A DNA stretch of 64,000 nucleotides, from assembly GCA_951812535.1 (NCBI GenBank), contig CATOSK010000006.1:496001-560000 (forward strand), written 5' to 3'. Within the stretch, counting starts at the first letter, position 1, and each line of letters starts with the position of its first letter. The position numbers were made by a program, and so were the translations under genes. Below the pieces are notes generated by a model that was not told the origin of the DNA, made no database searches, and was given only the letters and a program-made list of their open reading frames with translations. This DNA is from an uncultured Dehalococcoidia bacterium. GTDB lineage: Bacteria; Chloroflexota; Dehalococcoidia; Lucifugimonadales; UBA3495. This document shows, one piece after another, positions 1 to 64,000 of the stretch.

Positions 1-516
1 CAGCCCGAAGGCAAAGGGCACCGTGTCTATGTTGATTGACCCGATCCGGGCCGCCTCGTACCACAGGTACAGCCGGTCCCACAGCTGCCCCGCGTTGGCC
101 AGCTCCATCCCCTCGCCACGGTACGAGACCATCTGCCAGACCACTGTCAGCAGACCGATGGCCAGTCCCACCGGCAGCAGCAGGATCGCCCACCAGTCCA
201 GGCGCCGCACAGCCCTCCTGGACAAGTTGCCTCGATTGGCGGCGAAAGCGGCGTCCCTCGGGCCGAAGCGCGACAGGACCAGGCCGACGAGCATCCCCAT
301 CAGGATGATGTAGATCAGGTTCGGAGTCGGCGCCCAGTCCGCCCGCTCCACCGTCCACACAATGGTGGACAGGTTCAGGGCCAGGAATACAATGGAGAGC
401 CATCCGTCGGGAGGCCGGAACGCCGCCAGGAACGCCAGGATCCGTTCCCAGGCCCACTCCCCGCTGAACCCCTCGGGCAGGGCCGGCCTTCGTTGCGCTA
501 TGCTCCCGGGAAGCAC
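1..516 (-). CDS. Transglutaminase-type membrane protein, N-terminal part (cut by window edge)
   Basis: The frame is open from a GTG at 516 to the window edge, giving 172 residues. The start lies four bases after the DUF58 stop codon (520-522), in the same frame, which points to translational coupling. At least two hydrophobic segments are visible, around residues 35-50 and 65-85, followed by a basic loop and a further segment (WWAILLLPVGLAIGLLTVVW). The catalytic transglutaminase core would lie outside the window, so the family name rests on the MoxR-DUF58-transglutaminase (TgpA/YebA-like) gene order, which is a well-known operon, and on the N-terminal membrane segments. A dispersed repeat (203-260) is translated in frame in the cytoplasmic-looking loop. 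The function of this operon type is poorly defined; a role in envelope or metal-cofactor maturation is an inference. Confidence 0.7.
   Translation of the reverse strand, partial: MLPGSIAQRRPALPEGFSGEWAWERILAFLAAFRPPDGWLSIVFLALNLSTIVWTVERADWAPTPNLIYIILMGMLVGLVLSRFGPRDAAFAANRGNLSRRAVRRLDWWAILLLPVGLAIGLLTVVWQMVSYRGEGMELANAGQLWDRLYLWYEAARIGSINIDTVPFAFGL
203..260 (-). repeat. Dispersed ~60-bp repeat, copy A, inside a coding region
   Basis: On the minus strand this reads as a copy of the window's dispersed repeat (core GGCAACTTGTCCAGG), preceded by GCCGCTTTCGCCGCC. It is translated as a basic stretch (AAFAANRGNLSRRAVRR) between two membrane segments of the transglutaminase-type protein without breaking the frame. 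Confidence 0.7.
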
Positions 517-519
517 GCG

Positions 520-1779
520 CTACTCCCCGGCCGCTACCCGGGCCGGTTCCCGGAAGGGCATCCCTTCCCACTGCACGGGCACACTCAGGCCCTCGTTCAC
601 CGGGCGGCCCCGGTGCATAACGTAGGTGGGAATCTCGTTGTTGAAGAGGGCTTCCAGCGGCGAGGCGACCTCAGGGGGCGCCCCGAAGTCCACCGGGTCC
701 ACGTACACGGCCGCCACCGTCACCCCCTGCCGCCGCATCTGCGCCAGCGCGGTCACCCACTCCGTCCGCCCCGAGGCGGTAATAACCGTCAGCGTGTTGA
801 ACCGGGAGAGGTTTGGCCGAAGGTCGTAGAGGAAACGCTCCAGCGGGACCCGGCCTTGCGCCCGCATCACGGCCAGCGCCTCCATGAGCCTGCTGATCTG
901 GCTGGGACTGCTGTCCGGCCGGATCAGGTTGGCCTGCGGCGAGTTCGACGCCAGCCCCACCGGCATAGAAAGCTCCGTCAGCCGGTTCACCAGCGAGGCC
1001 GCCACCGTCACCGCCAGTTCCTCCGTGTTGTCCACCTCATCGTATCCCAGGTGGGCCCGCTGGAACATGTCCACCAGCACCCACGACTCGGCCGAGATCC
1101 CGATGTCGAACTCCTTCACCATCAGCGTGTTGAGCCGCACCGTCGACGGCCAGTGGATCCGGCGGTAGCTGTCCCCGTAGGCATACTCCCGCACCGTCGA
1201 CGAGTCCGGGGTGATGTGGTCCGAGCGCCGGTTGTACCGGCTGTCGCTGGGCAGGTTCGCCAGCCTGGGGTCCAGGTCCGGCAGCGGCTCCGCGGCCGGC
1301 AGGACAATGTACTCCTCGGGTTCAAGAAAACGACGGGTCAGCCGGAACAGCCCGAAGGGGTCCTGGCTGGTTACCTCCACCTGCCCCACCTGGAAAACCC
1401 CTCGCCGCGACAGGTAGGTCTCCGTCCGCCACGCCCTGCTCTGCTCTTTGACCAGGCCGATGCCCCGTCCGCCCGCGTACCCCGGCAGGTCCGAGACCTC
1501 CCGCACCTCCAGCCACGACTTTGGGAGCCGGTTGCGGTTGAAGACCTGCATCCGCCCTTCCAGGTTTCCCCCCACCTGTCCCCGGCTACCCAGCCGAAAC
1601 AGCTGCACGTCTATCCCACGCAGGTTCAGCCACGCCCAGCCAAGACCCAAGGCATACAGAATCCCCATCACGTACAGCAGACGGAAAAAGAAAGTGAACC
1701 CCGTGCCCAGCGTGTAAAAGATGACCACGCCCAGCAGCAGCAGAAAGCCGACCTTTCTCTTGGTCAGGCGAAGATTCAT
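520..1779 (-). CDS. DUF58 domain protein
   Basis: This 419-residue protein has two N-terminal membrane helices (about residues 10-50), a beta-rich middle part and the DUF58 signature around residues 205-223 (RRIHWPSTVRLNTLMVKEF), followed by a von Willebrand factor A-like fold. Length and order are typical of DUF58 proteins, which accompany MoxR AAA ATPases. It lies downstream of the moxR-type gene, with 182 bases between them that carry two copies of the dispersed repeat, and directly upstream of the transglutaminase-type gene. The protein probably sits at the inner face of the membrane and works with the MoxR ATPase as a chaperone-like pair. Its exact client is unknown. Confidence 0.9.
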   Translation of the reverse strand: MNLRLTKRKVGFLLLLGVVIFYTLGTGFTFFFRLLYVMGILYALGLGWAWLNLRGIDVQLFRLGSRGQVGGNLEGRMQVFNRNRLPKSWLEVREVSDLPGYAGGRGIGLVKEQSRAWRTETYLSRRGVFQVGQVEVTSQDPFGLFRLTRRFLEPEEYIVLPAAEPLPDLDPRLANLPSDSRYNRRSDHITPDSSTVREYAYGDSYRRIHWPSTVRLNTLMVKEFDIGISAESWVLVDMFQRAHLGYDEVDNTEELAVTVAASLVNRLTELSMPVGLASNSPQANLIRPDSSPSQISRLMEALAVMRAQGRVPLERFLYDLRPNLSRFNTLTVITASGRTEWVTALAQMRRQGVTVAAVYVDPVDFGAPPEVASPLEALFNNEIPTYVMHRGRPVNEGLSVPVQWEGMPFREPARVAAGE

Positions 1780-1837
1780 CGCGCCGCCACGGTCTCCGCC
1801 CCGGTGAACGCAACCAACCGGCTTGAGCCAGCCTGGC

Positions 1838-1965
1838 GCAGCCGCCCAACCCCCCTGGACAAGCCACCTGTCCCAGCGGTGAAAGCAGCAGCCATTTGGC
1901 TCCGCCGACGCCCAGCCGCCCTGGATAATTTACCTATGCCGACGGCGAAAGCGGCGGCCATTTAG
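1838..1965 (-). repeat. Dispersed ~60-bp repeat, copies B and C in tandem
   Basis: Two diverged copies fill the gap between the MoxR and DUF58 genes. On the minus strand both have GCTTTC-GCCG followed by a G-rich box and (G/A)CTTGTCCAGGG or ATTATCCAGGG, then GGGCGGC. Copy C runs up to the stop codon of the MoxR gene. The short open frame covering this region is a by-product of the repeat and is not annotated as a gene. Confidence 0.7.
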
Positions 1966-2927
1966 ATATTTTGTTGCCGGCTCGCTCCTGGCACCGGCGT
2001 AGTCTGCATCAGTTCCTCCACCACCGCCGCCGCCTGCACTCCCCTCATCCTAGCCGACGGCGTCAGCACCAACCGGTGGGCGATAACCGCCGGAGCCAGC
2101 AGCTGCACGTCGTCGGGAATCACATAATCCCGTTCCCTTATCAGGGCCAGCGCCCGCGAAGCCCGGAAAAGGCCCAGTGAGGCCCGCGGCGACGCTCCCA
2201 GCGCGACCTCTCCGTGCCGGCGGGATGCCTCAGTCAGGGATACGATGTACTGCCGAACCAGTTGGTCCACGTACACGCCCTTGGCCGCCGCCTGGAGCTG
2301 CACCACCTCTTCGGGTGATGCCACCGCCCGCAGGCTGTCTATCGGGTGTTCCTGCTCCTGGTACTCGATTATGGAGATCTCTTCCGCAAACTCCGGGTAC
2401 CCCAGGCTCACCCGCATCAGGAACCGGTCCAGCTGCGCCTCGGGCAGCGGAAAGGTGCCTTCGTATTCAATGGGGTTCTGCGTCGCCATCACCAGGAAGG
2501 GGGACCCCAGGTGACGCGTCACTCCGTCAACGGTGACCTGGTGTTCCTCCATCGCTTCCAGCAGCGCCGACTGAGTCTTGGGAGTAGCCCGGTTGATCTC
2601 ATCCGCCAACACCACCTGGGCCATGATCGGCCCCTCCCGGAACTCGAACTGCTCCTCGTGCTGGTTATAGACCGAAATTCCCGTAACGTCGCTGGGCAGC
2701 AGGTCCGGCGTGAACTGGATCCGCTTGAACGAACACCCCACCGACTGCGCGATGCTCTTCGCCAGCATCGTCTTCCCCACCCCCGGAACATCCTCCACCA
2801 GCAGGTGACCCTCCGCCGCCAAGGCCGTCAGGGCTTGTTCCACCACCGTGGTCTTCCCGACAATCACCTTGTCCACGTTGTCAATAATGCGCCGGGCTGA
2901 CGCGGTGGGTGACGAAGTGGCGGTCAA
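1962..2927 (-). CDS. MoxR-family AAA+ ATPase
   Basis: This 321-residue protein has the full MoxR core. Walker A is VPGVGKTML (about residues 47-55), Walker B is [10 protein letters not shown] (105-114), a sensor-1/pore region contains [19 protein letters not shown], and the C-terminal lid contains ASPRASLGL. The family couples ATP hydrolysis to maturation of partner proteins, usually a VWA/DUF58 protein encoded next to it, as here. The ATG at 2927 is preceded by an AGGAGGT-like site (2934-2940), which supports the start. It is the promoter-proximal gene of the moxR-DUF58-transglutaminase operon. Confidence 0.95.
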
Positions 2928-3204
2928 AATGTGACCTCCTCAAAAAAGAAACCAAGCCTGAAAATAGTAGGGCGGATTTTAACACAGGATACTATTTATC
3001 GGCACCCCCACCCATGCGGGGACCCTAACCCCCGCTAGTCGCCCCATCATTCAGGGGGATTGGGGGATGCATCCCCCAAGGTTCCCCGTCACCCCGGTAT
3101 CCCCCTGGACTCTCGGGCCTGGACTCTCGGGCCTGCCCCCGCCGGGAATCATCCCCCAATCTGTGGTAAGGTTCCTCCCAGCAAAAGAGGAGCTACTTTC
3201 TACA

Positions 3205-4617
3205 ATGACCGACCAGACCCTCTCCACCATCATCTCCGCCGTTGGCTGGGACCCAGCCCGCGCCGACGTGCCCCAGATCACCGGCCCAGCCGACCCCGTC
3301 CTTCCCACCTCCTTCCGCATCGGCGCCGCCTCCGCCGCCAGCCTGGCCGCCGTCGGTCTCGCCGTCTCCGACCTCTGGGAGTCCCGCACCGGCCGAACCC
3401 AGGATGTCGCCATCGACACCCGCCGCGCCACCGCCTCCCTCCGAAGCGGCCGCTACCTCGCCATAGACGGGGCCCGCGCCGCCGCCGAGCGCACCCCCGT
3501 CATGGGAGTCTATCCAGCGAAGAACGACCGATGGAGCTACCTGCACTGCAACTTCCCCAATCACCGCGACGCCGCCCTCGGCGTCCTCGGCGTCGAGGAG
3601 GACCGCGAGGCCGTGCGCCGCGCCGTGGCCCAGTGGGACGCTCTTGAGCTGGAGGAGGCCATCATCGCCGCCAACGGCGCCGGCGGAATGGTCCGCTCCA
3701 TGAGCGAGTGGGCCCAGCACCCCCAGTCCGCCGCCATCGCTTCCCTGCCCCTGCTGGAGATCGACAAGATCGCCGACAGTCCGCCCGAACCCCTGCCCGA
3801 GGGTTCCCGCCCCCTGTCCGGGGTGCGCGTCCTCGACCTGACCCGCGTTCTCGCCGGCCCCACCTGCGCCCGCACCCTTGCCGAGCACGGCGCCGACGTC
3901 ATGAAGATCGCCGGCCCCCACCTGCCCTTCAGCCCCACCCAGGAGCTGGACACCGGCCACGGCAAGCTCTCCGCCCACATCGACCTCCGCCAGCAAAGCG
4001 ATTTGGAAACTTTGCAGGGACTCGTCCGCCAGGCCGACGTCTTCTCCCAGGGCTACCGCCCAGGCACCCTCGCCGGACGAGGACTCTCACCGGAACAGTT
4101 GGCGGAACTCCGCCCCGGCATTGTCTACTGTTCCCTCTCCGCTTTCGGACGCAAGGGGCCCTGGTCCCAGCGCCGCGGCTTCGACACCGTGGTCCAGACG
4201 GTCAGCGGCATCACCGACCGGCAGGGCCAGCTATTCCCGGGCGGCGAGCCCGGGCCCCAGTTCTACCCCGTCTCCGCCATCGACTACCTCACGGGCTACC
4301 TGATGGCCTTCGGCGCCCTCGCCGCGCTCAACCGCCGCGTCCGCGAGGGCGGAAGCTGGCTCGTTCGCGTTTCCCTCGCCCAGACCGGCCGCTGGCTCGT
4401 CGACCGGGGCCAGGTGCCCGAGTCCGACCTCCACGACATCCCCGCCGAGTTCACCCCGGACGAGCTGGAAAGCTGGACCACCACAACCGGCACCCCCTCC
4501 GGGGAGCTAACCCATCTCGCTCCCGCCCTCCGGCTTTCGGAGACGATACCCCACTGGACCAGGCCCACCGTCCCCCTCGGCTACCACGACCCCGTCTGGC
4601 CCGACCGGTCGGCCTAG
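3205..4617 (+). CDS. CaiB/BaiF-type (class III) CoA-transferase
   Basis: Class III CoA-transferases move CoA between acyl groups. This 470-residue protein shows the central family motif LDLTRVLAGPTCARTLAEHG and, further on, the RRGFDTVVQ box that normally contains the catalytic aspartate. The open frame extends to 3067, but the extra N-terminus is proline-rich and unlike the family. The ATG at 3205 follows an AGAGGAG site at 3186-3192 and is preferred. An N-terminal region before the CaiB core (roughly residues 1-200) makes the protein longer than a minimal ~400-residue member, as in the two-part CoA-transferase-like proteins of soil bacteria. The substrate cannot be read from the sequence. 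It stands alone. Confidence 0.88.
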   Translation: MTDQTLSTIISAVGWDPARADVPQITGPADPVLPTSFRIGAASAASLAAVGLAVSDLWESRTGRTQDVAIDTRRATASLRSGRYLAIDGARAAAERTPVMGVYPAKNDRWSYLHCNFPNHRDAALGVLGVEEDREAVRRAVAQWDALELEEAIIAANGAGGMVRSMSEWAQHPQSAAIASLPLLEIDKIADSPPEPLPEGSRPLSGVRVLDLTRVLAGPTCARTLAEHGADVMKIAGPHLPFSPTQELDTGHGKLSAHIDLRQQSDLETLQGLVRQADVFSQGYRPGTLAGRGLSPEQLAELRPGIVYCSLSAFGRKGPWSQRRGFDTVVQTVSGITDRQGQLFPGGEPGPQFYPVSAIDYLTGYLMAFGALAALNRRVREGGSWLVRVSLAQTGRWLVDRGQVPESDLHDIPAEFTPDELESWTTTTGTPSGELTHLAPALRLSETIPHWTRPTVPLGYHDPVWPDRSA

Positions 4618-4837
4618 CTGCTGCCCCGAGGTTCCCGGACGGGACGTCTTCGGGACTTCTCTATCCTGAAATTGGCCTCAAAGCCTTCCTGCCCCAGGGG
4701 GACTTCGAGGCGGCGCTGCATCCGCCCCAACCCGTGTGACGTAGTACATACCAGATTGCCCGACGACCTCCCACCCGGTAGACTCTGCAGCACCGCGCGT
4801 TCCCAATCCCATCATATCGGGCAGCCAAGGACACGCT

Positions 4838-6247
4838 TTGAAGACTTCTCTCACCTCCCGCTATGCCATCCTCCTTCTGGCAGCCGTACTCGCCCTTGCC
4901 GCCTTCGCCTGCAACTCCGCCAGCATGGACACCGGTGACGACTCCGCGGCTGCCAGTCCTCCCGCAGCCGAGTCCGAGAGCGTTGCTCCGGAGGCTGCGG
5001 CAACCGAAGCCCCCGTAACATCCGACACTGCCGGGACCGGTTCTGTCCCAACTACCGCTGCTGAGCCCCAGGCTGAAAGCCAGTCGCCCACCGCTGCCCC
5101 TGCGGCTCCGGTAAAGGCCGAAACGGCTCCATCGGACCCTGCCCCCACTCCCGACATCGAACCCACCGGCAACGTCGGCGGCAAGGTCGGCGACGAGGCC
5201 CCCGACTTCATCGGTATCGACAACTGGATCAACTCCGAGCCCATCAGCATACTCAACGAGCGCGGCAAGGTTGTCCTCGTAGACGTCTGGACCTACACGT
5301 GCGTTAACTGCATCCGCACCTTCCCCTTCCTCCGCGAGTGGAACGACCGCTACGCCGACGACGGCCTTCTGATCGTCGGCCTCCACGCCCCCGAGTTCGA
5401 GTTCGAGGAGGACTACGACAACGTCGTCCAGGCCACCGAGGAGCACGAGATCGTCTGGCCCGTCGCCCAGGACAATGGCATGCACACCTGGGGGGCCTAC
5501 AACAACCGTTACTGGCCTGCCAAGTACCTCATCGACAAGGACGGCATCGTCCGCTACACCCACTTCGGCGAGGGCGACTACGCCGAGACCGAGGAGCAGA
5601 TCCGCAAGCTGCTGCTCGAAGCCGGCGCAGACCTTTCCGACGACACCGGCGTCCTCCCCGAGGACCAGAGCCGCGACTCCACCTTCCGCTCTATGCTGGA
5701 AACCGACCCCACCGCCGTCGAGGTCACGCCGGAGCTGTACGCGGGTTACGAGCGCAACTTCTCCGCCGCCGCCTTCTACGGGGAACCATACGTCGTCCAG
5801 ACCGAGTTCTATCAGAGCCGGGACGAGGTGGGAACGTTCGAGGCTCCGGCCGTTGAAGAACGGATACCCCATAAGATCTACCTCAACGGCGAGTGGTTCG
5901 TCGGCCCCGAGAGCGTCAAGCACGCCCGCACCACCGGCGATTACGGGGACTACATCGCCATCATCTACTCCGCGAGGAGCGTCAACGCCGTCATAACCTC
6001 CGATTCCGGCGAACCCTACCGCGTCCGCGTCACCATGGACGGCGAATACCTCACCGAGGAGAACAAGGGCGCCGACGTCATCATCGACGACAGCGGGGAG
6101 AGCTATATCCTTGTCGACGAGCCCCGCCTCTACGCCCTAGTCGACAACCCGGAGTACGCCAAGCGCAGGGAACTCCGCCTCAGCCCCAACTCCGACGACT
6201 TCGGACTATTCGCCTACACCTTCGGCGTCTATGACGGAGGAATCTAG
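4838..6247 (+). CDS. DipZ-like thioredoxin-fold lipoprotein
   Basis: This 469-residue protein starts at TTG and has a signal peptide with lipobox LAAFAC (Cys25). An Ala/Pro/Ser-rich linker runs to about residue 110, followed by a thioredoxin domain with the redox pair C155-VN-C158 in WTYTCVNCIRTF, a context characteristic of DipZ/TlpA-type proteins. The C-terminal half (about 290-469) resembles the carbohydrate-binding-module-like domain seen at the end of DipZ, but the CcdA membrane portion is absent. It is probably an extracytoplasmic thiol-disulfide oxidoreductase anchored by lipid. Its stop codon overlaps the GTG start of the next gene by one base, so the two are translationally coupled. 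Confidence 0.88.
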   Translation: MKTSLTSRYAILLLAAVLALAAFACNSASMDTGDDSAAASPPAAESESVAPEAAATEAPVTSDTAGTGSVPTTAAEPQAESQSPTAAPAAPVKAETAPSDPAPTPDIEPTGNVGGKVGDEAPDFIGIDNWINSEPISILNERGKVVLVDVWTYTCVNCIRTFPFLREWNDRYADDGLLIVGLHAPEFEFEEDYDNVVQATEEHEIVWPVAQDNGMHTWGAYNNRYWPAKYLIDKDGIVRYTHFGEGDYAETEEQIRKLLLEAGADLSDDTGVLPEDQSRDSTFRSMLETDPTAVEVTPELYAGYERNFSAAAFYGEPYVVQTEFYQSRDEVGTFEAPAVEERIPHKIYLNGEWFVGPESVKHARTTGDYGDYIAIIYSARSVNAVITSDSGEPYRVRVTMDGEYLTEENKGADVIIDDSGESYILVDEPRLYALVDNPEYAKRRELRLSPNSDDFGLFAYTFGVYDGGI

Positions 6248-7203
6248 TGAAGACCATCCTTTCCCGTCCCGCCGTAGCGCTGACTCTTCTGGCCGTCGCG
6301 GTGCTGGCCCTGGCCGCCTGCTCCGGCCAGTCCCCGCCCCAACAGTCCGGGGCGTCCCAGCCATCCGAACCGCAGCCCATGGCCTCCGGTGAAGCGCCGG
6401 ACGGGTCTGGCATATCGCCCATACTGGCCACCACCCTTCTTCGCACCGGGACCCAGCGGGTCTCCTTCCTGCTCACCACCCCCGACGCCCTCGTAAAAGC
6501 CCCGGAGGTAACCGTCACCACCGCCTTCCTCGGCCAGGGTGAAGCGCAGGGAGAGACCGTCAAGGCAGGCTTCCGCCTGTGGCCCTACGCCATTCGCGGA
6601 GCCTACGACACCGAGCTGACCTTCCCGTCTCCCGGGCCATGGCAGCTGGACATTGCCGTCGATGACGCAGAAGTGCAGGGGACCGCCACCCTCGAAGTGG
6701 AAGTGGCCGAAGCCATCGTCGTGCCCGACAACGGCGCTGTCCCCCCAGCCAGCCAGACCAAGACCCTGGCCAGCGAGGGGACTCTGAAGACCCTGACCAC
6801 CGCCTACTCCCCGGACCTGGACCTCTACCTCGTCAGCCTAGACGATGCCATCGAGCAGCCCAGGCCCGCCGTGGTGGTTTTCTCCTCCCCCGCCTTCTGC
6901 ACCACTCCCACCTGCGGACCCCAAGCGGAAACCCTGTCCGAGCTCCAGGACACCCACTCTGACGGCGCCAACTTCATCCACGTCGAAATCTACGACAACC
7001 CCCACGAGATCCAGGGCGACCTGGAAAAGGCGGAAATAACCGACGCCGTCCGGGAATGGGGCTTTGACCGGATTCCCCACTGGTTCAACGAGTCCTGGAC
7101 CTACATCCTCGACGCCGACGGACGCATCCACGAAAAATTCGAGGGCTACGTAACTCTCGAGGAGCTGGAAGAAACCCTCCAGGAAGTCCTCCCCGCCGGC
7201 TGA
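6247..7203 (+). CDS. Thioredoxin-fold lipoprotein
   Basis: This 318-residue protein starts at GTG, overlapping the preceding stop by one base. It has a signal peptide with lipobox LAAC (Cys25) and a Pro/Ser linker. A beta-rich region follows (about 60-160), then a thioredoxin-like domain where the redox site reads C218-TTPT-C223 after VVVFSSPAF. The C-X4-C spacing differs from the classical CxxC and recalls peroxiredoxin/SCO-like or copper-handling proteins. Pairing with the DipZ-like lipoprotein suggests a shared envelope redox or metal-delivery task; this is inference. A weak hairpin rich in A and T follows the stop (about 7228-7260) and may terminate transcription. Confidence 0.82.
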   Translation: MKTILSRPAVALTLLAVAVLALAACSGQSPPQQSGASQPSEPQPMASGEAPDGSGISPILATTLLRTGTQRVSFLLTTPDALVKAPEVTVTTAFLGQGEAQGETVKAGFRLWPYAIRGAYDTELTFPSPGPWQLDIAVDDAEVQGTATLEVEVAEAIVVPDNGAVPPASQTKTLASEGTLKTLTTAYSPDLDLYLVSLDDAIEQPRPAVVVFSSPAFCTTPTCGPQAETLSELQDTHSDGANFIHVEIYDNPHEIQGDLEKAEITDAVREWGFDRIPHWFNESWTYILDADGRIHEKFEGYVTLEELEETLQEVLPAG

Positions 7204-7413
7204 CCGGCAACAACAAGAGACACATAGAAAAAGCCGGAGTTTTCTTCCTTGCGGCTTTCAAACCCCGGCCCTGGTGCAGCCTTAGGCCCCTCAATAGGAC
7301 TTCACTGCATGCGCTTTGACGAAGCAGTTAAATCGTATTCCAGGTGCAGGAAGTTGTCAAGATTTTGGAGCTTCCCTCACTTCGTAAGCCAGCGGTATTC
7401 ACTGCGGGAAAGG

Positions 7414-7487
7414 TGCCCCGGACAGGACTCGAACCTGCAACCCGCGCTTCGTCAAAACGCAGCTCTATCCTATTGAGCTACCGGGGC
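7414..7487 (-). tRNA. tRNA, predicted anticodon GAC (Val), with an Arg-like D-arm
   Basis: The minus strand folds into a complete 74-nt cloverleaf. It has a 7-bp acceptor (GCCCCGG/CCGGGGC), D-arm GCTC-N9-GAGC, anticodon stem GCGTT/AGCGC with loop TTGACGA, a 5-nt variable loop, T-arm GCAGG-TTCGAGT-CCTGT and discriminator A. CCA is not fully encoded. With U33 in place the anticodon reads GAC (valine). The D-loop with GGATA and the A at position 20 is typical of arginine tRNAs, and G37 is unusual after GAC, so the isotype is less certain than the tRNA itself. Confidence 0.85.
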
Positions 7488-7495
7488 ACGGAAAG

Positions 7496-7525
7496 AGTTT
7501 AGAGGTAATAACATTGCCGAGTCAA
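7496..7525 (-). promoter_or_regulatory. Sigma70-type promoter of the tRNA gene
   Basis: On the minus strand TTGACT (7520-7525) is separated by 18 bases from TAAACT (7496-7501). The tRNA 5' end follows nine bases downstream of the -10 box, which suits a stable-RNA promoter with a very short leader. Confidence 0.5.
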
Positions 7526-7673
7526 TAATTGAATCATTGTCCCAACTCCATGCCTCCCTGCCACCCGACAGCCCCTCCGACCGCTTGTTCTCCCCATCCT
7601 TGTCACCGCCAGACCGGGTGCGTTAGGATACGCCAATCAACCCCCGGACTCTCCGCCGCCTCCGTGAGGGTGC

Positions 7674-8162
7674 ATGGCAGCAACTCCCCCTGGAGCCTTC
7701 CACGTAAGCCCGGTTTCTCTCACCGTCAACGGCCGGGAACACCGCCTCAACCTCCGCCACCACTGGACCCTCCTCGACGTCCTACGGGAACAGATCGGCC
7801 TCACCGGCTCCAAGCGCGGCTGCGACCGGGGGGAATGCGGCTCCTGCACCGTCCTCCTGGACGGCAGACCCGTCTACTCCTGCCAGGTCCTGGCCCTCCA
7901 GGTCGGCGGCCGGCCCATCGTCACCATCGAGGGCCTCGCCAGTGACGGCCTCCTGGACCCGGTCCAGCAGGCATTTCTCGAGCAGGACGGCGGCCAGTGC
8001 GGATTCTGCACCCCCGGGTTCGTCATGTCCGCCCGTGCCCTCCTCGACGCCAACCCGACCCCCACCGACGACGAGATCCGCGAGGCTCTCTCCGGCAACC
8101 TATGCCGCTGCAATGCCTACGGCCGCATACTGGCATCCGTCCGAGCCGCCGCCGGGACCTAG
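7674..8162 (+). CDS. [2Fe-2S] subunit of a molybdenum hydroxylase (CoxS/XdhC-type small subunit)
   Basis: This 162-residue protein has both iron-sulfur sites of the xanthine dehydrogenase/CO dehydrogenase small-subunit family. The plant-ferredoxin-like N-terminal cluster uses C50, C55, C58 and C70. The helical C-terminal cluster uses C109, C112, C144 and C146 (CGFCTPGF and LCRCNAY motifs). The full set of eight cysteines argues for a working electron-transfer subunit. No molybdopterin-binding large subunit or FAD subunit lies next to it; the following genes encode zinc-ribbon membrane proteins. The partner must be elsewhere or the gene is an orphan. Start at ATG 7674; an upstream extension is not supported. 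Confidence 0.9.
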   Translation: MAATPPGAFHVSPVSLTVNGREHRLNLRHHWTLLDVLREQIGLTGSKRGCDRGECGSCTVLLDGRPVYSCQVLALQVGGRPIVTIEGLASDGLLDPVQQAFLEQDGGQCGFCTPGFVMSARALLDANPTPTDDEIREALSGNLCRCNAYGRILASVRAAAGT

Positions 8163-8175
8163 CGAAGAACCCCCG

Positions 8176-8631
8176 ATGGCCCAGAACCCCGGTGTATTCT
8201 GCGGCGATTGCGGCACAGCCAACCCCTCCGGCGCCCGCTTCTGCCGCCAGTGCGGACAGGCGTTGAACGCATCCCGGCCGGCCCCTCGCCCCCCGCCCTC
8301 CTTCCCCCGGCGGCGCATGTTCGGCGGCCGCCGGATTCATGGTCCGGGCCCTGCCTCCGGCACCGTCGTTGGTATCCTCCGTCACCTGTGGTACGATCTC
8401 CTGGAGAGGGACAAGACTCTTCTCTGTGCGGTCCTGTCCACCATCTGCTGCTTCCCCACCGGCATCCTCGCCATCGTCTACGCCGCCAAGGTCAGGGGGA
8501 AGCAGGCCCAGGGGGACATGGCGGGAGCGGCCGATTTCTCCAGTAAGGCCCGCCTCTGGATCGCGCTTTCCGTGGTGGTCGGCATGGTCTTTTACGGTTT
8601 TAGCTGTGGCTCCAACTTATTGCCGTGGTAA
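8176..8631 (+). CDS. Zinc-ribbon plus CD225/dispanin-like membrane protein, copy 1
   Basis: This 151-residue protein starts at ATG 8176, 13 bases after the preceding stop. A zinc ribbon (CGDCGTANPSGARFCRQCG) is followed by a Pro/Arg-rich linker. The C-terminal part is CD225-like: a hydrophobic segment LSTICCFPTGILAIVYAAKV, a short amphipathic stretch (GDMAGAADFSSKARLW) and a second hydrophobic segment. This arrangement is that of bacterial CD225 (interferon-induced transmembrane protein-like) proteins. A close paralogue follows directly. Function unknown; membrane localisation is clear. Confidence 0.85.
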   Translation: MAQNPGVFCGDCGTANPSGARFCRQCGQALNASRPAPRPPPSFPRRRMFGGRRIHGPGPASGTVVGILRHLWYDLLERDKTLLCAVLSTICCFPTGILAIVYAAKVRGKQAQGDMAGAADFSSKARLWIALSVVVGMVFYGFSCGSNLLPW

Positions 8632-8691
8632 TGGCATTGATTCCGAAGCTCCGCCCCCAACGGGCAGTCACGAACGGAGAGCAGCGCGCTA

Positions 8692-9135
8692 ATGGCCCAA
8701 ACCCCCAATGTATTCTGCGTCAACTGCGGCGCGGCCAACCCCGCCGACGCCCGCTTCTGCCGCCAGTGCGGGACGGAACTGACGGTTACCCAGCCTGCTC
8801 CTCCATCCTTCACCGGACAAGACCAACCCTCCCAGGAGCGATCCGACCCCTTCGCTTCACCGCCACCGCCCTACTACGGCTCGCCAACCCACATTGACAA
8901 CAACCTCATCTGGGCCATCCTGGCCACCATCTGCTGCTGTATCCCCACTGGCATCGTCGCCATCGTCTATTCCGCCCAGGTCAACGGAAAGCTGGCCGCC
9001 GGCGAGGTAGCCGCCGCCCAACGATACGCCAACAATGCCCGGCTGTGGGCCATCATCTCCGCCGTTTTGGGCGGCGTCTCCGCCATCGTCTACCTCCTCG
9101 CCGCCATCGTCGGAGGGGTGTTGAGCGCGTTTTGA
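8692..9135 (+). CDS. Zinc-ribbon plus CD225/dispanin-like membrane protein, copy 2
   Basis: This 147-residue paralogue has the same plan as the preceding gene: zinc ribbon CVNCGAANPADARFCRQCG, a Pro-rich linker, and a CD225 region with LATICCCIPTGIVAIVYSAQV, then AAAQRYANNARLWAI and a final hydrophobic segment. The CICC/CCCIP cysteines before the first hairpin resemble the palmitoylated cysteines of dispanins. The two genes look like a local duplication and are followed within 12 bases by a DUF2752 gene, which suggests one transcript. Confidence 0.87.
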   Translation: MAQTPNVFCVNCGAANPADARFCRQCGTELTVTQPAPPSFTGQDQPSQERSDPFASPPPPYYGSPTHIDNNLIWAILATICCCIPTGIVAIVYSAQVNGKLAAGEVAAAQRYANNARLWAIISAVLGGVSAIVYLLAAIVGGVLSAF

Positions 9136-9147
9136 GGATGGACTGAC

Positions 9148-9615
9148 TTGGCACACATCAGCACAACCGGGTCTCCCCACTTCGTCAGTGCCCGCCTGGT
9201 TCTGGCCGGACTGGACATCCCCCTGTGGGTGGCCTACGCCGCCCTCGCCCTGGCCGGCGCCGCCGGCCTCACCGTCGTCTACTTCTTCGACCCCCGCAAC
9301 CCCGGCCCCTATCCCATCTGTCCCTTCTTCGGACTGACCGGATGTTACTGCCCCGGCTGCGGCACCCTACGGGCCCTCCACCAGATCCTCCACGGAAACC
9401 CGGTGGCCGCCTTCGGCTACAACCCCTACTCCATGCTCGTCCTGCCAGCCATCGCTTACTCCCTAGCCATTTCGGGACTGCGCGCCTACGGGCTCCCCAC
9501 GCCGCCGCGCCTGGAACTGTCCGACCGCGCGGTCTGGGCGCTCCTGGCCGCCATTCTCGCCTTCTGGCTCCTGCGCAACCTCCCCATCGCTCCCTTCACC
9601 GTCCTCGCCCCGTAA
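9148..9615 (+). CDS. DUF2752 membrane protein
   Basis: This 155-residue protein starts at TTG 9148 after a GAGGA site. It has the family core CPFFGLTGCYCPGCGTLRAL followed by HQILHGNPVAAFGYNPY, with three predicted membrane helices (about residues 18-42, 95-115 and 128-148). DUF2752 proteins are small membrane proteins of unknown activity that often sit beside CD225 or TM2 proteins, as seen here. Confidence 0.88.
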   Translation: MAHISTTGSPHFVSARLVLAGLDIPLWVAYAALALAGAAGLTVVYFFDPRNPGPYPICPFFGLTGCYCPGCGTLRALHQILHGNPVAAFGYNPYSMLVLPAIAYSLAISGLRAYGLPTPPRLELSDRAVWALLAAILAFWLLRNLPIAPFTVLAP

Positions 9616-9638
9616 CAGGATTGGTTTCGAAATAGCTT

Positions 9639-11330
9639 CTAAGCGGTTTCGATATTGGCAGCGCCTTCCAGTTCAAGCTCCCTGATTGACTGTTCCCGCA
9701 TGACGTATTTCTGGATTTTGCCGGTGATGGTCATGGGGAACTCGGAGACGAACTTGACGTAACGGGGGACCTTGTAGTGGGCGATGCGCCCCCGGCAGAA
9801 GTCCCGGACCTCGTCCTCGGTGGCTTCCTCGCCGGCCCGCAGCATGACCCAAGCCATTATCTCCTCGCCGAACCGTTCATCAGGGACGCCGATGACCTGG
9901 ACGTCGGCCACCTTCGGGTTGGTGTAGAGAAACTCCTCGATCTCCCGGGGGTAAACGTTCTCCCCGCCTCGGATGATCATGTCCTTGGAGCGGCCGGTAA
10001 TCTTGTAATAGCCCTCGGCGTCCACGGTGGCCAGGTCGCCGGTGTGGAGCCACGCCTCGCCATCGATGGCGGCCTCGGTGGCCTCGGGCAGCTTGTAGTA
10101 GCCCTTCATGTTCATGAAGCTGCGGGAACACAGCTCGCCCTGCTCTCCGGCAGGCACTTCTTCCCCGGTTTCCGGGTCGACTATTTTGACTTCGACGTGG
10201 GGTATGACCGTGCCCACGGTGGATACGCGCCGCTCGATGGAGTCGTCGGCGCGGGTCAGGGTGATGATGGGCGCGGCCTCCGTCAGCCCGTAGCCGACGG
10301 TCATCTCGCTGCATCCCATACGGTCGATGACCTGGCGCATTATTTCGATGGGACAGGGGGAGCCGGCCATGATGCCGGTCCGCAGGGACGTGAGGTCGAA
10401 CTGGTCGAAATCGGGGTGCTCCAACTCGGCGATGAACATGGTGGGTACGCCGTGGATGGCGGTGCACCGCTCCTCTGCCACGGCGGCGAGGGCCTTGCCG
10501 GGGTCGAAGTATTCCGAGGGGATGATCATGGCGGCGGCGGTGGTCGCGCAGGCCAGAGTGCCGAGAACCGATCCGAAGCAGTGGTAGAAGGGGACGGGAA
10601 TGCAGAGGCGGTCCTGTTCGGTGAAGCGAAGTCCCTGCATGGTGTAGGCGGCGTTGGCAACCAGGTTGTGGTGGGTGAGCATGACGCCCTTGGGATTGCC
10701 GGTGGTGCCGGAGGTGTACATGATGCAGATGACGTCGTCCGGGTGGGTGCCGGACTGGCGCTGTTCCAGGGCCGAGGGGGTGACTTCCTCTCCCAGCCCG
10801 TCCAGGTCGGCCCACGCGAACATTCCGGGCGGGCACGCTCCGGCAGGAGAATCGTGAGGGGGGATAAAGACGACGTTGCGGAGGCGGGGCAGCTTTTCCG
10901 AATGGAGCTGCCCAGGAATCGAGTGGGCCAACTCGGGCACAACCTCTCCCAGCATGGCGGCGTAGTCAGAGGTGCGGAAGCTGCCGATGAGCATGAGGGC
11001 GACGGCGTCGGACTGGTTCAGCAGGAACTCGAGCTCATGAGTCCGGTAGGCCGGATTGACGGTGACGAGGACGGCGCCGATCTTGGCGGTGGCGAACTGG
11101 GCAATCACCCACTCGGGATAGTTAGTGGACCAGATAGCCACGTGGTCGCCCTTGCCGATGCCCAAGGCCATGAGTCCCCGGGCCACCCGGTCGCATTCCT
11201 CCCTGAACTGGCTCCAAGTGTAGCGCACGTCCCAGTCGACGTGGATGAGGGCGTCGCGGTCGCCGAATCGTCCCGCCTGCCGGTCGAGGAGTTCGCCCAT
11301 GGTTATCTTCAGGTCGTCAGGAGTGGTCAT
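9639..11330 (-). CDS. Acyl-CoA synthetase (AMP-binding family)
   Basis: This 563-residue ligase activates a carboxylic acid to its CoA thioester via an acyl-adenylate. The P-loop-like motif is [14 protein letters not shown], the adenylate-binding region includes YGLTEAAP, and the hinge/C-terminal domain shows [27 protein letters not shown] and the final catalytic lysine region [12 protein letters not shown]. The sequence most resembles medium/long-chain fatty-acid CoA ligases. A TTG at 11342 is also in frame, but the ATG at 11330 has GGAG six bases upstream and is chosen. The downstream neighbour on the same strand, across the replication of spacing at 11331-11476, is an enoyl-CoA hydratase-like gene; together they suggest acyl-CoA metabolism. 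Confidence 0.92.
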
Positions 11331-11476
11331 AAGCTGCTCCAACGGGGCGTTTGACGCCGGATAGCGGCCGTGTCCCGGGGCTGGGACGATCTTGTCCGAG
11401 AAACGGGTCGGCCCGGACGGCGGGGGCGGTCACCTTCCTGCGAGAAGGCCTTCCCCGCGGGGAAGGCCGGGGTGGA

Positions 11477-12250
11477 TCAGTTCTTCCAGCGGGGCTCGCG
11501 CTTTTCTAGAAAGGCGGTGATGCCCTCGTGGGCATCTTCCTCCATGAGATTGTCCACCATCACCTTCTGGGCCATTTCGTAGGCGGCGGGCCGGTCCAGG
11601 TCCATCTGCCGGTAGAAGGCGGGCTTGCCGATGGCCAGGGTGACGGAGCTGGCACTGGCGATCCGGCGGGCCAGGCCCATCACTTCGTCTTCCAGCTTTT
11701 CCGATGGGACGACGCGGTTGATCAGGCCGAACTCCAGGGCCTCGGCGGCCGGGATGGGTGTGCCGGTCAGCAGCATTTCCATGGCCTTCTTCGGCATGAC
11801 GGCGCGCCCGACGGCGACTCCGGGAGTGGTGCAGAAGAGCCCGATCTGGACCCCTGGAGTGGCGAAGGCTGCGGTCTCGGAGGCGACGGCCAGGTCGCAG
11901 GTCGCCACCAGCTGGCAGCCGGCGGCGGTGGCCAGCCCCTGCACCTGGGCAATGACCGGCTTGGGAAGGAGGCGGATCAATTCCATGACCCGGGTGCAGT
12001 CGGCGAAAACGCCGGAGTAGCTTTCCCGGTCGTGTCCCACCAGTTCGTTCAGGTCATGGCCCGAGCTGAAGACGGGCCCGGTGGACCGGACCACTATCAC
12101 CCGTGCTTCCGGGTCCCCGCCGGCCTGGGCCAAATAGCGGTCCAGCAGCTCCAGCGTCAGGGTCGACAGGACGTTGCGCTGCCGGGGGTTGTTGAGGGTC
12201 AGCCGTGCGATGCCCTCGTCGAGTTCGTAGAGGACCGGGTCCTGGGACAT
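11477..12250 (-). CDS. Enoyl-CoA hydratase/isomerase family protein (ECHDC3-like)
   Basis: This 257-residue crotonase-fold protein has the CoA-binding/oxyanion-hole segments VFSSGHDL and QGLATAAGCQ. The two glutamates that act as acid/base in classical enoyl-CoA hydratase appear to be missing: the first position reads GCQL instead of GCEL, and the second region reads FATPGVQIG. ECHDC3-type proteins share this pattern. It therefore may not hydrate enoyl-CoA and could be an isomerase, hydrolase or non-catalytic member. It probably shares a transcript with the acyl-CoA synthetase downstream. The 13-bp tandem repeat lies immediately upstream of its start region. Confidence 0.88.
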   Translation of the reverse strand: MSQDPVLYELDEGIARLTLNNPRQRNVLSTLTLELLDRYLAQAGGDPEARVIVVRSTGPVFSSGHDLNELVGHDRESYSGVFADCTRVMELIRLLPKPVIAQVQGLATAAGCQLVATCDLAVASETAAFATPGVQIGLFCTTPGVAVGRAVMPKKAMEMLLTGTPIPAAEALEFGLINRVVPSEKLEDEVMGLARRIASASSVTLAIGKPAFYRQMDLDRPAAYEMAQKVMVDNLMEEDAHEGITAFLEKREPRWKN

Positions 12251-12368
12251 GCTGCCGCCTCCTGCCGCGGGGAGAGTCCATCCGGCGATTCCCGGGAACC
12301 GCCGGACAAACCGAGTTTAACACGGATGGGCCAGCAGCATGGCCGCCCCTCCGGAGACGACAATCCGA

Positions 12369-12582
12369 GACTACGACCGGAGACTACGACCGGAGACTAC
12401 GACCGGAGACTACGACCGGAGACTACGACCGGAGACTACGACCGGAGACTACGACCGGAGACTACGACCGGAGACTACGACCGGAGACTACGACCGGAGA
12501 CTACGACCGGAGACTACGACCGGAGACTACGACCGGAGACTACGACCGGAGACTACGACCGGAGACTACGACCGGAGACTAC
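12369..12582. repeat. 13-bp minisatellite, about 16.5 units
   Basis: The unit GACTACGACCGGA occurs sixteen times without a mismatch, followed by a partial seventeenth unit. Because 13 is not a multiple of three and no plus-strand frame contains a stop, all three plus frames stay open and produce spurious repeat peptides. The array fills the gap upstream of the enoyl-CoA hydratase-like gene, and its last partial unit supplies the TAG stop codon (12579-12581, minus strand) of the histidine kinase gene. Confidence 0.97.
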
Positions 12583-14861
12583 AAAGCCGCGGCGGGAGCG
12601 GGTTCGGCCGGGGGCCGGTCCATGCGGTACCCGACCCGGGGCTCGGTGAAAATGTACTTGGAGTTCCCGGGGGAATCCCCCAACTTCCGCCGCAGGGTCT
12701 TGACAAAGGCGCGCAGCGGACGCGGGTCGGCGGGATGGTTCACGCCCCAGACCCGGCGCAGCAGGTGGTCGTGGGTCAACACCCGCCCCGCGTTCACGGA
12801 AAGCTCGAACAGGAGCCGGTACTCGGTGTCGGTCAACCGCACCGGCGCGCCTGCCAGCGTGACCTGGCGGTCGCCGTAGTCGATGATCAAATCCCCCTGG
12901 ACGAACCGGCCGGAGGGCCGGGAATCACCCGCCGAGGCGTGCTTGGCCAGCGCGGACTGGATCCGCGCCACCAGCTCCGTGGGAGAAAAGGGCTTAACAA
13001 TGTAGTCCACGGCTCCCATCTCCAACGCCCGGGCGATGTCCTGCGCCGTACCCTGTCCCGAGAGGAAGATAACCGGCGCCCCCGTAATTTCGGGAATCCG
13101 CTGCATCAACTCGAACCCACTCGTGCCCGGGAGCAGCAGGTCCAGCAGGATGAGATCGGGTTCCTCTCTCTGGATGAGAGATTCGACTTGTTCGGGGTTG
13201 ACCGTCACTACCGGCGTGTAGCCGGCATCGGCCAGGGCGTTCCTGATGTACGCCAGGACCTGGGGGTCGTCGTCGACAGCCAGCACGCGTGCCAGGGGCG
13301 CCATGGGCGAATCGGAATCTGCCAGGGCATAAGGGATTGCTTCGTCCGGGTCCGCGACGGGGATTGTGAAGGTGAAGCTGGTCCCCAGGCCCACCCCGGC
13401 GCTTTCGGCCCACATCCTCCCGCCGTGAGCTTCGACTATGCCCTTGCAGATGGCCAGCCCCAGCCCGGCGCCTCCGATCCGGTGCGGGTCTTCCCCGCCG
13501 TCGATGCGGGAGAATTTCTTGAACAGGTGGGGGAGTTGTTCGGCGGGGATGCCCCGGCCTTGGTCGGACACGGTAATCGACACCCAGGAGCTCTCGTGCT
13601 CGGCGGTGACTCGAATGGTCGAGCCCTCGGGGGAGTACTTGGACGCGTTGGAAAGCAGGTTGTTGAGCACCTGGATCAACCGGGGCCTGTCCCCACGGAT
13701 GCGGGACAAGTCCGGCGGCGCGATGACTTCTATCGCATTGCCGGCGCCGCTGCTGAGGAAGCCGGTCCTGGCCTGTTCTATGAGGTCCGCCGGGTCGGTT
13801 GGTTCGGAGACCACCGACAGTGTGCCGGCCTCGATGCGGGCCACGTCCAGCAGGTCGTTGATGAGCCCGCGCATGTAGTCGGCCTGCTCGTCGATGATCC
13901 GGAAGAACTGGCGGGCTTCGGCGGGACCCACATGGGCGGAGGAGTTGAGCATGGTTGCGGTAGACCCCTTGATTATGGTTAGGGGGGTGCGCAGTTCGTG
14001 GCTTACCATGCCCAGGAACTCGGTGCGAAGCCTTTCCATGTCCTCCAGCGGGGTGATGTCCTGAATGGTGGCAATTACGGAGACCATCTCGCCACCGTCG
14101 GAGTAGATGGGCCTGGCGTTGACCAGGGTGGTCACCGAGTACCCGTTCTCCATCTGCACCACCACTTCCTCGGCCCGGACCGTCTCTCCCCCCTGCAAAA
14201 CGCGGACCAGGGGCAGGTCTTCGAACTGGAAGTTCCGGCCGTCCGGCCGTCGGAAGGTCATCAGTTCCAGCAGCCGCTCTGGAGGCAGGCCCTTGATCTG
14301 GACGCCTCCCAGAATTCGCGTGGTTTCCTCGTTGACGGATATCACATCCGCCGTGCGGCCGTCGAAAACCACCACGCCCACCGGCGAGATGTTTACCAGG
14401 GCGTCCAGGTTGGCCTTGGCCCGCTGCTCTTCCCGGTAGATGCGGGCGTTGGCGATCACCACGGCGGCGTGGCCCGCCACCATGCCCAGGGTCTGCCGGT
14501 CCTCCGCACCGAAGGTTGCTTCGCCGGCTTTGCCCGCCAGGCGAATGGTTCCCAGGGACTCGCCCTGGTGCTCCACCGACATTTCGAGAACTTCCCTGGA
14601 TTGAAGGGAGGGCTCCGCGCCGCCGGCCGGCGGCTCCGGGGCGGCGCCCGAGGTAATTAACTCCCGGGAAACCCCGGGAATGCCGTGAACACGAAGGGCT
14701 GCGTACCGGGCCCCGGTCAGCCGCCGGGACTCATCCACGACGGTCTGCAGAATTTCGTCCATGTCGAGCTTCGATGTGATACGCAGGCAGGACTGCCACA
14801 TGGACGACAACCGGTCTGCGGGCATCGAGTTGTCCTGTGCCGTGTTTTCTGCTTCATTCAT
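12579..14861 (-). CDS. Histidine kinase fused to an OmpR-type response regulator
   Basis: This 760-residue protein combines a whole two-component pathway. In order: a GAF-like sensor domain (about residues 15-145), a PAS domain (about 150-270), the dimerisation/phosphoacceptor helix with VSHELRTPL (His at about 288), an ATPase domain with NLLSNASKYS, DQGRGI and GGAGLGLAICKG, a receiver domain (VDDDP at about 535, phosphoacceptor in LILLDLLLPG), and a winged-helix DNA-binding domain ending in EPRVGYRM. No membrane segment is visible, so it is a cytosolic sensor. The frame extends to 15023, but a TATAAT on the minus strand at 14980-14985 lies within that extension and the added residues look non-conserved, so ATG 14861 is preferred. 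Its stop codon falls inside the minisatellite. Confidence 0.88.
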   Translation of the reverse strand: MNEAENTAQDNSMPADRLSSMWQSCLRITSKLDMDEILQTVVDESRRLTGARYAALRVHGIPGVSRELITSGAAPEPPAGGAEPSLQSREVLEMSVEHQGESLGTIRLAGKAGEATFGAEDRQTLGMVAGHAAVVIANARIYREEQRAKANLDALVNISPVGVVVFDGRTADVISVNEETTRILGGVQIKGLPPERLLELMTFRRPDGRNFQFEDLPLVRVLQGGETVRAEEVVVQMENGYSVTTLVNARPIYSDGGEMVSVIATIQDITPLEDMERLRTEFLGMVSHELRTPLTIIKGSTATMLNSSAHVGPAEARQFFRIIDEQADYMRGLINDLLDVARIEAGTLSVVSEPTDPADLIEQARTGFLSSGAGNAIEVIAPPDLSRIRGDRPRLIQVLNNLLSNASKYSPEGSTIRVTAEHESSWVSITVSDQGRGIPAEQLPHLFKKFSRIDGGEDPHRIGGAGLGLAICKGIVEAHGGRMWAESAGVGLGTSFTFTIPVADPDEAIPYALADSDSPMAPLARVLAVDDDPQVLAYIRNALADAGYTPVVTVNPEQVESLIQREEPDLILLDLLLPGTSGFELMQRIPEITGAPVIFLSGQGTAQDIARALEMGAVDYIVKPFSPTELVARIQSALAKHASAGDSRPSGRFVQGDLIIDYGDRQVTLAGAPVRLTDTEYRLLFELSVNAGRVLTHDHLLRRVWGVNHPADPRPLRAFVKTLRRKLGDSPGNSKYIFTEPRVGYRMDRPPAEPAPAAAL

Positions 14862-15391
14862 TTGACAATCCCAACCGGGCGCATGAGAAGTCCATCCTAG
14901 CGCCGACGCCCTGCTATCAAAGTTCAGATTCTCGTCGCACTTGAAGGGACTGTTGGGCCTGATTGAACGCCTCGCGTTAATTATATCATCATGCAACAAT
15001 GTCAGCCTGTTTAAGTTGTACATCCCTGCATTCCGCAGTCACGGCGGGTACACGGGCGTTTGCTGTTCAACCGTCTTTTCAATTACTACGGTAACGTAAC
15101 GGCTGCGGTTTTGAGTAAACCGTCATGCCAACCGCCCTGTCGAAAGGAAAACAGCCCCAGGGCGTTCACGCCCTTGCGAGGCGCTTCTCTTTCGGGCACG
15201 CTCGCTTTTCGACGAATGCAGGGTGATGCCAAAACCGTCACCAAGGGCGGCGGGTTCAGCTATGCCGCGTGGGATAGGCTGAGATCCCTGGGTTCCCCTT
15301 TGGCGATCATTGATTTCCTCCCCTCACCTGTGTAGCATCCCGCTATGGCAACGACTTGGTTTGTCAACGAATTGGAACATTGTGAGGTCCG
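14862..15391. other. Intergenic region, divergent promoters likely
   Basis: This 530-base gap separates the divergent kinase gene and the PaREP1-like gene. It contains TATAAT on the minus strand at 14980-14985, without a convincing -35 box, and an AT-richer stretch at 14975-15115. A plus-strand open frame at 15060-15335 has no recognisable domain and no strong ribosome-binding site; I do not call it. Confidence 0.4.
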
Positions 15392-15757
15392 ATGACGACA
15401 AACGCCGCGGGCCACATAGGAGTGTCGCGCGATTTTCTCAGAAGAAGCAGGCAATATCTGGCAGATGGCGACCTCCACCAAGCGGCTGAAAAGGGATGGG
15501 GCGCAGCAGCCCACATGATCAAAGCGGTTGCAGCGTCGGAGGGTTGGGAATATGAACACCACGACCAATTCGATATGGTCGCGCAGAATGCGTCCCAAAG
15601 GTTCCGGCAACCCAGCGTCCGCCAATATGGAAACTCGGCCCACTTCCTGCACCGGAGCTTTTACAGGCACCCAGACTTCCTCCAGAGGGATGCGATCAGC
15701 CAGCACATCGACGATGTCGAGAAAATGGTAGATGCGCTGGAACCGTTTGTCACTTGA
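15392..15757 (+). CDS. PaREP1/HEPN-like small helical protein, paralogue 1
   Basis: This 121-residue, mostly helical protein starts at ATG 15392 after GTGAGGT. Its core AAEKGWGAAAHMIKAVA is shared with two other proteins in this window (36452-36814 and 39543-39926). So is a later motif with a small residue, LH or similar, two residues and FY (here HFLHRSFY). The family resembles PaREP1 proteins, which belong to the HEPN fold group. It lacks the canonical R-X4-6-H ribonuclease motif, so nuclease activity should not be assumed. It stands alone between a divergent kinase gene and a terminator. Confidence 0.75.
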   Translation: MTTNAAGHIGVSRDFLRRSRQYLADGDLHQAAEKGWGAAAHMIKAVAASEGWEYEHHDQFDMVAQNASQRFRQPSVRQYGNSAHFLHRSFYRHPDFLQRDAISQHIDDVEKMVDALEPFVT

Positions 15758-15905
15758 TTCCAGTGGTCATTCTTGCGCGGATGTCTCTGCCTTCCCCCGG
15801 AACCAATCGAGGATCGCCGACAGGCCATATCCCGTCCCCACAATGCCGATGGTCGGAAGAAGTATAGAAAAACAAGACCATGGAGAGCCAAGGTATCCCA
15901 AGTAA

Positions 15906-15941
15906 CCGGGGCGGGCGAATCGCCCGCCCCGGTCTTGTTTT
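15906..15941 (+). terminator. Rho-independent terminator
   Basis: A GC-rich perfect stem (CCGGGGCGGGC with GCCCGCCCCGG, five-base loop) is followed by TCTTGTTTTG. It lies 148 bases after the PaREP1-like gene on the same strand. The rest of 15758-16085 shows no convincing gene; a minus-strand frame through the hairpin is rejected. Confidence 0.8.
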
Positions 15942-16085
15942 GCCTTGTTCAAGGTATTGTGACGGTCTGAAATCCCGGGCCAATGGCAGCGGCCCCCGAA
16001 ACCGTAGCAGACAGGGGGCCGCTTGCAGCTTGCGGAAAACACCTGGACCCTGGCCGGAAGGGCTGGGTTTCGGAAGGGCCGCGTT

Positions 16086-17033
16086 TCAGCCGGAAGGTTC
16101 GTCCCCGACGTTGCGGAGAATGTCCTCCAGCGTCTGGTCAAGAGCCGGGTCAAGCTCGACGGGCTGGACGAAGGGAGTGTAGGTGTAGTCGGCGCGTACC
16201 TGGTCGATAATCTTCTTGGCGTCGGGGTTGGACGAGCTTATCCGTTCCAGGGTTGACAGCAATTCCTGAGACTCGGCATCGCCCTGGGACTTCAGATCCG
16301 CCAGATCAATGGACATATCGAAGATGGCGTTCAGCCGGCGCATGATGTCGTAGAAGGAGGTGCGGTCGGTGGTGATGTTCAGCTGCTGGTTGGAGCCGCC
16401 GACAAAGGGATACATGGGAGCCATCGCCCCAAACCGGAACATCTGGACGTCCGGGTACTGGAAGTGGGCCATGGATACGAGAGCCATCCCGATGGTGGGC
16501 CCCCGGCGCCCGTCGCTGCCGTAGCTGGAGAACTGGACGCCGTAGCGTTCCAGCCATTCCCGCATTTCCGGACGGCTGTAGGTGCAGGTTATCCGCCGCT
16601 CCAGGTCTGGCGGGGCGGGACCGTTGACTCCTTCGACGGCAACGGTCTGCTCAATGCCAAGCTCCTTGACCACCTGGAAGAAGCTCTCGGCATACAATTC
16701 CAGCCGGTACCACGGCTCCTCTCCCAGGAAAATGATGAGGCCATTGCCCGCGTCGAACCATTCGTTTTCCCGGCTCATGGGGGCCGACGGCAGCCCGTCC
16801 TTGAAGGCTGCGCTGGGGCGGTAGACGTCATGGGTGCCCGCCACCTGGAAGGGGTAGCACATTCGGCTGACCTCGGGCCCCATCTCGCCGATCTTGCGGG
16901 CCCCCAGCGTGTCAATGAGATACCGGGGAAGGCGGCTGGAAATCCGGCCGCCGTTGGACCACTGGCGCCGCCAACCGGCGATCAGGTACCTGGCCTCCGG
17001 TTTTTCATTCAATACGAACAGGTCGTCAGCCAT
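16086..17033 (-). CDS. PAC2 family protein
   Basis: This 315-residue protein matches PAC2-type (proteasome-assembly-chaperone-like, former DUF75) proteins. It has an N-terminal part with LIAGWRRQWSNGGRIS and a nucleosidase-like core with NGLIIFLGEEPWY and an alpha/beta Gly-rich region. A central segment SSYGSDGRRGPTIGMALVSM and a helical C-terminus follow. A GTG nine bases upstream is in frame; the ATG at 17033 has AGAGG at suitable distance and is preferred. Bacterial members are commonly found in actinobacteria and Chloroflexota; their role is unknown and need not involve a proteasome. Confidence 0.78.
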   Translation of the reverse strand: MADDLFVLNEKPEARYLIAGWRRQWSNGGRISSRLPRYLIDTLGARKIGEMGPEVSRMCYPFQVAGTHDVYRPSAAFKDGLPSAPMSRENEWFDAGNGLIIFLGEEPWYRLELYAESFFQVVKELGIEQTVAVEGVNGPAPPDLERRITCTYSRPEMREWLERYGVQFSSYGSDGRRGPTIGMALVSMAHFQYPDVQMFRFGAMAPMYPFVGGSNQQLNITTDRTSFYDIMRRLNAIFDMSIDLADLKSQGDAESQELLSTLERISSSNPDAKKIIDQVRADYTYTPFVQPVELDPALDQTLEDILRNVGDEPSG

Positions 17034-17285
17034 CGGTGCCACCTCTTCAAGGGTTTCGGGGCTTGCCTGCTTCTGTCCGGGCCCAGTACCCGGGCCAGTA
17101 CCCGGGTAGGAGAGTTCTCCCTGGCCGACGCGTCAGGCAAGGCCCTCGCAGGCTTCCGATTCCCCGGTGCAAGCCTGCAACTCGGTTGTTCACGCTTGAT
17201 ACTCTCAAGGCGACTATATCACAAACCGCCCCGCTGCTGGGAGAAATTGATGCCCGGATTAGCGGAAAGGCCGGTTTACCCGACC

Positions 17286-18050
17286 TCAGACGTCCAGATC
17301 TATTCCGATGGGGCAGTGGTCGGAACCCATTACATCGGGCATGGTCCAGGCGTCCTTGACCCGCTCCGAGAGGGCATTGCTGACAAAGAAATAGTCAATT
17401 CTCCAACCCACGTTCCTGGCCCTCGCTCCGCCGCGGGCGTCCCACCAGGTGTACAGATTGGGTTCCTCGTGGTGCAGGCGGAGAGTGTCCACGTACCCGT
17501 GGCTCACCCACTGGTCCATCCAGGCCCGCTCCGAGGGGAGGAACCCGGACACTTTCTCATTGGGCTTGGGACGGGCGATGTCTATTTCCTTGTGAGCGGT
17601 GTTGACATCGCCGCAAACGACAATCTCGCGTCCTTCGCTTCTCAGGGCGTCCAGGTGTTCCAGGAAAGCGTCGTAGAACTCCATCTTGTAGTCCAGGCGC
17701 TCGTCGGAACTCTTCCCATTGGGGAAGTAGATGTTGAACAGGAGGAAATCGACGTAGTCCATGCGGAGGATGCGTCCCTCGGAGTCGAACCTCTCGATGC
17801 CGAAACCGTGGGTCACATCCACCGGCTCCACCCTGGTATAGGTGGCAACGCCGCTGTAGCCCTTGCGCTCGGCGGAGGAAAAGTAGGCGTGGTAGCCGGG
17901 CACCTGGGTCAGTTCGGCAGCCAACTGCCCCGGGGAAGCCTTGGTCTCCTGGATGGAAAGCACATCCGGGGCTTCCTCGGCAAACCATTCGACGAACCCC
18001 TTGCGCTGGGCCGCTCGAATCCCGTTGACGTTCCAGGACAACATTTTCAT
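17286..18050 (-). CDS. xthA: Exodeoxyribonuclease III
   Basis: This 254-residue protein is an AP endonuclease/3'-5' exonuclease of the XthA family, acting in base-excision repair. Motifs are [14 protein letters not shown] at the N-terminus (metal-binding Asn), IQETK (catalytic Glu), the YSGVATYTR segment, [11 protein letters not shown] (catalytic Asp/Asn) and the C-terminal [10 protein letters not shown] with the catalytic His. The open frame extends upstream to 18218, but only the ATG at 18050 has GAGGTG at the right distance and matches the family N-terminus. It is a single gene. Confidence 0.96.
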
Positions 18051-18441
18051 GGATACACCTCGGTATATTGGGTATGTCGCTTGAATGTTTGGAGTAGAAC
18101 AGGGCGCGAGACCATTATAACTGCCACCGCGCAGAGCCTGCCCCCGCACATCCTTCTCTCCCGTCCTTCTCTCCCATCCTTCCCGCGCAGGCGGGAACCC
18201 ACCCCCGCGGCCCAGCAAGAGCCATCCCGCTCTGGCGGTTACACCCAGCGTTCCCCCGCGGCCCGGTGGCTCTCAGCATCGAATCCCCTCGCTGCTCCCC
18301 TCTCGCATTAACCGGCGGCATACGGCTGCCCCCTCCTGCTCATTCCCCATCGACATCTGCCGGTCTTCAAAAGACCCGGAAACCGGCTCCCCCGGGCTCA
18401 TGGCGTATTTCAGGTCAGGGTGAGATGATACAGATTATCTC
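18051..18441. other. Intergenic region with a dRS3-like inverted repeat
   Basis: This 391-base gap between divergent genes includes an inverted copy of the hairpin repeat around 18181-18196 (TCCCGCGCAGGCGGGA) and C-rich flanks. I see no gene in it. Confidence 0.55.
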
Positions 18442-18996
18442 ATGATGCGTGGTTTCAATAGTCGGAGGTCCATCCGGAGCGTAGCGCTTCAGGGCCGGCT
18501 GATTGACAGGAGGTTCCGGCGTCACTGGAGGAACTACCTGTTCCAATGCGTGCTCGCCACCCTGACACTGCTGGTAATCCTGTTGGTGGTCGATGTGGTG
18601 CTTCGGGCCGCCATAGTCGTCGCCATCGCATCCACCGCTTTCATCATATTCGTAGCTCCCCACAGCCAGGCATCCAGCCCCCGGCGAGTTATCGGAGGGC
18701 ACGTTGTAGCCGTGCTGGTCGGTTCGGTGGTGTCTCTCCTGTACCTGGTGCCCGGCTGGGGAGAAATGGCCATGACATCCAACCTAGCCCGCGATCTGAT
18801 GGCCGTGGTGTCCGTGGGCTTCAGCATCCTCTTAATGGTCCTGACCAACACCGAGCACCCGCCCGCAGCCGGCACCGCCCTCGGCCTGGGCGTCATCGGG
18901 TGGGACCCCTCCGCGGTCCTGTTCGTTCTGCTGGGAGTCATCACCCTGTCCGTCATCCACAAGCTCCTGCGTTCCCGCCTGCAGAACCTGCTCTGA
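18442..18996 (+). CDS. HPP family integral membrane protein
   Basis: This 184-residue protein has a basic N-terminal tail and about four hydrophobic segments. The defining motif is NTEHPPAAGTALGLG (about residues 134-148). HPP proteins are four-helix membrane proteins; some plant and cyanobacterial members transport nitrite. The substrate here is not known. The first two codons are both ATG; no strong Shine-Dalgarno site precedes them, so translation may start on a short leader. Confidence 0.88.
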   Translation: MMRGFNSRRSIRSVALQGRLIDRRFRRHWRNYLFQCVLATLTLLVILLVVDVVLRAAIVVAIASTAFIIFVAPHSQASSPRRVIGGHVVAVLVGSVVSLLYLVPGWGEMAMTSNLARDLMAVVSVGFSILLMVLTNTEHPPAAGTALGLGVIGWDPSAVLFVLLGVITLSVIHKLLRSRLQNLL

Positions 18997-19109
18997 CCCC
19001 CCGGCAGCCGCACCCCCACCAGCAGGACAAGCGCCTCGACGCTCCCTGTCCGTCCCGGCGTGATAGACTGATAGTATGGGGGGGCGTCCGTTCCCGCCCC
19101 TTGCTCTAA

Positions 19110-19172
19110 GGGTTACGCCCTCCGTCGCCAGAGTAGGTAACTCGTCCAAGGCTCCTTGGGCGCTCCGTCGAA
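19110..19172 (+). repeat. Dispersed ~60-bp repeat, copy D
   Basis: The sequence contains CCGTCGCCAGAGTAGGTAA, then CTCGTCCAAGGCTCCTTGGG and CGCTCCGTCG. It matches copies E and F closely. It lies in the leader of the UspA-cNMP gene. Confidence 0.75.
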
Positions 19173-19237
19173 CGGTTCCCCGGGGACCTCCTTTCCGGCA
19201 CGAAACTTTCGGACAATCTCTCCCGAGGAGGCACGAA

Positions 19238-20200
19238 ATGTACCACCGAGTGTTGCTCCCATTGGACGGTTCCCGCGAGTCCGAAGAGACCTTCGGCATG
19301 ATCCGGGAAGAGCTGGAACCCGGTGCCGAGGTCATCCTCCTCCAGGTAATCCCCCCCGCCAGGACCCAGCGCGTGGGCGGCCACATCATCATGGGGATCC
19401 AACAAGAAGAAGCCGACCGCATCGAGGCCCTCGGATACCTCAGGGCCGTCTCCCGCCGCCTCAGCGGCGCTGTTGGAGATGGAGGCTCCGGCAATTGGAG
19501 ATGCGAGGTCTCTGTTTCCAACTCCGTATCCGACGGCATAGTCAACGCCGCCCGATCCGGAAGCGCCGATCTCATCGCCATGTACACTCACGACCGGAAG
19601 CTGCTGGCCCGCCACGTCAAGACCAGCATCGCCAAGGAGGTCCAGCGCAAGGCTGACATCGACGTCAGGGTCTTCTGGTCCCATGAGCTTGAGGGGTACA
19701 CGCACGGGGACCGAATCGCCGCCGATGCCGCCTTTGACTTCCGCATCCTCAAGCAGGTGGATGTCTTCCGGGACCTTTCCGATGACCAGTTGGCCAAGGT
19801 GGCAGCCATCGGCGTCACCACCACCGTTCCCGCGGGCGACACCCTCGGACTGGGCGGCGAGTCCGGCGACCAGCTCTATGTCATCCTGGAGGGAGAGGCC
19901 CACCTCACCACTCACTCCGAGGTCGGAGAAATCTCCGTCCGCATCGCCCTTCCAGGCGAGGCGTTCCCCCTCGCCACCCTTCTCGGCTCCGGCACCCTCG
20001 TCACCTCGGGAAGAGCATTGACCGACATGCAGGTGTTGGCCATCCCCCGCTCCGAGTTGCTGGACCTCTGCTACCGGGAACCCGAACTGGGCATCCGCGT
20101 CTACGCATCGGTGGGCCGCCTTTTCTCCAACCGCTACGCCGAAACCCTGGCCCACGTCGCCATCGTCGCCGAAAGGGAACTCCGCGAGTCCAACGCCTAG
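19238..20200 (+). CDS. UspA domain fused to a cyclic-nucleotide-binding-like domain
   Basis: This 320-residue protein has a universal-stress-protein domain (about residues 1-150, beginning YHRVLLPLDGS) followed by a CRP-type effector-binding beta-barrel (about 165-300, with VFRDLSDDQLAKVA and GDQLYVILEGEA). The ATP-binding glycine pattern of UspA (GxxGxGG) is replaced by YTHDRKLLARHV. The phosphate-binding cassette of the cNMP domain lacks the usual arginine (GEAFPLATLLGSG). It therefore may bind neither nucleotide in the classical way. No DNA-binding helix-turn-helix is present. Start ATG 19238 follows GAGGAGG, a strong site. Confidence 0.85.
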   Translation: MYHRVLLPLDGSRESEETFGMIREELEPGAEVILLQVIPPARTQRVGGHIIMGIQQEEADRIEALGYLRAVSRRLSGAVGDGGSGNWRCEVSVSNSVSDGIVNAARSGSADLIAMYTHDRKLLARHVKTSIAKEVQRKADIDVRVFWSHELEGYTHGDRIAADAAFDFRILKQVDVFRDLSDDQLAKVAAIGVTTTVPAGDTLGLGGESGDQLYVILEGEAHLTTHSEVGEISVRIALPGEAFPLATLLGSGTLVTSGRALTDMQVLAIPRSELLDLCYREPELGIRVYASVGRLFSNRYAETLAHVAIVAERELRESNA

Positions 20201-20226
20201 CCCGCGGGACTGTCCACAGGACAAGC

Positions 20227-20260
20227 AAAAACCGGGGCCTCCGCGATGGGAGACCCCGGT
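20227..20260 (-). terminator. Rho-independent terminator of the Opp-type operon
   Basis: On the minus strand ACCGGGG-T-CTCC, a six-base loop and GGAG-G-CCCCGGT form a hairpin directly followed by a run of T. It sits about 40 bases after the stop of the last permease gene. On the plus strand it lacks a T-run. Confidence 0.8.
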
Positions 20261-20301
20261 CCCTCCTCCTCCAGCATCCCAGCCGGACGGGTTGCGGCAC
20301 C

Positions 20302-21219
20302 CTACCGCTGACGCAGCTTCGGATCGAACACGTCCCGCAAGGCGTCTCCCAACAGGTTGAACCCGAACACCACCACGAAGATGGCCAGCCCGGGGAATAT
20401 TGCCACCCAGGGAGCCGTCCGCACGTGCTCCTCCGCCGCGCGTTTCAGCATTCCGCCCCAGCTGGGAACGTCCGGCGGCACCCCAACACCCAGGAAGCTC
20501 AACGAAGCCTCGATGGTTATCGCCAGTCCCAGGTAGTAGGTTGCCACCACCAGCACGATCGCCATGCAGTTGGGCGCGATGTGCCGGAAGATTATCCGCT
20601 TCGACGACGCCCCCACGGCCGTGGCCGCCAGCACGTAGTCCAGTTCCTTTAGGCTCAACACCTGGGACCGGACGGTCCGCACCACCGGGGCCAGCATACC
20701 AATCACGATGGCGATGATCACGTTCTGCAACGATGACCCCAGCACCGCAACGATGGCCAGGGCGATGATCAGGCCTGGTAACGCCATCATCGAGTCCACC
20801 ACCCGCTGGAAGGACAAATCCACGTACTTTCCCGCGTAGGTCGTCGTCAGGGCCAGCACCGAGCCGATGACGATGCCGATGATCACGCTGCCGAACCCAA
20901 CGTACAGGGATATGCGCGCCCCGAATATCACCCGGCTCAGCACGTCCCGCCCCACGTGGTCTGTCCCCATGATGAACCCGGCGCTGGGCGGCTGGTGAAC
21001 GTTCTCCCTGCCCAATGTCTCCTTGGCCCCGTAGGGGGCCGCCAACGGAGCAAATATCGCCAGCAGGATCAGGAAAACCGTTATTGCTCCGCCCACCGCG
21101 CCCAGCGGCTTGGTGCGGGTAAACTTGACGGTCCAGTTCCACGAATTGACCGCAGGGTTCTTGATCATTGCCCCTGCCCCGGCTGCGGTCCGGACGCTGG
21201 CAGTTTCTTGTTCCAGCAT
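20302..21219 (-). CDS. Opp/Dpp-type ABC transporter permease (DppC-like)
   Basis: This 305-residue protein has an N-terminal cytoplasmic stretch, about six membrane helices and the inner-membrane component signature in LSLKELDYVLAATAVGASSKRIIFRHIAPN (EAA-like loop contacting the ATPase). The OppC_N-like region (VNSWNWTVKFTRTKPLGAVGG) identifies it as the DppC/OppC partner. It is the third gene of an operon after the binding protein and DppB-like permease; genes for the ATPase subunits DppD and DppF are not in the window. A 26-base perfect palindrome separates it from the DppB-like gene. Confidence 0.92.
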   Translation of the reverse strand: MLEQETASVRTAAGAGAMIKNPAVNSWNWTVKFTRTKPLGAVGGAITVFLILLAIFAPLAAPYGAKETLGRENVHQPPSAGFIMGTDHVGRDVLSRVIFGARISLYVGFGSVIIGIVIGSVLALTTTYAGKYVDLSFQRVVDSMMALPGLIIALAIVAVLGSSLQNVIIAIVIGMLAPVVRTVRSQVLSLKELDYVLAATAVGASSKRIIFRHIAPNCMAIVLVVATYYLGLAITIEASLSFLGVGVPPDVPSWGGMLKRAAEEHVRTAPWVAIFPGLAIFVVVFGFNLLGDALRDVFDPKLRQR

Positions 21220-21234
21220 TAAATCGTCTCCTGT

Positions 21235-21260
21235 GACCGGGCCCCGGCCGGGGCCCGGTC
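21235..21260. other. Perfect 26-bp intercistronic palindrome
   Basis: A GACCGGGCCCCGG arm is followed immediately by its inverse, with no spacer, between the two permease genes. It has no T-run, so it is more likely an mRNA-stabilising or processing hairpin than a terminator. Confidence 0.7.
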
Positions 21261-21286
21261 AAATTAACGGAAAGCCGGCCCCTGGC

Positions 21287-22246
21287 TTACTGGTAGCGGA
21301 TCCTTGGGTCCAGCACCCCGTAGAACAGGTCAATGATGAGGTTCAGGCCAAGCACCACCGCCGCAGTAAGAAGGATCACTGCCTGGATCACCACAAAGTC
21401 CCGGTGGATGATGCTCTCGATGAGGAACCTCCCCAGGCCGGGCACGACAAAGATGGTCTCGACGATGATCACGCCGCCCAGCAGACGGGCGAACTGGTAT
21501 CCCGAAACCGTCACCACTGGCAGTATTGCGTTCTTAAGCGCGTGCCGCCCTATTACCGACACCTCGTGCAGTCCCTTGGAGCGGGCCGTCCGCACGTAGT
21601 CCTCCCGCAGCACCTCCAGCATCGCCGAGCGCGTCACCCGGGCGGTGAACGCCAGGTCGTGGAAGGCGATGGCCAGCGCCGGGAAGATCAACTGCTTCAG
21701 GTTCAGCACCGGGTCTTCCCACAACGTGGCGTACCCCAGAGGCGGCAGCCAGTTGAAGAAGTATGCCAACCCGTAAATCATCAGGATCGCCAGCCAGAAG
21801 GTTGGCAGCGCAATCCCGATCAGCGATATTATCCGGCAAATGTAATCGGGAAGCGTGTCCTGCTTCACGGCCGACAGCACCCCCAGCGGCACCGCCATGA
21901 TAAAAGCCAGGACAAGGCCCATCACGGCCAATTGCACGGTCACCGCGAACTTGTCCTTCAGCTCGTCGATCACCGGCGTCTTGTACCAGATGGACGTCCC
22001 CAGGTCCCCCTGGAGGATGCCCCACACCCACGAGAAGTACTGGATGTGGATGGGGCGGTCCAGCCCCAGTTCACTGCGCAGCTTGGCGATGTCCGCCTCG
22101 GTCACCGCTCCCGCACCTTCCTCGCCCGTCAGGATGAACAGCGCCGTGTCCCCTGGAACAAGGAAGAACAGGACGAACACAATCAGCGTCGTGAGCAGCA
22201 GGGTTGGGATAAACAGGACGAATCGCCGGGCTATGTACTCTTTCAC
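21287..22246 (-). CDS. Opp/Dpp-type ABC transporter permease (DppB-like)
   Basis: This 319-residue protein begins MKEYIARRFVLFIPTLLLTT, the typical first helix of DppB/OppB. It has the conserved LGLDRPIHIQYFSWV segment and an EAA loop in TARSKGLHEVSVIGRHALKNA. About six membrane helices are visible. Together with the DppC-like permease it forms the channel of a peptide, nickel or opine-type importer. It lies between the binding-protein gene (153 bases upstream, with an intervening hairpin) and the DppC-like gene. Confidence 0.93.
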   Translation of the reverse strand: MKEYIARRFVLFIPTLLLTTLIVFVLFFLVPGDTALFILTGEEGAGAVTEADIAKLRSELGLDRPIHIQYFSWVWGILQGDLGTSIWYKTPVIDELKDKFAVTVQLAVMGLVLAFIMAVPLGVLSAVKQDTLPDYICRIISLIGIALPTFWLAILMIYGLAYFFNWLPPLGYATLWEDPVLNLKQLIFPALAIAFHDLAFTARVTRSAMLEVLREDYVRTARSKGLHEVSVIGRHALKNAILPVVTVSGYQFARLLGGVIIVETIFVVPGLGRFLIESIIHRDFVVIQAVILLTAAVVLGLNLIIDLFYGVLDPRIRYQ

Positions 22247-22348
22247 ACTCCCTCCCCGGGTTCAGGGTGTGCCGGTTAGCCATTGCCCCATCCCGGAAAC
22301 CAGCCGGAACGGGGCGTGGTTAATGCGTTATCGAGGCCTTTGTGTCTG

Positions 22349-22381
22349 GCAGGGAGACCCGTTGGTATGGAGTCTCCCTGC
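22349..22381 (-). other. Hairpin between binding-protein and permease genes
   Basis: GCAGGGAGAC pairs perfectly with GTCTCCCTGC around a 13-base loop and has no T-run. In transporter operons such hairpins commonly keep the binding-protein mRNA more abundant than the permease part; that role is inferred. Confidence 0.6.
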
Positions 22382-22399
22382 GATTGATTCCTGACGCCG

Positions 22400-24316
22400 C
22401 TATCGGATCGGGGGAGCGTCCCCGCCTGCCGGGGTAGCGTTCTCGTCCCACCAGATCTGGTCCCAGCGCCAGATGGTGTGGGGATGGTAGGGCGGCCGGA
22501 AGTTCTGGATGCGGTAGTCGATAGCGCCGGCCCGGCCCTGCCAGTACAGGACGATGTAGTGTCCATCACCTTCGTTGAGAATCTCGGCCATCTCCTGGTA
22601 GTAGCCCACACGCTTCTCAGCGTCCAATTCCCTGGCTTCCGCCTGCATCAACTCGTTGATCCTGGGGTGTTCCCAGTTGTGGGGGTTGCGCAGGGTGTCC
22701 TTGGCGTACCACTGCACCAGCACCGTCTGCGGCTCCAGGAAGTACAATCCGGTGCCGATGATGCTCAAGTTGTGGCTGGCGTCCCGCAGGTTGGCGTAGA
22801 AGGTGGCGCGGTCCTGCGACTGCAACGTGACGTCTATATTCAGCTTGTCCTTCAGCTGGGCGGCGACCAGCTCCGCCTCGGTGCGGCTCTGCTTGGCCTG
22901 GTCCACGTTGAAGGTCAGCTCGAACCCCTCACCGTACCCCGCTTCCGTCATCAGCCGCTTGGCTTCCGTCAGGTCATCCGCCAGCTTGGTGCCGTCGGCG
23001 TTGTACCGGAATCCCGGCAGAGCCATGATTTCTTCGTCGGTCTCCGCGTATCCGGGCGGGAAGTAGTTGCCCAAGATACCCTCGCCGGCAGCGGCGATTT
23101 CTGCGATCTCATTCCGGTCCATGGCCAGGTAGATCGCCTTGCGGACTCTTGGGTCGTCCAAGGGAGGCTTGTTGATGTGCATCCAGAACCCGCGGACACT
23201 GCCCGCGCCGCTGGCCACCGCCCGCATTTTCCCGTCCGTTTCCTTCTGAACCTGCAGCATGTCATGAAGGGTGGTGCCGCCCATCACCAGCCAGGCGTGG
23301 ACCTGTCCCGTCTTCATGCTGGCCAGGCGTCGGGCCGCGTCCTCAATCACGAAGACCCGGAACCCGTCGTAGAAGGGAATGGGGTTCATGAAGTAGTCGT
23401 CGTTGCGCTCGTACTCCCAGGAGTCACCCTTCTTCCAGTTTTTGAACCTCCACGGCCCCGATCCCACGTTGTTCTCGAAGCAGCAGTTCAGTTCGTCCTG
23501 GGTCTTGGTCTCGACCACGTGGCGGGCGTAGATCTTGTAGTAGTCCACCGCCAGCCATCCCAGGGCCGTTGACGAGGCGAACTTCAGCGGCATCTCTACC
23601 GTCCGGTCGTCCACCGCCGTCGCGGTGCCATGCTCGTAGAAGTCGCGGATGGCGGTGACCCGCCCACGGGTCACACCCTCTTGGGACATCCGGTCCACGC
23701 TGAACACGATGTCGTCGGCCGTAACGGGAACCCCGTCCTGCCAATTCGCCTCGTGGATATTAAAGGTCAGGGTCAGCCCGTCCTCCGAAATTTCCCAGCT
23801 TTTCGCCAGGTCCCCGATGATCTGCGAAGGATTGGTCGGGTCGTATTGGAGCAACTGGTTGAACCTGGGCCCCGACGGGAGCAGCACCGTCGTCGAACTG
23901 GCCCCGTAGTGCAGGTCCAGGAAGCCAGGGTTGGCCCGGTGAACGAAGTCGATCGTTCCGTTGTAGTGCTTTCCGGCGCCAATGCTGACCCACTCCGGGA
24001 CCTCTGCCTCGTAAACCCCTGGCACCGGGGTCGCCGCCACCACCGGGGTCGCCGTCGGCTCCGCCGCTGCGGCGGGGGCGGCGGGAGCCGCCGAGCCCGA
24101 AGAAGCTGCGGGGGCCTGCGCCGGTTCCTCTTTCTTCATCGCCGTGTCGGCCGGTGCCGCCGCCGGTTGTTGCTGCTGCGCCGCGGGAGCGGGTTCGGCC
24201 GGCTGGCTGTCCCCCGGGGTTTCCGCCGCCGTCCCGCAGGCCAAGGCAAACACTAACAATAATGCCATTGCAATGGAAATCGGTAGTTTGGGTAGCCAGG
24301 GCCGGTGAAACTTCAT
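22400..24316 (-). CDS. Extracellular solute-binding protein, family 5 (lipoprotein)
   Basis: This 638-residue lipoprotein has a signal peptide with lipobox LVFALAC (Cys at about 27), then an Ala/Pro/Gln-rich linker to about residue 105. The SBP_bac_5 fold follows, with WEISEDGLTLTFNIHEANWQDGVPVTADDI as the family signature. It captures a peptide or similar solute outside the membrane for the DppB/DppC-like permeases encoded downstream. A second, unlinked member of the family is encoded at 42031-43932. The leader upstream of the ATG is about 200 bases and AT-richer than its surroundings. Confidence 0.94.
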   Translation of the reverse strand: MKFHRPWLPKLPISIAMALLLVFALACGTAAETPGDSQPAEPAPAAQQQQPAAAPADTAMKKEEPAQAPAASSGSAAPAAPAAAAEPTATPVVAATPVPGVYEAEVPEWVSIGAGKHYNGTIDFVHRANPGFLDLHYGASSTTVLLPSGPRFNQLLQYDPTNPSQIIGDLAKSWEISEDGLTLTFNIHEANWQDGVPVTADDIVFSVDRMSQEGVTRGRVTAIRDFYEHGTATAVDDRTVEMPLKFASSTALGWLAVDYYKIYARHVVETKTQDELNCCFENNVGSGPWRFKNWKKGDSWEYERNDDYFMNPIPFYDGFRVFVIEDAARRLASMKTGQVHAWLVMGGTTLHDMLQVQKETDGKMRAVASGAGSVRGFWMHINKPPLDDPRVRKAIYLAMDRNEIAEIAAAGEGILGNYFPPGYAETDEEIMALPGFRYNADGTKLADDLTEAKRLMTEAGYGEGFELTFNVDQAKQSRTEAELVAAQLKDKLNIDVTLQSQDRATFYANLRDASHNLSIIGTGLYFLEPQTVLVQWYAKDTLRNPHNWEHPRINELMQAEARELDAEKRVGYYQEMAEILNEGDGHYIVLYWQGRAGAIDYRIQNFRPPYHPHTIWRWDQIWWDENATPAGGDAPPIR

Positions 24317-24517
24317 GGTGCCTCCTCCTGTGTGTCGGTAAGGGGTTTTAGCCGATTCGGGTCCGGCGCGGGGATCCTAAACCGTAACCAGCTTTGCTAG
24401 TTACGCAGTAAACATCAGCATTTTCGCCGATATCAGGCATTTCATATTCGGACTTAGAAACATTTGCGGATGTCCATGCCTTGGTTGTTTACGCATACCG
24501 AATATAGCTTGCGGCAA

Positions 24518-24544
24518 TTTATACTATCATTGTCAGCGTGTCAA
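24518..24544 (-). promoter_or_regulatory. Candidate promoter of the Opp-type operon
   Basis: On the minus strand TTGACA (24539-24544) and TATAAA (24518-24523) are separated by 15 bases, which is shorter than optimal. The ~200-base leader that would result includes a small TAACTAG-N-CTGGTTA inverted repeat near 24383-24403. Confidence 0.45.
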
Positions 24545-24676
24545 CCTTTGTGGAGAACACTGCCTCGGCAGGAAAAGCCACAGGCACCCCAAGCGCGGAA
24601 TGTTGCGGCGCGGGATACGGGATCGGACTTGGCTTGGCCTTTGCTGGGGTCTGCGCCGCTTTTACCGGCGGGGCTG

Positions 24677-26122
24677 TTATCGCGCCGTCTCCAGCGCGTA
24701 AAGCTTGCCATCGTGGGACGCGGCGTAGACAGTGCTGCCTATGGCCGTCGGACTACCGGCAATCGCCCCGCCCGTGCGGAACTGCCACCGCATTTCCCCA
24801 GACCCGGCATTCAGCGCGGCCAGGACGCCCGTTTCCGTCCCCACCAGCACCGTATCCCCGGCCACCGACGGCGCCGACGTGACCTTCTGTTCCAGGACCG
24901 TCGTCCAGACTTCATCCCCCGTCTCCAGCTCGAACGCCGACACCCGGCCTGACTGGCTGGACGCGTAAACTGTCTCTCCAGCCACTGCCGGAGAGTACGC
25001 GACCTCTCCGCCGAGGTCCTGCGCCCACACGCTCGCCCGCTGCACCGGAGGCGTGTTCGCCAAGCCCCAAACATAGAAGTTGGTCTTCCAGAAGAGGGAC
25101 GCCCCGTCCCAGAAGCGCGAGGTTTCTCCCCTGTCTATGGCCCACACCCGCCCTCCGTAGGAGCCAAAGTAGACCGTGTCCCCGTCAACCGCCGGCGCCC
25201 CCGGAGACCCCCGCCCCCGTCCGGCGTTGTAGACCAGTTGCTCCCGCCCAGTGTTCGCCTCCAGGACGTGGACCCGGCTGCTCTGGGATGCCACCACCAC
25301 CATCCCGTCCAAGTAGGAGACCGGCTCCGTAATCCATCCTCCGGTCTCGAACGTCCACAGCTCCTCCCCGGTGACCGCATCCAGAGCGTACAGCACGTTG
25401 TCCGCCGCCCCGATGAGCAAAGTGCCTTCCGCAACGATGGGAGACGCCAGCAAGGGATCGTCGAACTCCTTTTCCCAGCGGAGCCTTCCCGTCGCGTGTT
25501 CCAACGCGATCAACACTCCCGGCTTCAAGGTGAAGAACATCAGGTCGCCGGCGATGGCCGGCGTCGAGCTGGATGGCGCTCCCGTGGAATACTCCCAGAC
25601 CAGCCCCCCCGAACCTGCGTCCAGCGCCAACGCCCGCCCGTCCTCCGTGGCCAGGAACACCCTTCCCTGGTGCACTGCCGGGGACGAAACCAGCGCCTTG
25701 TTCGTTTGGAAAGTCCATTTCAGCGAGGGTTCCCCAGACACGGCGGCCGGAGAGGACCCAGAGTTGACCACATCCCGCCGCTCCAGCGGCCACGATTCTG
25801 CTGTCGCCGTCGCTGACAAAGACGTTGAAGGGAGAGGGGGGTCCGGCGCTAGTCCCAGCGCATCCCAGAAAACCCACAGTCCCAGCGCCAGCACCAGCGC
25901 CACCGTTACTCCGATGGGAATTGAACGGTGTATTCGCAGGTTGAGCCGCACCCGCCGCCCTCGCGCCTCTCCCTGCGGACGTGGAACGGTCGTCAGGCCG
26001 GAAAAGGAGCCGCACCCCGCGCACCTCTCGGTCTCGTCCACGGCGTTGACGTGACCGCAGTACCGGCACAGTCTTACGAGTTCGGTCAGGGGGTCGGAAC
26101 GGGATTGGGTTCCGCTGTCCAT
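24677..26122 (-). CDS. Zinc-ribbon membrane-anchored PQQ-like beta-propeller protein
   Basis: This 481-residue protein has an N-terminal zinc ribbon (CRYCGHVNAVDETERCAGC, about 19-37). One membrane helix follows (IPIGVTVALVLALGLWVFW, about 69-87), then seven or so PQQ/BamB-like repeats. The repeat marks are LALDAGSGGLVWEYSTG, YALDAVTGEELWTFETG, SAFELETGDEVWT and LAALNAGSGEMRWQFRTG. The propeller would lie outside the cell and the zinc ribbon inside. No quinoprotein catalytic residues can be assigned, so an assembly or scaffold role is as likely as an enzymatic one. It is a single gene. Confidence 0.87.
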   Translation of the reverse strand: MDSGTQSRSDPLTELVRLCRYCGHVNAVDETERCAGCGSFSGLTTVPRPQGEARGRRVRLNLRIHRSIPIGVTVALVLALGLWVFWDALGLAPDPPLPSTSLSATATAESWPLERRDVVNSGSSPAAVSGEPSLKWTFQTNKALVSSPAVHQGRVFLATEDGRALALDAGSGGLVWEYSTGAPSSSTPAIAGDLMFFTLKPGVLIALEHATGRLRWEKEFDDPLLASPIVAEGTLLIGAADNVLYALDAVTGEELWTFETGGWITEPVSYLDGMVVVASQSSRVHVLEANTGREQLVYNAGRGRGSPGAPAVDGDTVYFGSYGGRVWAIDRGETSRFWDGASLFWKTNFYVWGLANTPPVQRASVWAQDLGGEVAYSPAVAGETVYASSQSGRVSAFELETGDEVWTTVLEQKVTSAPSVAGDTVLVGTETGVLAALNAGSGEMRWQFRTGGAIAGSPTAIGSTVYAASHDGKLYALETAR

Positions 26123-26242
26123 AGCGATAGCGCACCGGTAGAATTGTCACACCTGCACTGCCGGAATAAGCGCCCGTCCGGGGCAGATGGACAGCTGGTT
26201 CGAATCAAAGGCAGGTCGGGGGATGGGAACGCTACTCTAAGA

Positions 26243-26384
26243 AACTATCTCAAAACGCACACTCCGAAACCAGAAGCCCGCGAAAGGAGAACGACCGGGG
26301 TCTGGATTCCTGCCTGCGCGGGAATGACGGGAGGGAAACGTGGGGGTCCCCGGCTACGCTCACTTGTTTTGAGATAGTTACTAA
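26243..26384. repeat. MITE-like element with dRS3-type core
   Basis: Terminal inverted repeats AACTATCTCAAAAC (26246-26259) and GTTTTGAGATAGTT (26367-26380) enclose about 100 bases. The centre carries GGGGTCTGGATTCC, the hairpin arm CTGCCTGCGCGG and GGAATGACGGG. No open frame of note is inside, so it would depend on a transposase in trans. Confidence 0.7.
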
Positions 26385-26385
26385 G

Positions 26386-26505
26386 GGTCGCCTGCTCCGT
26401 CGCCGGGGTGGGTAACTTGTCCAAGGCTCCTTGCAGGCTCTGTCGGTCGCCCGCTCCGTCGCCGGGGTGGGTAACTTGTCCAAGGCTCCTTGCAGGCTCC
26501 GTCCG
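26386..26505 (+). repeat. Dispersed ~60-bp repeat, copies E and F in direct tandem
   Basis: Two almost identical 60-base units (26386-26445 and 26446-26505) each contain GTCGCC-GGGGTGGGTAACTTG, then TCCAAGGCTCCTTGCAGGCTC. They directly abut the MITE-like element and lie downstream of the MFS gene and upstream of the PQQ-repeat gene. Confidence 0.9.
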
Positions 26506-26552
26506 ATTATAGTCTCCGGCCTTCCCCTGTCAAGGAAATCTGCCGATAGCCG

Positions 26553-27887
26553 CTAGGCCCTTCCGCCCGCAGCCGCCGCTTCCGCAGCCGCCGCCGGTTG
26601 AGAGATGCGCGGCCGTTTGGCGAACAGGAACAGCACTCCTCCCAGGAAGTTGAAACCCGCGAGGATGAGGAACGCCGCCGTGTAGTTGCCGTAAATGTCC
26701 CACATGTACCCCGCAAAGGGTGAGGACGCCAGCAGCAGTATGTTCATCGGAACCGTGGACAGACCCAGAATCTTCCCGAAGGAGGCCCTCCCGAAGTACT
26801 CCCCCCGGATGGCCGTGGTCAGCGGGTTCCTTCCCCCGAATCCCGCGCCGAACAGCACCGCGAAGGTGTATAACATGGGCAGCGTCGAGGCAAAGGTCAG
26901 TAGAACCACCGCCCCCGCCTGCAGCGAAGTGAAGCCGAACAGGACTATGTTCTTCGGAGCCCGGTCTCCCAGGTATCCGCCCAGCAACTGGAACGCCATG
27001 GATACCGCGGTGTACACCGCCACGATCCATCCTGTGGTCTGAACATCGAATCCTGCATCCTTCACCAGCAGCCCCAGGTGGGTCATGATCGCCAGGATGA
27101 CCATCGAAGTGAACCCGTGCCCGAAGGCAATCAGCCAAAACGCCGGCGTCCGGATGGCCTGAGCCGCGGACAAGTCCCCGGTGGCCGTTCTTGCCGGATC
27201 CTCCGCCCGGGTCCCTTGCCGTGCCGGCCTTTCCCTCTGGTCGCCGTCCGGCAGCATCCCGTAGTCCTCGGGGCGGTTCCGTATCGCCAGGGACAAGGGA
27301 ACCGCCGCTAGCAGGATGACTATTCCCAGGATCAGCGCCGTCAACTGCCACCCGATCCGGTCCTGCGTCGGGTCCACCGCCCAGGCGATGGACGGCACCA
27401 GCAACAGCGCGCCCAGCCGTCCGCCCACGTTGGCCCAGCCCATTGCCGTCGACCGCCGCCGCGCAAACCAATTGTTCATGCAGGTCATCATCGGCAGCCA
27501 GCTTCCCAACCCCTGCCCCAGCGCCATCACAATGAACGCGAGGTAGAACATCCACAGGCTGTTCACCTGCCAGAAGATGAGGAAGCCGACCCCCAGGATC
27601 AGAAACCCGATGAGCACCATCCGGCGGGTGCCCAGTTTGTCCGTCAGCCAGCCCTCGATGGGCCCCATCAACCCGCCCTCCACCCTGGTCAGGGTCAGGG
27701 CCATGCCCAGCTGCCCCCGGCTCCACCCGAACTGGCTTTCCAGCGCCACCGACCACACCGTCATCGCGTGGTACAACGGCACCGTAGCCAGGGTCATCAC
27801 GCACCCGGTCAGCGGCACCAGCCACCACCCGTAGAACACTCCCCGGGGACGCGGGACCATGCGGTTGGGCTGGAAAGGAAAACTCAA
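26553..27887 (-). CDS. Major facilitator superfamily transporter
   Basis: This 444-residue protein has about twelve membrane helices and opens with RGVFYGWWLVPLTGCVMTLA, typical of the monocarboxylate/oxalate-formate antiporter-like MFS branch. The FGWSRGQLGMALTLTRVEGG and GWLTDKLGTRRMVLIGF segments correspond to MFS motif A. A hydrophilic central loop rich in Arg/Glu (about 205-235) separates the halves. The frame starts at TTG 27887; an ATG nine codons later (27860) is an alternative, and neither has a strong ribosome-binding site. The substrate is not evident. Confidence 0.9.
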   Translation of the reverse strand: MSFPFQPNRMVPRPRGVFYGWWLVPLTGCVMTLATVPLYHAMTVWSVALESQFGWSRGQLGMALTLTRVEGGLMGPIEGWLTDKLGTRRMVLIGFLILGVGFLIFWQVNSLWMFYLAFIVMALGQGLGSWLPMMTCMNNWFARRRSTAMGWANVGGRLGALLLVPSIAWAVDPTQDRIGWQLTALILGIVILLAAVPLSLAIRNRPEDYGMLPDGDQRERPARQGTRAEDPARTATGDLSAAQAIRTPAFWLIAFGHGFTSMVILAIMTHLGLLVKDAGFDVQTTGWIVAVYTAVSMAFQLLGGYLGDRAPKNIVLFGFTSLQAGAVVLLTFASTLPMLYTFAVLFGAGFGGRNPLTTAIRGEYFGRASFGKILGLSTVPMNILLLASSPFAGYMWDIYGNYTAAFLILAGFNFLGGVLFLFAKRPRISQPAAAAEAAAAGGRA

Positions 27888-28198
27888 GAAAGCCCTTTGC
27901 GAAGGAACGCCCGTTCTCGGACAATACTATGCGGGGCATCCACCCCGCGACGCGTTAGATGATAATTGTCCTGCCGAATCACGTCAACGAATACCAAAAC
28001 AATATTATTATTGCGAATACCGATTTACGGGTTTCAAAACATCCGACGGCCCACAACCCCGCTATCGGTGTCTTAATGTCTCTGAATGTTGCCTGTAAAG
28101 GTCCAGTTGACCTGTTGTTACCTTCGGGACGCGCCGCTATATTTGGGTTGGGCCACCAACCCTCATTTCAGCAACGTCTCTGCCCGGAGGAGCCTCCC
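27888..28198. other. Intergenic region between divergent MFS and amidohydrolase genes
   Basis: This 311-base gap is AT-richer in the middle (27957-28030) and must contain both promoters. I see no clear consensus boxes and no gene. Confidence 0.4.
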
Positions 28199-29209
28199 AT
28201 GACCCAACCCGACGTCCTACCCATCGACACCCACGCCCACATCGTTCCCGAATCCCTCGTTGACGAAGCCCGCCGCAGCGGCGCAACTCTCGGCGTCACC
28301 GTCGAAGACACAGAGCAGGGACCGGCCCTCCAGTTTGAAGGACTCACCCGCCTGCGCCCCGTCGGGGGCCTCGCCCGGATGGAACCCCGCTTCGAGTGGA
28401 TGGAGCAGCAGGGCCTCGGACTGCAGGTGCTCGCCTCCTGGCTGGACATCCAGGGATACACCCTGACTGCTGACAGCGCGGCAACCTGGGCCCGCCTCTT
28501 CAACGAGCACCTCGCCCAGGTCGTCACCGGCCATCCCGGCCGTTTCAAGGGACTGGCCACGGTGCCCGTCCAGGATGGCGAGTTGGCCGCCCGGGAGCTC
28601 ACCTACGCTGTCCAGCAACTTGGTTTCCTCGGCGCCATGCTCGCCGCAGACCCGGTGGACCAGGACATTTCGACCGACAATTTCGAGGATTTCTGGTCCG
28701 CCGCCGAAGCCCTGGACGTGCCCGTCGTCATACATCCGCCCACTCATGGATTCGGCGCCAACATCCGACCTTCCTACCTCGCCTTCTCCCTCGGACGCAC
28801 CCTCGATACCACCATCACCGTCGCCAAGCTCGTCCTCACTGGGCTGCTCGACCGCCATCCCCGCCTGAAGCTGGTCCTGGTCCACGGCGGGGGATACCTC
28901 CCCTACCAGGCCGCCCGCATCGACAACGGATACGTCACGGGACAGGGCCGTCCCGTGGAACTGGAGCGGGACCGTCCCTCGGACTACCTGCCGATGCTGT
29001 ACTACGACAACGTGGCGGTGTCTCCCCAGGTCGTCCGCCTCATGCGCGACATAGCCGGGGCGGAACACCTGCTCCTGGGGTCCGACTACGTCTTCGCCGG
29101 GCCGGCCCGTCCCATCGCGGGAAACCTGGAAGGCGCGGGATTGGGCGCAGACGAGGTCTCCCTCATCTGCTGCGGCAACGCCCAGCAGGTGTTCTTGAAA
29201 GAAGGCTGA
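28199..29209 (+). CDS. Amidohydrolase family protein (ACMSD-like)
   Basis: This 336-residue metal-dependent hydrolase/decarboxylase carries the N-terminal metal motif DTHAHIVP. A mid-protein His occurs in VVIHPPTHGFG, a second in LVLVHGGGYLPYQ, and the C-terminal catalytic Asp in LLLGSDYVF. These are the landmarks of the aminocarboxymuconate-semialdehyde decarboxylase-like branch, which acts on carboxylated aromatic or muconate-type compounds. The open frame extends upstream, but ATG 28199 follows GGAGGAG and matches the family start. It is not linked to a clear pathway here; the nearby cyclase and luciferase-like monooxygenase genes fit a catabolic lifestyle. Confidence 0.9.
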   Translation: MTQPDVLPIDTHAHIVPESLVDEARRSGATLGVTVEDTEQGPALQFEGLTRLRPVGGLARMEPRFEWMEQQGLGLQVLASWLDIQGYTLTADSAATWARLFNEHLAQVVTGHPGRFKGLATVPVQDGELAARELTYAVQQLGFLGAMLAADPVDQDISTDNFEDFWSAAEALDVPVVIHPPTHGFGANIRPSYLAFSLGRTLDTTITVAKLVLTGLLDRHPRLKLVLVHGGGYLPYQAARIDNGYVTGQGRPVELERDRPSDYLPMLYYDNVAVSPQVVRLMRDIAGAEHLLLGSDYVFAGPARPIAGNLEGAGLGADEVSLICCGNAQQVFLKEG

Positions 29210-29272
29210 CGGGAGAAGCACAAACAACAGGAACCATGCCGCGGCGTGGGTCCAGCTCAACCTCGTTATGGG

Positions 29273-29980
29273 TCAACCCGACGGGGGAGAGCTCTCCTCC
29301 TCGCCCTCGGGCTCTTCTTCCTCAACCTCGACCACCACCGGCGGGTAGTAGGGAGAACCCCAGTCGGAATGGGGGTGTTCCAGCATCAGGTCAATGAACA
29401 ACGGCACCAGGAACGCCATTATGAGCGCCCCCGCCTGCACTTGGGTGCGGTTTGGGGGGGCGCTGTATGTGGAACCACCATGCAGAAGCTGGTTCCTTAG
29501 GACGTAGAGGCGGTCGAAGACGATGCGGAGGATGGCAAGGGTGTCGCCGCGCTCCAGGGCGTTGTTGGCGATTTCCTGGCTGCGCTGGAAGAGGCCTTCC
29601 CAGTCCTCGTGGCCGGGGACGAGGTTGTGGTGCTTCCAGTAGGGCTGGAAGACGAAGCGGTTGCCGATGAGGGAGCGGATGGGAGCCGATAACCGGCGCC
29701 ACATGACGGGCTGGACCCGCCGGCCTCCGTCCAGCTGCAGCACCTGGCCGAGGAAGCGGTTGCGGACCTCGGCCTCGGTGCGCTCGTAGCCTTCGGGCCG
29801 GTCCTCGGCGCAGGCGGCGTTGAGGGCGATCCAGTAGAAGACGAAGGCGGCGTCGAAGTCGCTGCTGTCCCGCTCGGCGCGCTCCACCCAGCTGATGGCC
29901 CGACCCAGCCTGAGCCGCAGGTTCTCCGGAAGGCCGTCGAGGAGCCCGTCGTATTTCTTTGCCAATGCGGGGGATGTCAC
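29273..29980 (-). CDS. HEPN-like protein (Apea-type)
   Basis: This 235-residue protein is predominantly helical. It has SSDFDAAFVFYWIALNAAC in the first half and the motif RNQLLHGG at about residues 164-171. This fits the R-X4-6-H pattern of HEPN ribonuclease-like domains (R-NQLL-H). A hydrophobic helix (ALIMAFLVPLFIDLML) and a Glu-rich tail follow. HEPN proteins with this motif often act in toxin-antitoxin or anti-phage settings, but many are unlinked to either. No antitoxin-like gene is adjacent. Start ATG 29980. Confidence 0.72.
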   Translation of the reverse strand: MTSPALAKKYDGLLDGLPENLRLRLGRAISWVERAERDSSDFDAAFVFYWIALNAACAEDRPEGYERTEAEVRNRFLGQVLQLDGGRRVQPVMWRRLSAPIRSLIGNRFVFQPYWKHHNLVPGHEDWEGLFQRSQEIANNALERGDTLAILRIVFDRLYVLRNQLLHGGSTYSAPPNRTQVQAGALIMAFLVPLFIDLMLEHPHSDWGSPYYPPVVVEVEEEEPEGEEESSPPSG

Positions 29981-30086
29981 CTGCCGTCACTCCAGCGTCT
30001 GGTTAAGCCAAGGAACACCTGGGGCCGGACCACCCGGACAATTTCTACCGTACAGTTCCTACCGGACAATTCCGACCGGGCGATTC

Positions 30087-31001
30087 CTACAACAGCGCAA
30101 TGGGGTTCACCGGGGAGCCGGTGCCGCCCACGACCCGCAGGGGATTGACGGTGAGCATGAACTCGTACCGTCCCTCCTCGGCGCAGACGTCGGCCAGGGG
30201 CTCGAGCAGAGCGTTGTCCAGGAGGCCGATGCCGTAGGCGAAGATTGCGCCGTGGACCGACCAGGGAACATTGTACCCGTTGGGGGTGAAGTCCATCATG
30301 TCCCAGACCAGCAGGGCGCAGTCGGACTCGCGCAGGAAGCGGAGGCAGGAGGCGTGCAGCCCGGGCCGCTGGGCGGGGTCGCTGCCCCACATGGGGTTCA
30401 CCTCGTTCCACTTCTCCCGCCCGCCGTAGACACAGATGGCGTCCCCCGGCTCCAGGGCCACCCCCTGGGCCGCCGCCACGTCCTCAAGCTCCCAGCCGTG
30501 GATGGGCTCTTCCTGGGTGACGAAGGGCTGGCCGCGGAACCTGGGCACGTCCAGCAGCACGCCGCGGGTGATGATGCCCTCCTTCCAGTGCTCCACCGAG
30601 CCCCAGGCCGCGCCCTGGAAGGTGATGACGTCGTCGGGATTGCGGCCGTTCCACATGCCGTCTTCATTCCAGACGTGGCAGAGGGCGTCGAGGTGGGTGT
30701 TGGCCTGGCCGTGGTAGGCCACGCCGTAGTAGTCGGTGGACAACCCGCCGCCAGGCTCGCGCACGCCCCGGTTCATGAAGTGCTGGGCCGGCGTGGGATT
30801 GTTGGGCGCGGGAGTCTTGGGGAACTCGCGGCTGAGGGACACGGCCCGCCCCTTCTGCACCAGCCGCGCGGCCGCCAGCCGCTTCTCGTCGGTGACCATG
30901 TTCACCGCGCCGACCTGGTCGTCGGCGCCCCAGCGTCCCCAGTTGCGGTCTTCTTTAAGGTAGGCGAGGACTTCATCCTTGGTCGGCACTCTCCGTTCCA
31001 T
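30087..31001 (-). CDS. Cyclase family protein (kynurenine-formamidase-like metal hydrolase)
   Basis: This 304-residue protein belongs to the 'cyclase' hydrolase family. The metal-binding motif H-G-x-x-x-T-H-x-D is present as YHGQANTHLDALCHV, followed by TRGVLLDVPRF and a lid/second-shell region with GDAICVYGG. Related enzymes hydrolyse formamides, isatin or amides of aromatic acids. The N-terminal region (WGADDQVGAVNMVT) is typical of the longer ~300-residue branch. It is monocistronic as far as the sequence shows. Confidence 0.9.
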   Translation of the reverse strand: MERRVPTKDEVLAYLKEDRNWGRWGADDQVGAVNMVTDEKRLAAARLVQKGRAVSLSREFPKTPAPNNPTPAQHFMNRGVREPGGGLSTDYYGVAYHGQANTHLDALCHVWNEDGMWNGRNPDDVITFQGAAWGSVEHWKEGIITRGVLLDVPRFRGQPFVTQEEPIHGWELEDVAAAQGVALEPGDAICVYGGREKWNEVNPMWGSDPAQRPGLHASCLRFLRESDCALLVWDMMDFTPNGYNVPWSVHGAIFAYGIGLLDNALLEPLADVCAEEGRYEFMLTVNPLRVVGGTGSPVNPIALL

Positions 31002-31023
31002 CGCTGTCCTCCCGCTGTTCCTC

Positions 31024-31083
31024 GGGTCGCCGCCCCCGTCGCCGATTCAGGCAACTTGTCTAAGGCGCCTCGGCGGCTCCTTG
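31024..31083 (+). repeat. Dispersed ~60-bp repeat, copy G
   Basis: GGGTCGCCGCCCCCGTCGCC is followed by GATTCAGGCAACTTGTC and TAAGGCGCCTCGGCGGCTCC. It sits between the cyclase gene and the restriction-modification remnant. The remaining part of 31002-31308 is G-rich and includes a GGGGGAT-TCATCCCCC inverted repeat also seen near 3056-3075. Confidence 0.8.
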
Positions 31084-31296
31084 CCCCGTCCGGAAAAGCC
31101 GTTTCCGGCGGGCAAAATTAACTGCCGGAAGGTTATCAGATGGGGGCCGGTTTTGGTAGGGGCCGGAGGGCGGGGGAGGGAGATTGGGGAGTCGTCGCGG
31201 GGGGTGACGTGGGGGTGCGTTGGGGGATTCATCCCCCAAACCCCCTTTCCTTAGATAGAGGGGTTGATTGGGAAGGGGGACGACGGGGTGGGGGAG

Positions 31297-31302
31297 TATA
31301 AT
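31297..31302 (+). promoter_or_regulatory. -10 box for the restriction-modification gene; leaderless start likely
   Basis: TATAAT ends only six bases before the ATG at 31309, so transcription would begin at or next to the start codon. No ribosome-binding site is present between them. Confidence 0.5.
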
Positions 31303-31308
31303 TCGCTC

Positions 31309-32520
31309 ATGCCTTCTTACCCGCACATTGAGAAGTATCACGCCGACCTGGAGCGGTTCATTGAGTTCGGCGGGTCGGACAACGAGCAGAGTATCCGGCG
31401 GGCGTTCGCGGAGTGCCTGGACTCGTACTGCCGGGACCACCGGGAGCGTCTGGCGCTGGTGGACGAGCTGAGCGCGCCGCTGAGCAACCGGCCCGACGGC
31501 ACGGTGAAGGACTCGCTGCGGATGGCGCGGGGGTACTGGGAGGCCAAGGATTCCCACGACGACCTGGACGCGGAGATACAGGCCAAGTTCAACCGGGGGT
31601 ACCCCAGGGACAACATCATCTTCGAGGACTCGCAGACGGCGGTGCTGGTGCAGAACGGCAGCGAGGCGATGCGGGTGGACATGGGCCGGGACGGGGAGCT
31701 GCACCGGCTGATCCGGGTGTTTCTCGATTACGAGCTGCCGGAGATCCAGGAGTTCCGGCAGGCGCAGGGGCAGTTCAAGGCGGACCTGCCGACGGTCCTG
31801 GAGAACCTGAGGGCGACGGTGGCCGAGGCGGAGGCGGAGAACCCGGATTACCAGGAAGCGGCGGCGGCGTTCCTGGAGCTGTGCCGGAAGACCATCGGCC
31901 CCGCCGTCTCCCCCGCCGACGTGCGGGAGATGCTGCTCCAGCACATCCTGACGAAGGACATCTTCCTGCGGGTGTTCGCGGAGGACCAGTTCCACCGGGA
32001 GAACAACGTGGCGCGGCAGCTGGACGGGCTGGAGCGGACGTTCTTCACCGGGGACGTGCGGCGGCAGGCCATTGACCGGCTGCGGGCCTACTACGGGGTC
32101 ATCGGAAGGGCGGCGGACGAGATCGCGGACCACGCCGAGAAGCAGCAGTTCCTGAAGGTGGTCTACGAGGACTTCTACACGGCGTACAACCCGGCGGCGG
32201 CGGACCGGCTGGGAGTGGTCTACACGCCCAACGAGGTGGTGGACTTCATCATCCGGGGAGCGGACCACCTGCTGCAAAAGCACTTCGGGAAGACGCTGGC
32301 GGACGACAACGTGCAGATACTGGACCCGGCGACGGGGACGGGGACCTTCGTGACGAACCTGATCAACTACCTGCCCGCTGACCACAGTATATTTAGGTTT
32401 GGGTTGTCCCCGTCCCATGATCCAGCAGGGATGGACCTCGCGATTAAATTGCCCTCTAAGTTGAGGTACGTTGGTACTGTTTTCCAACAAAGGCGGGTTC
32501 GGGAGTTTCTCGGTTTTTGA
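31309..32520 (+). pseudogene. Type IIG/ISP-like restriction-modification enzyme, N-terminal fragment
   Basis: The first ~360 residues look like the start of a large single-chain restriction-methyltransferase. A PD-(D/E)XK-type nuclease region (GYWEAKDSHDDLDAEIQAKF) is followed by a helical connector and the start of an adenine-specific methyltransferase domain, with VYTPNEVVDFII and motif I DPATGTGTFVTNLINYLP. Right after motif I the similarity stops (about 32385) and the frame runs for some 44 residues through unrelated, AT-richer sequence to a stop at 32520. The catalytic NPPY-type motif and target recognition domain are missing here; a C-terminal piece lies at 33894-34442. The enzyme is almost certainly inactive. 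Confidence 0.85.
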
Positions 32521-32554
32521 AATTGTCTGAGGCTAAATCGGCCTGACCTTCAAG

Positions 32555-32998
32555 TTAGGCTGACCGTTGGCGGCCCATGTAACGCATCACCTGCCCGTAT
32601 TCTTGCCCTTCTAACTCAGTGGGGCTCTCGTGCTCAATGTCTTCCGCTGCTCCAAGTTTGCTGGTCCACCAGCCGTTGGGGAGTTGGCGTGCCATATGCT
32701 TTACTTTATCGTCTTTGACATATATGGCAACTTTCTCGACATCTTGCTCCAAATCACCGCCCGTGCATGGTTCATACCCAAGCGTCCGGAAGGCGTCCTC
32801 AAATGTCGAAACGTCTTCCGAGTTCCTTTTTGTCAGAGGCCAGTAGGAACGTTGCCCTTGTGGCCACCACCAAGCATTGGCACTTCCTGCTGCCCAAGCA
32901 ATACAGTTGTATATGCGGGCACGAGGGCTTGTAACACGAAAACTCTCGAGTTGATCAAAGAGGCCGAATACGTTATTGGGTCGGGGGGAGGTAGCCAT
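32555..32998 (-). CDS. DUF7689-like protein (possible papain-like fold)
   Basis: This 147-residue protein contains YNCIAWAAGSANAWWWP, a central FRTLGYEPCTGGDLEQDVEK and KHMARQLPNGWWTSKLG followed by DIEHE. The pattern of Cys in NCIAWA and His in KHMARQL recalls NlpC/P60- or papain-like hydrolases, but that is inference from motif order only. It resembles the family I remember as DUF7689. It is the last gene of a three-gene minus-strand cassette and overlaps the stop of the preceding gene by 26 bases. Base composition is clearly less GC-rich than the neighbourhood. Confidence 0.7.
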   Translation of the reverse strand: MATSPRPNNVFGLFDQLESFRVTSPRARIYNCIAWAAGSANAWWWPQGQRSYWPLTKRNSEDVSTFEDAFRTLGYEPCTGGDLEQDVEKVAIYVKDDKVKHMARQLPNGWWTSKLGAAEDIEHESPTELEGQEYGQVMRYMGRQRSA

Positions 32999-33443
32999 TG
33001 GATTCGCCCCAATCGACCCACTTCGCGCTCAATCTCAATAAGTCCCCGTCATCACCTTCCAGAGGCGGTGGCGTATCCACCAACGAATCCAGGGCCATGA
33101 ACCACCAATCTGGGTCAATGACCAGTTCCCGGAGGATCAATGGGACGACCGCCTGCCCCATGCTGATGATTTCTTGGTATGCGCCGTGGCCCTCTATATC
33201 TGACAACGACGACATATGAATGGTCTCTGCCTTCCAACGCTCCGCCAGTGTTTTGAATTTGTCACATAGTAGGACATCAAAAGTTTGCCCCAAGAAACCT
33301 GAGGAAATTGTGCTTGCGCCTCCGGCCGCGACTTTGCTAGTCTGCAGCAAAATTTCCTCGGCGAAGTTACAGCAGCTAAGATCGGAAGACTCGGTGGTGA
33401 TGGATTTCGAATCCGTGAACTTTATTGTTCCTGCGGCTACCAT
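32973..33443 (-). CDS. Uncharacterised protein, middle gene of the inserted cassette
   Basis: This 156-residue protein starts at ATG 33443, directly after AAGGAGGAGG, one of the strongest ribosome-binding sites in the window; a longer frame to 33527 is not preferred. The C-terminal half has a conserved-looking layout: FKTLAERWKAETIHMSSLSD, then AYQEIISMGQAVVPLILREL and DPDWWFMALDSLVDTPPP. I recall this C-terminal block as a recurrent uncharacterised family often next to DUF7689-type proteins; the association cannot be checked here. It begins 13 bases after the upstream gene and overlaps the downstream one, so the three genes are co-translated. Confidence 0.7.
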   Translation of the reverse strand: MVAAGTIKFTDSKSITTESSDLSCCNFAEEILLQTSKVAAGGASTISSGFLGQTFDVLLCDKFKTLAERWKAETIHMSSLSDIEGHGAYQEIISMGQAVVPLILRELVIDPDWWFMALDSLVDTPPPLEGDDGDLLRLSAKWVDWGESNGYLPPTQ

Positions 33444-33456
33444 TACAACCTCCTCC

Positions 33457-33750
33457 TTAGCTCCAAAAGACATCCCAATCTTCTCGAGGAATCTGCATCT
33501 GTGCCAAGACTTGTGTGGGCACATCACACCTCACTCCCTGAGATTGCTCATATTGTAGTACTTGTCGTCTGAGTATAAAGACCATGGCTTTTAGGTGCTC
33601 GGTGCTCATTCTTACAGTGCCCAGACGTTCTGGTTGCTTGATTGACGTTGCTTCTGGATGGGCCTCTCGCAATTGGAAGCTCATACTAGATCCCCAAGCA
33701 CCTACCGTCACGGTAAACGCGTCGGCAAAAATCTCGAAAGGCTCTGGCAT
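33457..33750 (-). CDS. Small DUF3467-like protein, first gene of the inserted cassette
   Basis: This 97-residue protein starts at ATG 33750 after AGAGGTG. It reads as a beta-rich N-terminal part (FADAFTVTVGAWGSSMSFQL) followed by VRMSTEHLKAMVFILRRQV and QYE. That order resembles DUF3467 proteins (strands, then an 'MSPxHAK' helix, then YE). Its function is unknown. It leads the cassette with the two genes downstream; the upstream base composition (33750-33890) is AT-rich and may hold the promoter. Confidence 0.65.
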   Translation of the reverse strand: MPEPFEIFADAFTVTVGAWGSSMSFQLREAHPEATSIKQPERLGTVRMSTEHLKAMVFILRRQVLQYEQSQGVRCDVPTQVLAQMQIPREDWDVFWS

Positions 33751-33893
33751 ATCCACCTCTTGATTACCGAAAAAGTCTGAATGACCTGACGAACAGAGAA
33801 TCGGTGGCCTATGGTATCCACACTGTCCGTTTTGCGTCAACATGAAGTGCCCGGCCAAGGCTTGGCGGGGCTACCCTATTATTTTACCCTGAA

Positions 33894-34442
33894 TTGGCCC
33901 AACCCAACCAAGAGCAAGTGAGTGACGCTGTGCCGGGATTGGCCTCCCGGCAGGAATACGCGGTGGACCTGCTGCGGGAGTTTCCGCGGCTCCCCCTCTA
34001 CCCCGACTCTCACCGCTGGGCGGAGATGGGGCAACGGCTATTGGACCTGCACATCGGGTTCGAGGCGGTGGAGCCGTACCCGCTGGAACGGATGGACCGG
34101 GAGGTGGTTGATCCGAAGCGGGCCATCCTGCGGGCGGACCGGGAGCGGGGGACGATAACGCTGGATGAGCGGACGACGCTGGCGGGGGTGCCGGCGCGGG
34201 CGTGGGAGTACCGGCTGGGGAGCCGGTCGGCGCTGGAGTGGGTGCTGGACCAGTACAAGGAGAAAAAGCCCCGCGATCCGACTATCCGGGAGCGGTTCAA
34301 CAGCTACCGGTTTTCCGACCACAAGGAGGGGGTGATCGACCTGCTGGGGCGGGTGTGCCGGGTGAGCGTGGAGACGATGGAGGTGGTGGACGGGATGGCG
34401 CAGCAGGAGCGGGGGTCTGGATTCCCGCCTGCGCGGGAATGA
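33894..34442 (+). pseudogene. Restriction-modification enzyme, C-terminal fragment
   Basis: From about 33940 the frame encodes the end of the same large restriction-modification enzyme: RQEYAVDLLREFPRLPLYPD, later ALEWVLDQYKEKKPRDPTI, RFNSYRFSDHKEGVIDLLGR and VCRVSVETM. The middle of the enzyme, several hundred residues including the methyltransferase catalytic motif, is absent from the window. The frame ends by running into a dRS3-like repeat, whose translation supplies the last residues (GSGFPPARE). Confidence 0.82.
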
Positions 34443-34449
34443 CGGAAGG
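34411..34449 (+). repeat. dRS3-like hairpin repeat
   Basis: GGGGGTCTGG, then ATTCCCGCCTGCGCGGGAAT and GACGGAAGG. The core ATTCCC-N8-GGGAAT equals the neisserial dRS3 pattern. It provides the stop codon of the truncated restriction-modification fragment. Confidence 0.85.
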
Positions 34450-34622
34450 GGGAGCGGCGGGTGACGGAAGGGGAGGCGAGGATGAAGATGAGGAGTGGTT
34501 GGCTGGATGGTCGGCGACATTGTCCTAACTGCCTTTGATTTCACCGATTTGAGCGGTTCGGAGAGACGCCCGGTCCTGGTGGGTAGTGATGGTCTGGCCG
34601 CCGTTGATGGAAGGCGGAACTG

Positions 34623-34913
34623 ATGCTTAAGAATCCCGCCGTCTATATGCTGGCCAACGGTCGCAACGGAACGCTTTACGTTGGCGTGACGTCGAACCTG
34701 GCGGAAAGGGTCTGGCAGCACAAGAGCAACGCGTCCGACGGATTTACAGCCAGGTTCGGTGTTCACTACCTGGTATGGTATGAATTCCACGAGACTATGG
34801 AGCAGGCGATTGCCCGGGAGAAGGCCCTGAAGAAATGGAGGCGGAAATGGAAGGTGCGGGTTGTTGAGTTATTCAATCCGGGGTGGGATGACTTGTTTCC
34901 TGACGTTTGTTGA
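34623..34913 (+). CDS. Stand-alone GIY-YIG nuclease domain protein
   Basis: This 96-residue protein is a complete small GIY-YIG domain of the UPF0213/YhbQ-like type. The pattern is AVYMLANGRNGTLYVGVTSN (GIY reads VYM, YIG reads YVG), the catalytic Arg in LAERVWQHK, then the Glu in MEQAIAREKALKKWRRKWKV. Members of this group occur in many genomes, often in several copies and in mobile contexts; some cleave DNA, others have lost activity. It stands between repeat elements. Confidence 0.9.
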   Translation: MLKNPAVYMLANGRNGTLYVGVTSNLAERVWQHKSNASDGFTARFGVHYLVWYEFHETMEQAIAREKALKKWRRKWKVRVVELFNPGWDDLFPDVC

Positions 34914-35226
34914 GGGGGACGGGGCACGGGGGTCTGGATTCCCGCCTGCGCGGGAATGACGGAAGGGGGAGCGGCGGGTCTGGGATGAAGGGCAGGACTA
35001 GGGAACGGCGGGGGTCTGGATTCCCGCCTGCGCGGGAATGACGGAAGGGAGGCGGGAATGACGGTAGCAAAGGGAGGCGGGAATGACGGTAGAGAAGGGG
35101 GCGGGAATGGCGGGAGGGGGTGGGAATGGGAGTGACTGCGCCACCGCCCCGGCGTACCCCGACCCTGCGAAATCCTGTATCATGGGCGCACTTAAAAAGG
35201 GCGACGATTGAGAAGGAGGAAGCGGG
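34914..35226 (+). repeat. Intergenic region with two dRS3-like repeats and degenerate copies
   Basis: Full copies lie at 34928-34970 and 35010-35049. From 35050 to 35130 there are short fragments of the form GGCGGGAATGACGGTAG repeated several times. No gene is seen; a TG-N-TATCAT -10-like box lies near 35174-35181 ahead of the luciferase-like gene. Confidence 0.8.
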
Positions 35227-36420
35227 ATGATTACGAAGTTTGGCAGCCTGTTCGCGGGCAATGTGGACCTGGACAACATCGGCCTGGAGGGGACCGCCGC
35301 CAACGACCGCTGGCTGCCCGACGACGAGCTGGCCTCGGTGTTCTCCAAGTGCGAGGCCATCTGCGAGGTCATGGACCGGCGGGGGTACTCGACCTTCTGG
35401 GCCGCGGAGCACCACTTCCAGCGGGAGGGGTACGAGTGCATCCCCAACCTGATCATGCTCTTCGTCCACCTGGCCCACCTGACCAAGCAGCTCAAGTTCG
35501 GCTGCGGGTTCAACATCAATCCCATGTGGCATCCGCTGCGGCTGGCCGAGGACTACGCCACGGCGGACATCCTGACCGACGGGCGGGTCATCTTCGGGAT
35601 CGGGCGGGGGTATCACTCCCGGGAGGTCGAGACCTTCGGCAATCCGATCATCGACCAGGACGCCAACCGGGAGCTGTTCGAGGAGCAGGTGGAGCTGCTG
35701 TTCAAGTCCTTCAACGAGCGCTCCTTCTCGCACCACGGCAAGCACTACGACATTCCGCCCAACGTCCCCTACCGGGGCTACGACCTGAAGGAGATAACGC
35801 TGGTGCCGCGGCCCAAGTACCTTCCGGTGGAGTGCTACCAGCCGATAGTCAGCGCGAGCCAGCGGGCCCTGGACTTCATGTGCAAGCACGGCATCAAGGG
35901 GATGATCGGCGGCGGCGCGGCCACGGGCGGGGCCAGCGACGAGGTGGTGAAGCGGTGGCAGGAGACGCTGGCGAAGCACGGCAAGGAGACGGAGCTGGGG
36001 GGCGACCTGATCATCAGCTACTCCGTCCAGATCGCCGACAACGAGCAGAAGGCCATCGACGAGGCGCGGGACTGGGTGGAGGAGCGGATCAAGATGTTCG
36101 GGCCGCTGGGGTTTGTCCCGGGGCTGACGGAGCAGCAGCTGGCAATGCTGGCCGATCCGCGGCGGGCGCGCTCGGCGGGGTTGCCAACCATCGAGGAAGG
36201 GGTGGAGAGCGGGTCCTGGTTCGTGGGGCCGCCGGAGCGGATCATCGAGCAGATCGAGGAGGTGCAGGACCGGTATCCGGGGCTGGAGGAGATCAACATC
36301 GGGGTGACGAACATGGGAATGCCGACGCAGGCGACGCTGGAGCAGCTGGAGTGGTTCGGGGAGGCGGTGCTTCCGAAGTTCGCGGGGCAGCAGCAGGTGG
36401 CGGCTCCGGCGGACGATTAG
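35227..36420 (+). CDS. Luciferase-like flavin-dependent monooxygenase
   Basis: This 397-residue protein is a bacterial luciferase-type (F420- or FMN-dependent) TIM-barrel oxidoreductase. Landmarks are GYSTFWAAEHHFQREGYE, LKFGCGFNINPMWHPLRLAEDYA and GRVIFGIGRGYHSREVETFG, followed by a long insertion and a C-terminal SWFVGPPERIIEQIEE. The start at ATG 35227 follows GAAGGAGGAAGCGGG. The substrate cannot be assigned. The gene is followed within 32 bases by a PaREP1-like gene. Confidence 0.92.
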   Translation: MITKFGSLFAGNVDLDNIGLEGTAANDRWLPDDELASVFSKCEAICEVMDRRGYSTFWAAEHHFQREGYECIPNLIMLFVHLAHLTKQLKFGCGFNINPMWHPLRLAEDYATADILTDGRVIFGIGRGYHSREVETFGNPIIDQDANRELFEEQVELLFKSFNERSFSHHGKHYDIPPNVPYRGYDLKEITLVPRPKYLPVECYQPIVSASQRALDFMCKHGIKGMIGGGAATGGASDEVVKRWQETLAKHGKETELGGDLIISYSVQIADNEQKAIDEARDWVEERIKMFGPLGFVPGLTEQQLAMLADPRRARSAGLPTIEEGVESGSWFVGPPERIIEQIEEVQDRYPGLEEINIGVTNMGMPTQATLEQLEWFGEAVLPKFAGQQQVAAPADD

Positions 36421-36451
36421 AAACGGACCAAGAGACTTCCCAGGAGATTTG

Positions 36452-36814
36452 ATGCAGTCCCAGACCTACCAGGACTCCGGCCGCCAGTTGCTGACACAGG
36501 CCAACCGGGAATTGTTTGCCGGCGATGTTCGCCAGGCCTCGGAGAAGGGCTGGGGCGCTGCGGCCCAGATGGTCAAGGCCATAGCCGAAAACCGGGGCTG
36601 GCCGCACAACAGCCATTTCCTCCTGCGTCAGGCTGTGGCCAGGCTGGTCGAAGAAACCGGAGACCAGGAGATATTCAATCTCTTCGGCGTAGCGTCCAGC
36701 CTCCACGTAAACTTCTACGAAAACTGGTCTCCGGCGGAGGAAATCCGGGCCGGCCTCCAAGACATGGAGCGCTTCCTGGACAAGCTGGAGCCGCTGCTGG
36801 AGCGGCAAGGCTGA
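36452..36814 (+). CDS. PaREP1/HEPN-like small helical protein, paralogue 2
   Basis: This 120-residue protein starts at ATG 36452, five bases after AGGAGA (a TTG one codon earlier is less likely). It shares FAGDVRQASEKGWGAAAQMV and SSLHVNFYENW with the paralogues at 15392 and 39543. It is probably an all-helical PaREP1-type protein of the HEPN fold group. No R-X4-6-H nuclease motif is present. It is placed in an apparent operon with the luciferase-like monooxygenase upstream and the serine hydrolase five bases downstream, so it may be co-expressed with metabolic genes. Confidence 0.78.
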   Translation: MQSQTYQDSGRQLLTQANRELFAGDVRQASEKGWGAAAQMVKAIAENRGWPHNSHFLLRQAVARLVEETGDQEIFNLFGVASSLHVNFYENWSPAEEIRAGLQDMERFLDKLEPLLERQG

Positions 36815-36818
36815 CCCG

Positions 36819-37952
36819 ATGATCCTGACCTCTCCCGAATCCGTCGAAATGGACCCCGCAGCCCTGGGAGAGGTGGAGGCACTTTTCCACCGCCAGCTTT
36901 CCGACAAGCTGCATCCCGGGGCGGCGCTGGCGGTGTACCGGCACGGGAAGCTGGTGCTGGACGTCTACGGGGGGCTGGCGGATAGGGAGACGGGGAAGCC
37001 GGTGGAGCGGGGCACCATGTTCATCCTGTACTCCTCCACCAAGCCGCTGGCGGCAGCCTGCCTGCACATCCTGTGGGAGCGGCGACGGTTCGGGTGGGAC
37101 GACCCGGTGGCCGACTACTGGCCGGGGTTCGCCAAGAACGGAAAGGACGGGGTGACCATCCGGCATGTGCTGACCCACCAGGCGGGTTTCCCGGAGACGC
37201 CCTGGTCGCTGACGTGGAACAAGTGGCAGGACTGGGACTTCGTGGTGCAGACCATGGAGAACATTGTTCCCGAGTACGCCCCCGGGGAGGTCATGGCCTA
37301 CCATCCGCGCAACTTCGGCTGGGTCATCGGAGAGCTGGTGCGGCGGATAGACGGGCGGCCCTTCAACCACTTTCTGCGGGATGAAATCGCAATCCCCCTG
37401 GCAATGCAGGACGCCTACGTGGGGCTGCCGCCGGATCTGGAGCCGCGGGTGTCGCGGGTCCACGCCATGGAGGACTGCGACCGGCCGGTGTCCATTCCCG
37501 CCTACAACGAGCCCGCGGTCCACCAGGCGGTGCATCCGGCCGGAGGGGGCATCACCACTGCCCGCGACCTGGCCCGCTTCTACGCCATGCTGGGCAACGG
37601 GGGAGAGCTGGACGGGGTGCGTGTCCTTAAAGAGGAGACCGTGGCCGAGGTCACGGCGCTGCAGCTAGAGGGACTGGACATGTCCCTGGGGCAGCGGAAG
37701 GCCCGCTCCCTGGGGCTGGTCATTGACGACCCGCGCATGGGCGTGGGCTCCGACGCGGACGACTCGGAGGGATACTCTCCTTCCGGGGACTGCCCCACCT
37801 TCGGGCATGGGGGACAGGCCACGTCAGTCGGGTGGGCCGATCCGTGCCTGGGGCTGGCGGTGGCCTACATCACCAACGGCGCCCGCTCCGAGGACACCAA
37901 CGTCCCGCGCCTGGCCGCCATATCGAAGGCGGTGCGGGAGGCCTGTCTGTAG
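36819..37952 (+). CDS. Serine hydrolase of the beta-lactamase/class C fold
   Basis: This 377-residue protein has the S-x-x-K nucleophile motif as YSSTKPL (Ser at about residue 73), with AALAVYRHGKLVLDVYGG before it and TIRHVLTHQAGFPE after it. The Y-x-N position appears as AYHPRNFGW, and the final box is a Gly/His-rich PTFGHGGQATSVG. These are features of esterases such as EstB or LACTB-like hydrolases rather than true beta-lactamases. No signal peptide is visible, so it is cytoplasmic. It starts four bases after the PaREP1-like gene. Confidence 0.9.
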   Translation: MILTSPESVEMDPAALGEVEALFHRQLSDKLHPGAALAVYRHGKLVLDVYGGLADRETGKPVERGTMFILYSSTKPLAAACLHILWERRRFGWDDPVADYWPGFAKNGKDGVTIRHVLTHQAGFPETPWSLTWNKWQDWDFVVQTMENIVPEYAPGEVMAYHPRNFGWVIGELVRRIDGRPFNHFLRDEIAIPLAMQDAYVGLPPDLEPRVSRVHAMEDCDRPVSIPAYNEPAVHQAVHPAGGGITTARDLARFYAMLGNGGELDGVRVLKEETVAEVTALQLEGLDMSLGQRKARSLGLVIDDPRMGVGSDADDSEGYSPSGDCPTFGHGGQATSVGWADPCLGLAVAYITNGARSEDTNVPRLAAISKAVREACL

Positions 37953-38323
37953 GGGTTTTCCTACCGAAACTCCGGTGCCGGGGCGATTCCTTACTGGGGC
38001 AATGACAGGCATCCGCATTTGTTGCGGAATGTTGGAGAAGGGTGTCGCGGTGCGGCATCTGCATGGTGGTGGATTTGGGGGTGGGTTGGTGTGGTTAAGG
38101 GGTTGGGGTTAACGAGTGTCCGCGACGGACACAACTTCCGCTCCAACTTTTATTCCCCACTTCCCCGACAACATATAGCACTTCTGGGAACGGCTAACAG
38201 ATCCACTGTCGACCTGCACCGCCGTGGTGGGAGTGGACAGCGGATTACCAGTATAGATTGTTGCTTTGCGCCCAAATGTTCTATAGCATGCATCTGTAAC
38301 AATAGCGGATACCCAAATCAAGG
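37953..38323. other. Intergenic region, AT-richer, with a small palindrome
   Basis: This 371-base gap contains the inverted repeat GTGTCCG-CGA-CGGACAC at 38115-38131, which could be an operator or part of a terminator. From about 38105 the composition becomes less GC-rich, continuing through the DUF4238 gene. No gene seen. Confidence 0.45.
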
Positions 38324-39184
38324 ATGGACCTACCCTTGCACAACCACTATCTGCCACAGAATTATCTCCGGCAATTTGCGCCCCCGTCTCATCCAGACCA
38401 AGTGTGGTGCTTCAATAAGCTGACCGGAGAATTGAAGCTGTTGCCCATCAAATCGGTCGGACAGCGGAAGGATTTCTACGGTCCTCAGACTGAAGAATTA
38501 CTGAACACACAAATAGAAGGCCCAGCACAATATGCATTGGCAAAACTCCGCAACGGTGAGCCTCTGGACCGGGGAGGAAAAACCCGAGTCACACTGTATT
38601 TGGACTCAATGAGGAAGAGGGTTCCTCCATTTAGACAGCAGATGGTCGACAGATACCCGTTGGAAAAAGAAGAGTTTTTTGCTCGGGTCAAACACGACCT
38701 TAAAGGTTGGGCATCGCACTATCAAACGACACCGTCGGACCTGCTGGACGCGATGAACGAGTTTGAATTGCACCATTTCAATGAACCAATGGGTATGACT
38801 GATCCTTTGGTGAGATTTCAATGGGTGTCGCCGCGCTGGATAGAACTCATTCTTTCTATGACTTGGCGGGTATTGAGGGTATGCGGGTCGGAGCGGTTTT
38901 TGGCAGGAGACAACCCTGTGTATCTCCTTAAACGAACAAGCCATTCCCTCCTTCCCCCCGGCTTGATTTTCCCCCTATCGTCAACCGAAGTTCTACATGC
39001 CAATTGGGAGAAATCGAGAGGAGGCTGGCAAGTTTATGAGGATGCCAAACCTGCACAAATAAGAGAGATTAACAGACAGACAATCCAAATCTCTGAACAT
39101 TTTCTGTTCAGCCAACGGGAAGATTCCTGGGTAACGCAAGTCATACAAAACCAGACTTACGGTGCATTCAGGAAACACGCTTAG
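38324..39184 (+). CDS. DUF4238 family protein
   Basis: This 286-residue protein opens with HNHYLPQNYLRQFAPP, the N-terminal hallmark of DUF4238, then VWCFNKLTGELKLLPIKSVG and later FLAGDNPVYLL and LIFPLSSTEVL. DUF4238 proteins are uncharacterised cytosolic proteins scattered across bacteria, often in variable regions. Codon and base composition differ from the neighbours, suggesting recent arrival. No strong ribosome-binding site precedes the ATG. It is unlinked to an obvious partner. Confidence 0.87.
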   Translation: MDLPLHNHYLPQNYLRQFAPPSHPDQVWCFNKLTGELKLLPIKSVGQRKDFYGPQTEELLNTQIEGPAQYALAKLRNGEPLDRGGKTRVTLYLDSMRKRVPPFRQQMVDRYPLEKEEFFARVKHDLKGWASHYQTTPSDLLDAMNEFELHHFNEPMGMTDPLVRFQWVSPRWIELILSMTWRVLRVCGSERFLAGDNPVYLLKRTSHSLLPPGLIFPLSSTEVLHANWEKSRGGWQVYEDAKPAQIREINRQTIQISEHFLFSQREDSWVTQVIQNQTYGAFRKHA

Positions 39185-39542
39185 TTGTAAGCGTGAGTTG
39201 TCCCCATCGAGATGTTCTCACACAGGTCTGGCAAGATGACTGATTCGGGCGTGTAAGGTGCGAAAGAAACGGGCGAGCCGCTGGTCTGGCGCGGCCGCCC
39301 GCTTGCTGAGGAGTCCTGACCTGGTTTGAGTAAGTTAGGAACCAACTCATAACGGGGTGGCCGAAGGTACATCGAGGACAGCCGCTGGATGCTCCAAGGG
39401 AAGGCGGGGGTCTGGATTCCCGCCTCCGCGGGAATGACGGGAGAGTGGCAGCGACGATGGGAGGAGCGGCCAGAACGGCGCGGCCGCCCGCTTGATGGCG
39501 GGTCCCTGACGGATTGTCCGGTCAGGAGTTCGGGCTAGCGCC
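39185..39542. repeat. Intergenic region with a dRS3-like repeat and a direct repeat
   Basis: A dRS3-like copy spans 39406-39442. Two direct copies of GGCGCGGCCGCCCGCTTG occur near 39287 and 39477, each followed by a short G/T-rich stretch and CCTGAC. No gene is seen. Confidence 0.7.
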
Positions 39543-39926
39543 TTACAACCCCGCCAGCCGCTCCGCGTCGCGAATGTAGTCCTGGGTGCCCCGGATCACC
39601 CGCAACGTGTCGTCCACCGGGTCGCAACGGTGCGAATAGAAGCAGTCCCCGTGCAGGTGCATCTGCCGCGCATAGTAACGGCCCCGCAACGACTCAGCGG
39701 AACGATCCGCATGGATGAGGTTCCGCAATTCCTGGGAGGTCTCCCGGCTGGTCTCCGGTTCCCTTCCCGTCCGGGCGAGGATCAACGCGTCCGTGGCCCG
39801 CTTGGTGGCTCCCCAAGCCTTTTCCGCCGCATCCCTCACATCCCCCGCATCAAACCTCTCGATGGCCTGGTCGTAGAGCTGCTGCGCGTCGTCGAAGATC
39901 TCCCGTACACCGGACGCTAGAGTCAT
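39543..39926 (-). CDS. PaREP1/HEPN-like small helical protein, paralogue 3
   Basis: This 127-residue protein shares FDAGDVRDAAEKAWGATKRA and QMHLHGDCFYSH with the two other PaREP1-like proteins, but is more diverged in its middle part (LARTGREPETSRETSQELRN). It is helical throughout and lacks a membrane segment. The strand is opposite to the other two paralogues, and it is flanked by repeats on both sides. Function unknown; the PaREP1/HEPN assignment rests on the shared motif. Confidence 0.75.
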   Translation of the reverse strand: MTLASGVREIFDDAQQLYDQAIERFDAGDVRDAAEKAWGATKRATDALILARTGREPETSRETSQELRNLIHADRSAESLRGRYYARQMHLHGDCFYSHRCDPVDDTLRVIRGTQDYIRDAERLAGL

Positions 39927-40012
39927 GGTCCTCCTGCCCTGCCCAGAACCCCGGGCGTAGCAACATGTCTCGGCCGAGTATAACCTGAGACACAGGAATT
40001 AGTCCATAAATC

Positions 40013-40120
40013 CAAAGGTTTCAAAAGGCGTGGATCTGGGTTCCCGCCCCCGCGTAGGCGGGGGCGGGTTCTGCGCGGGAATGACGGTATGGGGAAAATC
40101 GGTTTTGAGACAGTTACCTA
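40013..40120. repeat. Second MITE-like/dRS3-like element
   Basis: The left side reads GGTTTCAAAAGGCGTGGATC, the centre is an expanded hairpin (CCCGCCCCCGCG-TAGG-CGGGGGCGGG) with GCGCGGGAATGACGG, and the right side is CGGTTTTGAGACAGTTACC. The right end matches that of the MITE-like element at 26367-26384. The element ends at the stop codon of the alcohol dehydrogenase gene. Confidence 0.65.
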
Positions 40121-41203
40121 GTCGAACATGATCACGGAGCGGGCTACGTTGCCGGCTTTCATGTCGGCGAAGGCTTCGTTGAGCTGGCCGAGCTTCACGT
40201 GCTGGGAGACGAGCTCGTCGAGCTTGAGGCGGCCCTGGCGGTAGAACTCGATGTAACGGGGCATGTCGGTGCGGAACCGGTTGGAGCCCATGCTGCTGCC
40301 CTGAATCTTCCGCTCGCGGCGCAGGAAGGAGCCGGCGTCGATCTCGATCTTGGTCCGCTCGGGGATCATGCCGATGATGGTGGCGGTGCCGCCGTCCCGC
40401 AGCATCTCGTAGCACTGTTCCGCCGTCTGCTTCAGGCCGATGGCTTCAAAGGAGTAGTCCACGCCGCCGCCGGTCAGGTCGCGCACCTTCTCCACCACGT
40501 CGCCGCCGGAAGCGTCGATTACGTCGGTCGCGCCGAACTGGGTGGCCATGGTCAGCTTGGTCTCCACGGTGTCGATGGCGATGATGCGCAGGGCACCGGC
40601 GAGGGCCGCTCCCTGGACGGCGTTGAGGCCCACGCCGCCGCATCCGACGACGGCGACGCTGCTGCCCGGCTGCACCTTGGCGGTGTTCAGGGCCGCGCCC
40701 AGGCCGGTGGTTGCGCCGCAGCCGATGAGGGCCAGGCGGTCGAAGGGGACGTCGTCGGCCACCTTCACCACCGCGTTCTCGTGGACCAGCATCATCTCCG
40801 CGTAGGACCCAAGCTGGGCCATCTGGGTTACGGCGACTCCCTTCTGGCTGAGGCGGGGCGGCTCGTCCCGTCCCCGCATGACGGCGGTGCGAGTGCAGAG
40901 GTGGGGGTCGCCCCGCAGGCAGAACTCGCACAGGCCGCAGAATACGGACAGGCACATGATGACGGGGTCTCCGGGCTGGACGTAGGAAACCTGGTCTCCG
41001 ACGGCCTCGATGGTCCCCGCGGCCTCGTGGCCCAGGACGGCGGGCTTGGGGATGTTGTAGCTGCCCTCGACGTAGTGCAGGTCGCTGTGGCAGACGCCGC
41101 TGGCCCGGGTGCGCACCAGCACCTCGCGGGGCCCGGGGTTGTCGACCTCAATGTCCTCCACTTCCAGCGGGACGTTGATCTCCCGCAAAACCTGCGCCTT
41201 CAT
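40118..41203 (-). CDS. Zinc-dependent alcohol dehydrogenase, MDR family
   Basis: This 361-residue medium-chain dehydrogenase/reductase has catalytic zinc ligands in GVCHSD (C38) and GHEAAG (H59, E60). The four-cysteine structural zinc lobe is CGLCEFCLRGDPHLC, and C-GATTG carries the third catalytic ligand region. The NAD(P)-binding Rossmann motif is VAVVGCGGVGLNAVQ. It oxidises an alcohol or reduces an aldehyde; class III/mycothiol-type relatives act on formaldehyde adducts, but the substrate is open. A GTG-type extension to 41245 is in frame; ATG 41203 after GGGAGGAAAAG is the start. Confidence 0.94.
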   Translation of the reverse strand: MKAQVLREINVPLEVEDIEVDNPGPREVLVRTRASGVCHSDLHYVEGSYNIPKPAVLGHEAAGTIEAVGDQVSYVQPGDPVIMCLSVFCGLCEFCLRGDPHLCTRTAVMRGRDEPPRLSQKGVAVTQMAQLGSYAEMMLVHENAVVKVADDVPFDRLALIGCGATTGLGAALNTAKVQPGSSVAVVGCGGVGLNAVQGAALAGALRIIAIDTVETKLTMATQFGATDVIDASGGDVVEKVRDLTGGGVDYSFEAIGLKQTAEQCYEMLRDGGTATIIGMIPERTKIEIDAGSFLRRERKIQGSSMGSNRFRTDMPRYIEFYRQGRLKLDELVSQHVKLGQLNEAFADMKAGNVARSVIMFD

Positions 41204-41357
41204 ATCTTTTCCTCCCTTTAGATGCCCCACCCCGATGCATTCCAACGGGGTTGGGCCTTCGATTTCCGCCCGACTCTAGCACCGGCCCATATATGCGTCA
41301 ACCGCGTTGGGGCGGGGGCAATGGAAGGCGGGTGTGACGGGGTTGCAGGGGAGGATT

Positions 41358-41735
41358 GACCGGGGTCTGGGTCCCCTTGATTGAAGGGTCGCCGCTTTCG
41401 CGCCCTTCATAGGCAACACCCGCCTACGCGGGCGCAGGCTTGTCTAAAAGCGCTGGGCGGCTCCGTGGCGGGGATGACGGGGGAAGGTTTGCCCCGGTTG
41501 CTGTTACTGAGGGTACGAGTTTACCGGGGTCTGGGTCCCCGCCTGCGCGGGGATGACGGGGGAAGGTTTGCTCCGGTTGCTGTTCCGAGGGGACGAGTTT
41601 GCCGGGGTCTGGGTCCCTTTGATTGAAGGGTCGCCGCTTTCGCGCCCTTCATAGGTAACACCCGGGTAACACCCGCCTACGCGGGCGCAGGCTTGTCTAA
41701 AAGCACTGGGCGGCTCCGTGGCGGGGATGACGGGA
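41358..41735 (+). repeat. Composite repeat array: copies H and I nested in dRS3-like elements
   Basis: Three related units follow each other. At 41517-41560 the hairpin element is uninterrupted (GGGGTCTGGGTCCCC, GCCTGCGC, GGGGATGACGGGGG). At 41360-41480 and 41602-41732 the same element is split after GGGTCCC by a copy of the dispersed repeat (41386-41467 and 41626-41717). Each of these contains a further ACCCGCCTACGCGGGCGCAG hairpin insert before GCTTGTCTAAAAGC. A linker of about 40 bases, beginning GGTTTGC(C/T)CCGGTTGCTGTT, is also repeated. This gap (41204-42030) has no gene. Confidence 0.85.
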
Positions 41736-41938
41736 GGATGTGCGGGAATGGCGGGAGAGTGGGGAGCGGGAGTGACGGGAGGGTGAGTGTGGCTTTTCCT
41801 TGATTACGCTTTCCTTTAAGAGAATCCCGACGATTCAGGAATCCGGGTAATGGTCCATCAAGCGCTACCTGAGCCATGCACTGCCGGGTGCGCCGGATTA
41901 CGTCTCCAATGCATCGCAAATCACAGGTAACAGGCGTG

Positions 41939-41968
41939 TTGACAACCCGATTCGGGCGGTGTTAGCAT
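41939..41968 (+). promoter_or_regulatory. Candidate promoter of the second solute-binding protein gene
   Basis: TTGACA (41939-41944) is followed after 18 bases by TAGCAT (41963-41968), a four-of-six match. The start codon is about 60 bases downstream. Confidence 0.5.
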
Positions 41969-42030
41969 CCCCGACGCTGGCGCAGAGTACCCATTTTGGC
42001 ACTAACTTATTTTTCCTTCAGGAGGAGACA

Positions 42031-43932
42031 ATGCAGGTACCCTGGCGATCCAAAATCCTTCGGCTACCCTTCTTCGTGGCCCTGCTGACCATGGCGGCCG
42101 TGTTGGCAGTGGCTTGCAGCTCCGCTGCTCCGGCCGCGCCGGAATCCCCGGATTCCGGTTCGAGTTCCGCCCCGGCACCGGCCGCTGAGTCCCAGCCGGC
42201 CCAACCGGCCGAGCCCGCCACCGGCAGTATGCAGTCCGACAGCGCCAGCGCCGCACCGACTGCCGTACCGCAGGCGGCGATGGAATCCGGGGCCATGGAG
42301 GCCCGCCGCGACACGCTGACCATTCTCACCGCCTCCTACGGCAACGAGATTTACAACTCCAGGTACATCTCCGGCGACAAGGGTATCTGGTGGTACCCGA
42401 TGCAGGAGCGGGCGATCAACGCCGACGATAACCTGCAGTTGACCGACAAGGGCATCGTGGTCAAGTGGGAACTCACCGACGACAACATGGGTTGGGTGTA
42501 CACCATCCGCGACGACGCCACGTTCCACGACGGCTCTCCGGTCACCGCCGAGGACATTGCTTTCAGCATGACCTGGGCCATTCACGAGAACGCCGTTTCC
42601 CGCGTCCGCCAGCGGTTGGTCAAGATCATTGACGAGCCCGCCACGGTGACCGGCGACAACACCGTCAAGATCACCTTCACCCAGCCCTACGGCGCGCTGC
42701 CCGTCTTCATGTCGGAGACCGTGGCCAGCGGCGGATCCGCCGGAATCGTCCACAAGGCCGGCACCATTGACGTGGCCGACCCCGACGGGAACGGCGCGGC
42801 TGAGTACGAGGCCGATCCGAATCCCTACGCCGCCGGCCCCTTCAACCAGGTCGAGCACCTGCGCGGCGAGAAGATCACCTACGAAGTTTGGGACGACCAC
42901 TTCCGGACGGACCGCAGCTACGCCTTCGACACCCTGATCGTCGAGCTGGTAGCCGAGCAGTCCACCCAGATGGCCGCCCTGCAGGCCGGCAAGGCTGACA
43001 TCATCCCCGCCGACCTCACCGTCCTGGACCAGATCCTGGACACGGGCGCCAGCATTGTTTACAGCCCCGAGTCCACCCTGATCTGGATCAACGCCAACAG
43101 CTGCAGCCCCGAACAGCCCGAGCAGGCCGGCGGCGCCGGTTTCGGCAAGGACCTCCAGGGCCGCGACCTGATGTGCGCCGACCAGCGCGTCCGCTACGCC
43201 CTGGACTACGCCATTGACAAGACCGCCATCCAGGCCTTCTTCGGCGGCCCCGAGGTCTTTGAGATCAAGGGCACCGCGGCGGTCTCTCCCTCCGGCCTGG
43301 GCTACAGCGACGCTCCCGTCGATGGCCTGCCCAACGGCCTGGACCCCTTCCCCTATGACGGAGACAAGGCCCGCGCCCTGCTGACCGAGGCCGGTTGGGC
43401 CAACCCGGACAACCCCGGCGGCGAGGCCTTCAACTACGGCGAAGAGTTCAACATCTGGACCTGGCCCGCCGGCGCCACCGCTCCGCGCATCGTGGAGATG
43501 GCCGAGCTGGTCTGCTCCATGTGGGAGAAGGAACTCGGATTCGAGTGCAAGGTCAACGTCGGCGAGGAAGTTTCGATCAAGGACAAGCAGTACTCCGGGT
43601 CCATCCCCGGCCAGTACCTGGTCCGCTCCAACGAGCACGACTATGACGTCGGATCGAAGTACAAGGGCCGCTTCGCCAGCCCCGATGGCGGCTATATCTC
43701 CTACGACTCGCACCTCCAGACCGTCATTGACGATGGCCTCGCCGTCGTCGATCCAGCCATGAAGGCCGAGGCCTACAACAGCATGCACAACGCGGTGCAT
43801 ACCAAGCACTACGACTTCGCCCCCGGGTACCTGAACGCCCCCTACGGAGTCGCCGAGCACATCACCAACTGGGAGCCCTGGCCGATCAAGGTGCATCCCA
43901 CCGCCCTCTGGACCATCGAGTTCGCCCCGTAA
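42031..43932 (+). CDS. Extracellular solute-binding protein, family 5 (orphan lipoprotein)
   Basis: This 633-residue lipoprotein starts at ATG 42031 after CAGGAGGAG; an upstream in-frame start is less likely. The lipobox is LAVAC (Cys at about 29), followed by an Ala/Pro/Ser linker and the SBP_bac_5 fold, including VYTIRDDATFHDGSPVTAED and the QMAALQAGKADIIPADLT region. It binds a peptide or similar solute outside the membrane. No permease or ATPase gene is adjacent, and a strong terminator follows, so it is monocistronic and must use a transporter encoded elsewhere, perhaps the Dpp-like permeases at 20.3-22.2 kb. Confidence 0.93.
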   Translation: MQVPWRSKILRLPFFVALLTMAAVLAVACSSAAPAAPESPDSGSSSAPAPAAESQPAQPAEPATGSMQSDSASAAPTAVPQAAMESGAMEARRDTLTILTASYGNEIYNSRYISGDKGIWWYPMQERAINADDNLQLTDKGIVVKWELTDDNMGWVYTIRDDATFHDGSPVTAEDIAFSMTWAIHENAVSRVRQRLVKIIDEPATVTGDNTVKITFTQPYGALPVFMSETVASGGSAGIVHKAGTIDVADPDGNGAAEYEADPNPYAAGPFNQVEHLRGEKITYEVWDDHFRTDRSYAFDTLIVELVAEQSTQMAALQAGKADIIPADLTVLDQILDTGASIVYSPESTLIWINANSCSPEQPEQAGGAGFGKDLQGRDLMCADQRVRYALDYAIDKTAIQAFFGGPEVFEIKGTAAVSPSGLGYSDAPVDGLPNGLDPFPYDGDKARALLTEAGWANPDNPGGEAFNYGEEFNIWTWPAGATAPRIVEMAELVCSMWEKELGFECKVNVGEEVSIKDKQYSGSIPGQYLVRSNEHDYDVGSKYKGRFASPDGGYISYDSHLQTVIDDGLAVVDPAMKAEAYNSMHNAVHTKHYDFAPGYLNAPYGVAEHITNWEPWPIKVHPTALWTIEFAP

Positions 43933-43968
43933 AGGGCTGACGCGAAGGGCAGCCCAAGGCGCCAAGAA

Positions 43969-44000
43969 GGGGAGGCTCGAACGAGCCTCCCCTGATTTTT
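43969..44000 (+). terminator. Rho-independent terminator after the solute-binding protein
   Basis: A ten-base perfect stem (GGGGAGGCTC/GAGCCTCCCC, loop GAAC) is followed by TGATTTTTG. It is the clearest terminator in the window. Confidence 0.92.
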
Positions 44001-44028
44001 GTTCCCCCTACAGGACAGCCTCAGCGTT

Positions 44029-44226
44029 TCAAGTGGCGAGGAAGAGGGTGATGATGGTGCCCATGGTTGTGAGCCATCCGACAGCGATGGCGACGAGGAT
44101 GGCGATGAAGCTGGACTTGACGGATGATTCGAGGGAAGTGAGACGGCTTTCAATAGAATCGAGACGAGCAGACATCTGCTCGACGATTCCTTCGACCCGG
44201 CTGAGTCGTTCCTGTTGGGTCGCCAT
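44029..44226 (-). CDS. Small coiled-coil membrane protein (65 residues)
   Basis: The ATG at 44226 follows GGAGGCATCC. The protein has a heptad-patterned N-terminal half (RLSRVEGIVEQMSARLDSIE, then SRLTSLESSVKSS) and one C-terminal membrane helix (FIAILVAIAVGWLTTMGTII). Such proteins resemble tail-anchored coiled-coil proteins (Bdr/DUF1640-like in plan) and may oligomerise at the membrane. It lies head-to-tail downstream of the alpha/beta-hydrolase gene and ends close to the plus-strand terminator. No known family is claimed. Confidence 0.7.
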   Translation of the reverse strand: MATQQERLSRVEGIVEQMSARLDSIESRLTSLESSVKSSFIAILVAIAVGWLTTMGTIITLFLAT

Positions 44227-44348
44227 GGATGCCTCCGGGAGAGGTTCGCCTACACTTGCAGACTGATTACACCTTGCCGGCGCCAACGGCGTAAGGATGC
44301 GGACGTCATCCCTGGGAAGGTTCGTCACCCGGGCACATGCGCTTCCTC

Positions 44349-45212
44349 TTACCCTCGCAGAAACTCCAGCAGCTCCCGGTTGACCGCCTCGGGAGTCTCC
44401 CACTGGAGGAAGTGGCCGTAGTTGCCCAGGTCCTTGCCGACCGCGGTGGGAAAGAACCGCCGCCACGCATCCTCCAGAGGGCCCGTCCCCATCACGTCTG
44501 CCGTCCGCGCCCGCCGCACGCCGAAGAGGAACAGCATGGGAGTGTCCAGCACCCGGTCCACGTCCGACCGCCAGTCGGGAGGGTCCTGGTAGGCCGCCGC
44601 CCGGTAGTAGCTGAACCCGCCGCGCAACGCCCCGGGCTGGGAGTAGGCCTTGACGTAGTGGGCCACGTCCTCGTCGCTGATGGGGTACTTGTTGATGCAC
44701 CAGTCGCGGAAGATATGCCGCAGGTAGATCTCCTCCCGGCCTTCGATCAGCTTCTCCGGCAGGTCGAACTGCTGGTGGAAGTAGGAGTGCCACCGCTCGC
44801 GGATGGCCGCCGGCGGCTGGTTCCCCAGCTGCTCGATGGGCGGCGTGGAGTCGATCAAGGCCAGCTTCCGCACCGCCTCGGGGTGGTCCAGGGTGAAGCG
44901 GAAGGCCACCCGGGCCCCGATGTCGTGGGCCACCAGCCGGACGCTCTCATATCCCAGCGCGCGGGCCAGCTCGTACATATCCGTCGCCGCCGTGCGGGTG
45001 TCATAGCCGGACAGGGGCTTGTCCGAGTAGCCGAAGCCCCGCATGTCCGGCGCGATGGCCCGGTAACTCTGCCCCAGGACGGGAAGCTGGTTGCGCCAGC
45101 TGTACCAGAACTCGGGCCAGCCGTGCAGCAGGATGACCGGCTCGCCCTCCCCCGCCGCCACGTAGTGGATGTTTATGCCGTTGGCCTGTGCCGTAAAGTG
45201 CTGCCATTGCAT
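44349..45212 (-). CDS. Alpha/beta hydrolase (epoxide hydrolase/haloalkanoate dehalogenase-like)
   Basis: This 287-residue enzyme shows LLHGWPEFWYSWRNQLP (oxyanion-hole HGWPE motif of epoxide hydrolases) and the nucleophile elbow VAHDIGARVAFRF, with Asp instead of Ser. A cap domain and the catalytic His in NYGHFLQWETPEAV follow. Asp nucleophile plus HGWP points to epoxide hydrolase or haloacetate dehalogenase activity. It is cytoplasmic. The ATG at 45212 is the family start. Confidence 0.9.
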   Translation of the reverse strand: MQWQHFTAQANGINIHYVAAGEGEPVILLHGWPEFWYSWRNQLPVLGQSYRAIAPDMRGFGYSDKPLSGYDTRTAATDMYELARALGYESVRLVAHDIGARVAFRFTLDHPEAVRKLALIDSTPPIEQLGNQPPAAIRERWHSYFHQQFDLPEKLIEGREEIYLRHIFRDWCINKYPISDEDVAHYVKAYSQPGALRGGFSYYRAAAYQDPPDWRSDVDRVLDTPMLFLFGVRRARTADVMGTGPLEDAWRRFFPTAVGKDLGNYGHFLQWETPEAVNRELLEFLRG

Positions 45213-45347
45213 GGGTGGTGCCCCCCTTCCCCTGCGGTGATTGTGCGTGAATCCCCGGATGGGGGCGAATCTAGCAGTCGGGACTGGGGGGCGTCAACCG
45301 GAAACGGCAACCCGGATGTTCCCGACACCCCTCCCAAAAGTCCTCAA

Positions 45348-45356
45348 TGCTATAAT
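45348..45356 (+). promoter_or_regulatory. Extended -10 promoter of the MscS gene
   Basis: TGC immediately precedes TATAAT (45351-45356). No -35 box is evident, as is usual for extended -10 promoters. The start codon is 57 bases downstream. Confidence 0.55.
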
Positions 45357-45412
45357 TTTTCTCAAGCTGGCCTTCTTGTTACAGGCGGGCCGCAAGGATA
45401 GGACCCCTCCTC

Positions 45413-46678
45413 ATGGAAGCATACCTGGAAGGACTTGGCCTGAATCACACGGGATGGCTTGCCGCCGTTTCCGCCATGATCGTTCTGGGCGGGGCGCTGG
45501 TGGCCTTCGTCGTTCACAAGGCCGTCTATCCCCTGGTCATCCGGATCACCAGCCAGACGCCCACCAGCCTGGATGCGCGGATCATCATCGCCACGCGGGC
45601 GCCGGTGAACCTGGCCGTCCTCCTGGTGGCCATCTACTTTGCCATCGTCCTGCCCTGGAATCTTCCCCAGGCCGCCCTGGACATCATCAATATCGGCGCA
45701 AGGCTGGTTGGCGTCTTCGTCATGGGCTGGATCATCACCCAGGGCATCGGCGCGGTTTCCGAATGGTATGCCGAGGAAATCGCCCCCCATACCAAGTCCG
45801 AACTGGACGACCGCCTCATCCCCCTGGCGCGCCGCGTCGCCACCGGGATAGTCATTGCCCTGGGAATCCTGGTGGCCCTGGACCAGCTGAACGTCAACAT
45901 CAGCCCCCTCATCGCGGGGCTGGGCCTGGGCGGGCTGGCGGTGGCCCTGGCCGTCCAGCCCACCCTGTCCAACATCTTCGCCGGCACCTACGTCCTCACC
46001 GAGGGCGTGGTCTCTCCCGGGGACTACATCGAGCTGGAGAGCGGCGTGGCCGGATACGTCCTGGACGTGAGCTGGCGCAGCACCCGCCTCCGCACCTGGG
46101 GCAACAACCTGGTGGTCATCCCCAACTCCCGCTTTGCGGAGACCATCATCACCAACTACCAGGAGCCCCAGCCCGAGATGAACGTGTACCTGCCCTGCGG
46201 TGTCAGCTATGACAGCGACCTGCGCGTCGTGGAGCAGGTGTGCCAGGAGGTAATGGACCATGTCCTGGCCACCGATCCCAACGCGATAAAGGAGTACGGC
46301 GGCTGGTTCGGGTTCGAGAGCTTCGGGGACTCCAACGTGGACTTCTGGCTGTTCGTCCAGGCCCGCGACCGTCTCGCCAGCTTCCCCCTGCGGACCCGGC
46401 TGATGCAGGACCTCCACCAGCGGCTTTTGCAGGAGGGGATAGTGATCAACTACCCGGTCCGCACGCTCCAGTTTCCGCCGGAGTGGACTCCCAACGGCCC
46501 GCTGCCATCTGCAGCTCCGGGCGCCGCTTCGGCCGCCGCCCGGGACTCCGACGGAAACCGTACGCCCACCCGCCGGCGCATCCGGCGCCCCGCGCCCCGT
46601 CCCGGCACCCACGTCTTCCCCGATTCGCCATCGGGCGCTCCCGAAGGATTCGGCCCCGACGGACCGGGGGCTGGTTAG
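45413..46678 (+). CDS. Small-conductance mechanosensitive channel (MscS family)
   Basis: This 421-residue protein has about four N-terminal membrane helices. The pore-lining helix with Gly/Ala packing is PLIAGLGLGGLAVALAVQPT, and the beta-domain begins with GDYIELESGVAGYVLDVSWR and TRLRTWGNNLVVIPNSRF. These are defining MscS features. The C-terminal alpha/beta domain is followed by a basic, Pro/Arg-rich tail of about 60 residues that looks disordered. The channel opens on membrane tension to release solutes. It is monocistronic behind an extended -10 promoter. Confidence 0.94.
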   Translation: MEAYLEGLGLNHTGWLAAVSAMIVLGGALVAFVVHKAVYPLVIRITSQTPTSLDARIIIATRAPVNLAVLLVAIYFAIVLPWNLPQAALDIINIGARLVGVFVMGWIITQGIGAVSEWYAEEIAPHTKSELDDRLIPLARRVATGIVIALGILVALDQLNVNISPLIAGLGLGGLAVALAVQPTLSNIFAGTYVLTEGVVSPGDYIELESGVAGYVLDVSWRSTRLRTWGNNLVVIPNSRFAETIITNYQEPQPEMNVYLPCGVSYDSDLRVVEQVCQEVMDHVLATDPNAIKEYGGWFGFESFGDSNVDFWLFVQARDRLASFPLRTRLMQDLHQRLLQEGIVINYPVRTLQFPPEWTPNGPLPSAAPGAASAAARDSDGNRTPTRRRIRRPAPRPGTHVFPDSPSGAPEGFGPDGPGAG

Positions 46679-46745
46679 AACCCCCGGCTCTGACTTCTAA
46701 TATCGCTTCCAAATCGCTTCGCGGCGGCCGGGCCAGTTGCGGCCT

Positions 46746-46753
46746 GCTATAAT
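46746..46753 (+). promoter_or_regulatory. Extended -10 promoter of the SRPBCC gene
   Basis: TGC precedes TATAAT (46748-46753), 46 bases before the ATG at 46799. A -35 box is not evident. Confidence 0.5.
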
Positions 46754-46798
46754 CCCGAAACCGCGCTATCAACCACCCCACCCGGCATAGAGTCCCCC

Positions 46799-47269
46799 AT
46801 GTCCGAACCTGCCCAATCCCAAGGCGGCTCCGTTCGCGTATCCACCATCGTCCGCGCCCCGGCCGAGCGGGTGTACCGCGCCTTCCTGGACCCGGCTGCG
46901 CTGGCCAAGTGGTGGCCCCCCAACGGCTTCACCGCCACCATTCATCACCTTGAGTCCCGGGAAGGCGGCGCCTATCGCGCCACCTTCACCAACTTCGGCG
47001 CCGACGACTCCCATTCCTTCGGAGGGACATTCCTGGAACTGGACCCCCACCGGCGCATCCGCTCCACCTGCGTCTTCGATGATCCCGCCCTGCCGGGGGT
47101 CCTGGAAACGGACGTGCGGCTGGAGACCAATATCGCCGGCACCCGCATCACCGTCGGCCAGACCGGGATACCTCCCCAGATTCCGCCCGATTTCTGCGCC
47201 CTGGGCTGGCAGGAATGCCTGGAACTTCTCCGCCTGCTGGTAGAGCCCGAAATCCCGTCGGAAGGTTGA
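46799..47269 (+). CDS. SRPBCC family protein (AHSA1-like)
   Basis: This 156-residue protein starts VRVSTIVRAPAERVYRAFLD, with PAALAKWWPPNGFTATIHHL, and later TFLELDPHRRIRSTCVFDDP. This is the START-like fold of activator-of-Hsp90-ATPase-1-type proteins. C-terminal GWQECLELLRLLVE is typical. Bacterial members bind hydrophobic ligands; function unassigned. It stands alone and faces a convergent DinB-like gene. Confidence 0.9.
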   Translation: MSEPAQSQGGSVRVSTIVRAPAERVYRAFLDPAALAKWWPPNGFTATIHHLESREGGAYRATFTNFGADDSHSFGGTFLELDPHRRIRSTCVFDDPALPGVLETDVRLETNIAGTRITVGQTGIPPQIPPDFCALGWQECLELLRLLVEPEIPSEG

Positions 47270-47401
47270 TCCCAATAATCCAGCGGGTTCGGGTGTGAAC
47301 CCCCAACGTGCCCCGGCGTCCCCCAATAGTCCCCCAAGAAATGAAAAGCCGCCAGCCCATCCGGGTGGCGGCCTCAACAATCTCAGGGAGAGCTCGGGCG
47401 G

Positions 47402-47956
47402 CTAGCTGTTCGGCGTGGCGTACTCTCCGGATACCGCATCGAACCCCCGCTTCAGCCCCCGCAGGTAGGAGATCTGTCCCAGGTGCTGGTAGAACTCGCC
47501 CACCAACTGCCGGAACATGGCCCCGACGGAAAAGCTGTGCCACCAGACATCGGGACGGTCGGCCCGGGGCATCTCCTCCATCCCAGCCTCGTCCCGGCTC
47601 CGCAGGAACTCCAGGGTTGCCGAGCGCACGGCGTCGCCGTACTCCAGCAGGAGCCCCAGGTCCACCGGCGGAAAGTCCGCCACCTGCTGCGGGGTGTGGT
47701 TGAACCCGTTGTCCCGGGTGGGCAGGCCGAACTTTTCGTGCCAGCCGTCCCGCTCCCACAGCTCGGCCTGGCGCTGGGCGAAGAACTGCACCCACATATC
47801 CTCGACCCGGATCATGTGCCACAGGGTCCAGCCGATGGGATTGGACTCCGGCCCCGGCTGCCAGGACAGGTCCTCGGGGGTCAGGTCCGCCACCATCTCC
47901 CGCAGCAGACGGCTCTCCTGGTTCAGCGAGTCCTCAATAAACTGGTTCAGATTCAT
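47402..47956 (-). CDS. DinB-like protein
   Basis: This 184-residue protein has the DinB/DUF664 four-helix plan: MADLTPEDLSWQPGPESNPIGWTLWHM region, with His in TLWHMIRVEDMW, and a second His near FYQHLGQISYLRGL. These His residues match the metal ligands of DinB/YfiT proteins. A TTG-initiated version four codons longer is possible; the ATG at 47956 is chosen. It is a putative metal-dependent enzyme, perhaps a thiol transferase, with no known substrate. Confidence 0.87.
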   Translation of the reverse strand: MNLNQFIEDSLNQESRLLREMVADLTPEDLSWQPGPESNPIGWTLWHMIRVEDMWVQFFAQRQAELWERDGWHEKFGLPTRDNGFNHTPQQVADFPPVDLGLLLEYGDAVRSATLEFLRSRDEAGMEEMPRADRPDVWWHSFSVGAMFRQLVGEFYQHLGQISYLRGLKRGFDAVSGEYATPNS

Positions 47957-48032
47957 GGGTAAGCTCAATCCTTCCCGCGAAATTGGCAGCGTTCCGTTCG
48001 TTCCGTTCCAGGTGGTTCAACTAACCGGCTAC

Positions 48033-48100
48033 GGGGGTCTTCCCCGCCTGCGCCTACGCGAGAGCAGGCTCTGCGCGGCTTTCGCAACATACAAATGACG
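48033..48100. repeat. Degenerate dRS3-like/composite repeat
   Basis: GGGGGTCTTCCCCGCCTGCG, then CCTACGCGAGAGCAGGCTCT and GCGCGG, ending in AAATGACGGG. It resembles the expanded copies at 40013-40120 and 41358-41735. Confidence 0.6.
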
Positions 48101-48143
48101 GGAACGAAAACACCCAAATTGCTCCGCTGCCTGCGCGCGTTTC

Positions 48144-48668
48144 CTAAGTCGCTCCCGTTCCCGCCGGGTCCGGCGCCAGGGTGCGCGTCGCCAGCTCCCG
48201 GTCCATGAACAGCAGGGCGTCCCCCCGGTCGCCGATGAGATTCAGCTGTTCCACCAGCTCGCTGGCGATCTTCTCTTCCTCAATCTGCTCGGTGATGAAC
48301 CACTGGAGGTGCACCTGCGAGGCGTAGTCGCCCTCGGCCACGGCCTTGCCGTAAAGGCCGTTGATGAGGCCCGTCACGCTTCGCTCGTGGTCCAGGGTCT
48401 GCTGCATCACGTCATGGACCGACGCGAACTCCAGCGCCGGCTGCGCGATGGGCAGCAGGGCCACCTTCCCGTCCCGGTCCAGCAGGAAATCGTACAGCTT
48501 CATGGCGTGGGAATACTCTTCCTGGCTCTGGATCCGCATCCAGTGGGCGAACCCAGGCAGGTTGATCGACTCGCAGTAGGCCGACATGGACAGGTATAGA
48601 TAGGAAGCGAAGAATTCGTGATTGATGTGCTCGTTGAAAGCGTCCTGCATTGTCTGGTTGATGGCCAT
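48144..48668 (-). CDS. ftnA: Ferritin
   Basis: This 174-residue iron-storage protein has the ferritin four-helix bundle. The N-terminal helix is FNEHINHEFFASYLYLSMSA, followed by the ferroxidase ligands in SQEEYSHAMKLYDF and QWFITEQIEEEKIASELVEQ. The length equals that of bacterial non-haem ferritins, which oxidise and store Fe(II). The start at ATG 48668 is followed by the family-typical short MAINQTMQDA. It is monocistronic; no iron-regulator site is recognised upstream. Confidence 0.95.
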   Translation of the reverse strand: MAINQTMQDAFNEHINHEFFASYLYLSMSAYCESINLPGFAHWMRIQSQEEYSHAMKLYDFLLDRDGKVALLPIAQPALEFASVHDVMQQTLDHERSVTGLINGLYGKAVAEGDYASQVHLQWFITEQIEEEKIASELVEQLNLIGDRGDALLFMDRELATRTLAPDPAGTGAT

Positions 48669-48738
48669 GTTCCAGTCCTTGCGTTGAAATGTTGGTCCAA
48701 ATCAAAACCGGGTGCGGGGCATCGCGGTAAACGCACCG

Positions 48739-49548
48739 TCAACTCTCCAGGAAAGCCTCCACCGCTTGTTGGAAAGCATCGGGACGCTCCATCTGCGGAA
48801 TATGCCCGCACCGTTCGATCACTTCGAGTATAGCATTGGGCAGCAGGTCCCTGAACGCCGGACCGTAGGCGGGCGGGACGATTCCGTCCGAGTCCCCCCA
48901 AAGCAGCAGCGCCGGCATGGTTATCCGGTGCGCCCGCTTCGGCAGTCCCTTGTCCGGGATGGGCCACACAAACTTGCCCACCGCCGACAGCGTCTTCGTC
49001 CGGTCCAGGTCCGCCTCCATGCGTTCCACCGGGTCCTCGGGACGCCGCCCGTAGGCCTGGGCCACCTCCGACTGGGGGTCGTACCACAGCAGCGGGTCCC
49101 GCTCCGAAGGCGTCAGCACGAAGAAGTCCGCCACCGGAGTGTCCTCGAGCCACAGTCCCAGGGGCGCCGCGAGGACCAGCTTGGATACCCGGTCCGGCCG
49201 GTGGGCCGCCACCTCCGCCGCGAGCATCCCGCCGTAGGAATGGCCCAGCAGGGCCGGCTGCTCCAGACCCAGGTCCTGCAGCAGCTCCTCGTAGAAGAGC
49301 ACGAGGTCCCACAGGTTGTCCAGATGTTCCAAGCCCTCGCTGGCAGCCACGCCGGGATGGGCCGGCGCGACGACATGGTACTTCTGCGACAGCCGCTCCA
49401 GGAAGGGAGCCCAGCCCGTGAACCCGCCGGCCCCATGCAGATAGACGAGGTCAGGGCCGGAACCTCCCTCCACCACCTGCACGTTGAACTTCCCTCCCTG
49501 TACCGGGACCATCCGCTCCCGATGTCCAGTCGTCGGAGCTTCCACCAT
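48739..49548 (-). CDS. Alpha/beta hydrolase with serine nucleophile
   Basis: This 269-residue protein has the oxyanion-hole LVYLHGAGGFTGWAPFLERL, the nucleophile elbow LLGHSYGGMLAAEVA (GHSYGG, Ser) and the acid in LLLWGDSDGIVPP, and the catalytic His in VIERCGHIPQMERPD. This is a complete Ser-Asp-His triad of the carboxylesterase/meta-cleavage-product hydrolase type. ATG 49548, after AGGTG, is preferred over the frame start at 49602. The substrate is unassigned. It differs from the Asp-nucleophile hydrolase at 44349-45212. Confidence 0.9.
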   Translation of the reverse strand: MVEAPTTGHRERMVPVQGGKFNVQVVEGGSGPDLVYLHGAGGFTGWAPFLERLSQKYHVVAPAHPGVAASEGLEHLDNLWDLVLFYEELLQDLGLEQPALLGHSYGGMLAAEVAAHRPDRVSKLVLAAPLGLWLEDTPVADFFVLTPSERDPLLWYDPQSEVAQAYGRRPEDPVERMEADLDRTKTLSAVGKFVWPIPDKGLPKRAHRITMPALLLWGDSDGIVPPAYGPAFRDLLPNAILEVIERCGHIPQMERPDAFQQAVEAFLES

Positions 49549-49679
49549 AAGAACACCTGCCTCAGGGAACCGCTCCCGCCGCGGATGGAACACCCTTCCC
49601 ATTCTCCGCCGGGAGCGTTAAAACTTCCCGCCCATCATACTACACCGCCGCCGCCCCGAGCCCTCTCCCGGCCCTCCTC

Positions 49680-49712
49680 CAGACACCGTTCAGACACCGT
49701 TCAGACACCGTT
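49680..49712. repeat. 11-bp tandem repeat, three units
   Basis: CAGACACCGTT occurs three times without mismatch in the 482-base gap upstream of pyrG (49549-50030). Confidence 0.9.
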
Positions 49713-49805
49713 GCCGGAGGATTCCTCCCCGCCGCGGCCAGGGCAGTCTTGCAAAGAGCCGGCCGGACCGGGGAAGATCCTGCCGATCATCCGTCATCCC
49801 CCTGC

Positions 49806-49835
49806 TTGACACCCTTCAATTTACGCCAATATAAT
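49806..49835 (+). promoter_or_regulatory. Consensus sigma70 promoter of pyrG
   Basis: A perfect TTGACA (49806-49811) and a perfect TATAAT (49830-49835) are separated by 18 bases. The pyrG start lies about 195 bases downstream, so the mRNA would have a long leader containing repeat copy J. Confidence 0.8.
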
Positions 49836-49861
49836 CGGGGCAGGCGCCAGTGTTTCGGAGA

Positions 49862-49926
49862 CGCCCACCGCTCTTAGACAAGTTACAGTGATCGGGCGGT
49901 TGGGGCGGCGACCCTCAGAACGTACC
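49862..49926 (-). repeat. Dispersed ~60-bp repeat, copy J, in the pyrG leader
   Basis: On the minus strand it reads GAGGGTCGCCGCCCC, then CGATCACTGTAACTTG and TCTAAGAGCGGTGGGCG. It lies wholly between the pyrG promoter and start codon and would be transcribed in antisense orientation to the consensus. Confidence 0.75.
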
Positions 49927-50030
49927 CTCCCCTCAAGGCGTCCTTCCTTTTAGAACCTGCTTTGTTTCCCGCTTCAGGCATTCGGCCGGTATTTTATGCC
50001 CGCCCGGGCGAACTTGTTCAGCAATAAGGC

Positions 50031-51671
50031 ATGACCACCAAGTATATCTTCGTCACCGGCGGAGTCGTCAGCTCCATCGGCAAGGGGATCAGCGTTGCCT
50101 CGATCGGACGCATCCTCAAAAGCCGGGGCCTGTCCGTCACCGTGGTGAAGCTCGACCCATACCTCAACGTTGACCCCGGCACCATGTCCCCCTACCAACA
50201 CGGCGAGGTCTTCGTCACCAAGGACGGCGGCGAGACGGACATGGACCTGGGCCACTACGAGCGCTTCATCGACGTCGAGCTGACCCGGGACTCCAACGTC
50301 ACCGCCGGCCAGGTCTACATGGAGCTCATCGCCAGGGAGCGGCGCGGCGAGTTCCTGGGAGGCACCATCCAGACCGTCCCCCACCTGACCAATGAAATAA
50401 AGCAGCGGCTGACCGGCCTCGCCGAGAGATCGGGGGCCGACGTGGTCGTTGTGGAGGTCGGCGGCACCGTCGGAGACATAGAAGGCCTCCCCTTCCTCGA
50501 AGCCATCCGCCAGATGCGCAACGAGGTCGGCAGAGGCAACGTCTTCTACATCCACCTCACCCTCCTCCCCTACATCGCCGCCACCGCCGAACTCAAGACC
50601 AAGCCCACCCAGCACAGCGTCAAGGAACTCCGCAGCATTGGAATCCAGCCCGACACCCTCATCTGCCGCAGCGACTACCCCGTCAACGACTCCATCGTCG
50701 AAAAGCTCTCCCTCTTCTGCGACGTCCCCCGCGATGCAGTCATCCCGCTGGCCACCGTGGACAACGTCTACCAAGTCCCCATCATGCTGGAAGAAGCCGG
50801 GCTGGGCGACCTGCTCATGCGGTCCCTGGGATACGCCAACCATCCCCGGGACATGGCCGACTGGCGGGCCATGGTCGACCACATGAGCTCCCTGGAAAAT
50901 TCCATCACCATCGCCATTGTCGGAAAGTACACCGAGCTGGCGGACTCCTACATCTCCGTTAGGGAAGCGCTCCGCCACGCGGGCGCCTCCCACAACACCG
51001 CCATCAACATCCAGTGGGTCAACTCGGAGGAAATGGAACGGGCCGGCCCGGACGAACTCCTCTCCTCCGCCCGGGGCATCGTCGTCCCCGGGGGATTCGG
51101 CCCCCGGGGGGTCGAGGGCATGATCATGGCAGTCGAATATGCCCGAAAACGGCGCGTTCCCTACCTTGGCCTCTGCCTGGGGATGCAGGTTATGGTTATC
51201 GAGTGGGCGCGCAACGTCCTGGGATTGAAGGCCAACTCCTCGGAACTGGACCCGGAAACCCCCCACCCGGTAATCGACATCATGCCCGACCAGCGGGATA
51301 TTACCGACAAGGGCGGCACCATGCGCGTGGGCGGGTATCCCTGCAACCCGGTGCCCAACACCCTTACGGCCCACGCCTACGGCCAGACCCGGGTTACGGA
51401 ACGGCACCGGCACCGGTTCGAGCTTAACAACTATTACCGGGAAAGCCTGGAAAACTCCGGCCTGACCGTCAGCGGCCTGTCCCCCGATGGAAGCCTCGTC
51501 GAAATCGCCGAGGTGCAGGACCACCCCTTCATGGTGGGCGTGCAGTTCCATCCCGAGTTCCAGTCCCGCCCCGACCGGCCCCATCCCCTTTTCCGCGAGT
51601 TTTTCGGGGCAGCCAAACGCACCGTTCGAGAAGGCGGCCAGAGACCGCTGCCGCTGGAGGAATCAGCCTAG
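50031..51671 (+). CDS. pyrG: CTP synthase
   Basis: This 546-residue enzyme aminates UTP to CTP using glutamine and ATP. The N-terminal synthetase domain starts TKYIFVTGGVVSSIGKGISV and contains KLDPYLNVDPGTMSPYQHGE. The class I glutamine amidotransferase domain has the nucleophile in LGLCLGMQVMVIEW and the His/Glu pair in GVQFHPEFQSRP. Length and order match the family. It lies upstream of rho on the same strand (260 bases apart) and has its own strong promoter. No pyrimidine-attenuation site is recognised. Confidence 0.98.
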   Translation: MTTKYIFVTGGVVSSIGKGISVASIGRILKSRGLSVTVVKLDPYLNVDPGTMSPYQHGEVFVTKDGGETDMDLGHYERFIDVELTRDSNVTAGQVYMELIARERRGEFLGGTIQTVPHLTNEIKQRLTGLAERSGADVVVVEVGGTVGDIEGLPFLEAIRQMRNEVGRGNVFYIHLTLLPYIAATAELKTKPTQHSVKELRSIGIQPDTLICRSDYPVNDSIVEKLSLFCDVPRDAVIPLATVDNVYQVPIMLEEAGLGDLLMRSLGYANHPRDMADWRAMVDHMSSLENSITIAIVGKYTELADSYISVREALRHAGASHNTAINIQWVNSEEMERAGPDELLSSARGIVVPGGFGPRGVEGMIMAVEYARKRRVPYLGLCLGMQVMVIEWARNVLGLKANSSELDPETPHPVIDIMPDQRDITDKGGTMRVGGYPCNPVPNTLTAHAYGQTRVTERHRHRFELNNYYRESLENSGLTVSGLSPDGSLVEIAEVQDHPFMVGVQFHPEFQSRPDRPHPLFREFFGAAKRTVREGGQRPLPLEESA

Positions 51672-51931
51672 ATCCTCAATCGCCCTGCCACCAGGACCAC
51701 CCGCTTTCAACCCTTCCGCCCAGTGCGGCAGAACGCAGGCAACCCCATCTGGCTGTTGCCTGGCATCGCCGCCTTCCGGGACAGTCCGCCGAGGCGGCTC
51801 CACCCGACGGTCCGAGCGAAAAGAATCAACAACGAAATGACACCCCAGCCTGGCCGGTCGTTCAACCGGCGGGCAGCCGGTCAATTCTCCAGTCAAGTCC
51901 TGAACCGGCTCACAGACACTCAGAGGTGAAT

Positions 51932-53224
51932 ATGACTACCACCACCCAGCTTGTCATCGACGTGGCCTCCCTCGGCGCCAAGTCCAAGGATGAACTACTC
52001 AAGGTGGCCCACGGCATGGGCCTGGAAGACGGCCCCGCCATCAACGACCTGCGCCGCGACGAGCTGATCGGACGTATCTTCAAGAACGTCTCCAACCAGC
52101 AGCACCTTATCGCCACCGGCGTCCTGGAGGTCATGGACGAGGGGTACGGATTCCTCCGCCAGATGTCCCACCACATGACCGGCAGCGACGTTTACATCAG
52201 CCAGTCCCAGATAAGGCGCTTCGGCCTCAAGACCGGCGACACCGTCACCGGCCAGGTCCGCCCGCCCAAGGAAGGCGAACGCTACTTCGGCCTGGTCCGG
52301 GTCGAAAGCGTCAACGATCTGGCCCCCGAGCCGGGCAATTCCCGTTCCCGCACCCCGTTCGAGTACCTCACTCCCATCTTCCCCGAGCAGATGCTGGTCC
52401 TGGAGAACGAGAGCTACAACCTTTCCACCCGCATGATCGACCTCTTCTCGCCCATTGGCCTTGGCCAGCGCGGGCTTATCGTATCGCCCCCCAAGGCCGG
52501 CAAGACCACCATCCTGAAGAACCTCGCCTACGCCGTCTCCGTCAGCATCCCCGAAGCCGTCCTGATGGTCGCCCTCATCGGAGAGCGGCCCGAGGAAGTC
52601 ACCGAGATGCGCCGCGCCGTGCACGGCGACGTATTCGCCTCCACCTTCGACGACTCCGTCGACGACCAGTGCCGGGTCGCCGAGCTGGCCCTGGAACGCG
52701 CCAAGCGCATGGTCGAGACCGGGCGCGACGTCATCATCCTGCTGGACAGCATCACCCGCCTCACCCGGGCCTACAACCTCGCCGTTCCCACCAGCGGGCG
52801 CACCCTCTCCGGCGGCATCGACCCGGTGGCCCTGTACCCACCCAAGCGCTTCTTTGGCGCCGCCCGCAACATTGAGGAAGGCGGCAGCCTGACCATCATC
52901 GCCACCTGCCTGGTAGACACCGGCAGCCGCATGGACGAGGTCATCTACGAAGAATTCAAGGGCACCGGCAACATGGAGCTGCACCTGGACCGCAAGCTGG
53001 CCGACCGCCGCTTCTTCCCGGCCATTGACATCGTCCGCAGCGGCACCCGCCGCGAGGAGCTGCTCTACACCGAGGAAGAGATGAAGCAGGTGTGGCTGCT
53101 GCGCCGCATGATCTCTCTCATCTCCAACGACGGCTCCTCCAGCGCCACCGAGCGCGTCCTCGAGCGCCTCTCCAAGTACAACAACAACCACGAGTTTCTC
53201 GACAACCTGAACAAGGACGCGTAG
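51932..53224 (+). CDS. rho: Transcription termination factor Rho
   Basis: This 430-residue RNA helicase terminates transcription. The N-terminal Rho_N helical region ([15 protein letters not shown]) is followed by the cold-shock-like primary RNA-binding site ([17 protein letters not shown]), the Walker [16 protein letters not shown] and Walker [17 protein letters not shown]. The Q-loop/secondary-site [25 protein letters not shown] is followed by the R-loop and C-terminal [20 protein letters not shown] 51926 is in frame, but ATG 51932 has AGAGGTGAAT upstream. Residues for helicase activity are intact. Confidence 0.98.
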
Positions 53225-53274
53225 CCATTTAAGGGAATTTCAACCACCCCTCCAACAACGCCATTCCCTTTGCC

Positions 53275-53781
53275 TCAAGGAGGAACCCGCTTCACCGGCC
53301 ATTCCGACATCAACCTGTTCCACGACTCTATGTTAAACACGCCGCAATCCTCCGCTACCGGATGAGTCCATGCCACAGCATCCGGCAGACCCGACGGCAC
53401 ATTTCGCTTCAACTTATCCATCAGGACGGATAAATCAGCGGTGGTCAAGTCTTCCGCCGCAACCAGCACGTAGTAATAGACCGGCTTTCCTGTCATTCCC
53501 AACGCCCACTGGTACAGGAAGGAGTCCCGGTACTTGTACTTGAGGTCTTCGTCCAATCCCCCCGCCCGCAACAGGCTGATGAACTGCGCGCGGTCCTTTT
53601 CACCGGCTTGGGGATGGTCAGGGTCTTTGAACTCGACAAACAGGTAGCGGTCGGCCAATTCGAAGATGAAGTCCACCGCTTTCATGCAGTGAGAGAGACC
53701 ATGCCCAGCATCGTCGAACTTTCGCGCATCTACCCCATTGGGAACGGTTATTTGCAGGTTGCCCTCGGCCAGGACCGTCAT
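53275..53781 (-). CDS. PD-(D/E)XK-nuclease-like protein paired with an AAA ATPase
   Basis: This 168-residue protein has KAVDFIFELADRYLFVEFKD, where D37, E50 and K52 match the D-...-ExK motif of PD-(D/E)XK nucleases. After it, a helical part (DRAQFISLLRAGGLDEDLKY) and a strand (KPVYYYVLVAAEDL) follow as in restriction-endonuclease-like folds. The start codon overlaps the stop of the upstream AAA ATPase gene (ATGA), so the two are a coupled operon. The pairing recalls anti-phage ATPase-nuclease modules such as Septu, but no exact family is recognised and nuclease activity is inference. Because the upstream gene is disrupted, expression is doubtful unless the insertion elements provide a promoter. 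Confidence 0.65.
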   Translation of the reverse strand: MTVLAEGNLQITVPNGVDARKFDDAGHGLSHCMKAVDFIFELADRYLFVEFKDPDHPQAGEKDRAQFISLLRAGGLDEDLKYKYRDSFLYQWALGMTGKPVYYYVLVAAEDLTTADLSVLMDKLKRNVPSGLPDAVAWTHPVAEDCGVFNIESWNRLMSEWPVKRVPP

Positions 53782-54479
53782 CCTCCCGTCCTTCCCAGGC
53801 TGCGCTCGATTACCCGGTCATAAATATCCGTGAACGCTTCCTCAATCACGTTGGGATGAATGCCCAGGTAATCGCTGGACGTATGACACTCTATTTCCCC
53901 GTCTTTCTCCCGCCGGCAAAGGGAATGAAAAGCGACTGCATCGCCGTTGGCGATTTGAAGGTCGATTTCCTTGAGGATCCCATAGTCATGCGTAGCCAAA
54001 AATACTTGCACCCCATTCCGTTGCAGTTCGAGAAGCACCTTTATCGCCAAGCGGTACAGCTTTGGGTTCAAGTTCGTCTCCGGTTCATCCCAGAACAGCA
54101 CCGACCCTCCGGCCAGGCTTCCGTTCCGTATCAGCATCCAGAGCAGGGCCAGCTTTCGCAGACCTTCCGCAAAGAGCGAAAACTCCAGGGTACCTTGCTG
54201 GTTGTCCAAGAAGAACTCTTCCCCTTGGACACTGACCTTGCCCCCCATTGCCGCTTCTAGTTCACGAAGCAAGCTTGCAAGAGCGTCCGGCTCCTTTCGC
54301 AGGGCTGGGAGATACGCCCGGTCCAGAATGTCCGCGTATACCTCCTCAAAATGGACATGGCGGCTGGCGTAAAGGGACCTGAAGCCGGGGGCGTTGGCCA
54401 GCATCTCCTTCACCGGGATATACACACTGTCCACTTTCGTGCCGATCCAAGCCGCACCCCGCTTTTCCAGATGCGCTAG
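53778..54479 (-). pseudogene. AAA ATPase, C-terminal fragment (interrupted by insertion elements)
   Basis: This 233-codon fragment continues the ATPase begun at 59556-59904. It encodes the helical middle and the distal catalytic motifs: QGTLEFSLFAEGLRKLALLW (signature-like), Walker B LFWDEPETNLNPKL, and the H-loop FLATHDYGILKEID, as in the AAA_21/OLD-type ABC-like ATPases. The first CTAG (54476-54479) is one copy of the target duplication. When joined to the N-terminal piece over a single CTAG, the frame is restored without gain or loss, giving 348 residues. Its stop overlaps the start of the PD-(D/E)XK-like gene. Confidence 0.85.
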
Positions 54480-55887
54480 TACTACAGTCGCAGATTAAGA
54501 ACAGGTAGAATTGGAGCAGTTGTCTGGTGGAGAGGTGAGGCAGTGGTTGTTGGGAGTGATGAGGTTGCGGAAGTGGCCCGGTGGGCCAATGGCATCGAGG
54601 AGATGCACCAGTGCATCGCCGGCCGGTTCCGGCGGCCGGAGCCGCGCCGCCGGGCTCTGGCCTATCTGCGAGGACTACTCAGCCCGGTGGAACGCAAGAA
54701 CGGCTGGCAACTGGCAGAACAAGCTGGCGACGCCACCCCCTATGGGGTACACCACCTGCTGTCCACGTACATCTGGGACGCGGACCTGGTACGCGATGAC
54801 CTCAGGGACTACGTGGTGGAGCATCTGGGCGGTGCCGACGGAGTAGTGGTGGTGGACGAGACGGGGTTTCTCAAGAAGGGCGACAAGTCAGCCGGGGTGC
54901 AGCGGCAGTACAGCGGGACGGCGGGCCGGATCGAAAACTGTCAGGTTGCGGTGTTCCTGGCCTATGCCGGAGCCAAGGGCAGGGCATTGCTGGACCGGGA
55001 GTTGTACCTGCCCCGGGTGTGGGCGGACGACTGGGAGCGGCGGCGGGAAGCCGGAGTGCCGGAGAGTGTCCGCTTCCGTACCAAACCGCAACTGGCGCAA
55101 CTGATGCTGGGGCGGGCGCTGGAAGCGGGTGTTCCCTTCGCCTGGTTTACTGGGGACGAGGTCTACGGCAGTGATCGCAACCTGCGGCTGTGGCTGGAAC
55201 GTGAGGAGATTCCGCATGTGATGGCCATCAAGAGCAACGAGAAGCTGTGGGCTTTGACGGACAAAGGACCGCTGCAGATGAGAGCGGACCGTCTGGCGTC
55301 CGGGGTTGCGGAATCCGCTTGGGTGCGGTGCAGCGCTGGGAATGGCGCCAAGGGACCACGGATCTATGATTGGGCCGCAGTGGACATACGGCCCCTGAGG
55401 GAACCGGGCAAGGGCCACTGGCTACTGGCCCGCCGGAGCATCGCCAAGCCCGACGAGTTGGCCTATTACGTTTGCTTCGGCCCGGCGGAGACGGCCTTGG
55501 AGGAGTTGGTGAGAGTCGCCGGGACCCGGTGGGCCATAGAGGAATGCTTTGAGCAGGCGAAGGGGGAGGTGGGACTGGACCAGTACGAGGTGCGGCGGTG
55601 GGACGGCTGGTACCGGCACATCACCCTGGCCATGCTGGCTCACGCCTATCTGATGGTAATCAGGCATCATGCATTGGAGCAGGGAGAAAAGGGGGCCACT
55701 ACGGTCCCGGTGAAGAGTTGATTCCCGTGACTGTCCCGGAGGTGCGGCGGCTACTCACACGCTTGGTATGGACAGAGAACCAACCACCGGATTTCATCCT
55801 GTACTGGTCGTGGTGGAGACGCCGCCACCAGGCCAGAGCCCAACGATGTCACTACAAACGGCGTCTATCAAATCTGCGACTGTAGTA
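54480..55887 (+). mobile_element. IS701-type insertion sequence, copy 1 (1408 bp)
   Basis: The element begins TACTACAGTCGCAGATT and ends with the exact inverse, AATCTGCGACTGTAGTA. It is flanked by CTAG on both sides (54476-54479 and 55888-55891), in keeping with the 4-bp YTAR-type target duplications of the IS701 family. One transposase gene fills most of it. Confidence 0.92.
54543..55721 (+). CDS. IS701-family transposase, copy 1
   Basis: This 392-residue DDE transposase starts at GTG 54543. Landmarks are VVVVDETGFLKKGDKSAGVQ (first Asp), the RIENCQVAVFLAYA strand, PFAWFTGDEVYGSDRNLRLW (second Asp) and RWAIEECFEQAKGEVGLDQY (Glu). This is the IS701/DDE_5 pattern. It is intact. The remaining 160 bases before the right end have no gene. 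The same reading is found at two further positions in the window with no amino-acid difference that I can see. Confidence 0.95.
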   Translation: MVVGSDEVAEVARWANGIEEMHQCIAGRFRRPEPRRRALAYLRGLLSPVERKNGWQLAEQAGDATPYGVHHLLSTYIWDADLVRDDLRDYVVEHLGGADGVVVVDETGFLKKGDKSAGVQRQYSGTAGRIENCQVAVFLAYAGAKGRALLDRELYLPRVWADDWERRREAGVPESVRFRTKPQLAQLMLGRALEAGVPFAWFTGDEVYGSDRNLRLWLEREEIPHVMAIKSNEKLWALTDKGPLQMRADRLASGVAESAWVRCSAGNGAKGPRIYDWAAVDIRPLREPGKGHWLLARRSIAKPDELAYYVCFGPAETALEELVRVAGTRWAIEECFEQAKGEVGLDQYEVRRWDGWYRHITLAMLAHAYLMVIRHHALEQGEKGATTVPVKS

Positions 55888-55891
55888 CTAG

Positions 55892-57299
55892 TACTACAGT
55901 CGCAGATTAAGAACAGGTAGAATTGGAGCAGTTGTCTGGTGGAGAGGTGAGGCAGTGGTTGTTGGGAGTGATGAGGTTGCGGAAGTGGCCCGGTGGGCCA
56001 ATGGCATCGAGGAGATGCACCAGTGCATCGCCGGCCGGTTCCGGCGGCCGGAGCCGCGCCGCCGGGCTCTGGCCTATCTGCGAGGACTACTCAGCCCGGT
56101 GGAACGCAAGAACGGCTGGCAACTGGCAGAACAAGCTGGCGACGCCACCCCCTATGGGGTACACCACCTGCTGTCCACGTACATCTGGGACGCGGACCTG
56201 GTACGCGATGACCTCAGGGACTACGTGGTGGAGCATCTGGGCGGTGCCGACGGAGTAGTGGTGGTGGACGAGACGGGGTTTCTCAAGAAGGGCGACAAGT
56301 CAGCCGGGGTGCAGCGGCAGTACAGCGGGACGGCGGGCCGGATCGAAAACTGTCAGGTTGCGGTGTTCCTGGCCTATGCCGGAGCCAAGGGCAGGGCATT
56401 GCTGGACCGGGAGTTGTACCTGCCCCGGGTGTGGGCGGACGACTGGGAGCGGCGGCGGGAAGCCGGAGTGCCGGAGAGTGTCCGCTTCCGTACCAAACCG
56501 CAACTGGCGCAACTGATGCTGGGGCGGGCGCTGGAAGCGGGTGTTCCCTTCGCCTGGTTTACTGGGGACGAGGTCTACGGCAGTGATCGCAACCTGCGGC
56601 TGTGGCTGGAACGTGAGGAGATTCCGCATGTGATGGCCATCAAGAGCAACGAGAAGCTGTGGGCTTTGACGGACAAAGGACCGCTGCAGATGAGAGCGGA
56701 CCGTCTGGCGTCCGGGGTTGCGGAATCCGCTTGGGTGCGGTGCAGCGCTGGGAATGGCGCCAAGGGACCACGGATCTATGATTGGGCCGCAGTGGACATA
56801 CGGCCCCTGAGGGAACCGGGCAAGGGCCACTGGCTACTGGCCCGCCGGAGCATCGCCAAGCCCGACGAGTTGGCCTATTACGTTTGCTTCGGCCCGGCGG
56901 AGACGGCCTTGGAGGAGTTGGTGAGAGTCGCCGGGACCCGGTGGGCCATAGAGGAATGCTTTGAGCAGGCGAAGGGGGAGGTGGGACTGGACCAGTACGA
57001 GGTGCGGCGGTGGGACGGCTGGTACCGGCACATCACCCTGGCCATGCTGGCTCACGCCTATCTGATGGTAATCAGGCATCATGCATTGGAGCAGGGAGAA
57101 AAGGGGGCCACTACGGTCCCGGTGAAGAGTTGATTCCCGTGACTGTCCCGGAGGTGCGGCGGCTACTCACACGCTTGGTATGGACAGAGAACCAACCACC
57201 GGATTTCATCCTGTACTGGTCGTGGTGGAGACGCCGCCACCAGGCCAGAGCCCAACGATGTCACTACAAACGGCGTCTATCAAATCTGCGACTGTAGTA
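55892..57299 (+). mobile_element. IS701-type insertion sequence, copy 2 (1408 bp)
   Basis: This copy follows copy 1 in the same orientation with only CTAG (55888-55891) between. The junction IR-CTAG-IR is a perfect 38-base palindrome (55871-55908). Its right end is followed by CTA (57300-57302) and the IS5-family element. Confidence 0.92.
55955..57133 (+). CDS. IS701-family transposase, copy 2
   Basis: Its translation is the same as that of copy 1 (392 residues, DDE motifs intact). Its upstream region begins right at the IR-IR junction, so it may be read from any promoter made by that junction or by transcription from copy 1. Confidence 0.95.
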   Translation: MVVGSDEVAEVARWANGIEEMHQCIAGRFRRPEPRRRALAYLRGLLSPVERKNGWQLAEQAGDATPYGVHHLLSTYIWDADLVRDDLRDYVVEHLGGADGVVVVDETGFLKKGDKSAGVQRQYSGTAGRIENCQVAVFLAYAGAKGRALLDRELYLPRVWADDWERRREAGVPESVRFRTKPQLAQLMLGRALEAGVPFAWFTGDEVYGSDRNLRLWLEREEIPHVMAIKSNEKLWALTDKGPLQMRADRLASGVAESAWVRCSAGNGAKGPRIYDWAAVDIRPLREPGKGHWLLARRSIAKPDELAYYVCFGPAETALEELVRVAGTRWAIEECFEQAKGEVGLDQYEVRRWDGWYRHITLAMLAHAYLMVIRHHALEQGEKGATTVPVKS

Positions 57300-57370
57300 C
57301 TAGGGAGTGTCGTCAAAACAATGAGAGGGTGATAGATTGGTGCGAGTTGGGAGAGTGTGGAAGGTGGGGT

Positions 57371-57745
57371 ATGAAAGCAGCGCACCGGCGCCACGATATG
57401 AGTGATGCCGTTTGGGAGCGATTGAGGCCGCATCTGCCCGGTGGAGAGGGCAAGCAGGGAAGACCAGCCAACGACAACCGGCGGTTCGTCGACGCCGTGT
57501 GCTGGATTCTGCGAACCGGTTCCCCTTGGCGGGATTTGCCGCCGGACTACGGAGACTGGAAGAACACTCACCGGCGCTTCTGCCGCTGGCGGGACCGGGG
57601 GGTGTGGGCTGGACTGTTGGAGGCGGTGATGGATGACCCTGATTTCGAATGGCTGATGATCGATGCCAGTTACATCAAGGCCCATCCCCACAGTGCCGGG
57701 GCCCGGGGCGGAAATCAGTCCATCGGCCGCACAAAAGGGGGCTGA
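57371..57745 (+). CDS. IS5-family transposase, ORF A
   Basis: This 124-residue frame holds the DUF4096-like N-terminal domain (MSDAVWERLRPHLPGG, FVDAVCWILRTGSPWRDLP) and the first catalytic Asp (LMIDASYIKAHPHSAGA). It ends at a TGA right after a run AAAA-GGGGG (57733-57741). A -1 slip there would continue into ORF B, a known strategy of the IS427 group. Confidence 0.88.
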   Translation: MKAAHRRHDMSDAVWERLRPHLPGGEGKQGRPANDNRRFVDAVCWILRTGSPWRDLPPDYGDWKNTHRRFCRWRDRGVWAGLLEAVMDDPDFEWLMIDASYIKAHPHSAGARGGNQSIGRTKGG

Positions 57746-58134
57746 ACAGCAAGCTGCACTTGGCGGTGGATTCCCACGGAATGCCGGTAAGGCTGGCGGT
57801 CACCGAGGGTACGGTAGCCGACTCCTCCCAGGCATTGCCCCTGATTGAGGGTATAGAGGCGGAGTACCTGCTGGCGGACAAAGCGTACGACACCAATGAA
57901 ATCATAGCTTCGGCCCTGGAATTGGGACTGGACCCGGTGATACCACCGAAAAGGAACCGGAGAGAAAAGCGGGACTACGACCAGGCGCTGTACAAGTTGC
58001 GGCACTTGGTGGAGAACGGTTTCTTGGATTTCAAACAGTGGCGCGGCGTGGCAACCCGTTATGCCAAGAAAGCAGCGTCATACTTGGCCATCTGCCAGCT
58101 AAGGGCAGTGATGATCTGGAGCAAACTCTTTTGA
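57649..58134 (+). CDS. IS5-family transposase, ORF B
   Basis: This frame overlaps ORF A and provides the rest of the DDE domain from about 57742: LNSKLHLAVDSHGMPVRLAV, YLLADKAYDTNEII (second Asp) and LRHLVENGFLDFKQWRGVAT (Glu). It has no good start of its own in the used part and is probably made only as a frameshifted ORF A-B fusion of about 250 residues. Confidence 0.85.
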   Translation: MADDRCQLHQGPSPQCRGPGRKSVHRPHKRGLNSKLHLAVDSHGMPVRLAVTEGTVADSSQALPLIEGIEAEYLLADKAYDTNEIIASALELGLDPVIPPKRNRREKRDYDQALYKLRHLVENGFLDFKQWRGVATRYAKKAASYLAICQLRAVMIWSKLF

Positions 58135-58147
58135 CGACACCCCCTAG

Positions 58148-59555
58148 TACTACAGTCGCAGATTAAGAACAGGTAGAATTGGAGCAGTTGTCTGGTGGAG
58201 AGGTGAGGCAGTGGTTGTTGGGAGTGATGAGGTTGCGGAAGTGGCCCGGTGGGCCAATGGCATCGAGGAGATGCACCAGTGCATCGCCGGCCGGTTCCGG
58301 CGGCCGGAGCCGCGCCGCCGGGCTCTGGCCTATCTGCGAGGACTACTCAGCCCGGTGGAACGCAAGAACGGCTGGCAACTGGCAGAACAAGCTGGCGACG
58401 CCACCCCCTATGGGGTACACCACCTGCTGTCCACGTACATCTGGGACGCGGACCTGGTACGCGATGACCTCAGGGACTACGTGGTGGAGCATCTGGGCGG
58501 TGCCGACGGAGTAGTGGTGGTGGACGAGACGGGGTTTCTCAAGAAGGGCGACAAGTCAGCCGGGGTGCAGCGGCAGTACAGCGGGACGGCGGGCCGGATC
58601 GAAAACTGTCAGGTTGCGGTGTTCCTGGCCTATGCCGGAGCCAAGGGCAGGGCATTGCTGGACCGGGAGTTGTACCTGCCCCGGGTGTGGGCGGACGACT
58701 GGGAGCGGCGGCGGGAAGCCGGAGTGCCGGAGAGTGTCCGCTTCCGTACCAAACCGCAACTGGCGCAACTGATGCTGGGGCGGGCGCTGGAAGCGGGTGT
58801 TCCCTTCGCCTGGTTTACTGGGGACGAGGTCTACGGCAGTGATCGCAACCTGCGGCTGTGGCTGGAACGTGAGGAGATTCCGCATGTGATGGCCATCAAG
58901 AGCAACGAGAAGCTGTGGGCTTTGACGGACAAAGGACCGCTGCAGATGAGAGCGGACCGTCTGGCGTCCGGGGTTGCGGAATCCGCTTGGGTGCGGTGCA
59001 GCGCTGGGAATGGCGCCAAGGGACCACGGATCTATGATTGGGCCGCAGTGGACATACGGCCCCTGAGGGAACCGGGCAAGGGCCACTGGCTACTGGCCCG
59101 CCGGAGCATCGCCAAGCCCGACGAGTTGGCCTATTACGTTTGCTTCGGCCCGGCGGAGACGGCCTTGGAGGAGTTGGTGAGAGTCGCCGGGACCCGGTGG
59201 GCCATAGAGGAATGCTTTGAGCAGGCGAAGGGGGAGGTGGGACTGGACCAGTACGAGGTGCGGCGGTGGGACGGCTGGTACCGGCACATCACCCTGGCCA
59301 TGCTGGCTCACGCCTATCTGATGGTAATCAGGCATCATGCATTGGAGCAGGGAGAAAAGGGGGCCACTACGGTCCCGGTGAAGAGTTGATTCCCGTGACT
59401 GTCCCGGAGGTGCGGCGGCTACTCACACGCTTGGTATGGACAGAGAACCAACCACCGGATTTCATCCTGTACTGGTCGTGGTGGAGACGCCGCCACCAGG
59501 CCAGAGCCCAACGATGTCACTACAAACGGCGTCTATCAAATCTGCGACTGTAGTA
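58148..59555 (+). mobile_element. IS701-type insertion sequence, copy 3 (1408 bp)
   Basis: Same ends, length and orientation as copies 1 and 2. It is preceded by TAG (58145-58147) left from the spacer CTAG split by the IS5-family element, and followed by CTAG (59556-59559), the distal target duplication. Confidence 0.92.
58211..59389 (+). CDS. IS701-family transposase, copy 3
   Basis: The 392-residue translation is the same as in copies 1 and 2 and intact. Lack of visible divergence between the three copies indicates very recent amplification or gene conversion. Confidence 0.95.
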   Translation: MVVGSDEVAEVARWANGIEEMHQCIAGRFRRPEPRRRALAYLRGLLSPVERKNGWQLAEQAGDATPYGVHHLLSTYIWDADLVRDDLRDYVVEHLGGADGVVVVDETGFLKKGDKSAGVQRQYSGTAGRIENCQVAVFLAYAGAKGRALLDRELYLPRVWADDWERRREAGVPESVRFRTKPQLAQLMLGRALEAGVPFAWFTGDEVYGSDRNLRLWLEREEIPHVMAIKSNEKLWALTDKGPLQMRADRLASGVAESAWVRCSAGNGAKGPRIYDWAAVDIRPLREPGKGHWLLARRSIAKPDELAYYVCFGPAETALEELVRVAGTRWAIEECFEQAKGEVGLDQYEVRRWDGWYRHITLAMLAHAYLMVIRHHALEQGEKGATTVPVKS

Positions 59556-59904
59556 CTAGGGCAATAGATTGGCCCGGGCCCTGACTTGATTGCGCCCGGC
59601 TGGAAAACGAGGTTTCAATGCTAGTTTCGCCCAACCAGACCTCGACCCTTCCAGTACGGCCCCCTTCCCCTATTTTTACCAATCGACCGCCACTGCCTCC
59701 CGAAGGCATGAAGACCTTAACCAGCTTGTCGGCGAAACCCTCCCCCGAATTGGACACCTCACAAGCCGCGTAGCACACCTTCATCAGGTGAGTCTTTCCC
59801 GTACCGTTGGCTCCCACCAGAACGTTGATCCCAGGAGAAACCTCCAGGTCAAGCTCTTCAAAAGCGGTAAATCGCTCCAGCTTCACCCTGGTGAGCGTCA
59901 TCAT
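59556..59904 (-). pseudogene. AAA ATPase, N-terminal fragment (interrupted by insertion elements)
   Basis: This fragment starts at ATG ATG (59904/59901; the second has GAGGAG at better spacing) and encodes TLTRVKLERFTAFEELDLEV. The P-loop follows in LVGANGTGKTHLMKVC. It is typical of SMC/RecF-like AAA_21/AAA_15 ATPases found in OLD-type and other defence modules. Removing the inserted 5 kb (three IS701 and one IS5 element) rejoins it with 53778-54479 in frame. In its present state the translation ends inside the IS701 inverted repeat. Confidence 0.85.
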
Positions 59905-60043
59905 CTACTCCTCACACGACCGCTTTCACGGGATTACGTGGCAGCGTGTTCGCCGGAGCAATCATACCATTCAAGACATTCCCGGAAGGAACGGCTCCCG
60001 CCTTGGGAGCCGTGGGAAAATCCCGGCCAGGAACCCGACCCGG

Positions 60044-60904
60044 CTAGTTCGGGGTGTATGTAACCGTCCGCCCATCCTCCAGGTGGCGGCCGTCGGGGTG
60101 GCGGGCCGTTACCTTTATGAGGTTCAGGCCCGGGCTCAGGCGGATCAGCGTCGAGAACTCGCCGTCCTCGTTCACCGGCACCACCACCCCATTGACCGCC
60201 ACCGTAACCCGGGGCAGCGTCAATCCCGACACCTGCACGAACTCATTGAGAGAGTCCAGCCCCTCCGCCGGCCGGTCGATGTCCAGGCTGAAGGGCCGGA
60301 TCACCGGGCGGGTGTACGTCACCGCCAGGAAGGCCCGCGCCTCCACTCCCTGCGGGTCTGAGACTATGACCTCGATCACGTTGATCCCCAGGTTAAGCGG
60401 CACCACCGCCTGGAACGAACCGTCCCTCTCCACCAGCGCCCGCCGCCCGTTGGCTGTCAGCAGGCCTCCGGGAATGGTCTCCCCGAGGACCGTCACCGAC
60501 GGATCGGATACCTCGGCCCCGTAGACCGGCTCGTGAATCTCCACGAAGGGCTTGACGTCCGGCAGCGGCGGGGTGGGGGTCGGCGCCGGTGGCGGCGTTG
60601 CGGTGGGAGTGGGCGTGGCCGTCGGTGTCGGCGCTGTGGGGACCGGCGTCGGGACGGGAGTAGCCGTCGGCAGGGGAGTCGGCTCCGGCGTCGGGGTTGG
60701 CGGGGGCGGCGTGGCCGTGGGAATGGCTGTCGGCAGCGGGACCGTCGGGGCCGGAATCGTCCCATGCCGCTCCACCGGCGTGAAGCATCCGGCCAGGATC
60801 AACAGCGCTATACCAGCCAGGACAACCCCGGGCAGGATAACCCCGGGTAGGATAACCCTCGGAAACCAGACCCTCGGAAGCAAGACCCAGGGAAGGAACG
60901 TCAT
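60044..60904 (-). CDS. Thr/Pro-linker lipoprotein with Ig-like repeats
   Basis: This 286-residue protein has an unusual signal region made of five-residue units (LPRV/FPRV/ILPGV) encoded by a 15-base tandem repeat, and lipobox LILAGC (Cys at about 40). A Thr-Pro-rich linker of about 70 residues follows, then two beta-sandwich modules of the glucodextranase-B/bacterial Ig type (EIHEPVYGAEVSDPSVTVLG, and VQVSGLTLPRVTVAVNGVVV). It is probably a cell-surface adhesin-like or sensor lipoprotein. Its start overlaps the stop of the histidine kinase gene (ATGA), making it part of the signalling operon. Confidence 0.82.
   Translation of the reverse strand: MTFLPWVLLPRVWFPRVILPGVILPGVVLAGIALLILAGCFTPVERHGTIPAPTVPLPTAIPTATPPPPTPTPEPTPLPTATPVPTPVPTAPTPTATPTPTATPPPAPTPTPPLPDVKPFVEIHEPVYGAEVSDPSVTVLGETIPGGLLTANGRRALVERDGSFQAVVPLNLGINVIEVIVSDPQGVEARAFLAVTYTRPVIRPFSLDIDRPAEGLDSLNEFVQVSGLTLPRVTVAVNGVVVPVNEDGEFSTLIRLSPGLNLIKVTARHPDGRHLEDGRTVTYTPN
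60826..60900. repeat. 15-bp in-frame tandem repeat in a signal-peptide region
   Basis: Five consecutive 15-base units start with CCCCGGG or CCCTCGG and end in GATAA or AAGA. The first two differ at one base. They are translated in frame as repeating five-residue hydrophobic/basic blocks. Confidence 0.85.
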
Positions 60905-61929
60905 CGGGCCGCGGGCTGCTCCACCGGCGGGTCATGCAGCGGGAGGGCCAGCAAGAAGGATGTGTGGTGGCCGTTGTCCGGCTCGGGAGTGCTCTCCACC
61001 GTCACGTCGCCGCCGCTGCGGCGGGCCAGCGTCCGCGCTATGTACAGCCCCAGCCCCGAGCTGGTCTTCTCCTCCCGCTTGGCCACCTCTGGCGTCCACC
61101 CCCGGTCGAATATGTGCCGCTGGTAATAGTCGGCTATCCCCGGGCCGTCGTCCCACACGCGGACAAAAAGGCTCGATGCGTCCTTGGTGATGCTGATCTC
61201 CACCCGCTCTCCGGCGAAGCGCACCGAGTTGTCCACCAGGTTGGTCACGATGTGCTCGATGGACGAGCTGTCGGCGTAGACCAGCCCGAACTCGGGCGGC
61301 TCCGCCCACCAGGTTATCTCCTTGCCCTCGTCCCCAGCCACTATCGAGTAGCGGGACACGATGCGGCGGATGACCTCGGCCAGCTCCACCGGCTGCACCG
61401 GCACCTGCCCGTCGGGAGCCTCCATCTGGACCAGCACCTCCACGTTGGCGATCATCAGGCGGAAGCTGGGGGCCTGGCTCTCGATCTCGTCCAGCAGCTC
61501 CTTCACCTCGAGGTACAGGCCGGGACATCTCTCCGGGTCGGCCCCCTGGAGCATCGCCCGCAGCTCCCGCTCCTTGCCCAGGATGCGCCGCAGCGGACGT
61601 CCCAGGTCGTGGTTGAACAGCTCGAAATACTGGCGGGTCAGCTCTCCCCACACCTCCGGCGTGGGCCGCTCCTCCTCCCCCTTCCCCCCGTTGCGCTCCA
61701 CCAGCCGGGGACCGGCGTAGGACAGGACCACCACCAGCAGCCCGGCCAGCACCGCCGCCGCTCCCAGGTAGGCCAGGGGCTCCACCGCCCAGAGCCTGGG
61801 GAAAACCGCCTCCCCGAAGAAGGGCGCAGCCCCCGCCGCCGCCAGACCGGCCAGCGCCGCCAGGACTCCCGCTCCGCGGACCCATTTTTGGGATACAAAG
61901 ATCAGACGCAACGAACAGCTACTCCGCAC
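60901..61929 (-). CDS. Sensor histidine kinase
   Basis: This 342-residue protein starts at GTG 61929, seven bases after the response-regulator stop. Two membrane segments lie at about residues 18-40 and 50-70 with hardly any loop between. The phosphoacceptor helix is ELFNHDLGRPLRRILG (H-D-x-x-x-P, an HDLGRP variant of the usual HELRTP). The ATPase domain has NLVDNSVRFAGER (N box), VWDDGPGIADYY (G1) and SGLGLYIARTLARRSGG (G2). It lacks an external sensor domain and might sense through the membrane or through the lipoprotein encoded next to it. Confidence 0.9.
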   Translation of the reverse strand: MRSSCSLRLIFVSQKWVRGAGVLAALAGLAAAGAAPFFGEAVFPRLWAVEPLAYLGAAAVLAGLLVVVLSYAGPRLVERNGGKGEEERPTPEVWGELTRQYFELFNHDLGRPLRRILGKERELRAMLQGADPERCPGLYLEVKELLDEIESQAPSFRLMIANVEVLVQMEAPDGQVPVQPVELAEVIRRIVSRYSIVAGDEGKEITWWAEPPEFGLVYADSSSIEHIVTNLVDNSVRFAGERVEISITKDASSLFVRVWDDGPGIADYYQRHIFDRGWTPEVAKREEKTSSGLGLYIARTLARRSGGDVTVESTPEPDNGHHTSFLLALPLHDPPVEQPAAR

Positions 61930-61935
61930 CCCCGG

Positions 61936-62802
61936 CTAGGCCGCCGGACCCGTCCGGGGCGGCGACAGGCGGTACCCCTGGTCCCGCACGTTGATGATCA
62001 GGTCTCCCGCCCCGAACTGGCGGTCCAGCGCGTTGCCCAGGGACACCTTTATCTCCCGGATGCGCACCCGCAGCGACCCCCGGGCGTCCCCGCCGTCGAA
62101 GTGACGCTCCAGCCGCCCGAAGGGGACCAGCTCCCCGGGGCTGCGGTACCAGGTCGTGGCCAGCTCCCGGAAAATCTCGAACTTGATCCCGGTTATGTCG
62201 TTGACCGGCGCCCGCTCACCATTCCGCAGCACCGACACCAGCTGGGCCCCCAGGTCCAGGAAGATCACCCCGCCGATGGATATGGCCTCCGGGGTGCGCC
62301 CGATGAGCCGCCGCAGCCGCAGCACCACCTCGTCAGGACTGGCCAGCTTGTCCACGAAGTCCACCGGCGAGTCCCACTGGAGAGACCCCCGCACAGCCGT
62401 CTCCCGCTCCGGTCCCTGGGTGTACTGGGTGAACATCAGCACCGGGAGGCGCGGGTGCCGCCGGACAATCTCCCGCAGAATCTCCAGCCCCTTGAACTGG
62501 TCCTCCCGGAGATCCCCCAGCCGCACGTCCAGGAGCACCCCGCCGGGCTGCTCCTCCTCGATGGCGTACAGCGCGGCGGCCTCGAACTCCTCCCCTTCCG
62601 GAAGCATCCCCTCCGGAAGCATCCCCTCCGGAAGCACCACCCGCGTGTCCCACCCCTCGGCATCCAATCGCCGCCGGACCGCCGCCACTATGGGAGAGTC
62701 CCACTCGTCGTCGACGATGAGTATCTTGTCGTGATGCTGGACCAGCGCGACACTCCTTCGTGTAAGCTTCCGCCCCCGGAAAGCTCGGAGTCCGCTAACC
62801 AT
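61936..62802 (-). CDS. Response regulator with winged-helix output
   Basis: This 288-residue protein has a receiver domain (KILIVDDEWDSP acidic pocket, phosphoacceptor Asp in GVLLDVRLGDLR, Thr/Lys in VLMFTQYT and FVDKLASP). The C-terminal winged helix is OmpR-like and diverged (RVRIREIKVSLGNALDRQFG, then INVRDQGYRLSPP). Inside the receiver, after the second strand, three copies of the five-residue unit LPEGM are inserted by a 15-base repeat. It is the first gene of the regulator-kinase-lipoprotein operon. The start at ATG 62802 is the only good ATG, although CTG/GTC codons near 62742 follow an AAGGAG. Confidence 0.87.
   Translation of the reverse strand: MVSGLRAFRGRKLTRRSVALVQHHDKILIVDDEWDSPIVAAVRRRLDAEGWDTRVVLPEGMLPEGMLPEGEEFEAAALYAIEEEQPGGVLLDVRLGDLREDQFKGLEILREIVRRHPRLPVLMFTQYTQGPERETAVRGSLQWDSPVDFVDKLASPDEVVLRLRRLIGRTPEAISIGGVIFLDLGAQLVSVLRNGERAPVNDITGIKFEIFRELATTWYRSPGELVPFGRLERHFDGGDARGSLRVRIREIKVSLGNALDRQFGAGDLIINVRDQGYRLSPPRTGPAA
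62594..62638. repeat. 15-bp in-frame tandem repeat in the receiver domain
   Basis: Three units of CC(C/T)TCCGGAAGCATC lie in succession; translation on the minus strand gives VLPEG-MLPEG-MLPEG. The unit length keeps the frame. Confidence 0.92.
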
Positions 62803-62835
62803 TTTACCAGACCCGACGCCCGTCCCCGGCTGACG

Positions 62836-62895
62836 CAGGGGTCTGGATTCCCGACCCTGCCTACGCGGGGCAAGCTCTGGGTGGGAATGACGGGA
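62836..62895 (+). repeat. dRS3-like composite repeat
   Basis: AGGGGTCTGGATTCCC is followed by GACCCTGCCTACGCGGGGCA, AGCTCTGGGT and GGGAATGACGGGAAG: an expanded copy with an insert in the hairpin loop. It sits between the response regulator and the MBL-fold gene. Confidence 0.75.
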
Positions 62896-62960
62896 AGTAT
62901 GGTGGGCGAATGATGGGGGCAGCGGGAGCAGCGGCGGGGTGGCGGGGGGGTGAGTCCCCC

Positions 62961-63605
62961 CTAGACTGGCCGGGACTGTACGTTGAGCAGGACCAGCCGT
63001 CTATCCGCCGGGAGGTTGTTGGTGGTCACCGACAAGCGGGGCTGGGGTTGGGTCTCGCTGCCTCCCAGCAGCCGCAGGAACTCATCCACCGGCGCCAGCG
63101 GCAGGTCCACGCTCTCATGCCGGAAGTGCATCGGAATGACCACGTTCGGCGACAGGTCCTGCACCGCCTGCGCGGCCTGGGCCAGCGGCAGGGTGCATCC
63201 GCCTCCGGTGGGCACCAGGAGTACGTCCACCGGGGCCAGGTCGTCCGCCTGCTTCGGGGTCAGGGGCGTGGCGATGTCTCCCAGGTGGCAGATGCTCACC
63301 CCGTCGATCTCAATGGAGTAGGCCACGTTCCGCTGCTCGTGGGGAGTCCCGTCCGGCAGACCCGTCATCACGCCCCGAACCGCCACACCGGAGAACTCGT
63401 ACTCCCCCGGCGCGTTGAACACCCGGGGCTCCCCGGGCACGTCCTGCCAGCAGCAGTGGTTCGGATGGGTGTTGCTAACCGTCACCACCGCCGCCGGACG
63501 TGGCGCCAGGCGCAGTCCCAGGGACGCCGGGAAGGGGTCCGTCACCACCGTCACCAGGTCCGACCGCAGCTGAAAGCACGCGTGTCCCAGCCAGCTTATC
63601 TCCAT
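62961..63605 (-). CDS. MBL-fold metallo-hydrolase (UPF0173-like)
   Basis: This 214-residue protein starts MEISWLGHACFQLRSD, like UPF0173/YtkL-type metallo-beta-lactamase-fold proteins, and has ICHLGDIATPLTPKQ and VVIPMHFRH. The main metal motif, normally H-x-H-x-D-H, is degenerate here (SNTHPNHCCW: H-x-x-H without the Asp-His end), so the metal site may bind one ion or differ. Its ATG is one base from the stop of the bioY gene, so both are translated together. Confidence 0.85.
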   Translation of the reverse strand: MEISWLGHACFQLRSDLVTVVTDPFPASLGLRLAPRPAAVVTVSNTHPNHCCWQDVPGEPRVFNAPGEYEFSGVAVRGVMTGLPDGTPHEQRNVAYSIEIDGVSICHLGDIATPLTPKQADDLAPVDVLLVPTGGGCTLPLAQAAQAVQDLSPNVVIPMHFRHESVDLPLAPVDEFLRLLGGSETQPQPRLSVTTNNLPADRRLVLLNVQSRPV

Positions 63606-63606
63606 T

Positions 63607-64000
63607 TCAGCCCCACCTCCCCTGCATCCGCCAGTAGATCCACCACGCCGACGGCAGCGCCAGCGACGCCAGGTACAACTTGATCAGGTCTCCCAGGATG
63701 AACGGGTACAGCCCCCACTCCAGCGTCGTCGCCAGGGTGGGCTGGTCCGGCGGGACGAACAGCGCAAGCTGGATCAGCCCCGGGACGTACAGGATGACGT
63801 TTCCCGCCAGCATGGCGACGAGGACCCACGGCTTCCGGTCCCAGCCCCGCTCGCACATCCACCCCACCGCGAAGGCCGCCGGAATGAACCCGATGATGTA
63901 TCCGCCCGAGGCCAGCGTCCACACGAAGCCGGACGCTCCCCCGGCGTAGAAGGGCAGCCACGTTCCGGCCACCAGGTAGACGGCCATTGCAGCCGCTCCC
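63607..64000 (-). CDS. bioY: Biotin transporter BioY (partial)
   Basis: The frame runs beyond the window end; upstream codons before the first ATG (63987) are open, so this is the C-terminal part. It reads PFYAGGASGFVWTLASGGYIIGFIPAAF, with the G-rich and hydrophobic segments of the substrate-binding S component of ECF transporters, and later VILYVPGLIQLALF and PFILGDLIKLYLASLALP. The PFILGDLIK motif near the end is a BioY hallmark. It takes up biotin, alone or with the ECF module. Confidence 0.9.
   Translation of the reverse strand, partial: GAAAMAVYLVAGTWLPFYAGGASGFVWTLASGGYIIGFIPAAFAVGWMCERGWDRKPWVLVAMLAGNVILYVPGLIQLALFVPPDQPTLATTLEWGLYPFILGDLIKLYLASLALPSAWWIYWRMQGRWG

What the first reader, a model, noticed from the sequence alone, without database searches (positions are those of the whole stretch)
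32555..33750. Compact co-translated triad: DUF3467-like, uncharacterised, DUF7689-like
Seen: three small minus-strand genes with spacing of 13 bases and an overlap of 26, strong AAGGAGGAGG before the middle gene, and low GC. The last protein has NCIAWA and KHMARQL, which could be the Cys and His of a papain-like hydrolase; the middle one has a helical block with GMG/SMGQ and DPDWWFMAL. Tight coupling implies a stoichiometric complex. As far as I recall the second and third families often neighbour each other, but no function is known. Inside a broken restriction gene this is a good candidate for an undescribed accessory (defence, toxin-antitoxin or protein-modification) system.
Basis: partly seen in the sequence, partly recalled or inferred. 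Interest (0 to 1): 0.66.

Follow-up and report, generated by a model that had tools for sequence, protein, structure and literature searches.

The report
Three-gene toxin-antitoxin-like cassette with papain-like toxin
Three tightly packed genes look like a portable poison-and-antidote kit: a predicted papain-like enzyme (the poison), its ever-present partner (the antidote), and an exchangeable third protein that probably decides when the antidote holds; the pair turned up together at all 100 places found, sometimes with the antidote fused onto a restriction enzyme.

Summary
The three minus-strand genes are real, with the stated 13-base gap and 26-base overlap, in a low-GC block (51.7% against 63.6%) that splits a type ISP restriction gene. 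The last gene is DUF7689 (Pfam E 7e-40). Its predicted fold is confident and resembles papain/NlpC-P60 enzymes; Cys32, His101 and His123 are invariant in 80 aligned sequences. The middle protein carries an unnamed ~95-residue all-helical domain ('MF'). MF lies directly upstream of DUF7689 at 80 of 80 genome loci across many phyla and at 20 of 20 viral-labelled loci. MF can sit behind Phd/YefM or ribbon-helix-helix antitoxin domains, or on the C-terminus of several kinds of restriction enzyme. In relatives, DUF7689 is often broken while MF stays intact, never the reverse. The first gene is a distant DUF3467 relative; its homologues precede other toxin-antitoxin-like pairs, while TIGR04255 and three unnamed families fill its slot beside MF. 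MF has an N-terminal extension wherever such a partner was detected. Best reading: a tripartite toxin-antitoxin system that works like TAC modules, with a non-SecB third component and a papain-like toxin. Toxicity, enzyme activity and complex formation are untested.

The parts
33457..33750 (-). Gene 1: 97 aa, distant DUF3467 relative; proposed third component (chaperone- or sensor-like)
   Evidence: ORF; hhalign to DUF3467 93.5-97.7%; homologues L178-L180 and L222 precede other toxin-antitoxin-like pairs
32973..33443 (-). Gene 2: 156 aa MF protein, proposed antitoxin
   Evidence: ORF; no hit in Pfam, PADLOC, PHROGs or NCBIfam; conserved family
32976..33263 (-). MF domain, all-helical, conserved C-terminal part of gene 2
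   Evidence: alignments A2 and A4; per-block pLDDT mostly 87-96 over residues 61-150
33264..33443 (-). N-terminal extension of gene 2 (60 aa), not conserved; proposed contact site for the third component, analogous to a chaperone-addiction (ChAD) region
   Evidence: pLDDT mostly 48-58; an extension over 30 aa is present in 38/38 loci with a detected partner gene and in 15/26 without
32555..32998 (-). Gene 3: 147 aa DUF7689 (PF24738), proposed papain-like toxin
   Evidence: Pfam E 7.2e-40; pLDDT 91.8; papain-like fold matches
32903..32905 (-). Codon of Cys32 (proposed nucleophile, first residue of helix 32-36)
   Evidence: 80/80 Cys; helix position
32696..32698 (-). Codon of His101 (proposed catalytic base, in strand 98-105)
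   Evidence: 80/80 His
32630..32632 (-). Codon of His123 (invariant, possible third catalytic residue)
   Evidence: 80/80 His
31264..32520 (+). N-terminal fragment of the disrupted type ISP restriction-modification gene (homology ends near 32390)
   Evidence: ISP_coupler and N6_Mtase; PADLOC REase_MTase_IIG positions 6-358 of 1024
33894..34442 (+). C-terminal fragment of the same restriction gene
   Evidence: Type_ISP_C E 4.2e-30; positions 859-1012 of 1024

Best explanation
The locus is a horizontally acquired, tripartite toxin-antitoxin-like cassette. DUF7689 (gene 3) is a cytosolic papain-like Cys/His enzyme that harms the cell when free, most likely by cutting or modifying an essential protein. 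MF (gene 2) is its dedicated antitoxin: the ~95-residue helical domain binds and blocks DUF7689. The N-terminal extension of MF makes it depend on the DUF3467-like protein (gene 1), as SecB-like chaperones control antitoxins in known TAC modules; stress or phage infection that draws off gene 1 would expose MF to proteolysis and free the enzyme. Where MF is fused to a restriction enzyme, that enzyme would itself carry the antidote, so that its loss or inactivation frees the toxin. Shown here: gene anatomy, strict MF-DUF7689 pairing, papain-like predicted fold with invariant Cys/His, asymmetric decay, exchangeability of the third component, restriction-enzyme fusions. Inferred: toxicity, inhibition by MF, action of gene 1, trigger and substrate.
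For: (1) Obligate pair: MF is in the ORF directly upstream of DUF7689 at 80/80 loci found with DUF7689 alone, at 20/20 viral-labelled loci and in 4/4 DUF7689 genomes of a 400-genome phylum sample; MF and DUF7689 distances correlate (r 0.587, best of 2000 permutations 0.193). (2) Asymmetric decay: within the window's family all 14 intact DUF7689 genes have an intact MF, whereas 12 of 26 intact MF copies (10 loci) have a broken or absent DUF7689. (3) Antitoxin context: Phd/YefM or DUF6364 hits at MF N-termini, a FitA-like RHH gene directly upstream in one locus. (4) Fold: pLDDT 91.8, top structural matches AvrPphB (Z 5.7), NlpC/P60, Cpe1 toxin 9l5u (Z 5.2), Tse1, staphopain; Cys32, His101, His123 invariant. 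(5) Modularity: gene 1 homologues precede a DUF4258 + zinc-finger pair, a PHD_like antitoxin pair and a ParE/YafQ-like pair; TIGR04255 precedes MF-DUF7689 (22 loci) but also HEPN-like and other pairs; partner labels change at least 26 times on the pair tree. (6) MF extension over 30 aa in 38/38 loci with a detected partner against 15/26 without (Fisher p 1e-5). (7) In TAC modules a ChAD extension on HigA, HicB or MqsA antitoxins confers dependence on a SecB-like chaperone and can be transferred (PMC5105189), and phage capsid protein can draw off the chaperone (PMC11618068).
Against: No experiment shows toxicity or neutralisation. Foldseek found no match at E <= 0.001, and the best Z of 5.7 is below the level at which a single match is telling; the case rests on the uniformity of the list. 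No coordinates were available to measure the Cys-His distance. Gene 1 and the other partner families show no detectable sequence kinship to SecB. ChAD regions are C-terminal; this extension is N-terminal (although an N-terminal graft of ChAD also worked in PMC5105189). Some MF proteins have long extensions without a detected partner. The decay counts are not phylogenetically independent and draft assemblies can hold false frameshifts. Several of the toxin-antitoxin assignments in (5) have weak E-values.
Confidence: 0.57

Rival explanations
1. Two-component toxin-antitoxin only: MF and DUF7689 are toxin and antitoxin, and the upstream gene is not a chaperone but a transcriptional co-regulator or passenger that MF acquires for regulation.
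For: Stand-alone MF (~103-118 aa) with no detected partner occurs in about 11 loci; Phd- and RHH-type domains at the MF N-terminus would serve autoregulation.
Against: The partner families are mostly not DNA-binding by any library hit; the MF extension goes with the partner; the ATGA coupling of TIGR04255 and MF is nearly constant.
Confidence: 0.2
2. Abortive-infection or guard effector: DUF7689 is a defence effector held off by MF, and the variable part (third gene or the fused restriction enzyme) is a sensor of phage or of restriction-enzyme inhibition, so the system is primarily anti-phage rather than an addiction or stress module.
For: MF is fused to the C-termini of several restriction-modification architectures; one upstream gene is an AAA_15/AAA_21 ATPase that also matches PtuA and a restriction-associated ATPase model; CmdTAC shows a TAC module acting this way (PMC11618068).
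Against: No PADLOC model matches the three proteins; most loci have no restriction enzyme fused; no enrichment near defence genes was measured. This is compatible with the best explanation and differs mainly in purpose.
Confidence: 0.3
3. Maturation or housekeeping pair: DUF7689 is a specific peptidase or amidase whose substrate or adaptor is MF, without toxicity.
For: A papain-like fold alone does not imply a toxin; MF lies upstream and is always present.
Against: Patchy distribution (4 of 400 phylum genomes), lower GC than the flanks in 94% of 47 loci, at least 32 phylum changes on the tree, one-sided decay and antitoxin-type fusions do not fit a housekeeping role.
Confidence: 0.12

Closest known systems
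TAC (toxin-antitoxin-chaperone) modules, e.g. M. tuberculosis HigBA1-SecB(TA); CmdTAC
   Same: Three small co-directional genes; a constant toxin-antitoxin pair plus a third protein; antitoxin with a variable partner-associated extension; third component shared between different toxin-antitoxin families (MqsRA, HicAB, HigBA in PMC5105189; DUF4258 + zinc finger, PHD_like and ParE/YafQ-like pairs here).
   Different: Third component is DUF3467-like, TIGR04255 or unnamed, with no detectable similarity to SecB; the extension is N-terminal; the toxin is papain-like instead of an RNase or ADP-ribosyltransferase; the antitoxin domain is unnamed.
Papain-like cysteine protease toxins such as Cpe1 (PMC12136450; PDB 9l5u)
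   Same: Predicted papain-like fold of similar size, paired with a small inhibitor gene.
   Different: Cpe1 is delivered to rival cells by T6SS or CDI; DUF7689 is a stand-alone small cytosolic protein with no delivery domain in the ORFs read; no sequence similarity to solved structures.
Restriction-modification guard systems (PrrC with EcoprrI; from general knowledge, not tested here)
   Same: A toxic effector coupled to a restriction enzyme so that loss of the enzyme could free it.
   Different: Here the antitoxin domain itself would be fused to the restriction enzyme, and the effector fold differs.
Pfam PF24738 DUF7689
   Same: Gene 3 is a member (E 7.2e-40).
   Different: Family has no described function; no paper in the held library names it.

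Membership tests
DUF7689 (PF24738) | Score above the curated cut-off over the whole domain | tested here: met
   136.8 bits against 22.6; profile positions 1-117 of 118
DUF3467 (PF11950), for gene 1 | Score above the Pfam cut-off | tested here: not met
   No hit at E <= 1; only profile-profile similarity, 93.5-97.7%: a distant relative, not a member
Papain-like cysteine peptidase fold (clan CA / NlpC-P60-like), for gene 3 | Papain-like alpha/beta fold | tested here: inconclusive
   Confident model (pLDDT 91.8); list dominated by papain-like chains, best Z 5.7; no Foldseek hit at E <= 0.001
Papain-like cysteine peptidase fold (clan CA / NlpC-P60-like), for gene 3 | Conserved Cys at a helix N-terminus and conserved His | tested here: met
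   Cys32 opens helix 32-36; Cys32, His101 and His123 in 80/80; spatial closeness not measurable here
Type II toxin-antitoxin system | Two adjacent, co-directional small genes in an obligate pair | tested here: met
   80/80 and 20/20
Type II toxin-antitoxin system | Toxin retained only with its antitoxin | tested here: met
   14/14 intact DUF7689 with intact MF; 12/26 intact MF without intact DUF7689; not phylogenetically independent
Type II toxin-antitoxin system | One protein toxic, the other neutralises by binding | not testable with these tools
   No experiment and no complex prediction
TAC module | Third gene encodes a SecB-like chaperone | tested here: not met
   SecB against P1 by hhalign 0.1-0.2%; sequence level only, fold of gene 1 not modelled
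TAC module | Antitoxin carries a chaperone-addiction extension tied to the third component | tested here: inconclusive
   Extension present in 38/38 loci with a detected partner against 15/26 without, but N-terminal and of untested function
Known anti-phage defence system | Match to a PADLOC model | tested here: not met
   No PADLOC hit for genes 1-3

The most novel reading that the evidence does not exclude
A general, undescribed class of tripartite systems: several exchangeable, non-SecB control proteins (DUF3467-like, TIGR04255, at least three unnamed families) each plug through an antitoxin extension into many different toxin-antitoxin cassettes, and one such cassette (MF-DUF7689, with a papain-like toxin) has also been fused onto restriction enzymes so that the enzyme is its own antidote-bearing guard.
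Probability: 0.35. Interest if true: 0.85.

Novelty: new variant of a known kind. Interest (0 to 1): 0.64.

Why it matters
If right, it gives a testable function to DUF7689, TIGR04255 and the close relatives of gene 1, none of which has a described role in the held library; adds a papain-like enzyme to the intracellular toxins; shows that chaperone-addiction-like control is not limited to SecB; and suggests that restriction enzymes can carry an antitoxin domain as a built-in guard.

Tried and rejected
Gene 1 as a plain DUF3467 member: no Pfam hit. SecB kinship of gene 1, TIGR04255 and the other partners: none by hhalign. MF fold: no clear solved match (best Z 5.0 to a helical-repeat protein), and no sequence relative of MF or DUF7689 in the PDB (the top DUF7689 rows are tau repeats, chance). 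Plasmid and phage records: no tblastn match for DUF7689; weak sensitivity, since IMG/VR contigs did hold 20. Literature: no paper names DUF7689 or TIGR04255; one unrelated paper names DUF3467. Ends of the inserted block: no convincing terminal or target repeats. A common motif in MF extensions: none seen beyond closely related loci. Searches read minus-strand loci in the wrong orientation and were replaced. One search failed on a wrong frame. More distant gene-1-like proteins (in family f72 and others) do not sit beside toxin-antitoxin pairs, so the claim is limited to close homologues. Considered and dropped: enrichment beside defence genes, for want of a baseline.

Full report
OBSERVATION. 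The three ORFs are on the minus strand at the stated place: gene 1 33457-33750 (97 aa), gene 2 32973-33443 (156 aa), gene 3 32555-32998 (147 aa), with a 13-base gap, a 26-base overlap and AAGGAGGAGG before gene 2. The block has 51.7% GC against 63.6% for the window and sits between two fragments of a plus-strand type ISP restriction-modification gene that lacks about 500 residues. So it looks like a horizontally gained insert with a deletion; no boundary repeats were found.

WHAT THE PARTS ARE. Gene 3 is DUF7689 (PF24738, E 7.2e-40). Gene 2 has no hit in Pfam, PADLOC, PHROGs or NCBIfam, but its last ~95 residues form a conserved domain, here called MF. Gene 1 has no library hit; profile-profile comparison relates it to DUF3467 (93.5% for the close family, 97.7% with more distant members) and not to SecB (0.1-0.2%).

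MF AND DUF7689 ARE AN OBLIGATE PAIR. A scan of about 85,000 species genomes with DUF7689 alone gave 80 loci in Chloroflexota, Cyanobacteriota, Planctomycetota, Pseudomonadota, Nitrospirota, Nitrospinota, Acidobacteriota, Verrucomicrobiota, Myxococcota and others. In all 80 the upstream neighbour on the same strand carries MF (in L087 both genes look damaged). In IMG/VR 20 of 20 loci have it. In a 400-genome sample of the window's phylum, DUF7689 occurs in 4 and MF in the same 4 plus one cut by a contig end (adjacency seen in the fetched regions). Sequence distances of the two proteins correlate (r 0.587; best of 2000 permutations 0.193). Phylum labels need at least 32 changes on the pair tree, and the pair has lower GC than its flanks in 94% of 47 loci: the pair moves horizontally as a unit.

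POLARITY. In the window's own family (a record in it, L135 = G025, is titled uncultured Dehalococcoidia), 14 intact DUF7689 genes all have an intact MF; of 26 intact MF copies, 12 (at 10 loci) have a frameshifted, truncated, interrupted or absent DUF7689. This one-sided decay is what one expects if DUF7689 is harmful and MF protects. The counts are not phylogenetically independent.

FOLD OF DUF7689. AlphaFold2 with 80 sequences gave pLDDT 91.8. Foldseek alone found no PDB match at E <= 0.001. Realignment ranked AvrPphB (Z 5.7), NlpC/P60 enzymes, the Cpe1 papain-like toxin (9l5u, 5.2), Tse1 and staphopain; nearly the whole list of 50 is papain-like. Each Z is low on its own; the uniformity is the argument. 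Cys32 starts a helix; His101 lies in strand 98-105; Cys32, His101, Trp111, Ser113, Lys114 and His123 are invariant in 80 sequences. The scan pattern contained the NCxA motif, so Cys conservation in that set is partly by selection; the histidines were not in the pattern, and profile-found relatives also keep the Cys. I could not measure the Cys-His distance.

WHAT SITS BEFORE MF. The N-terminal part of MF proteins varies. Some have Phd/YefM (3 library hits; 9 loci by eye, one clade) or RHH-type (DUF6364) domains. Some are the C-terminus of restriction enzymes of at least four architectures: Mrr_cat_2 + ResIII helicase; type ISP; type ISP-like without helicase; HSDR_N + N6_Mtase (+ specificity domain). 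Many follow a separate partner gene, usually with an ATGA overlap: TIGR04255 (22 loci), and three unnamed families of about 110-140 aa (5), 90-100 aa (5) and 225-240 aa (6); gene 1 of the window is the only DUF3467-like one in this set. MF proteins with a detected partner all have an extension of 45-171 residues; of 26 without, 11 have 30 or fewer (Fisher p 1e-5). Partner type changes at least 26 times on the pair tree.

THE THIRD COMPONENT IS EXCHANGEABLE. Close gene 1 homologues in other genomes precede other pairs: DUF4258 + a zinc-finger protein (L180), a PHD_like antitoxin + a small protein (L179), a similar pair (L178), and a ParE/YafQ-like toxin with its small neighbour (L222) (some of these assignments are weak). 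TIGR04255 likewise precedes HEPN-like proteins, HTH-bearing proteins with another effector, and more.

MECHANISM. This is the logic of TAC modules, in which a SecB-like chaperone protects an antitoxin through a variable ChAD extension that can be moved between HigBA, HicAB and MqsRA (PMC5105189), and in which phage capsid protein can draw the chaperone away so that ClpP destroys the antitoxin (PMC11618068). I propose that gene 1 supports MF through its extension, that MF blocks DUF7689, and that loss of gene 1's support frees a papain-like enzyme that attacks an essential protein, as the delivered toxin Cpe1 does with GyrB/ParE (PMC12136450). Anatomy, pairing, decay and modularity are shown; toxicity, binding, trigger and substrate are inferred. 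By membership it is not a TAC module: no SecB-like protein is detectable. It works like one in architecture.

VERDICT. New variant of a known kind.

Noticed in passing
54476-59561: Three identical copies of an insertion sequence with a 392-aa DDE_5 transposase (54543-55721, 55955-57133, 58211-59389); about 1.42 kb identical on both strands of comparison, the first two head to tail.
   Followed up: partly
34623-34913: Small GIY-YIG domain ORF (E 2.5e-16) right after the C-terminal fragment of the broken restriction gene.
   Followed up: no
36449-36814 (+) and 39543-39926 (-): Two PaREP1-family proteins (E 6.6e-21 and 5e-9), a family named from Archaea, on either side of a beta-lactamase-like gene and a DUF4238 gene.
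   Followed up: no
L229, L231-L237, L240-L242: TIGR04255 behaves as a modular upstream partner of several unrelated small gene pairs (HEPN-like, HTH + 'QGDFL' proteins, 'RR..P' proteins) in Chloroflexota.
   Followed up: partly
L020-L026, L134, L135, L138, L183: The MF domain is fused to the C-terminus of restriction-modification enzymes of at least four architectures, with DUF7689 immediately downstream.
   Followed up: partly
L027:5855-6497: Two MF genes in tandem without any DUF7689 (G012); two tandem MF copies with a broken DUF7689 in L188 (G065): possible orphan antitoxins.
   Followed up: no
L283-L285: Divergent MF-DUF7689 pair of low GC on what looks like a genuine phage contig with an exonuclease-like neighbour.
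   Followed up: no
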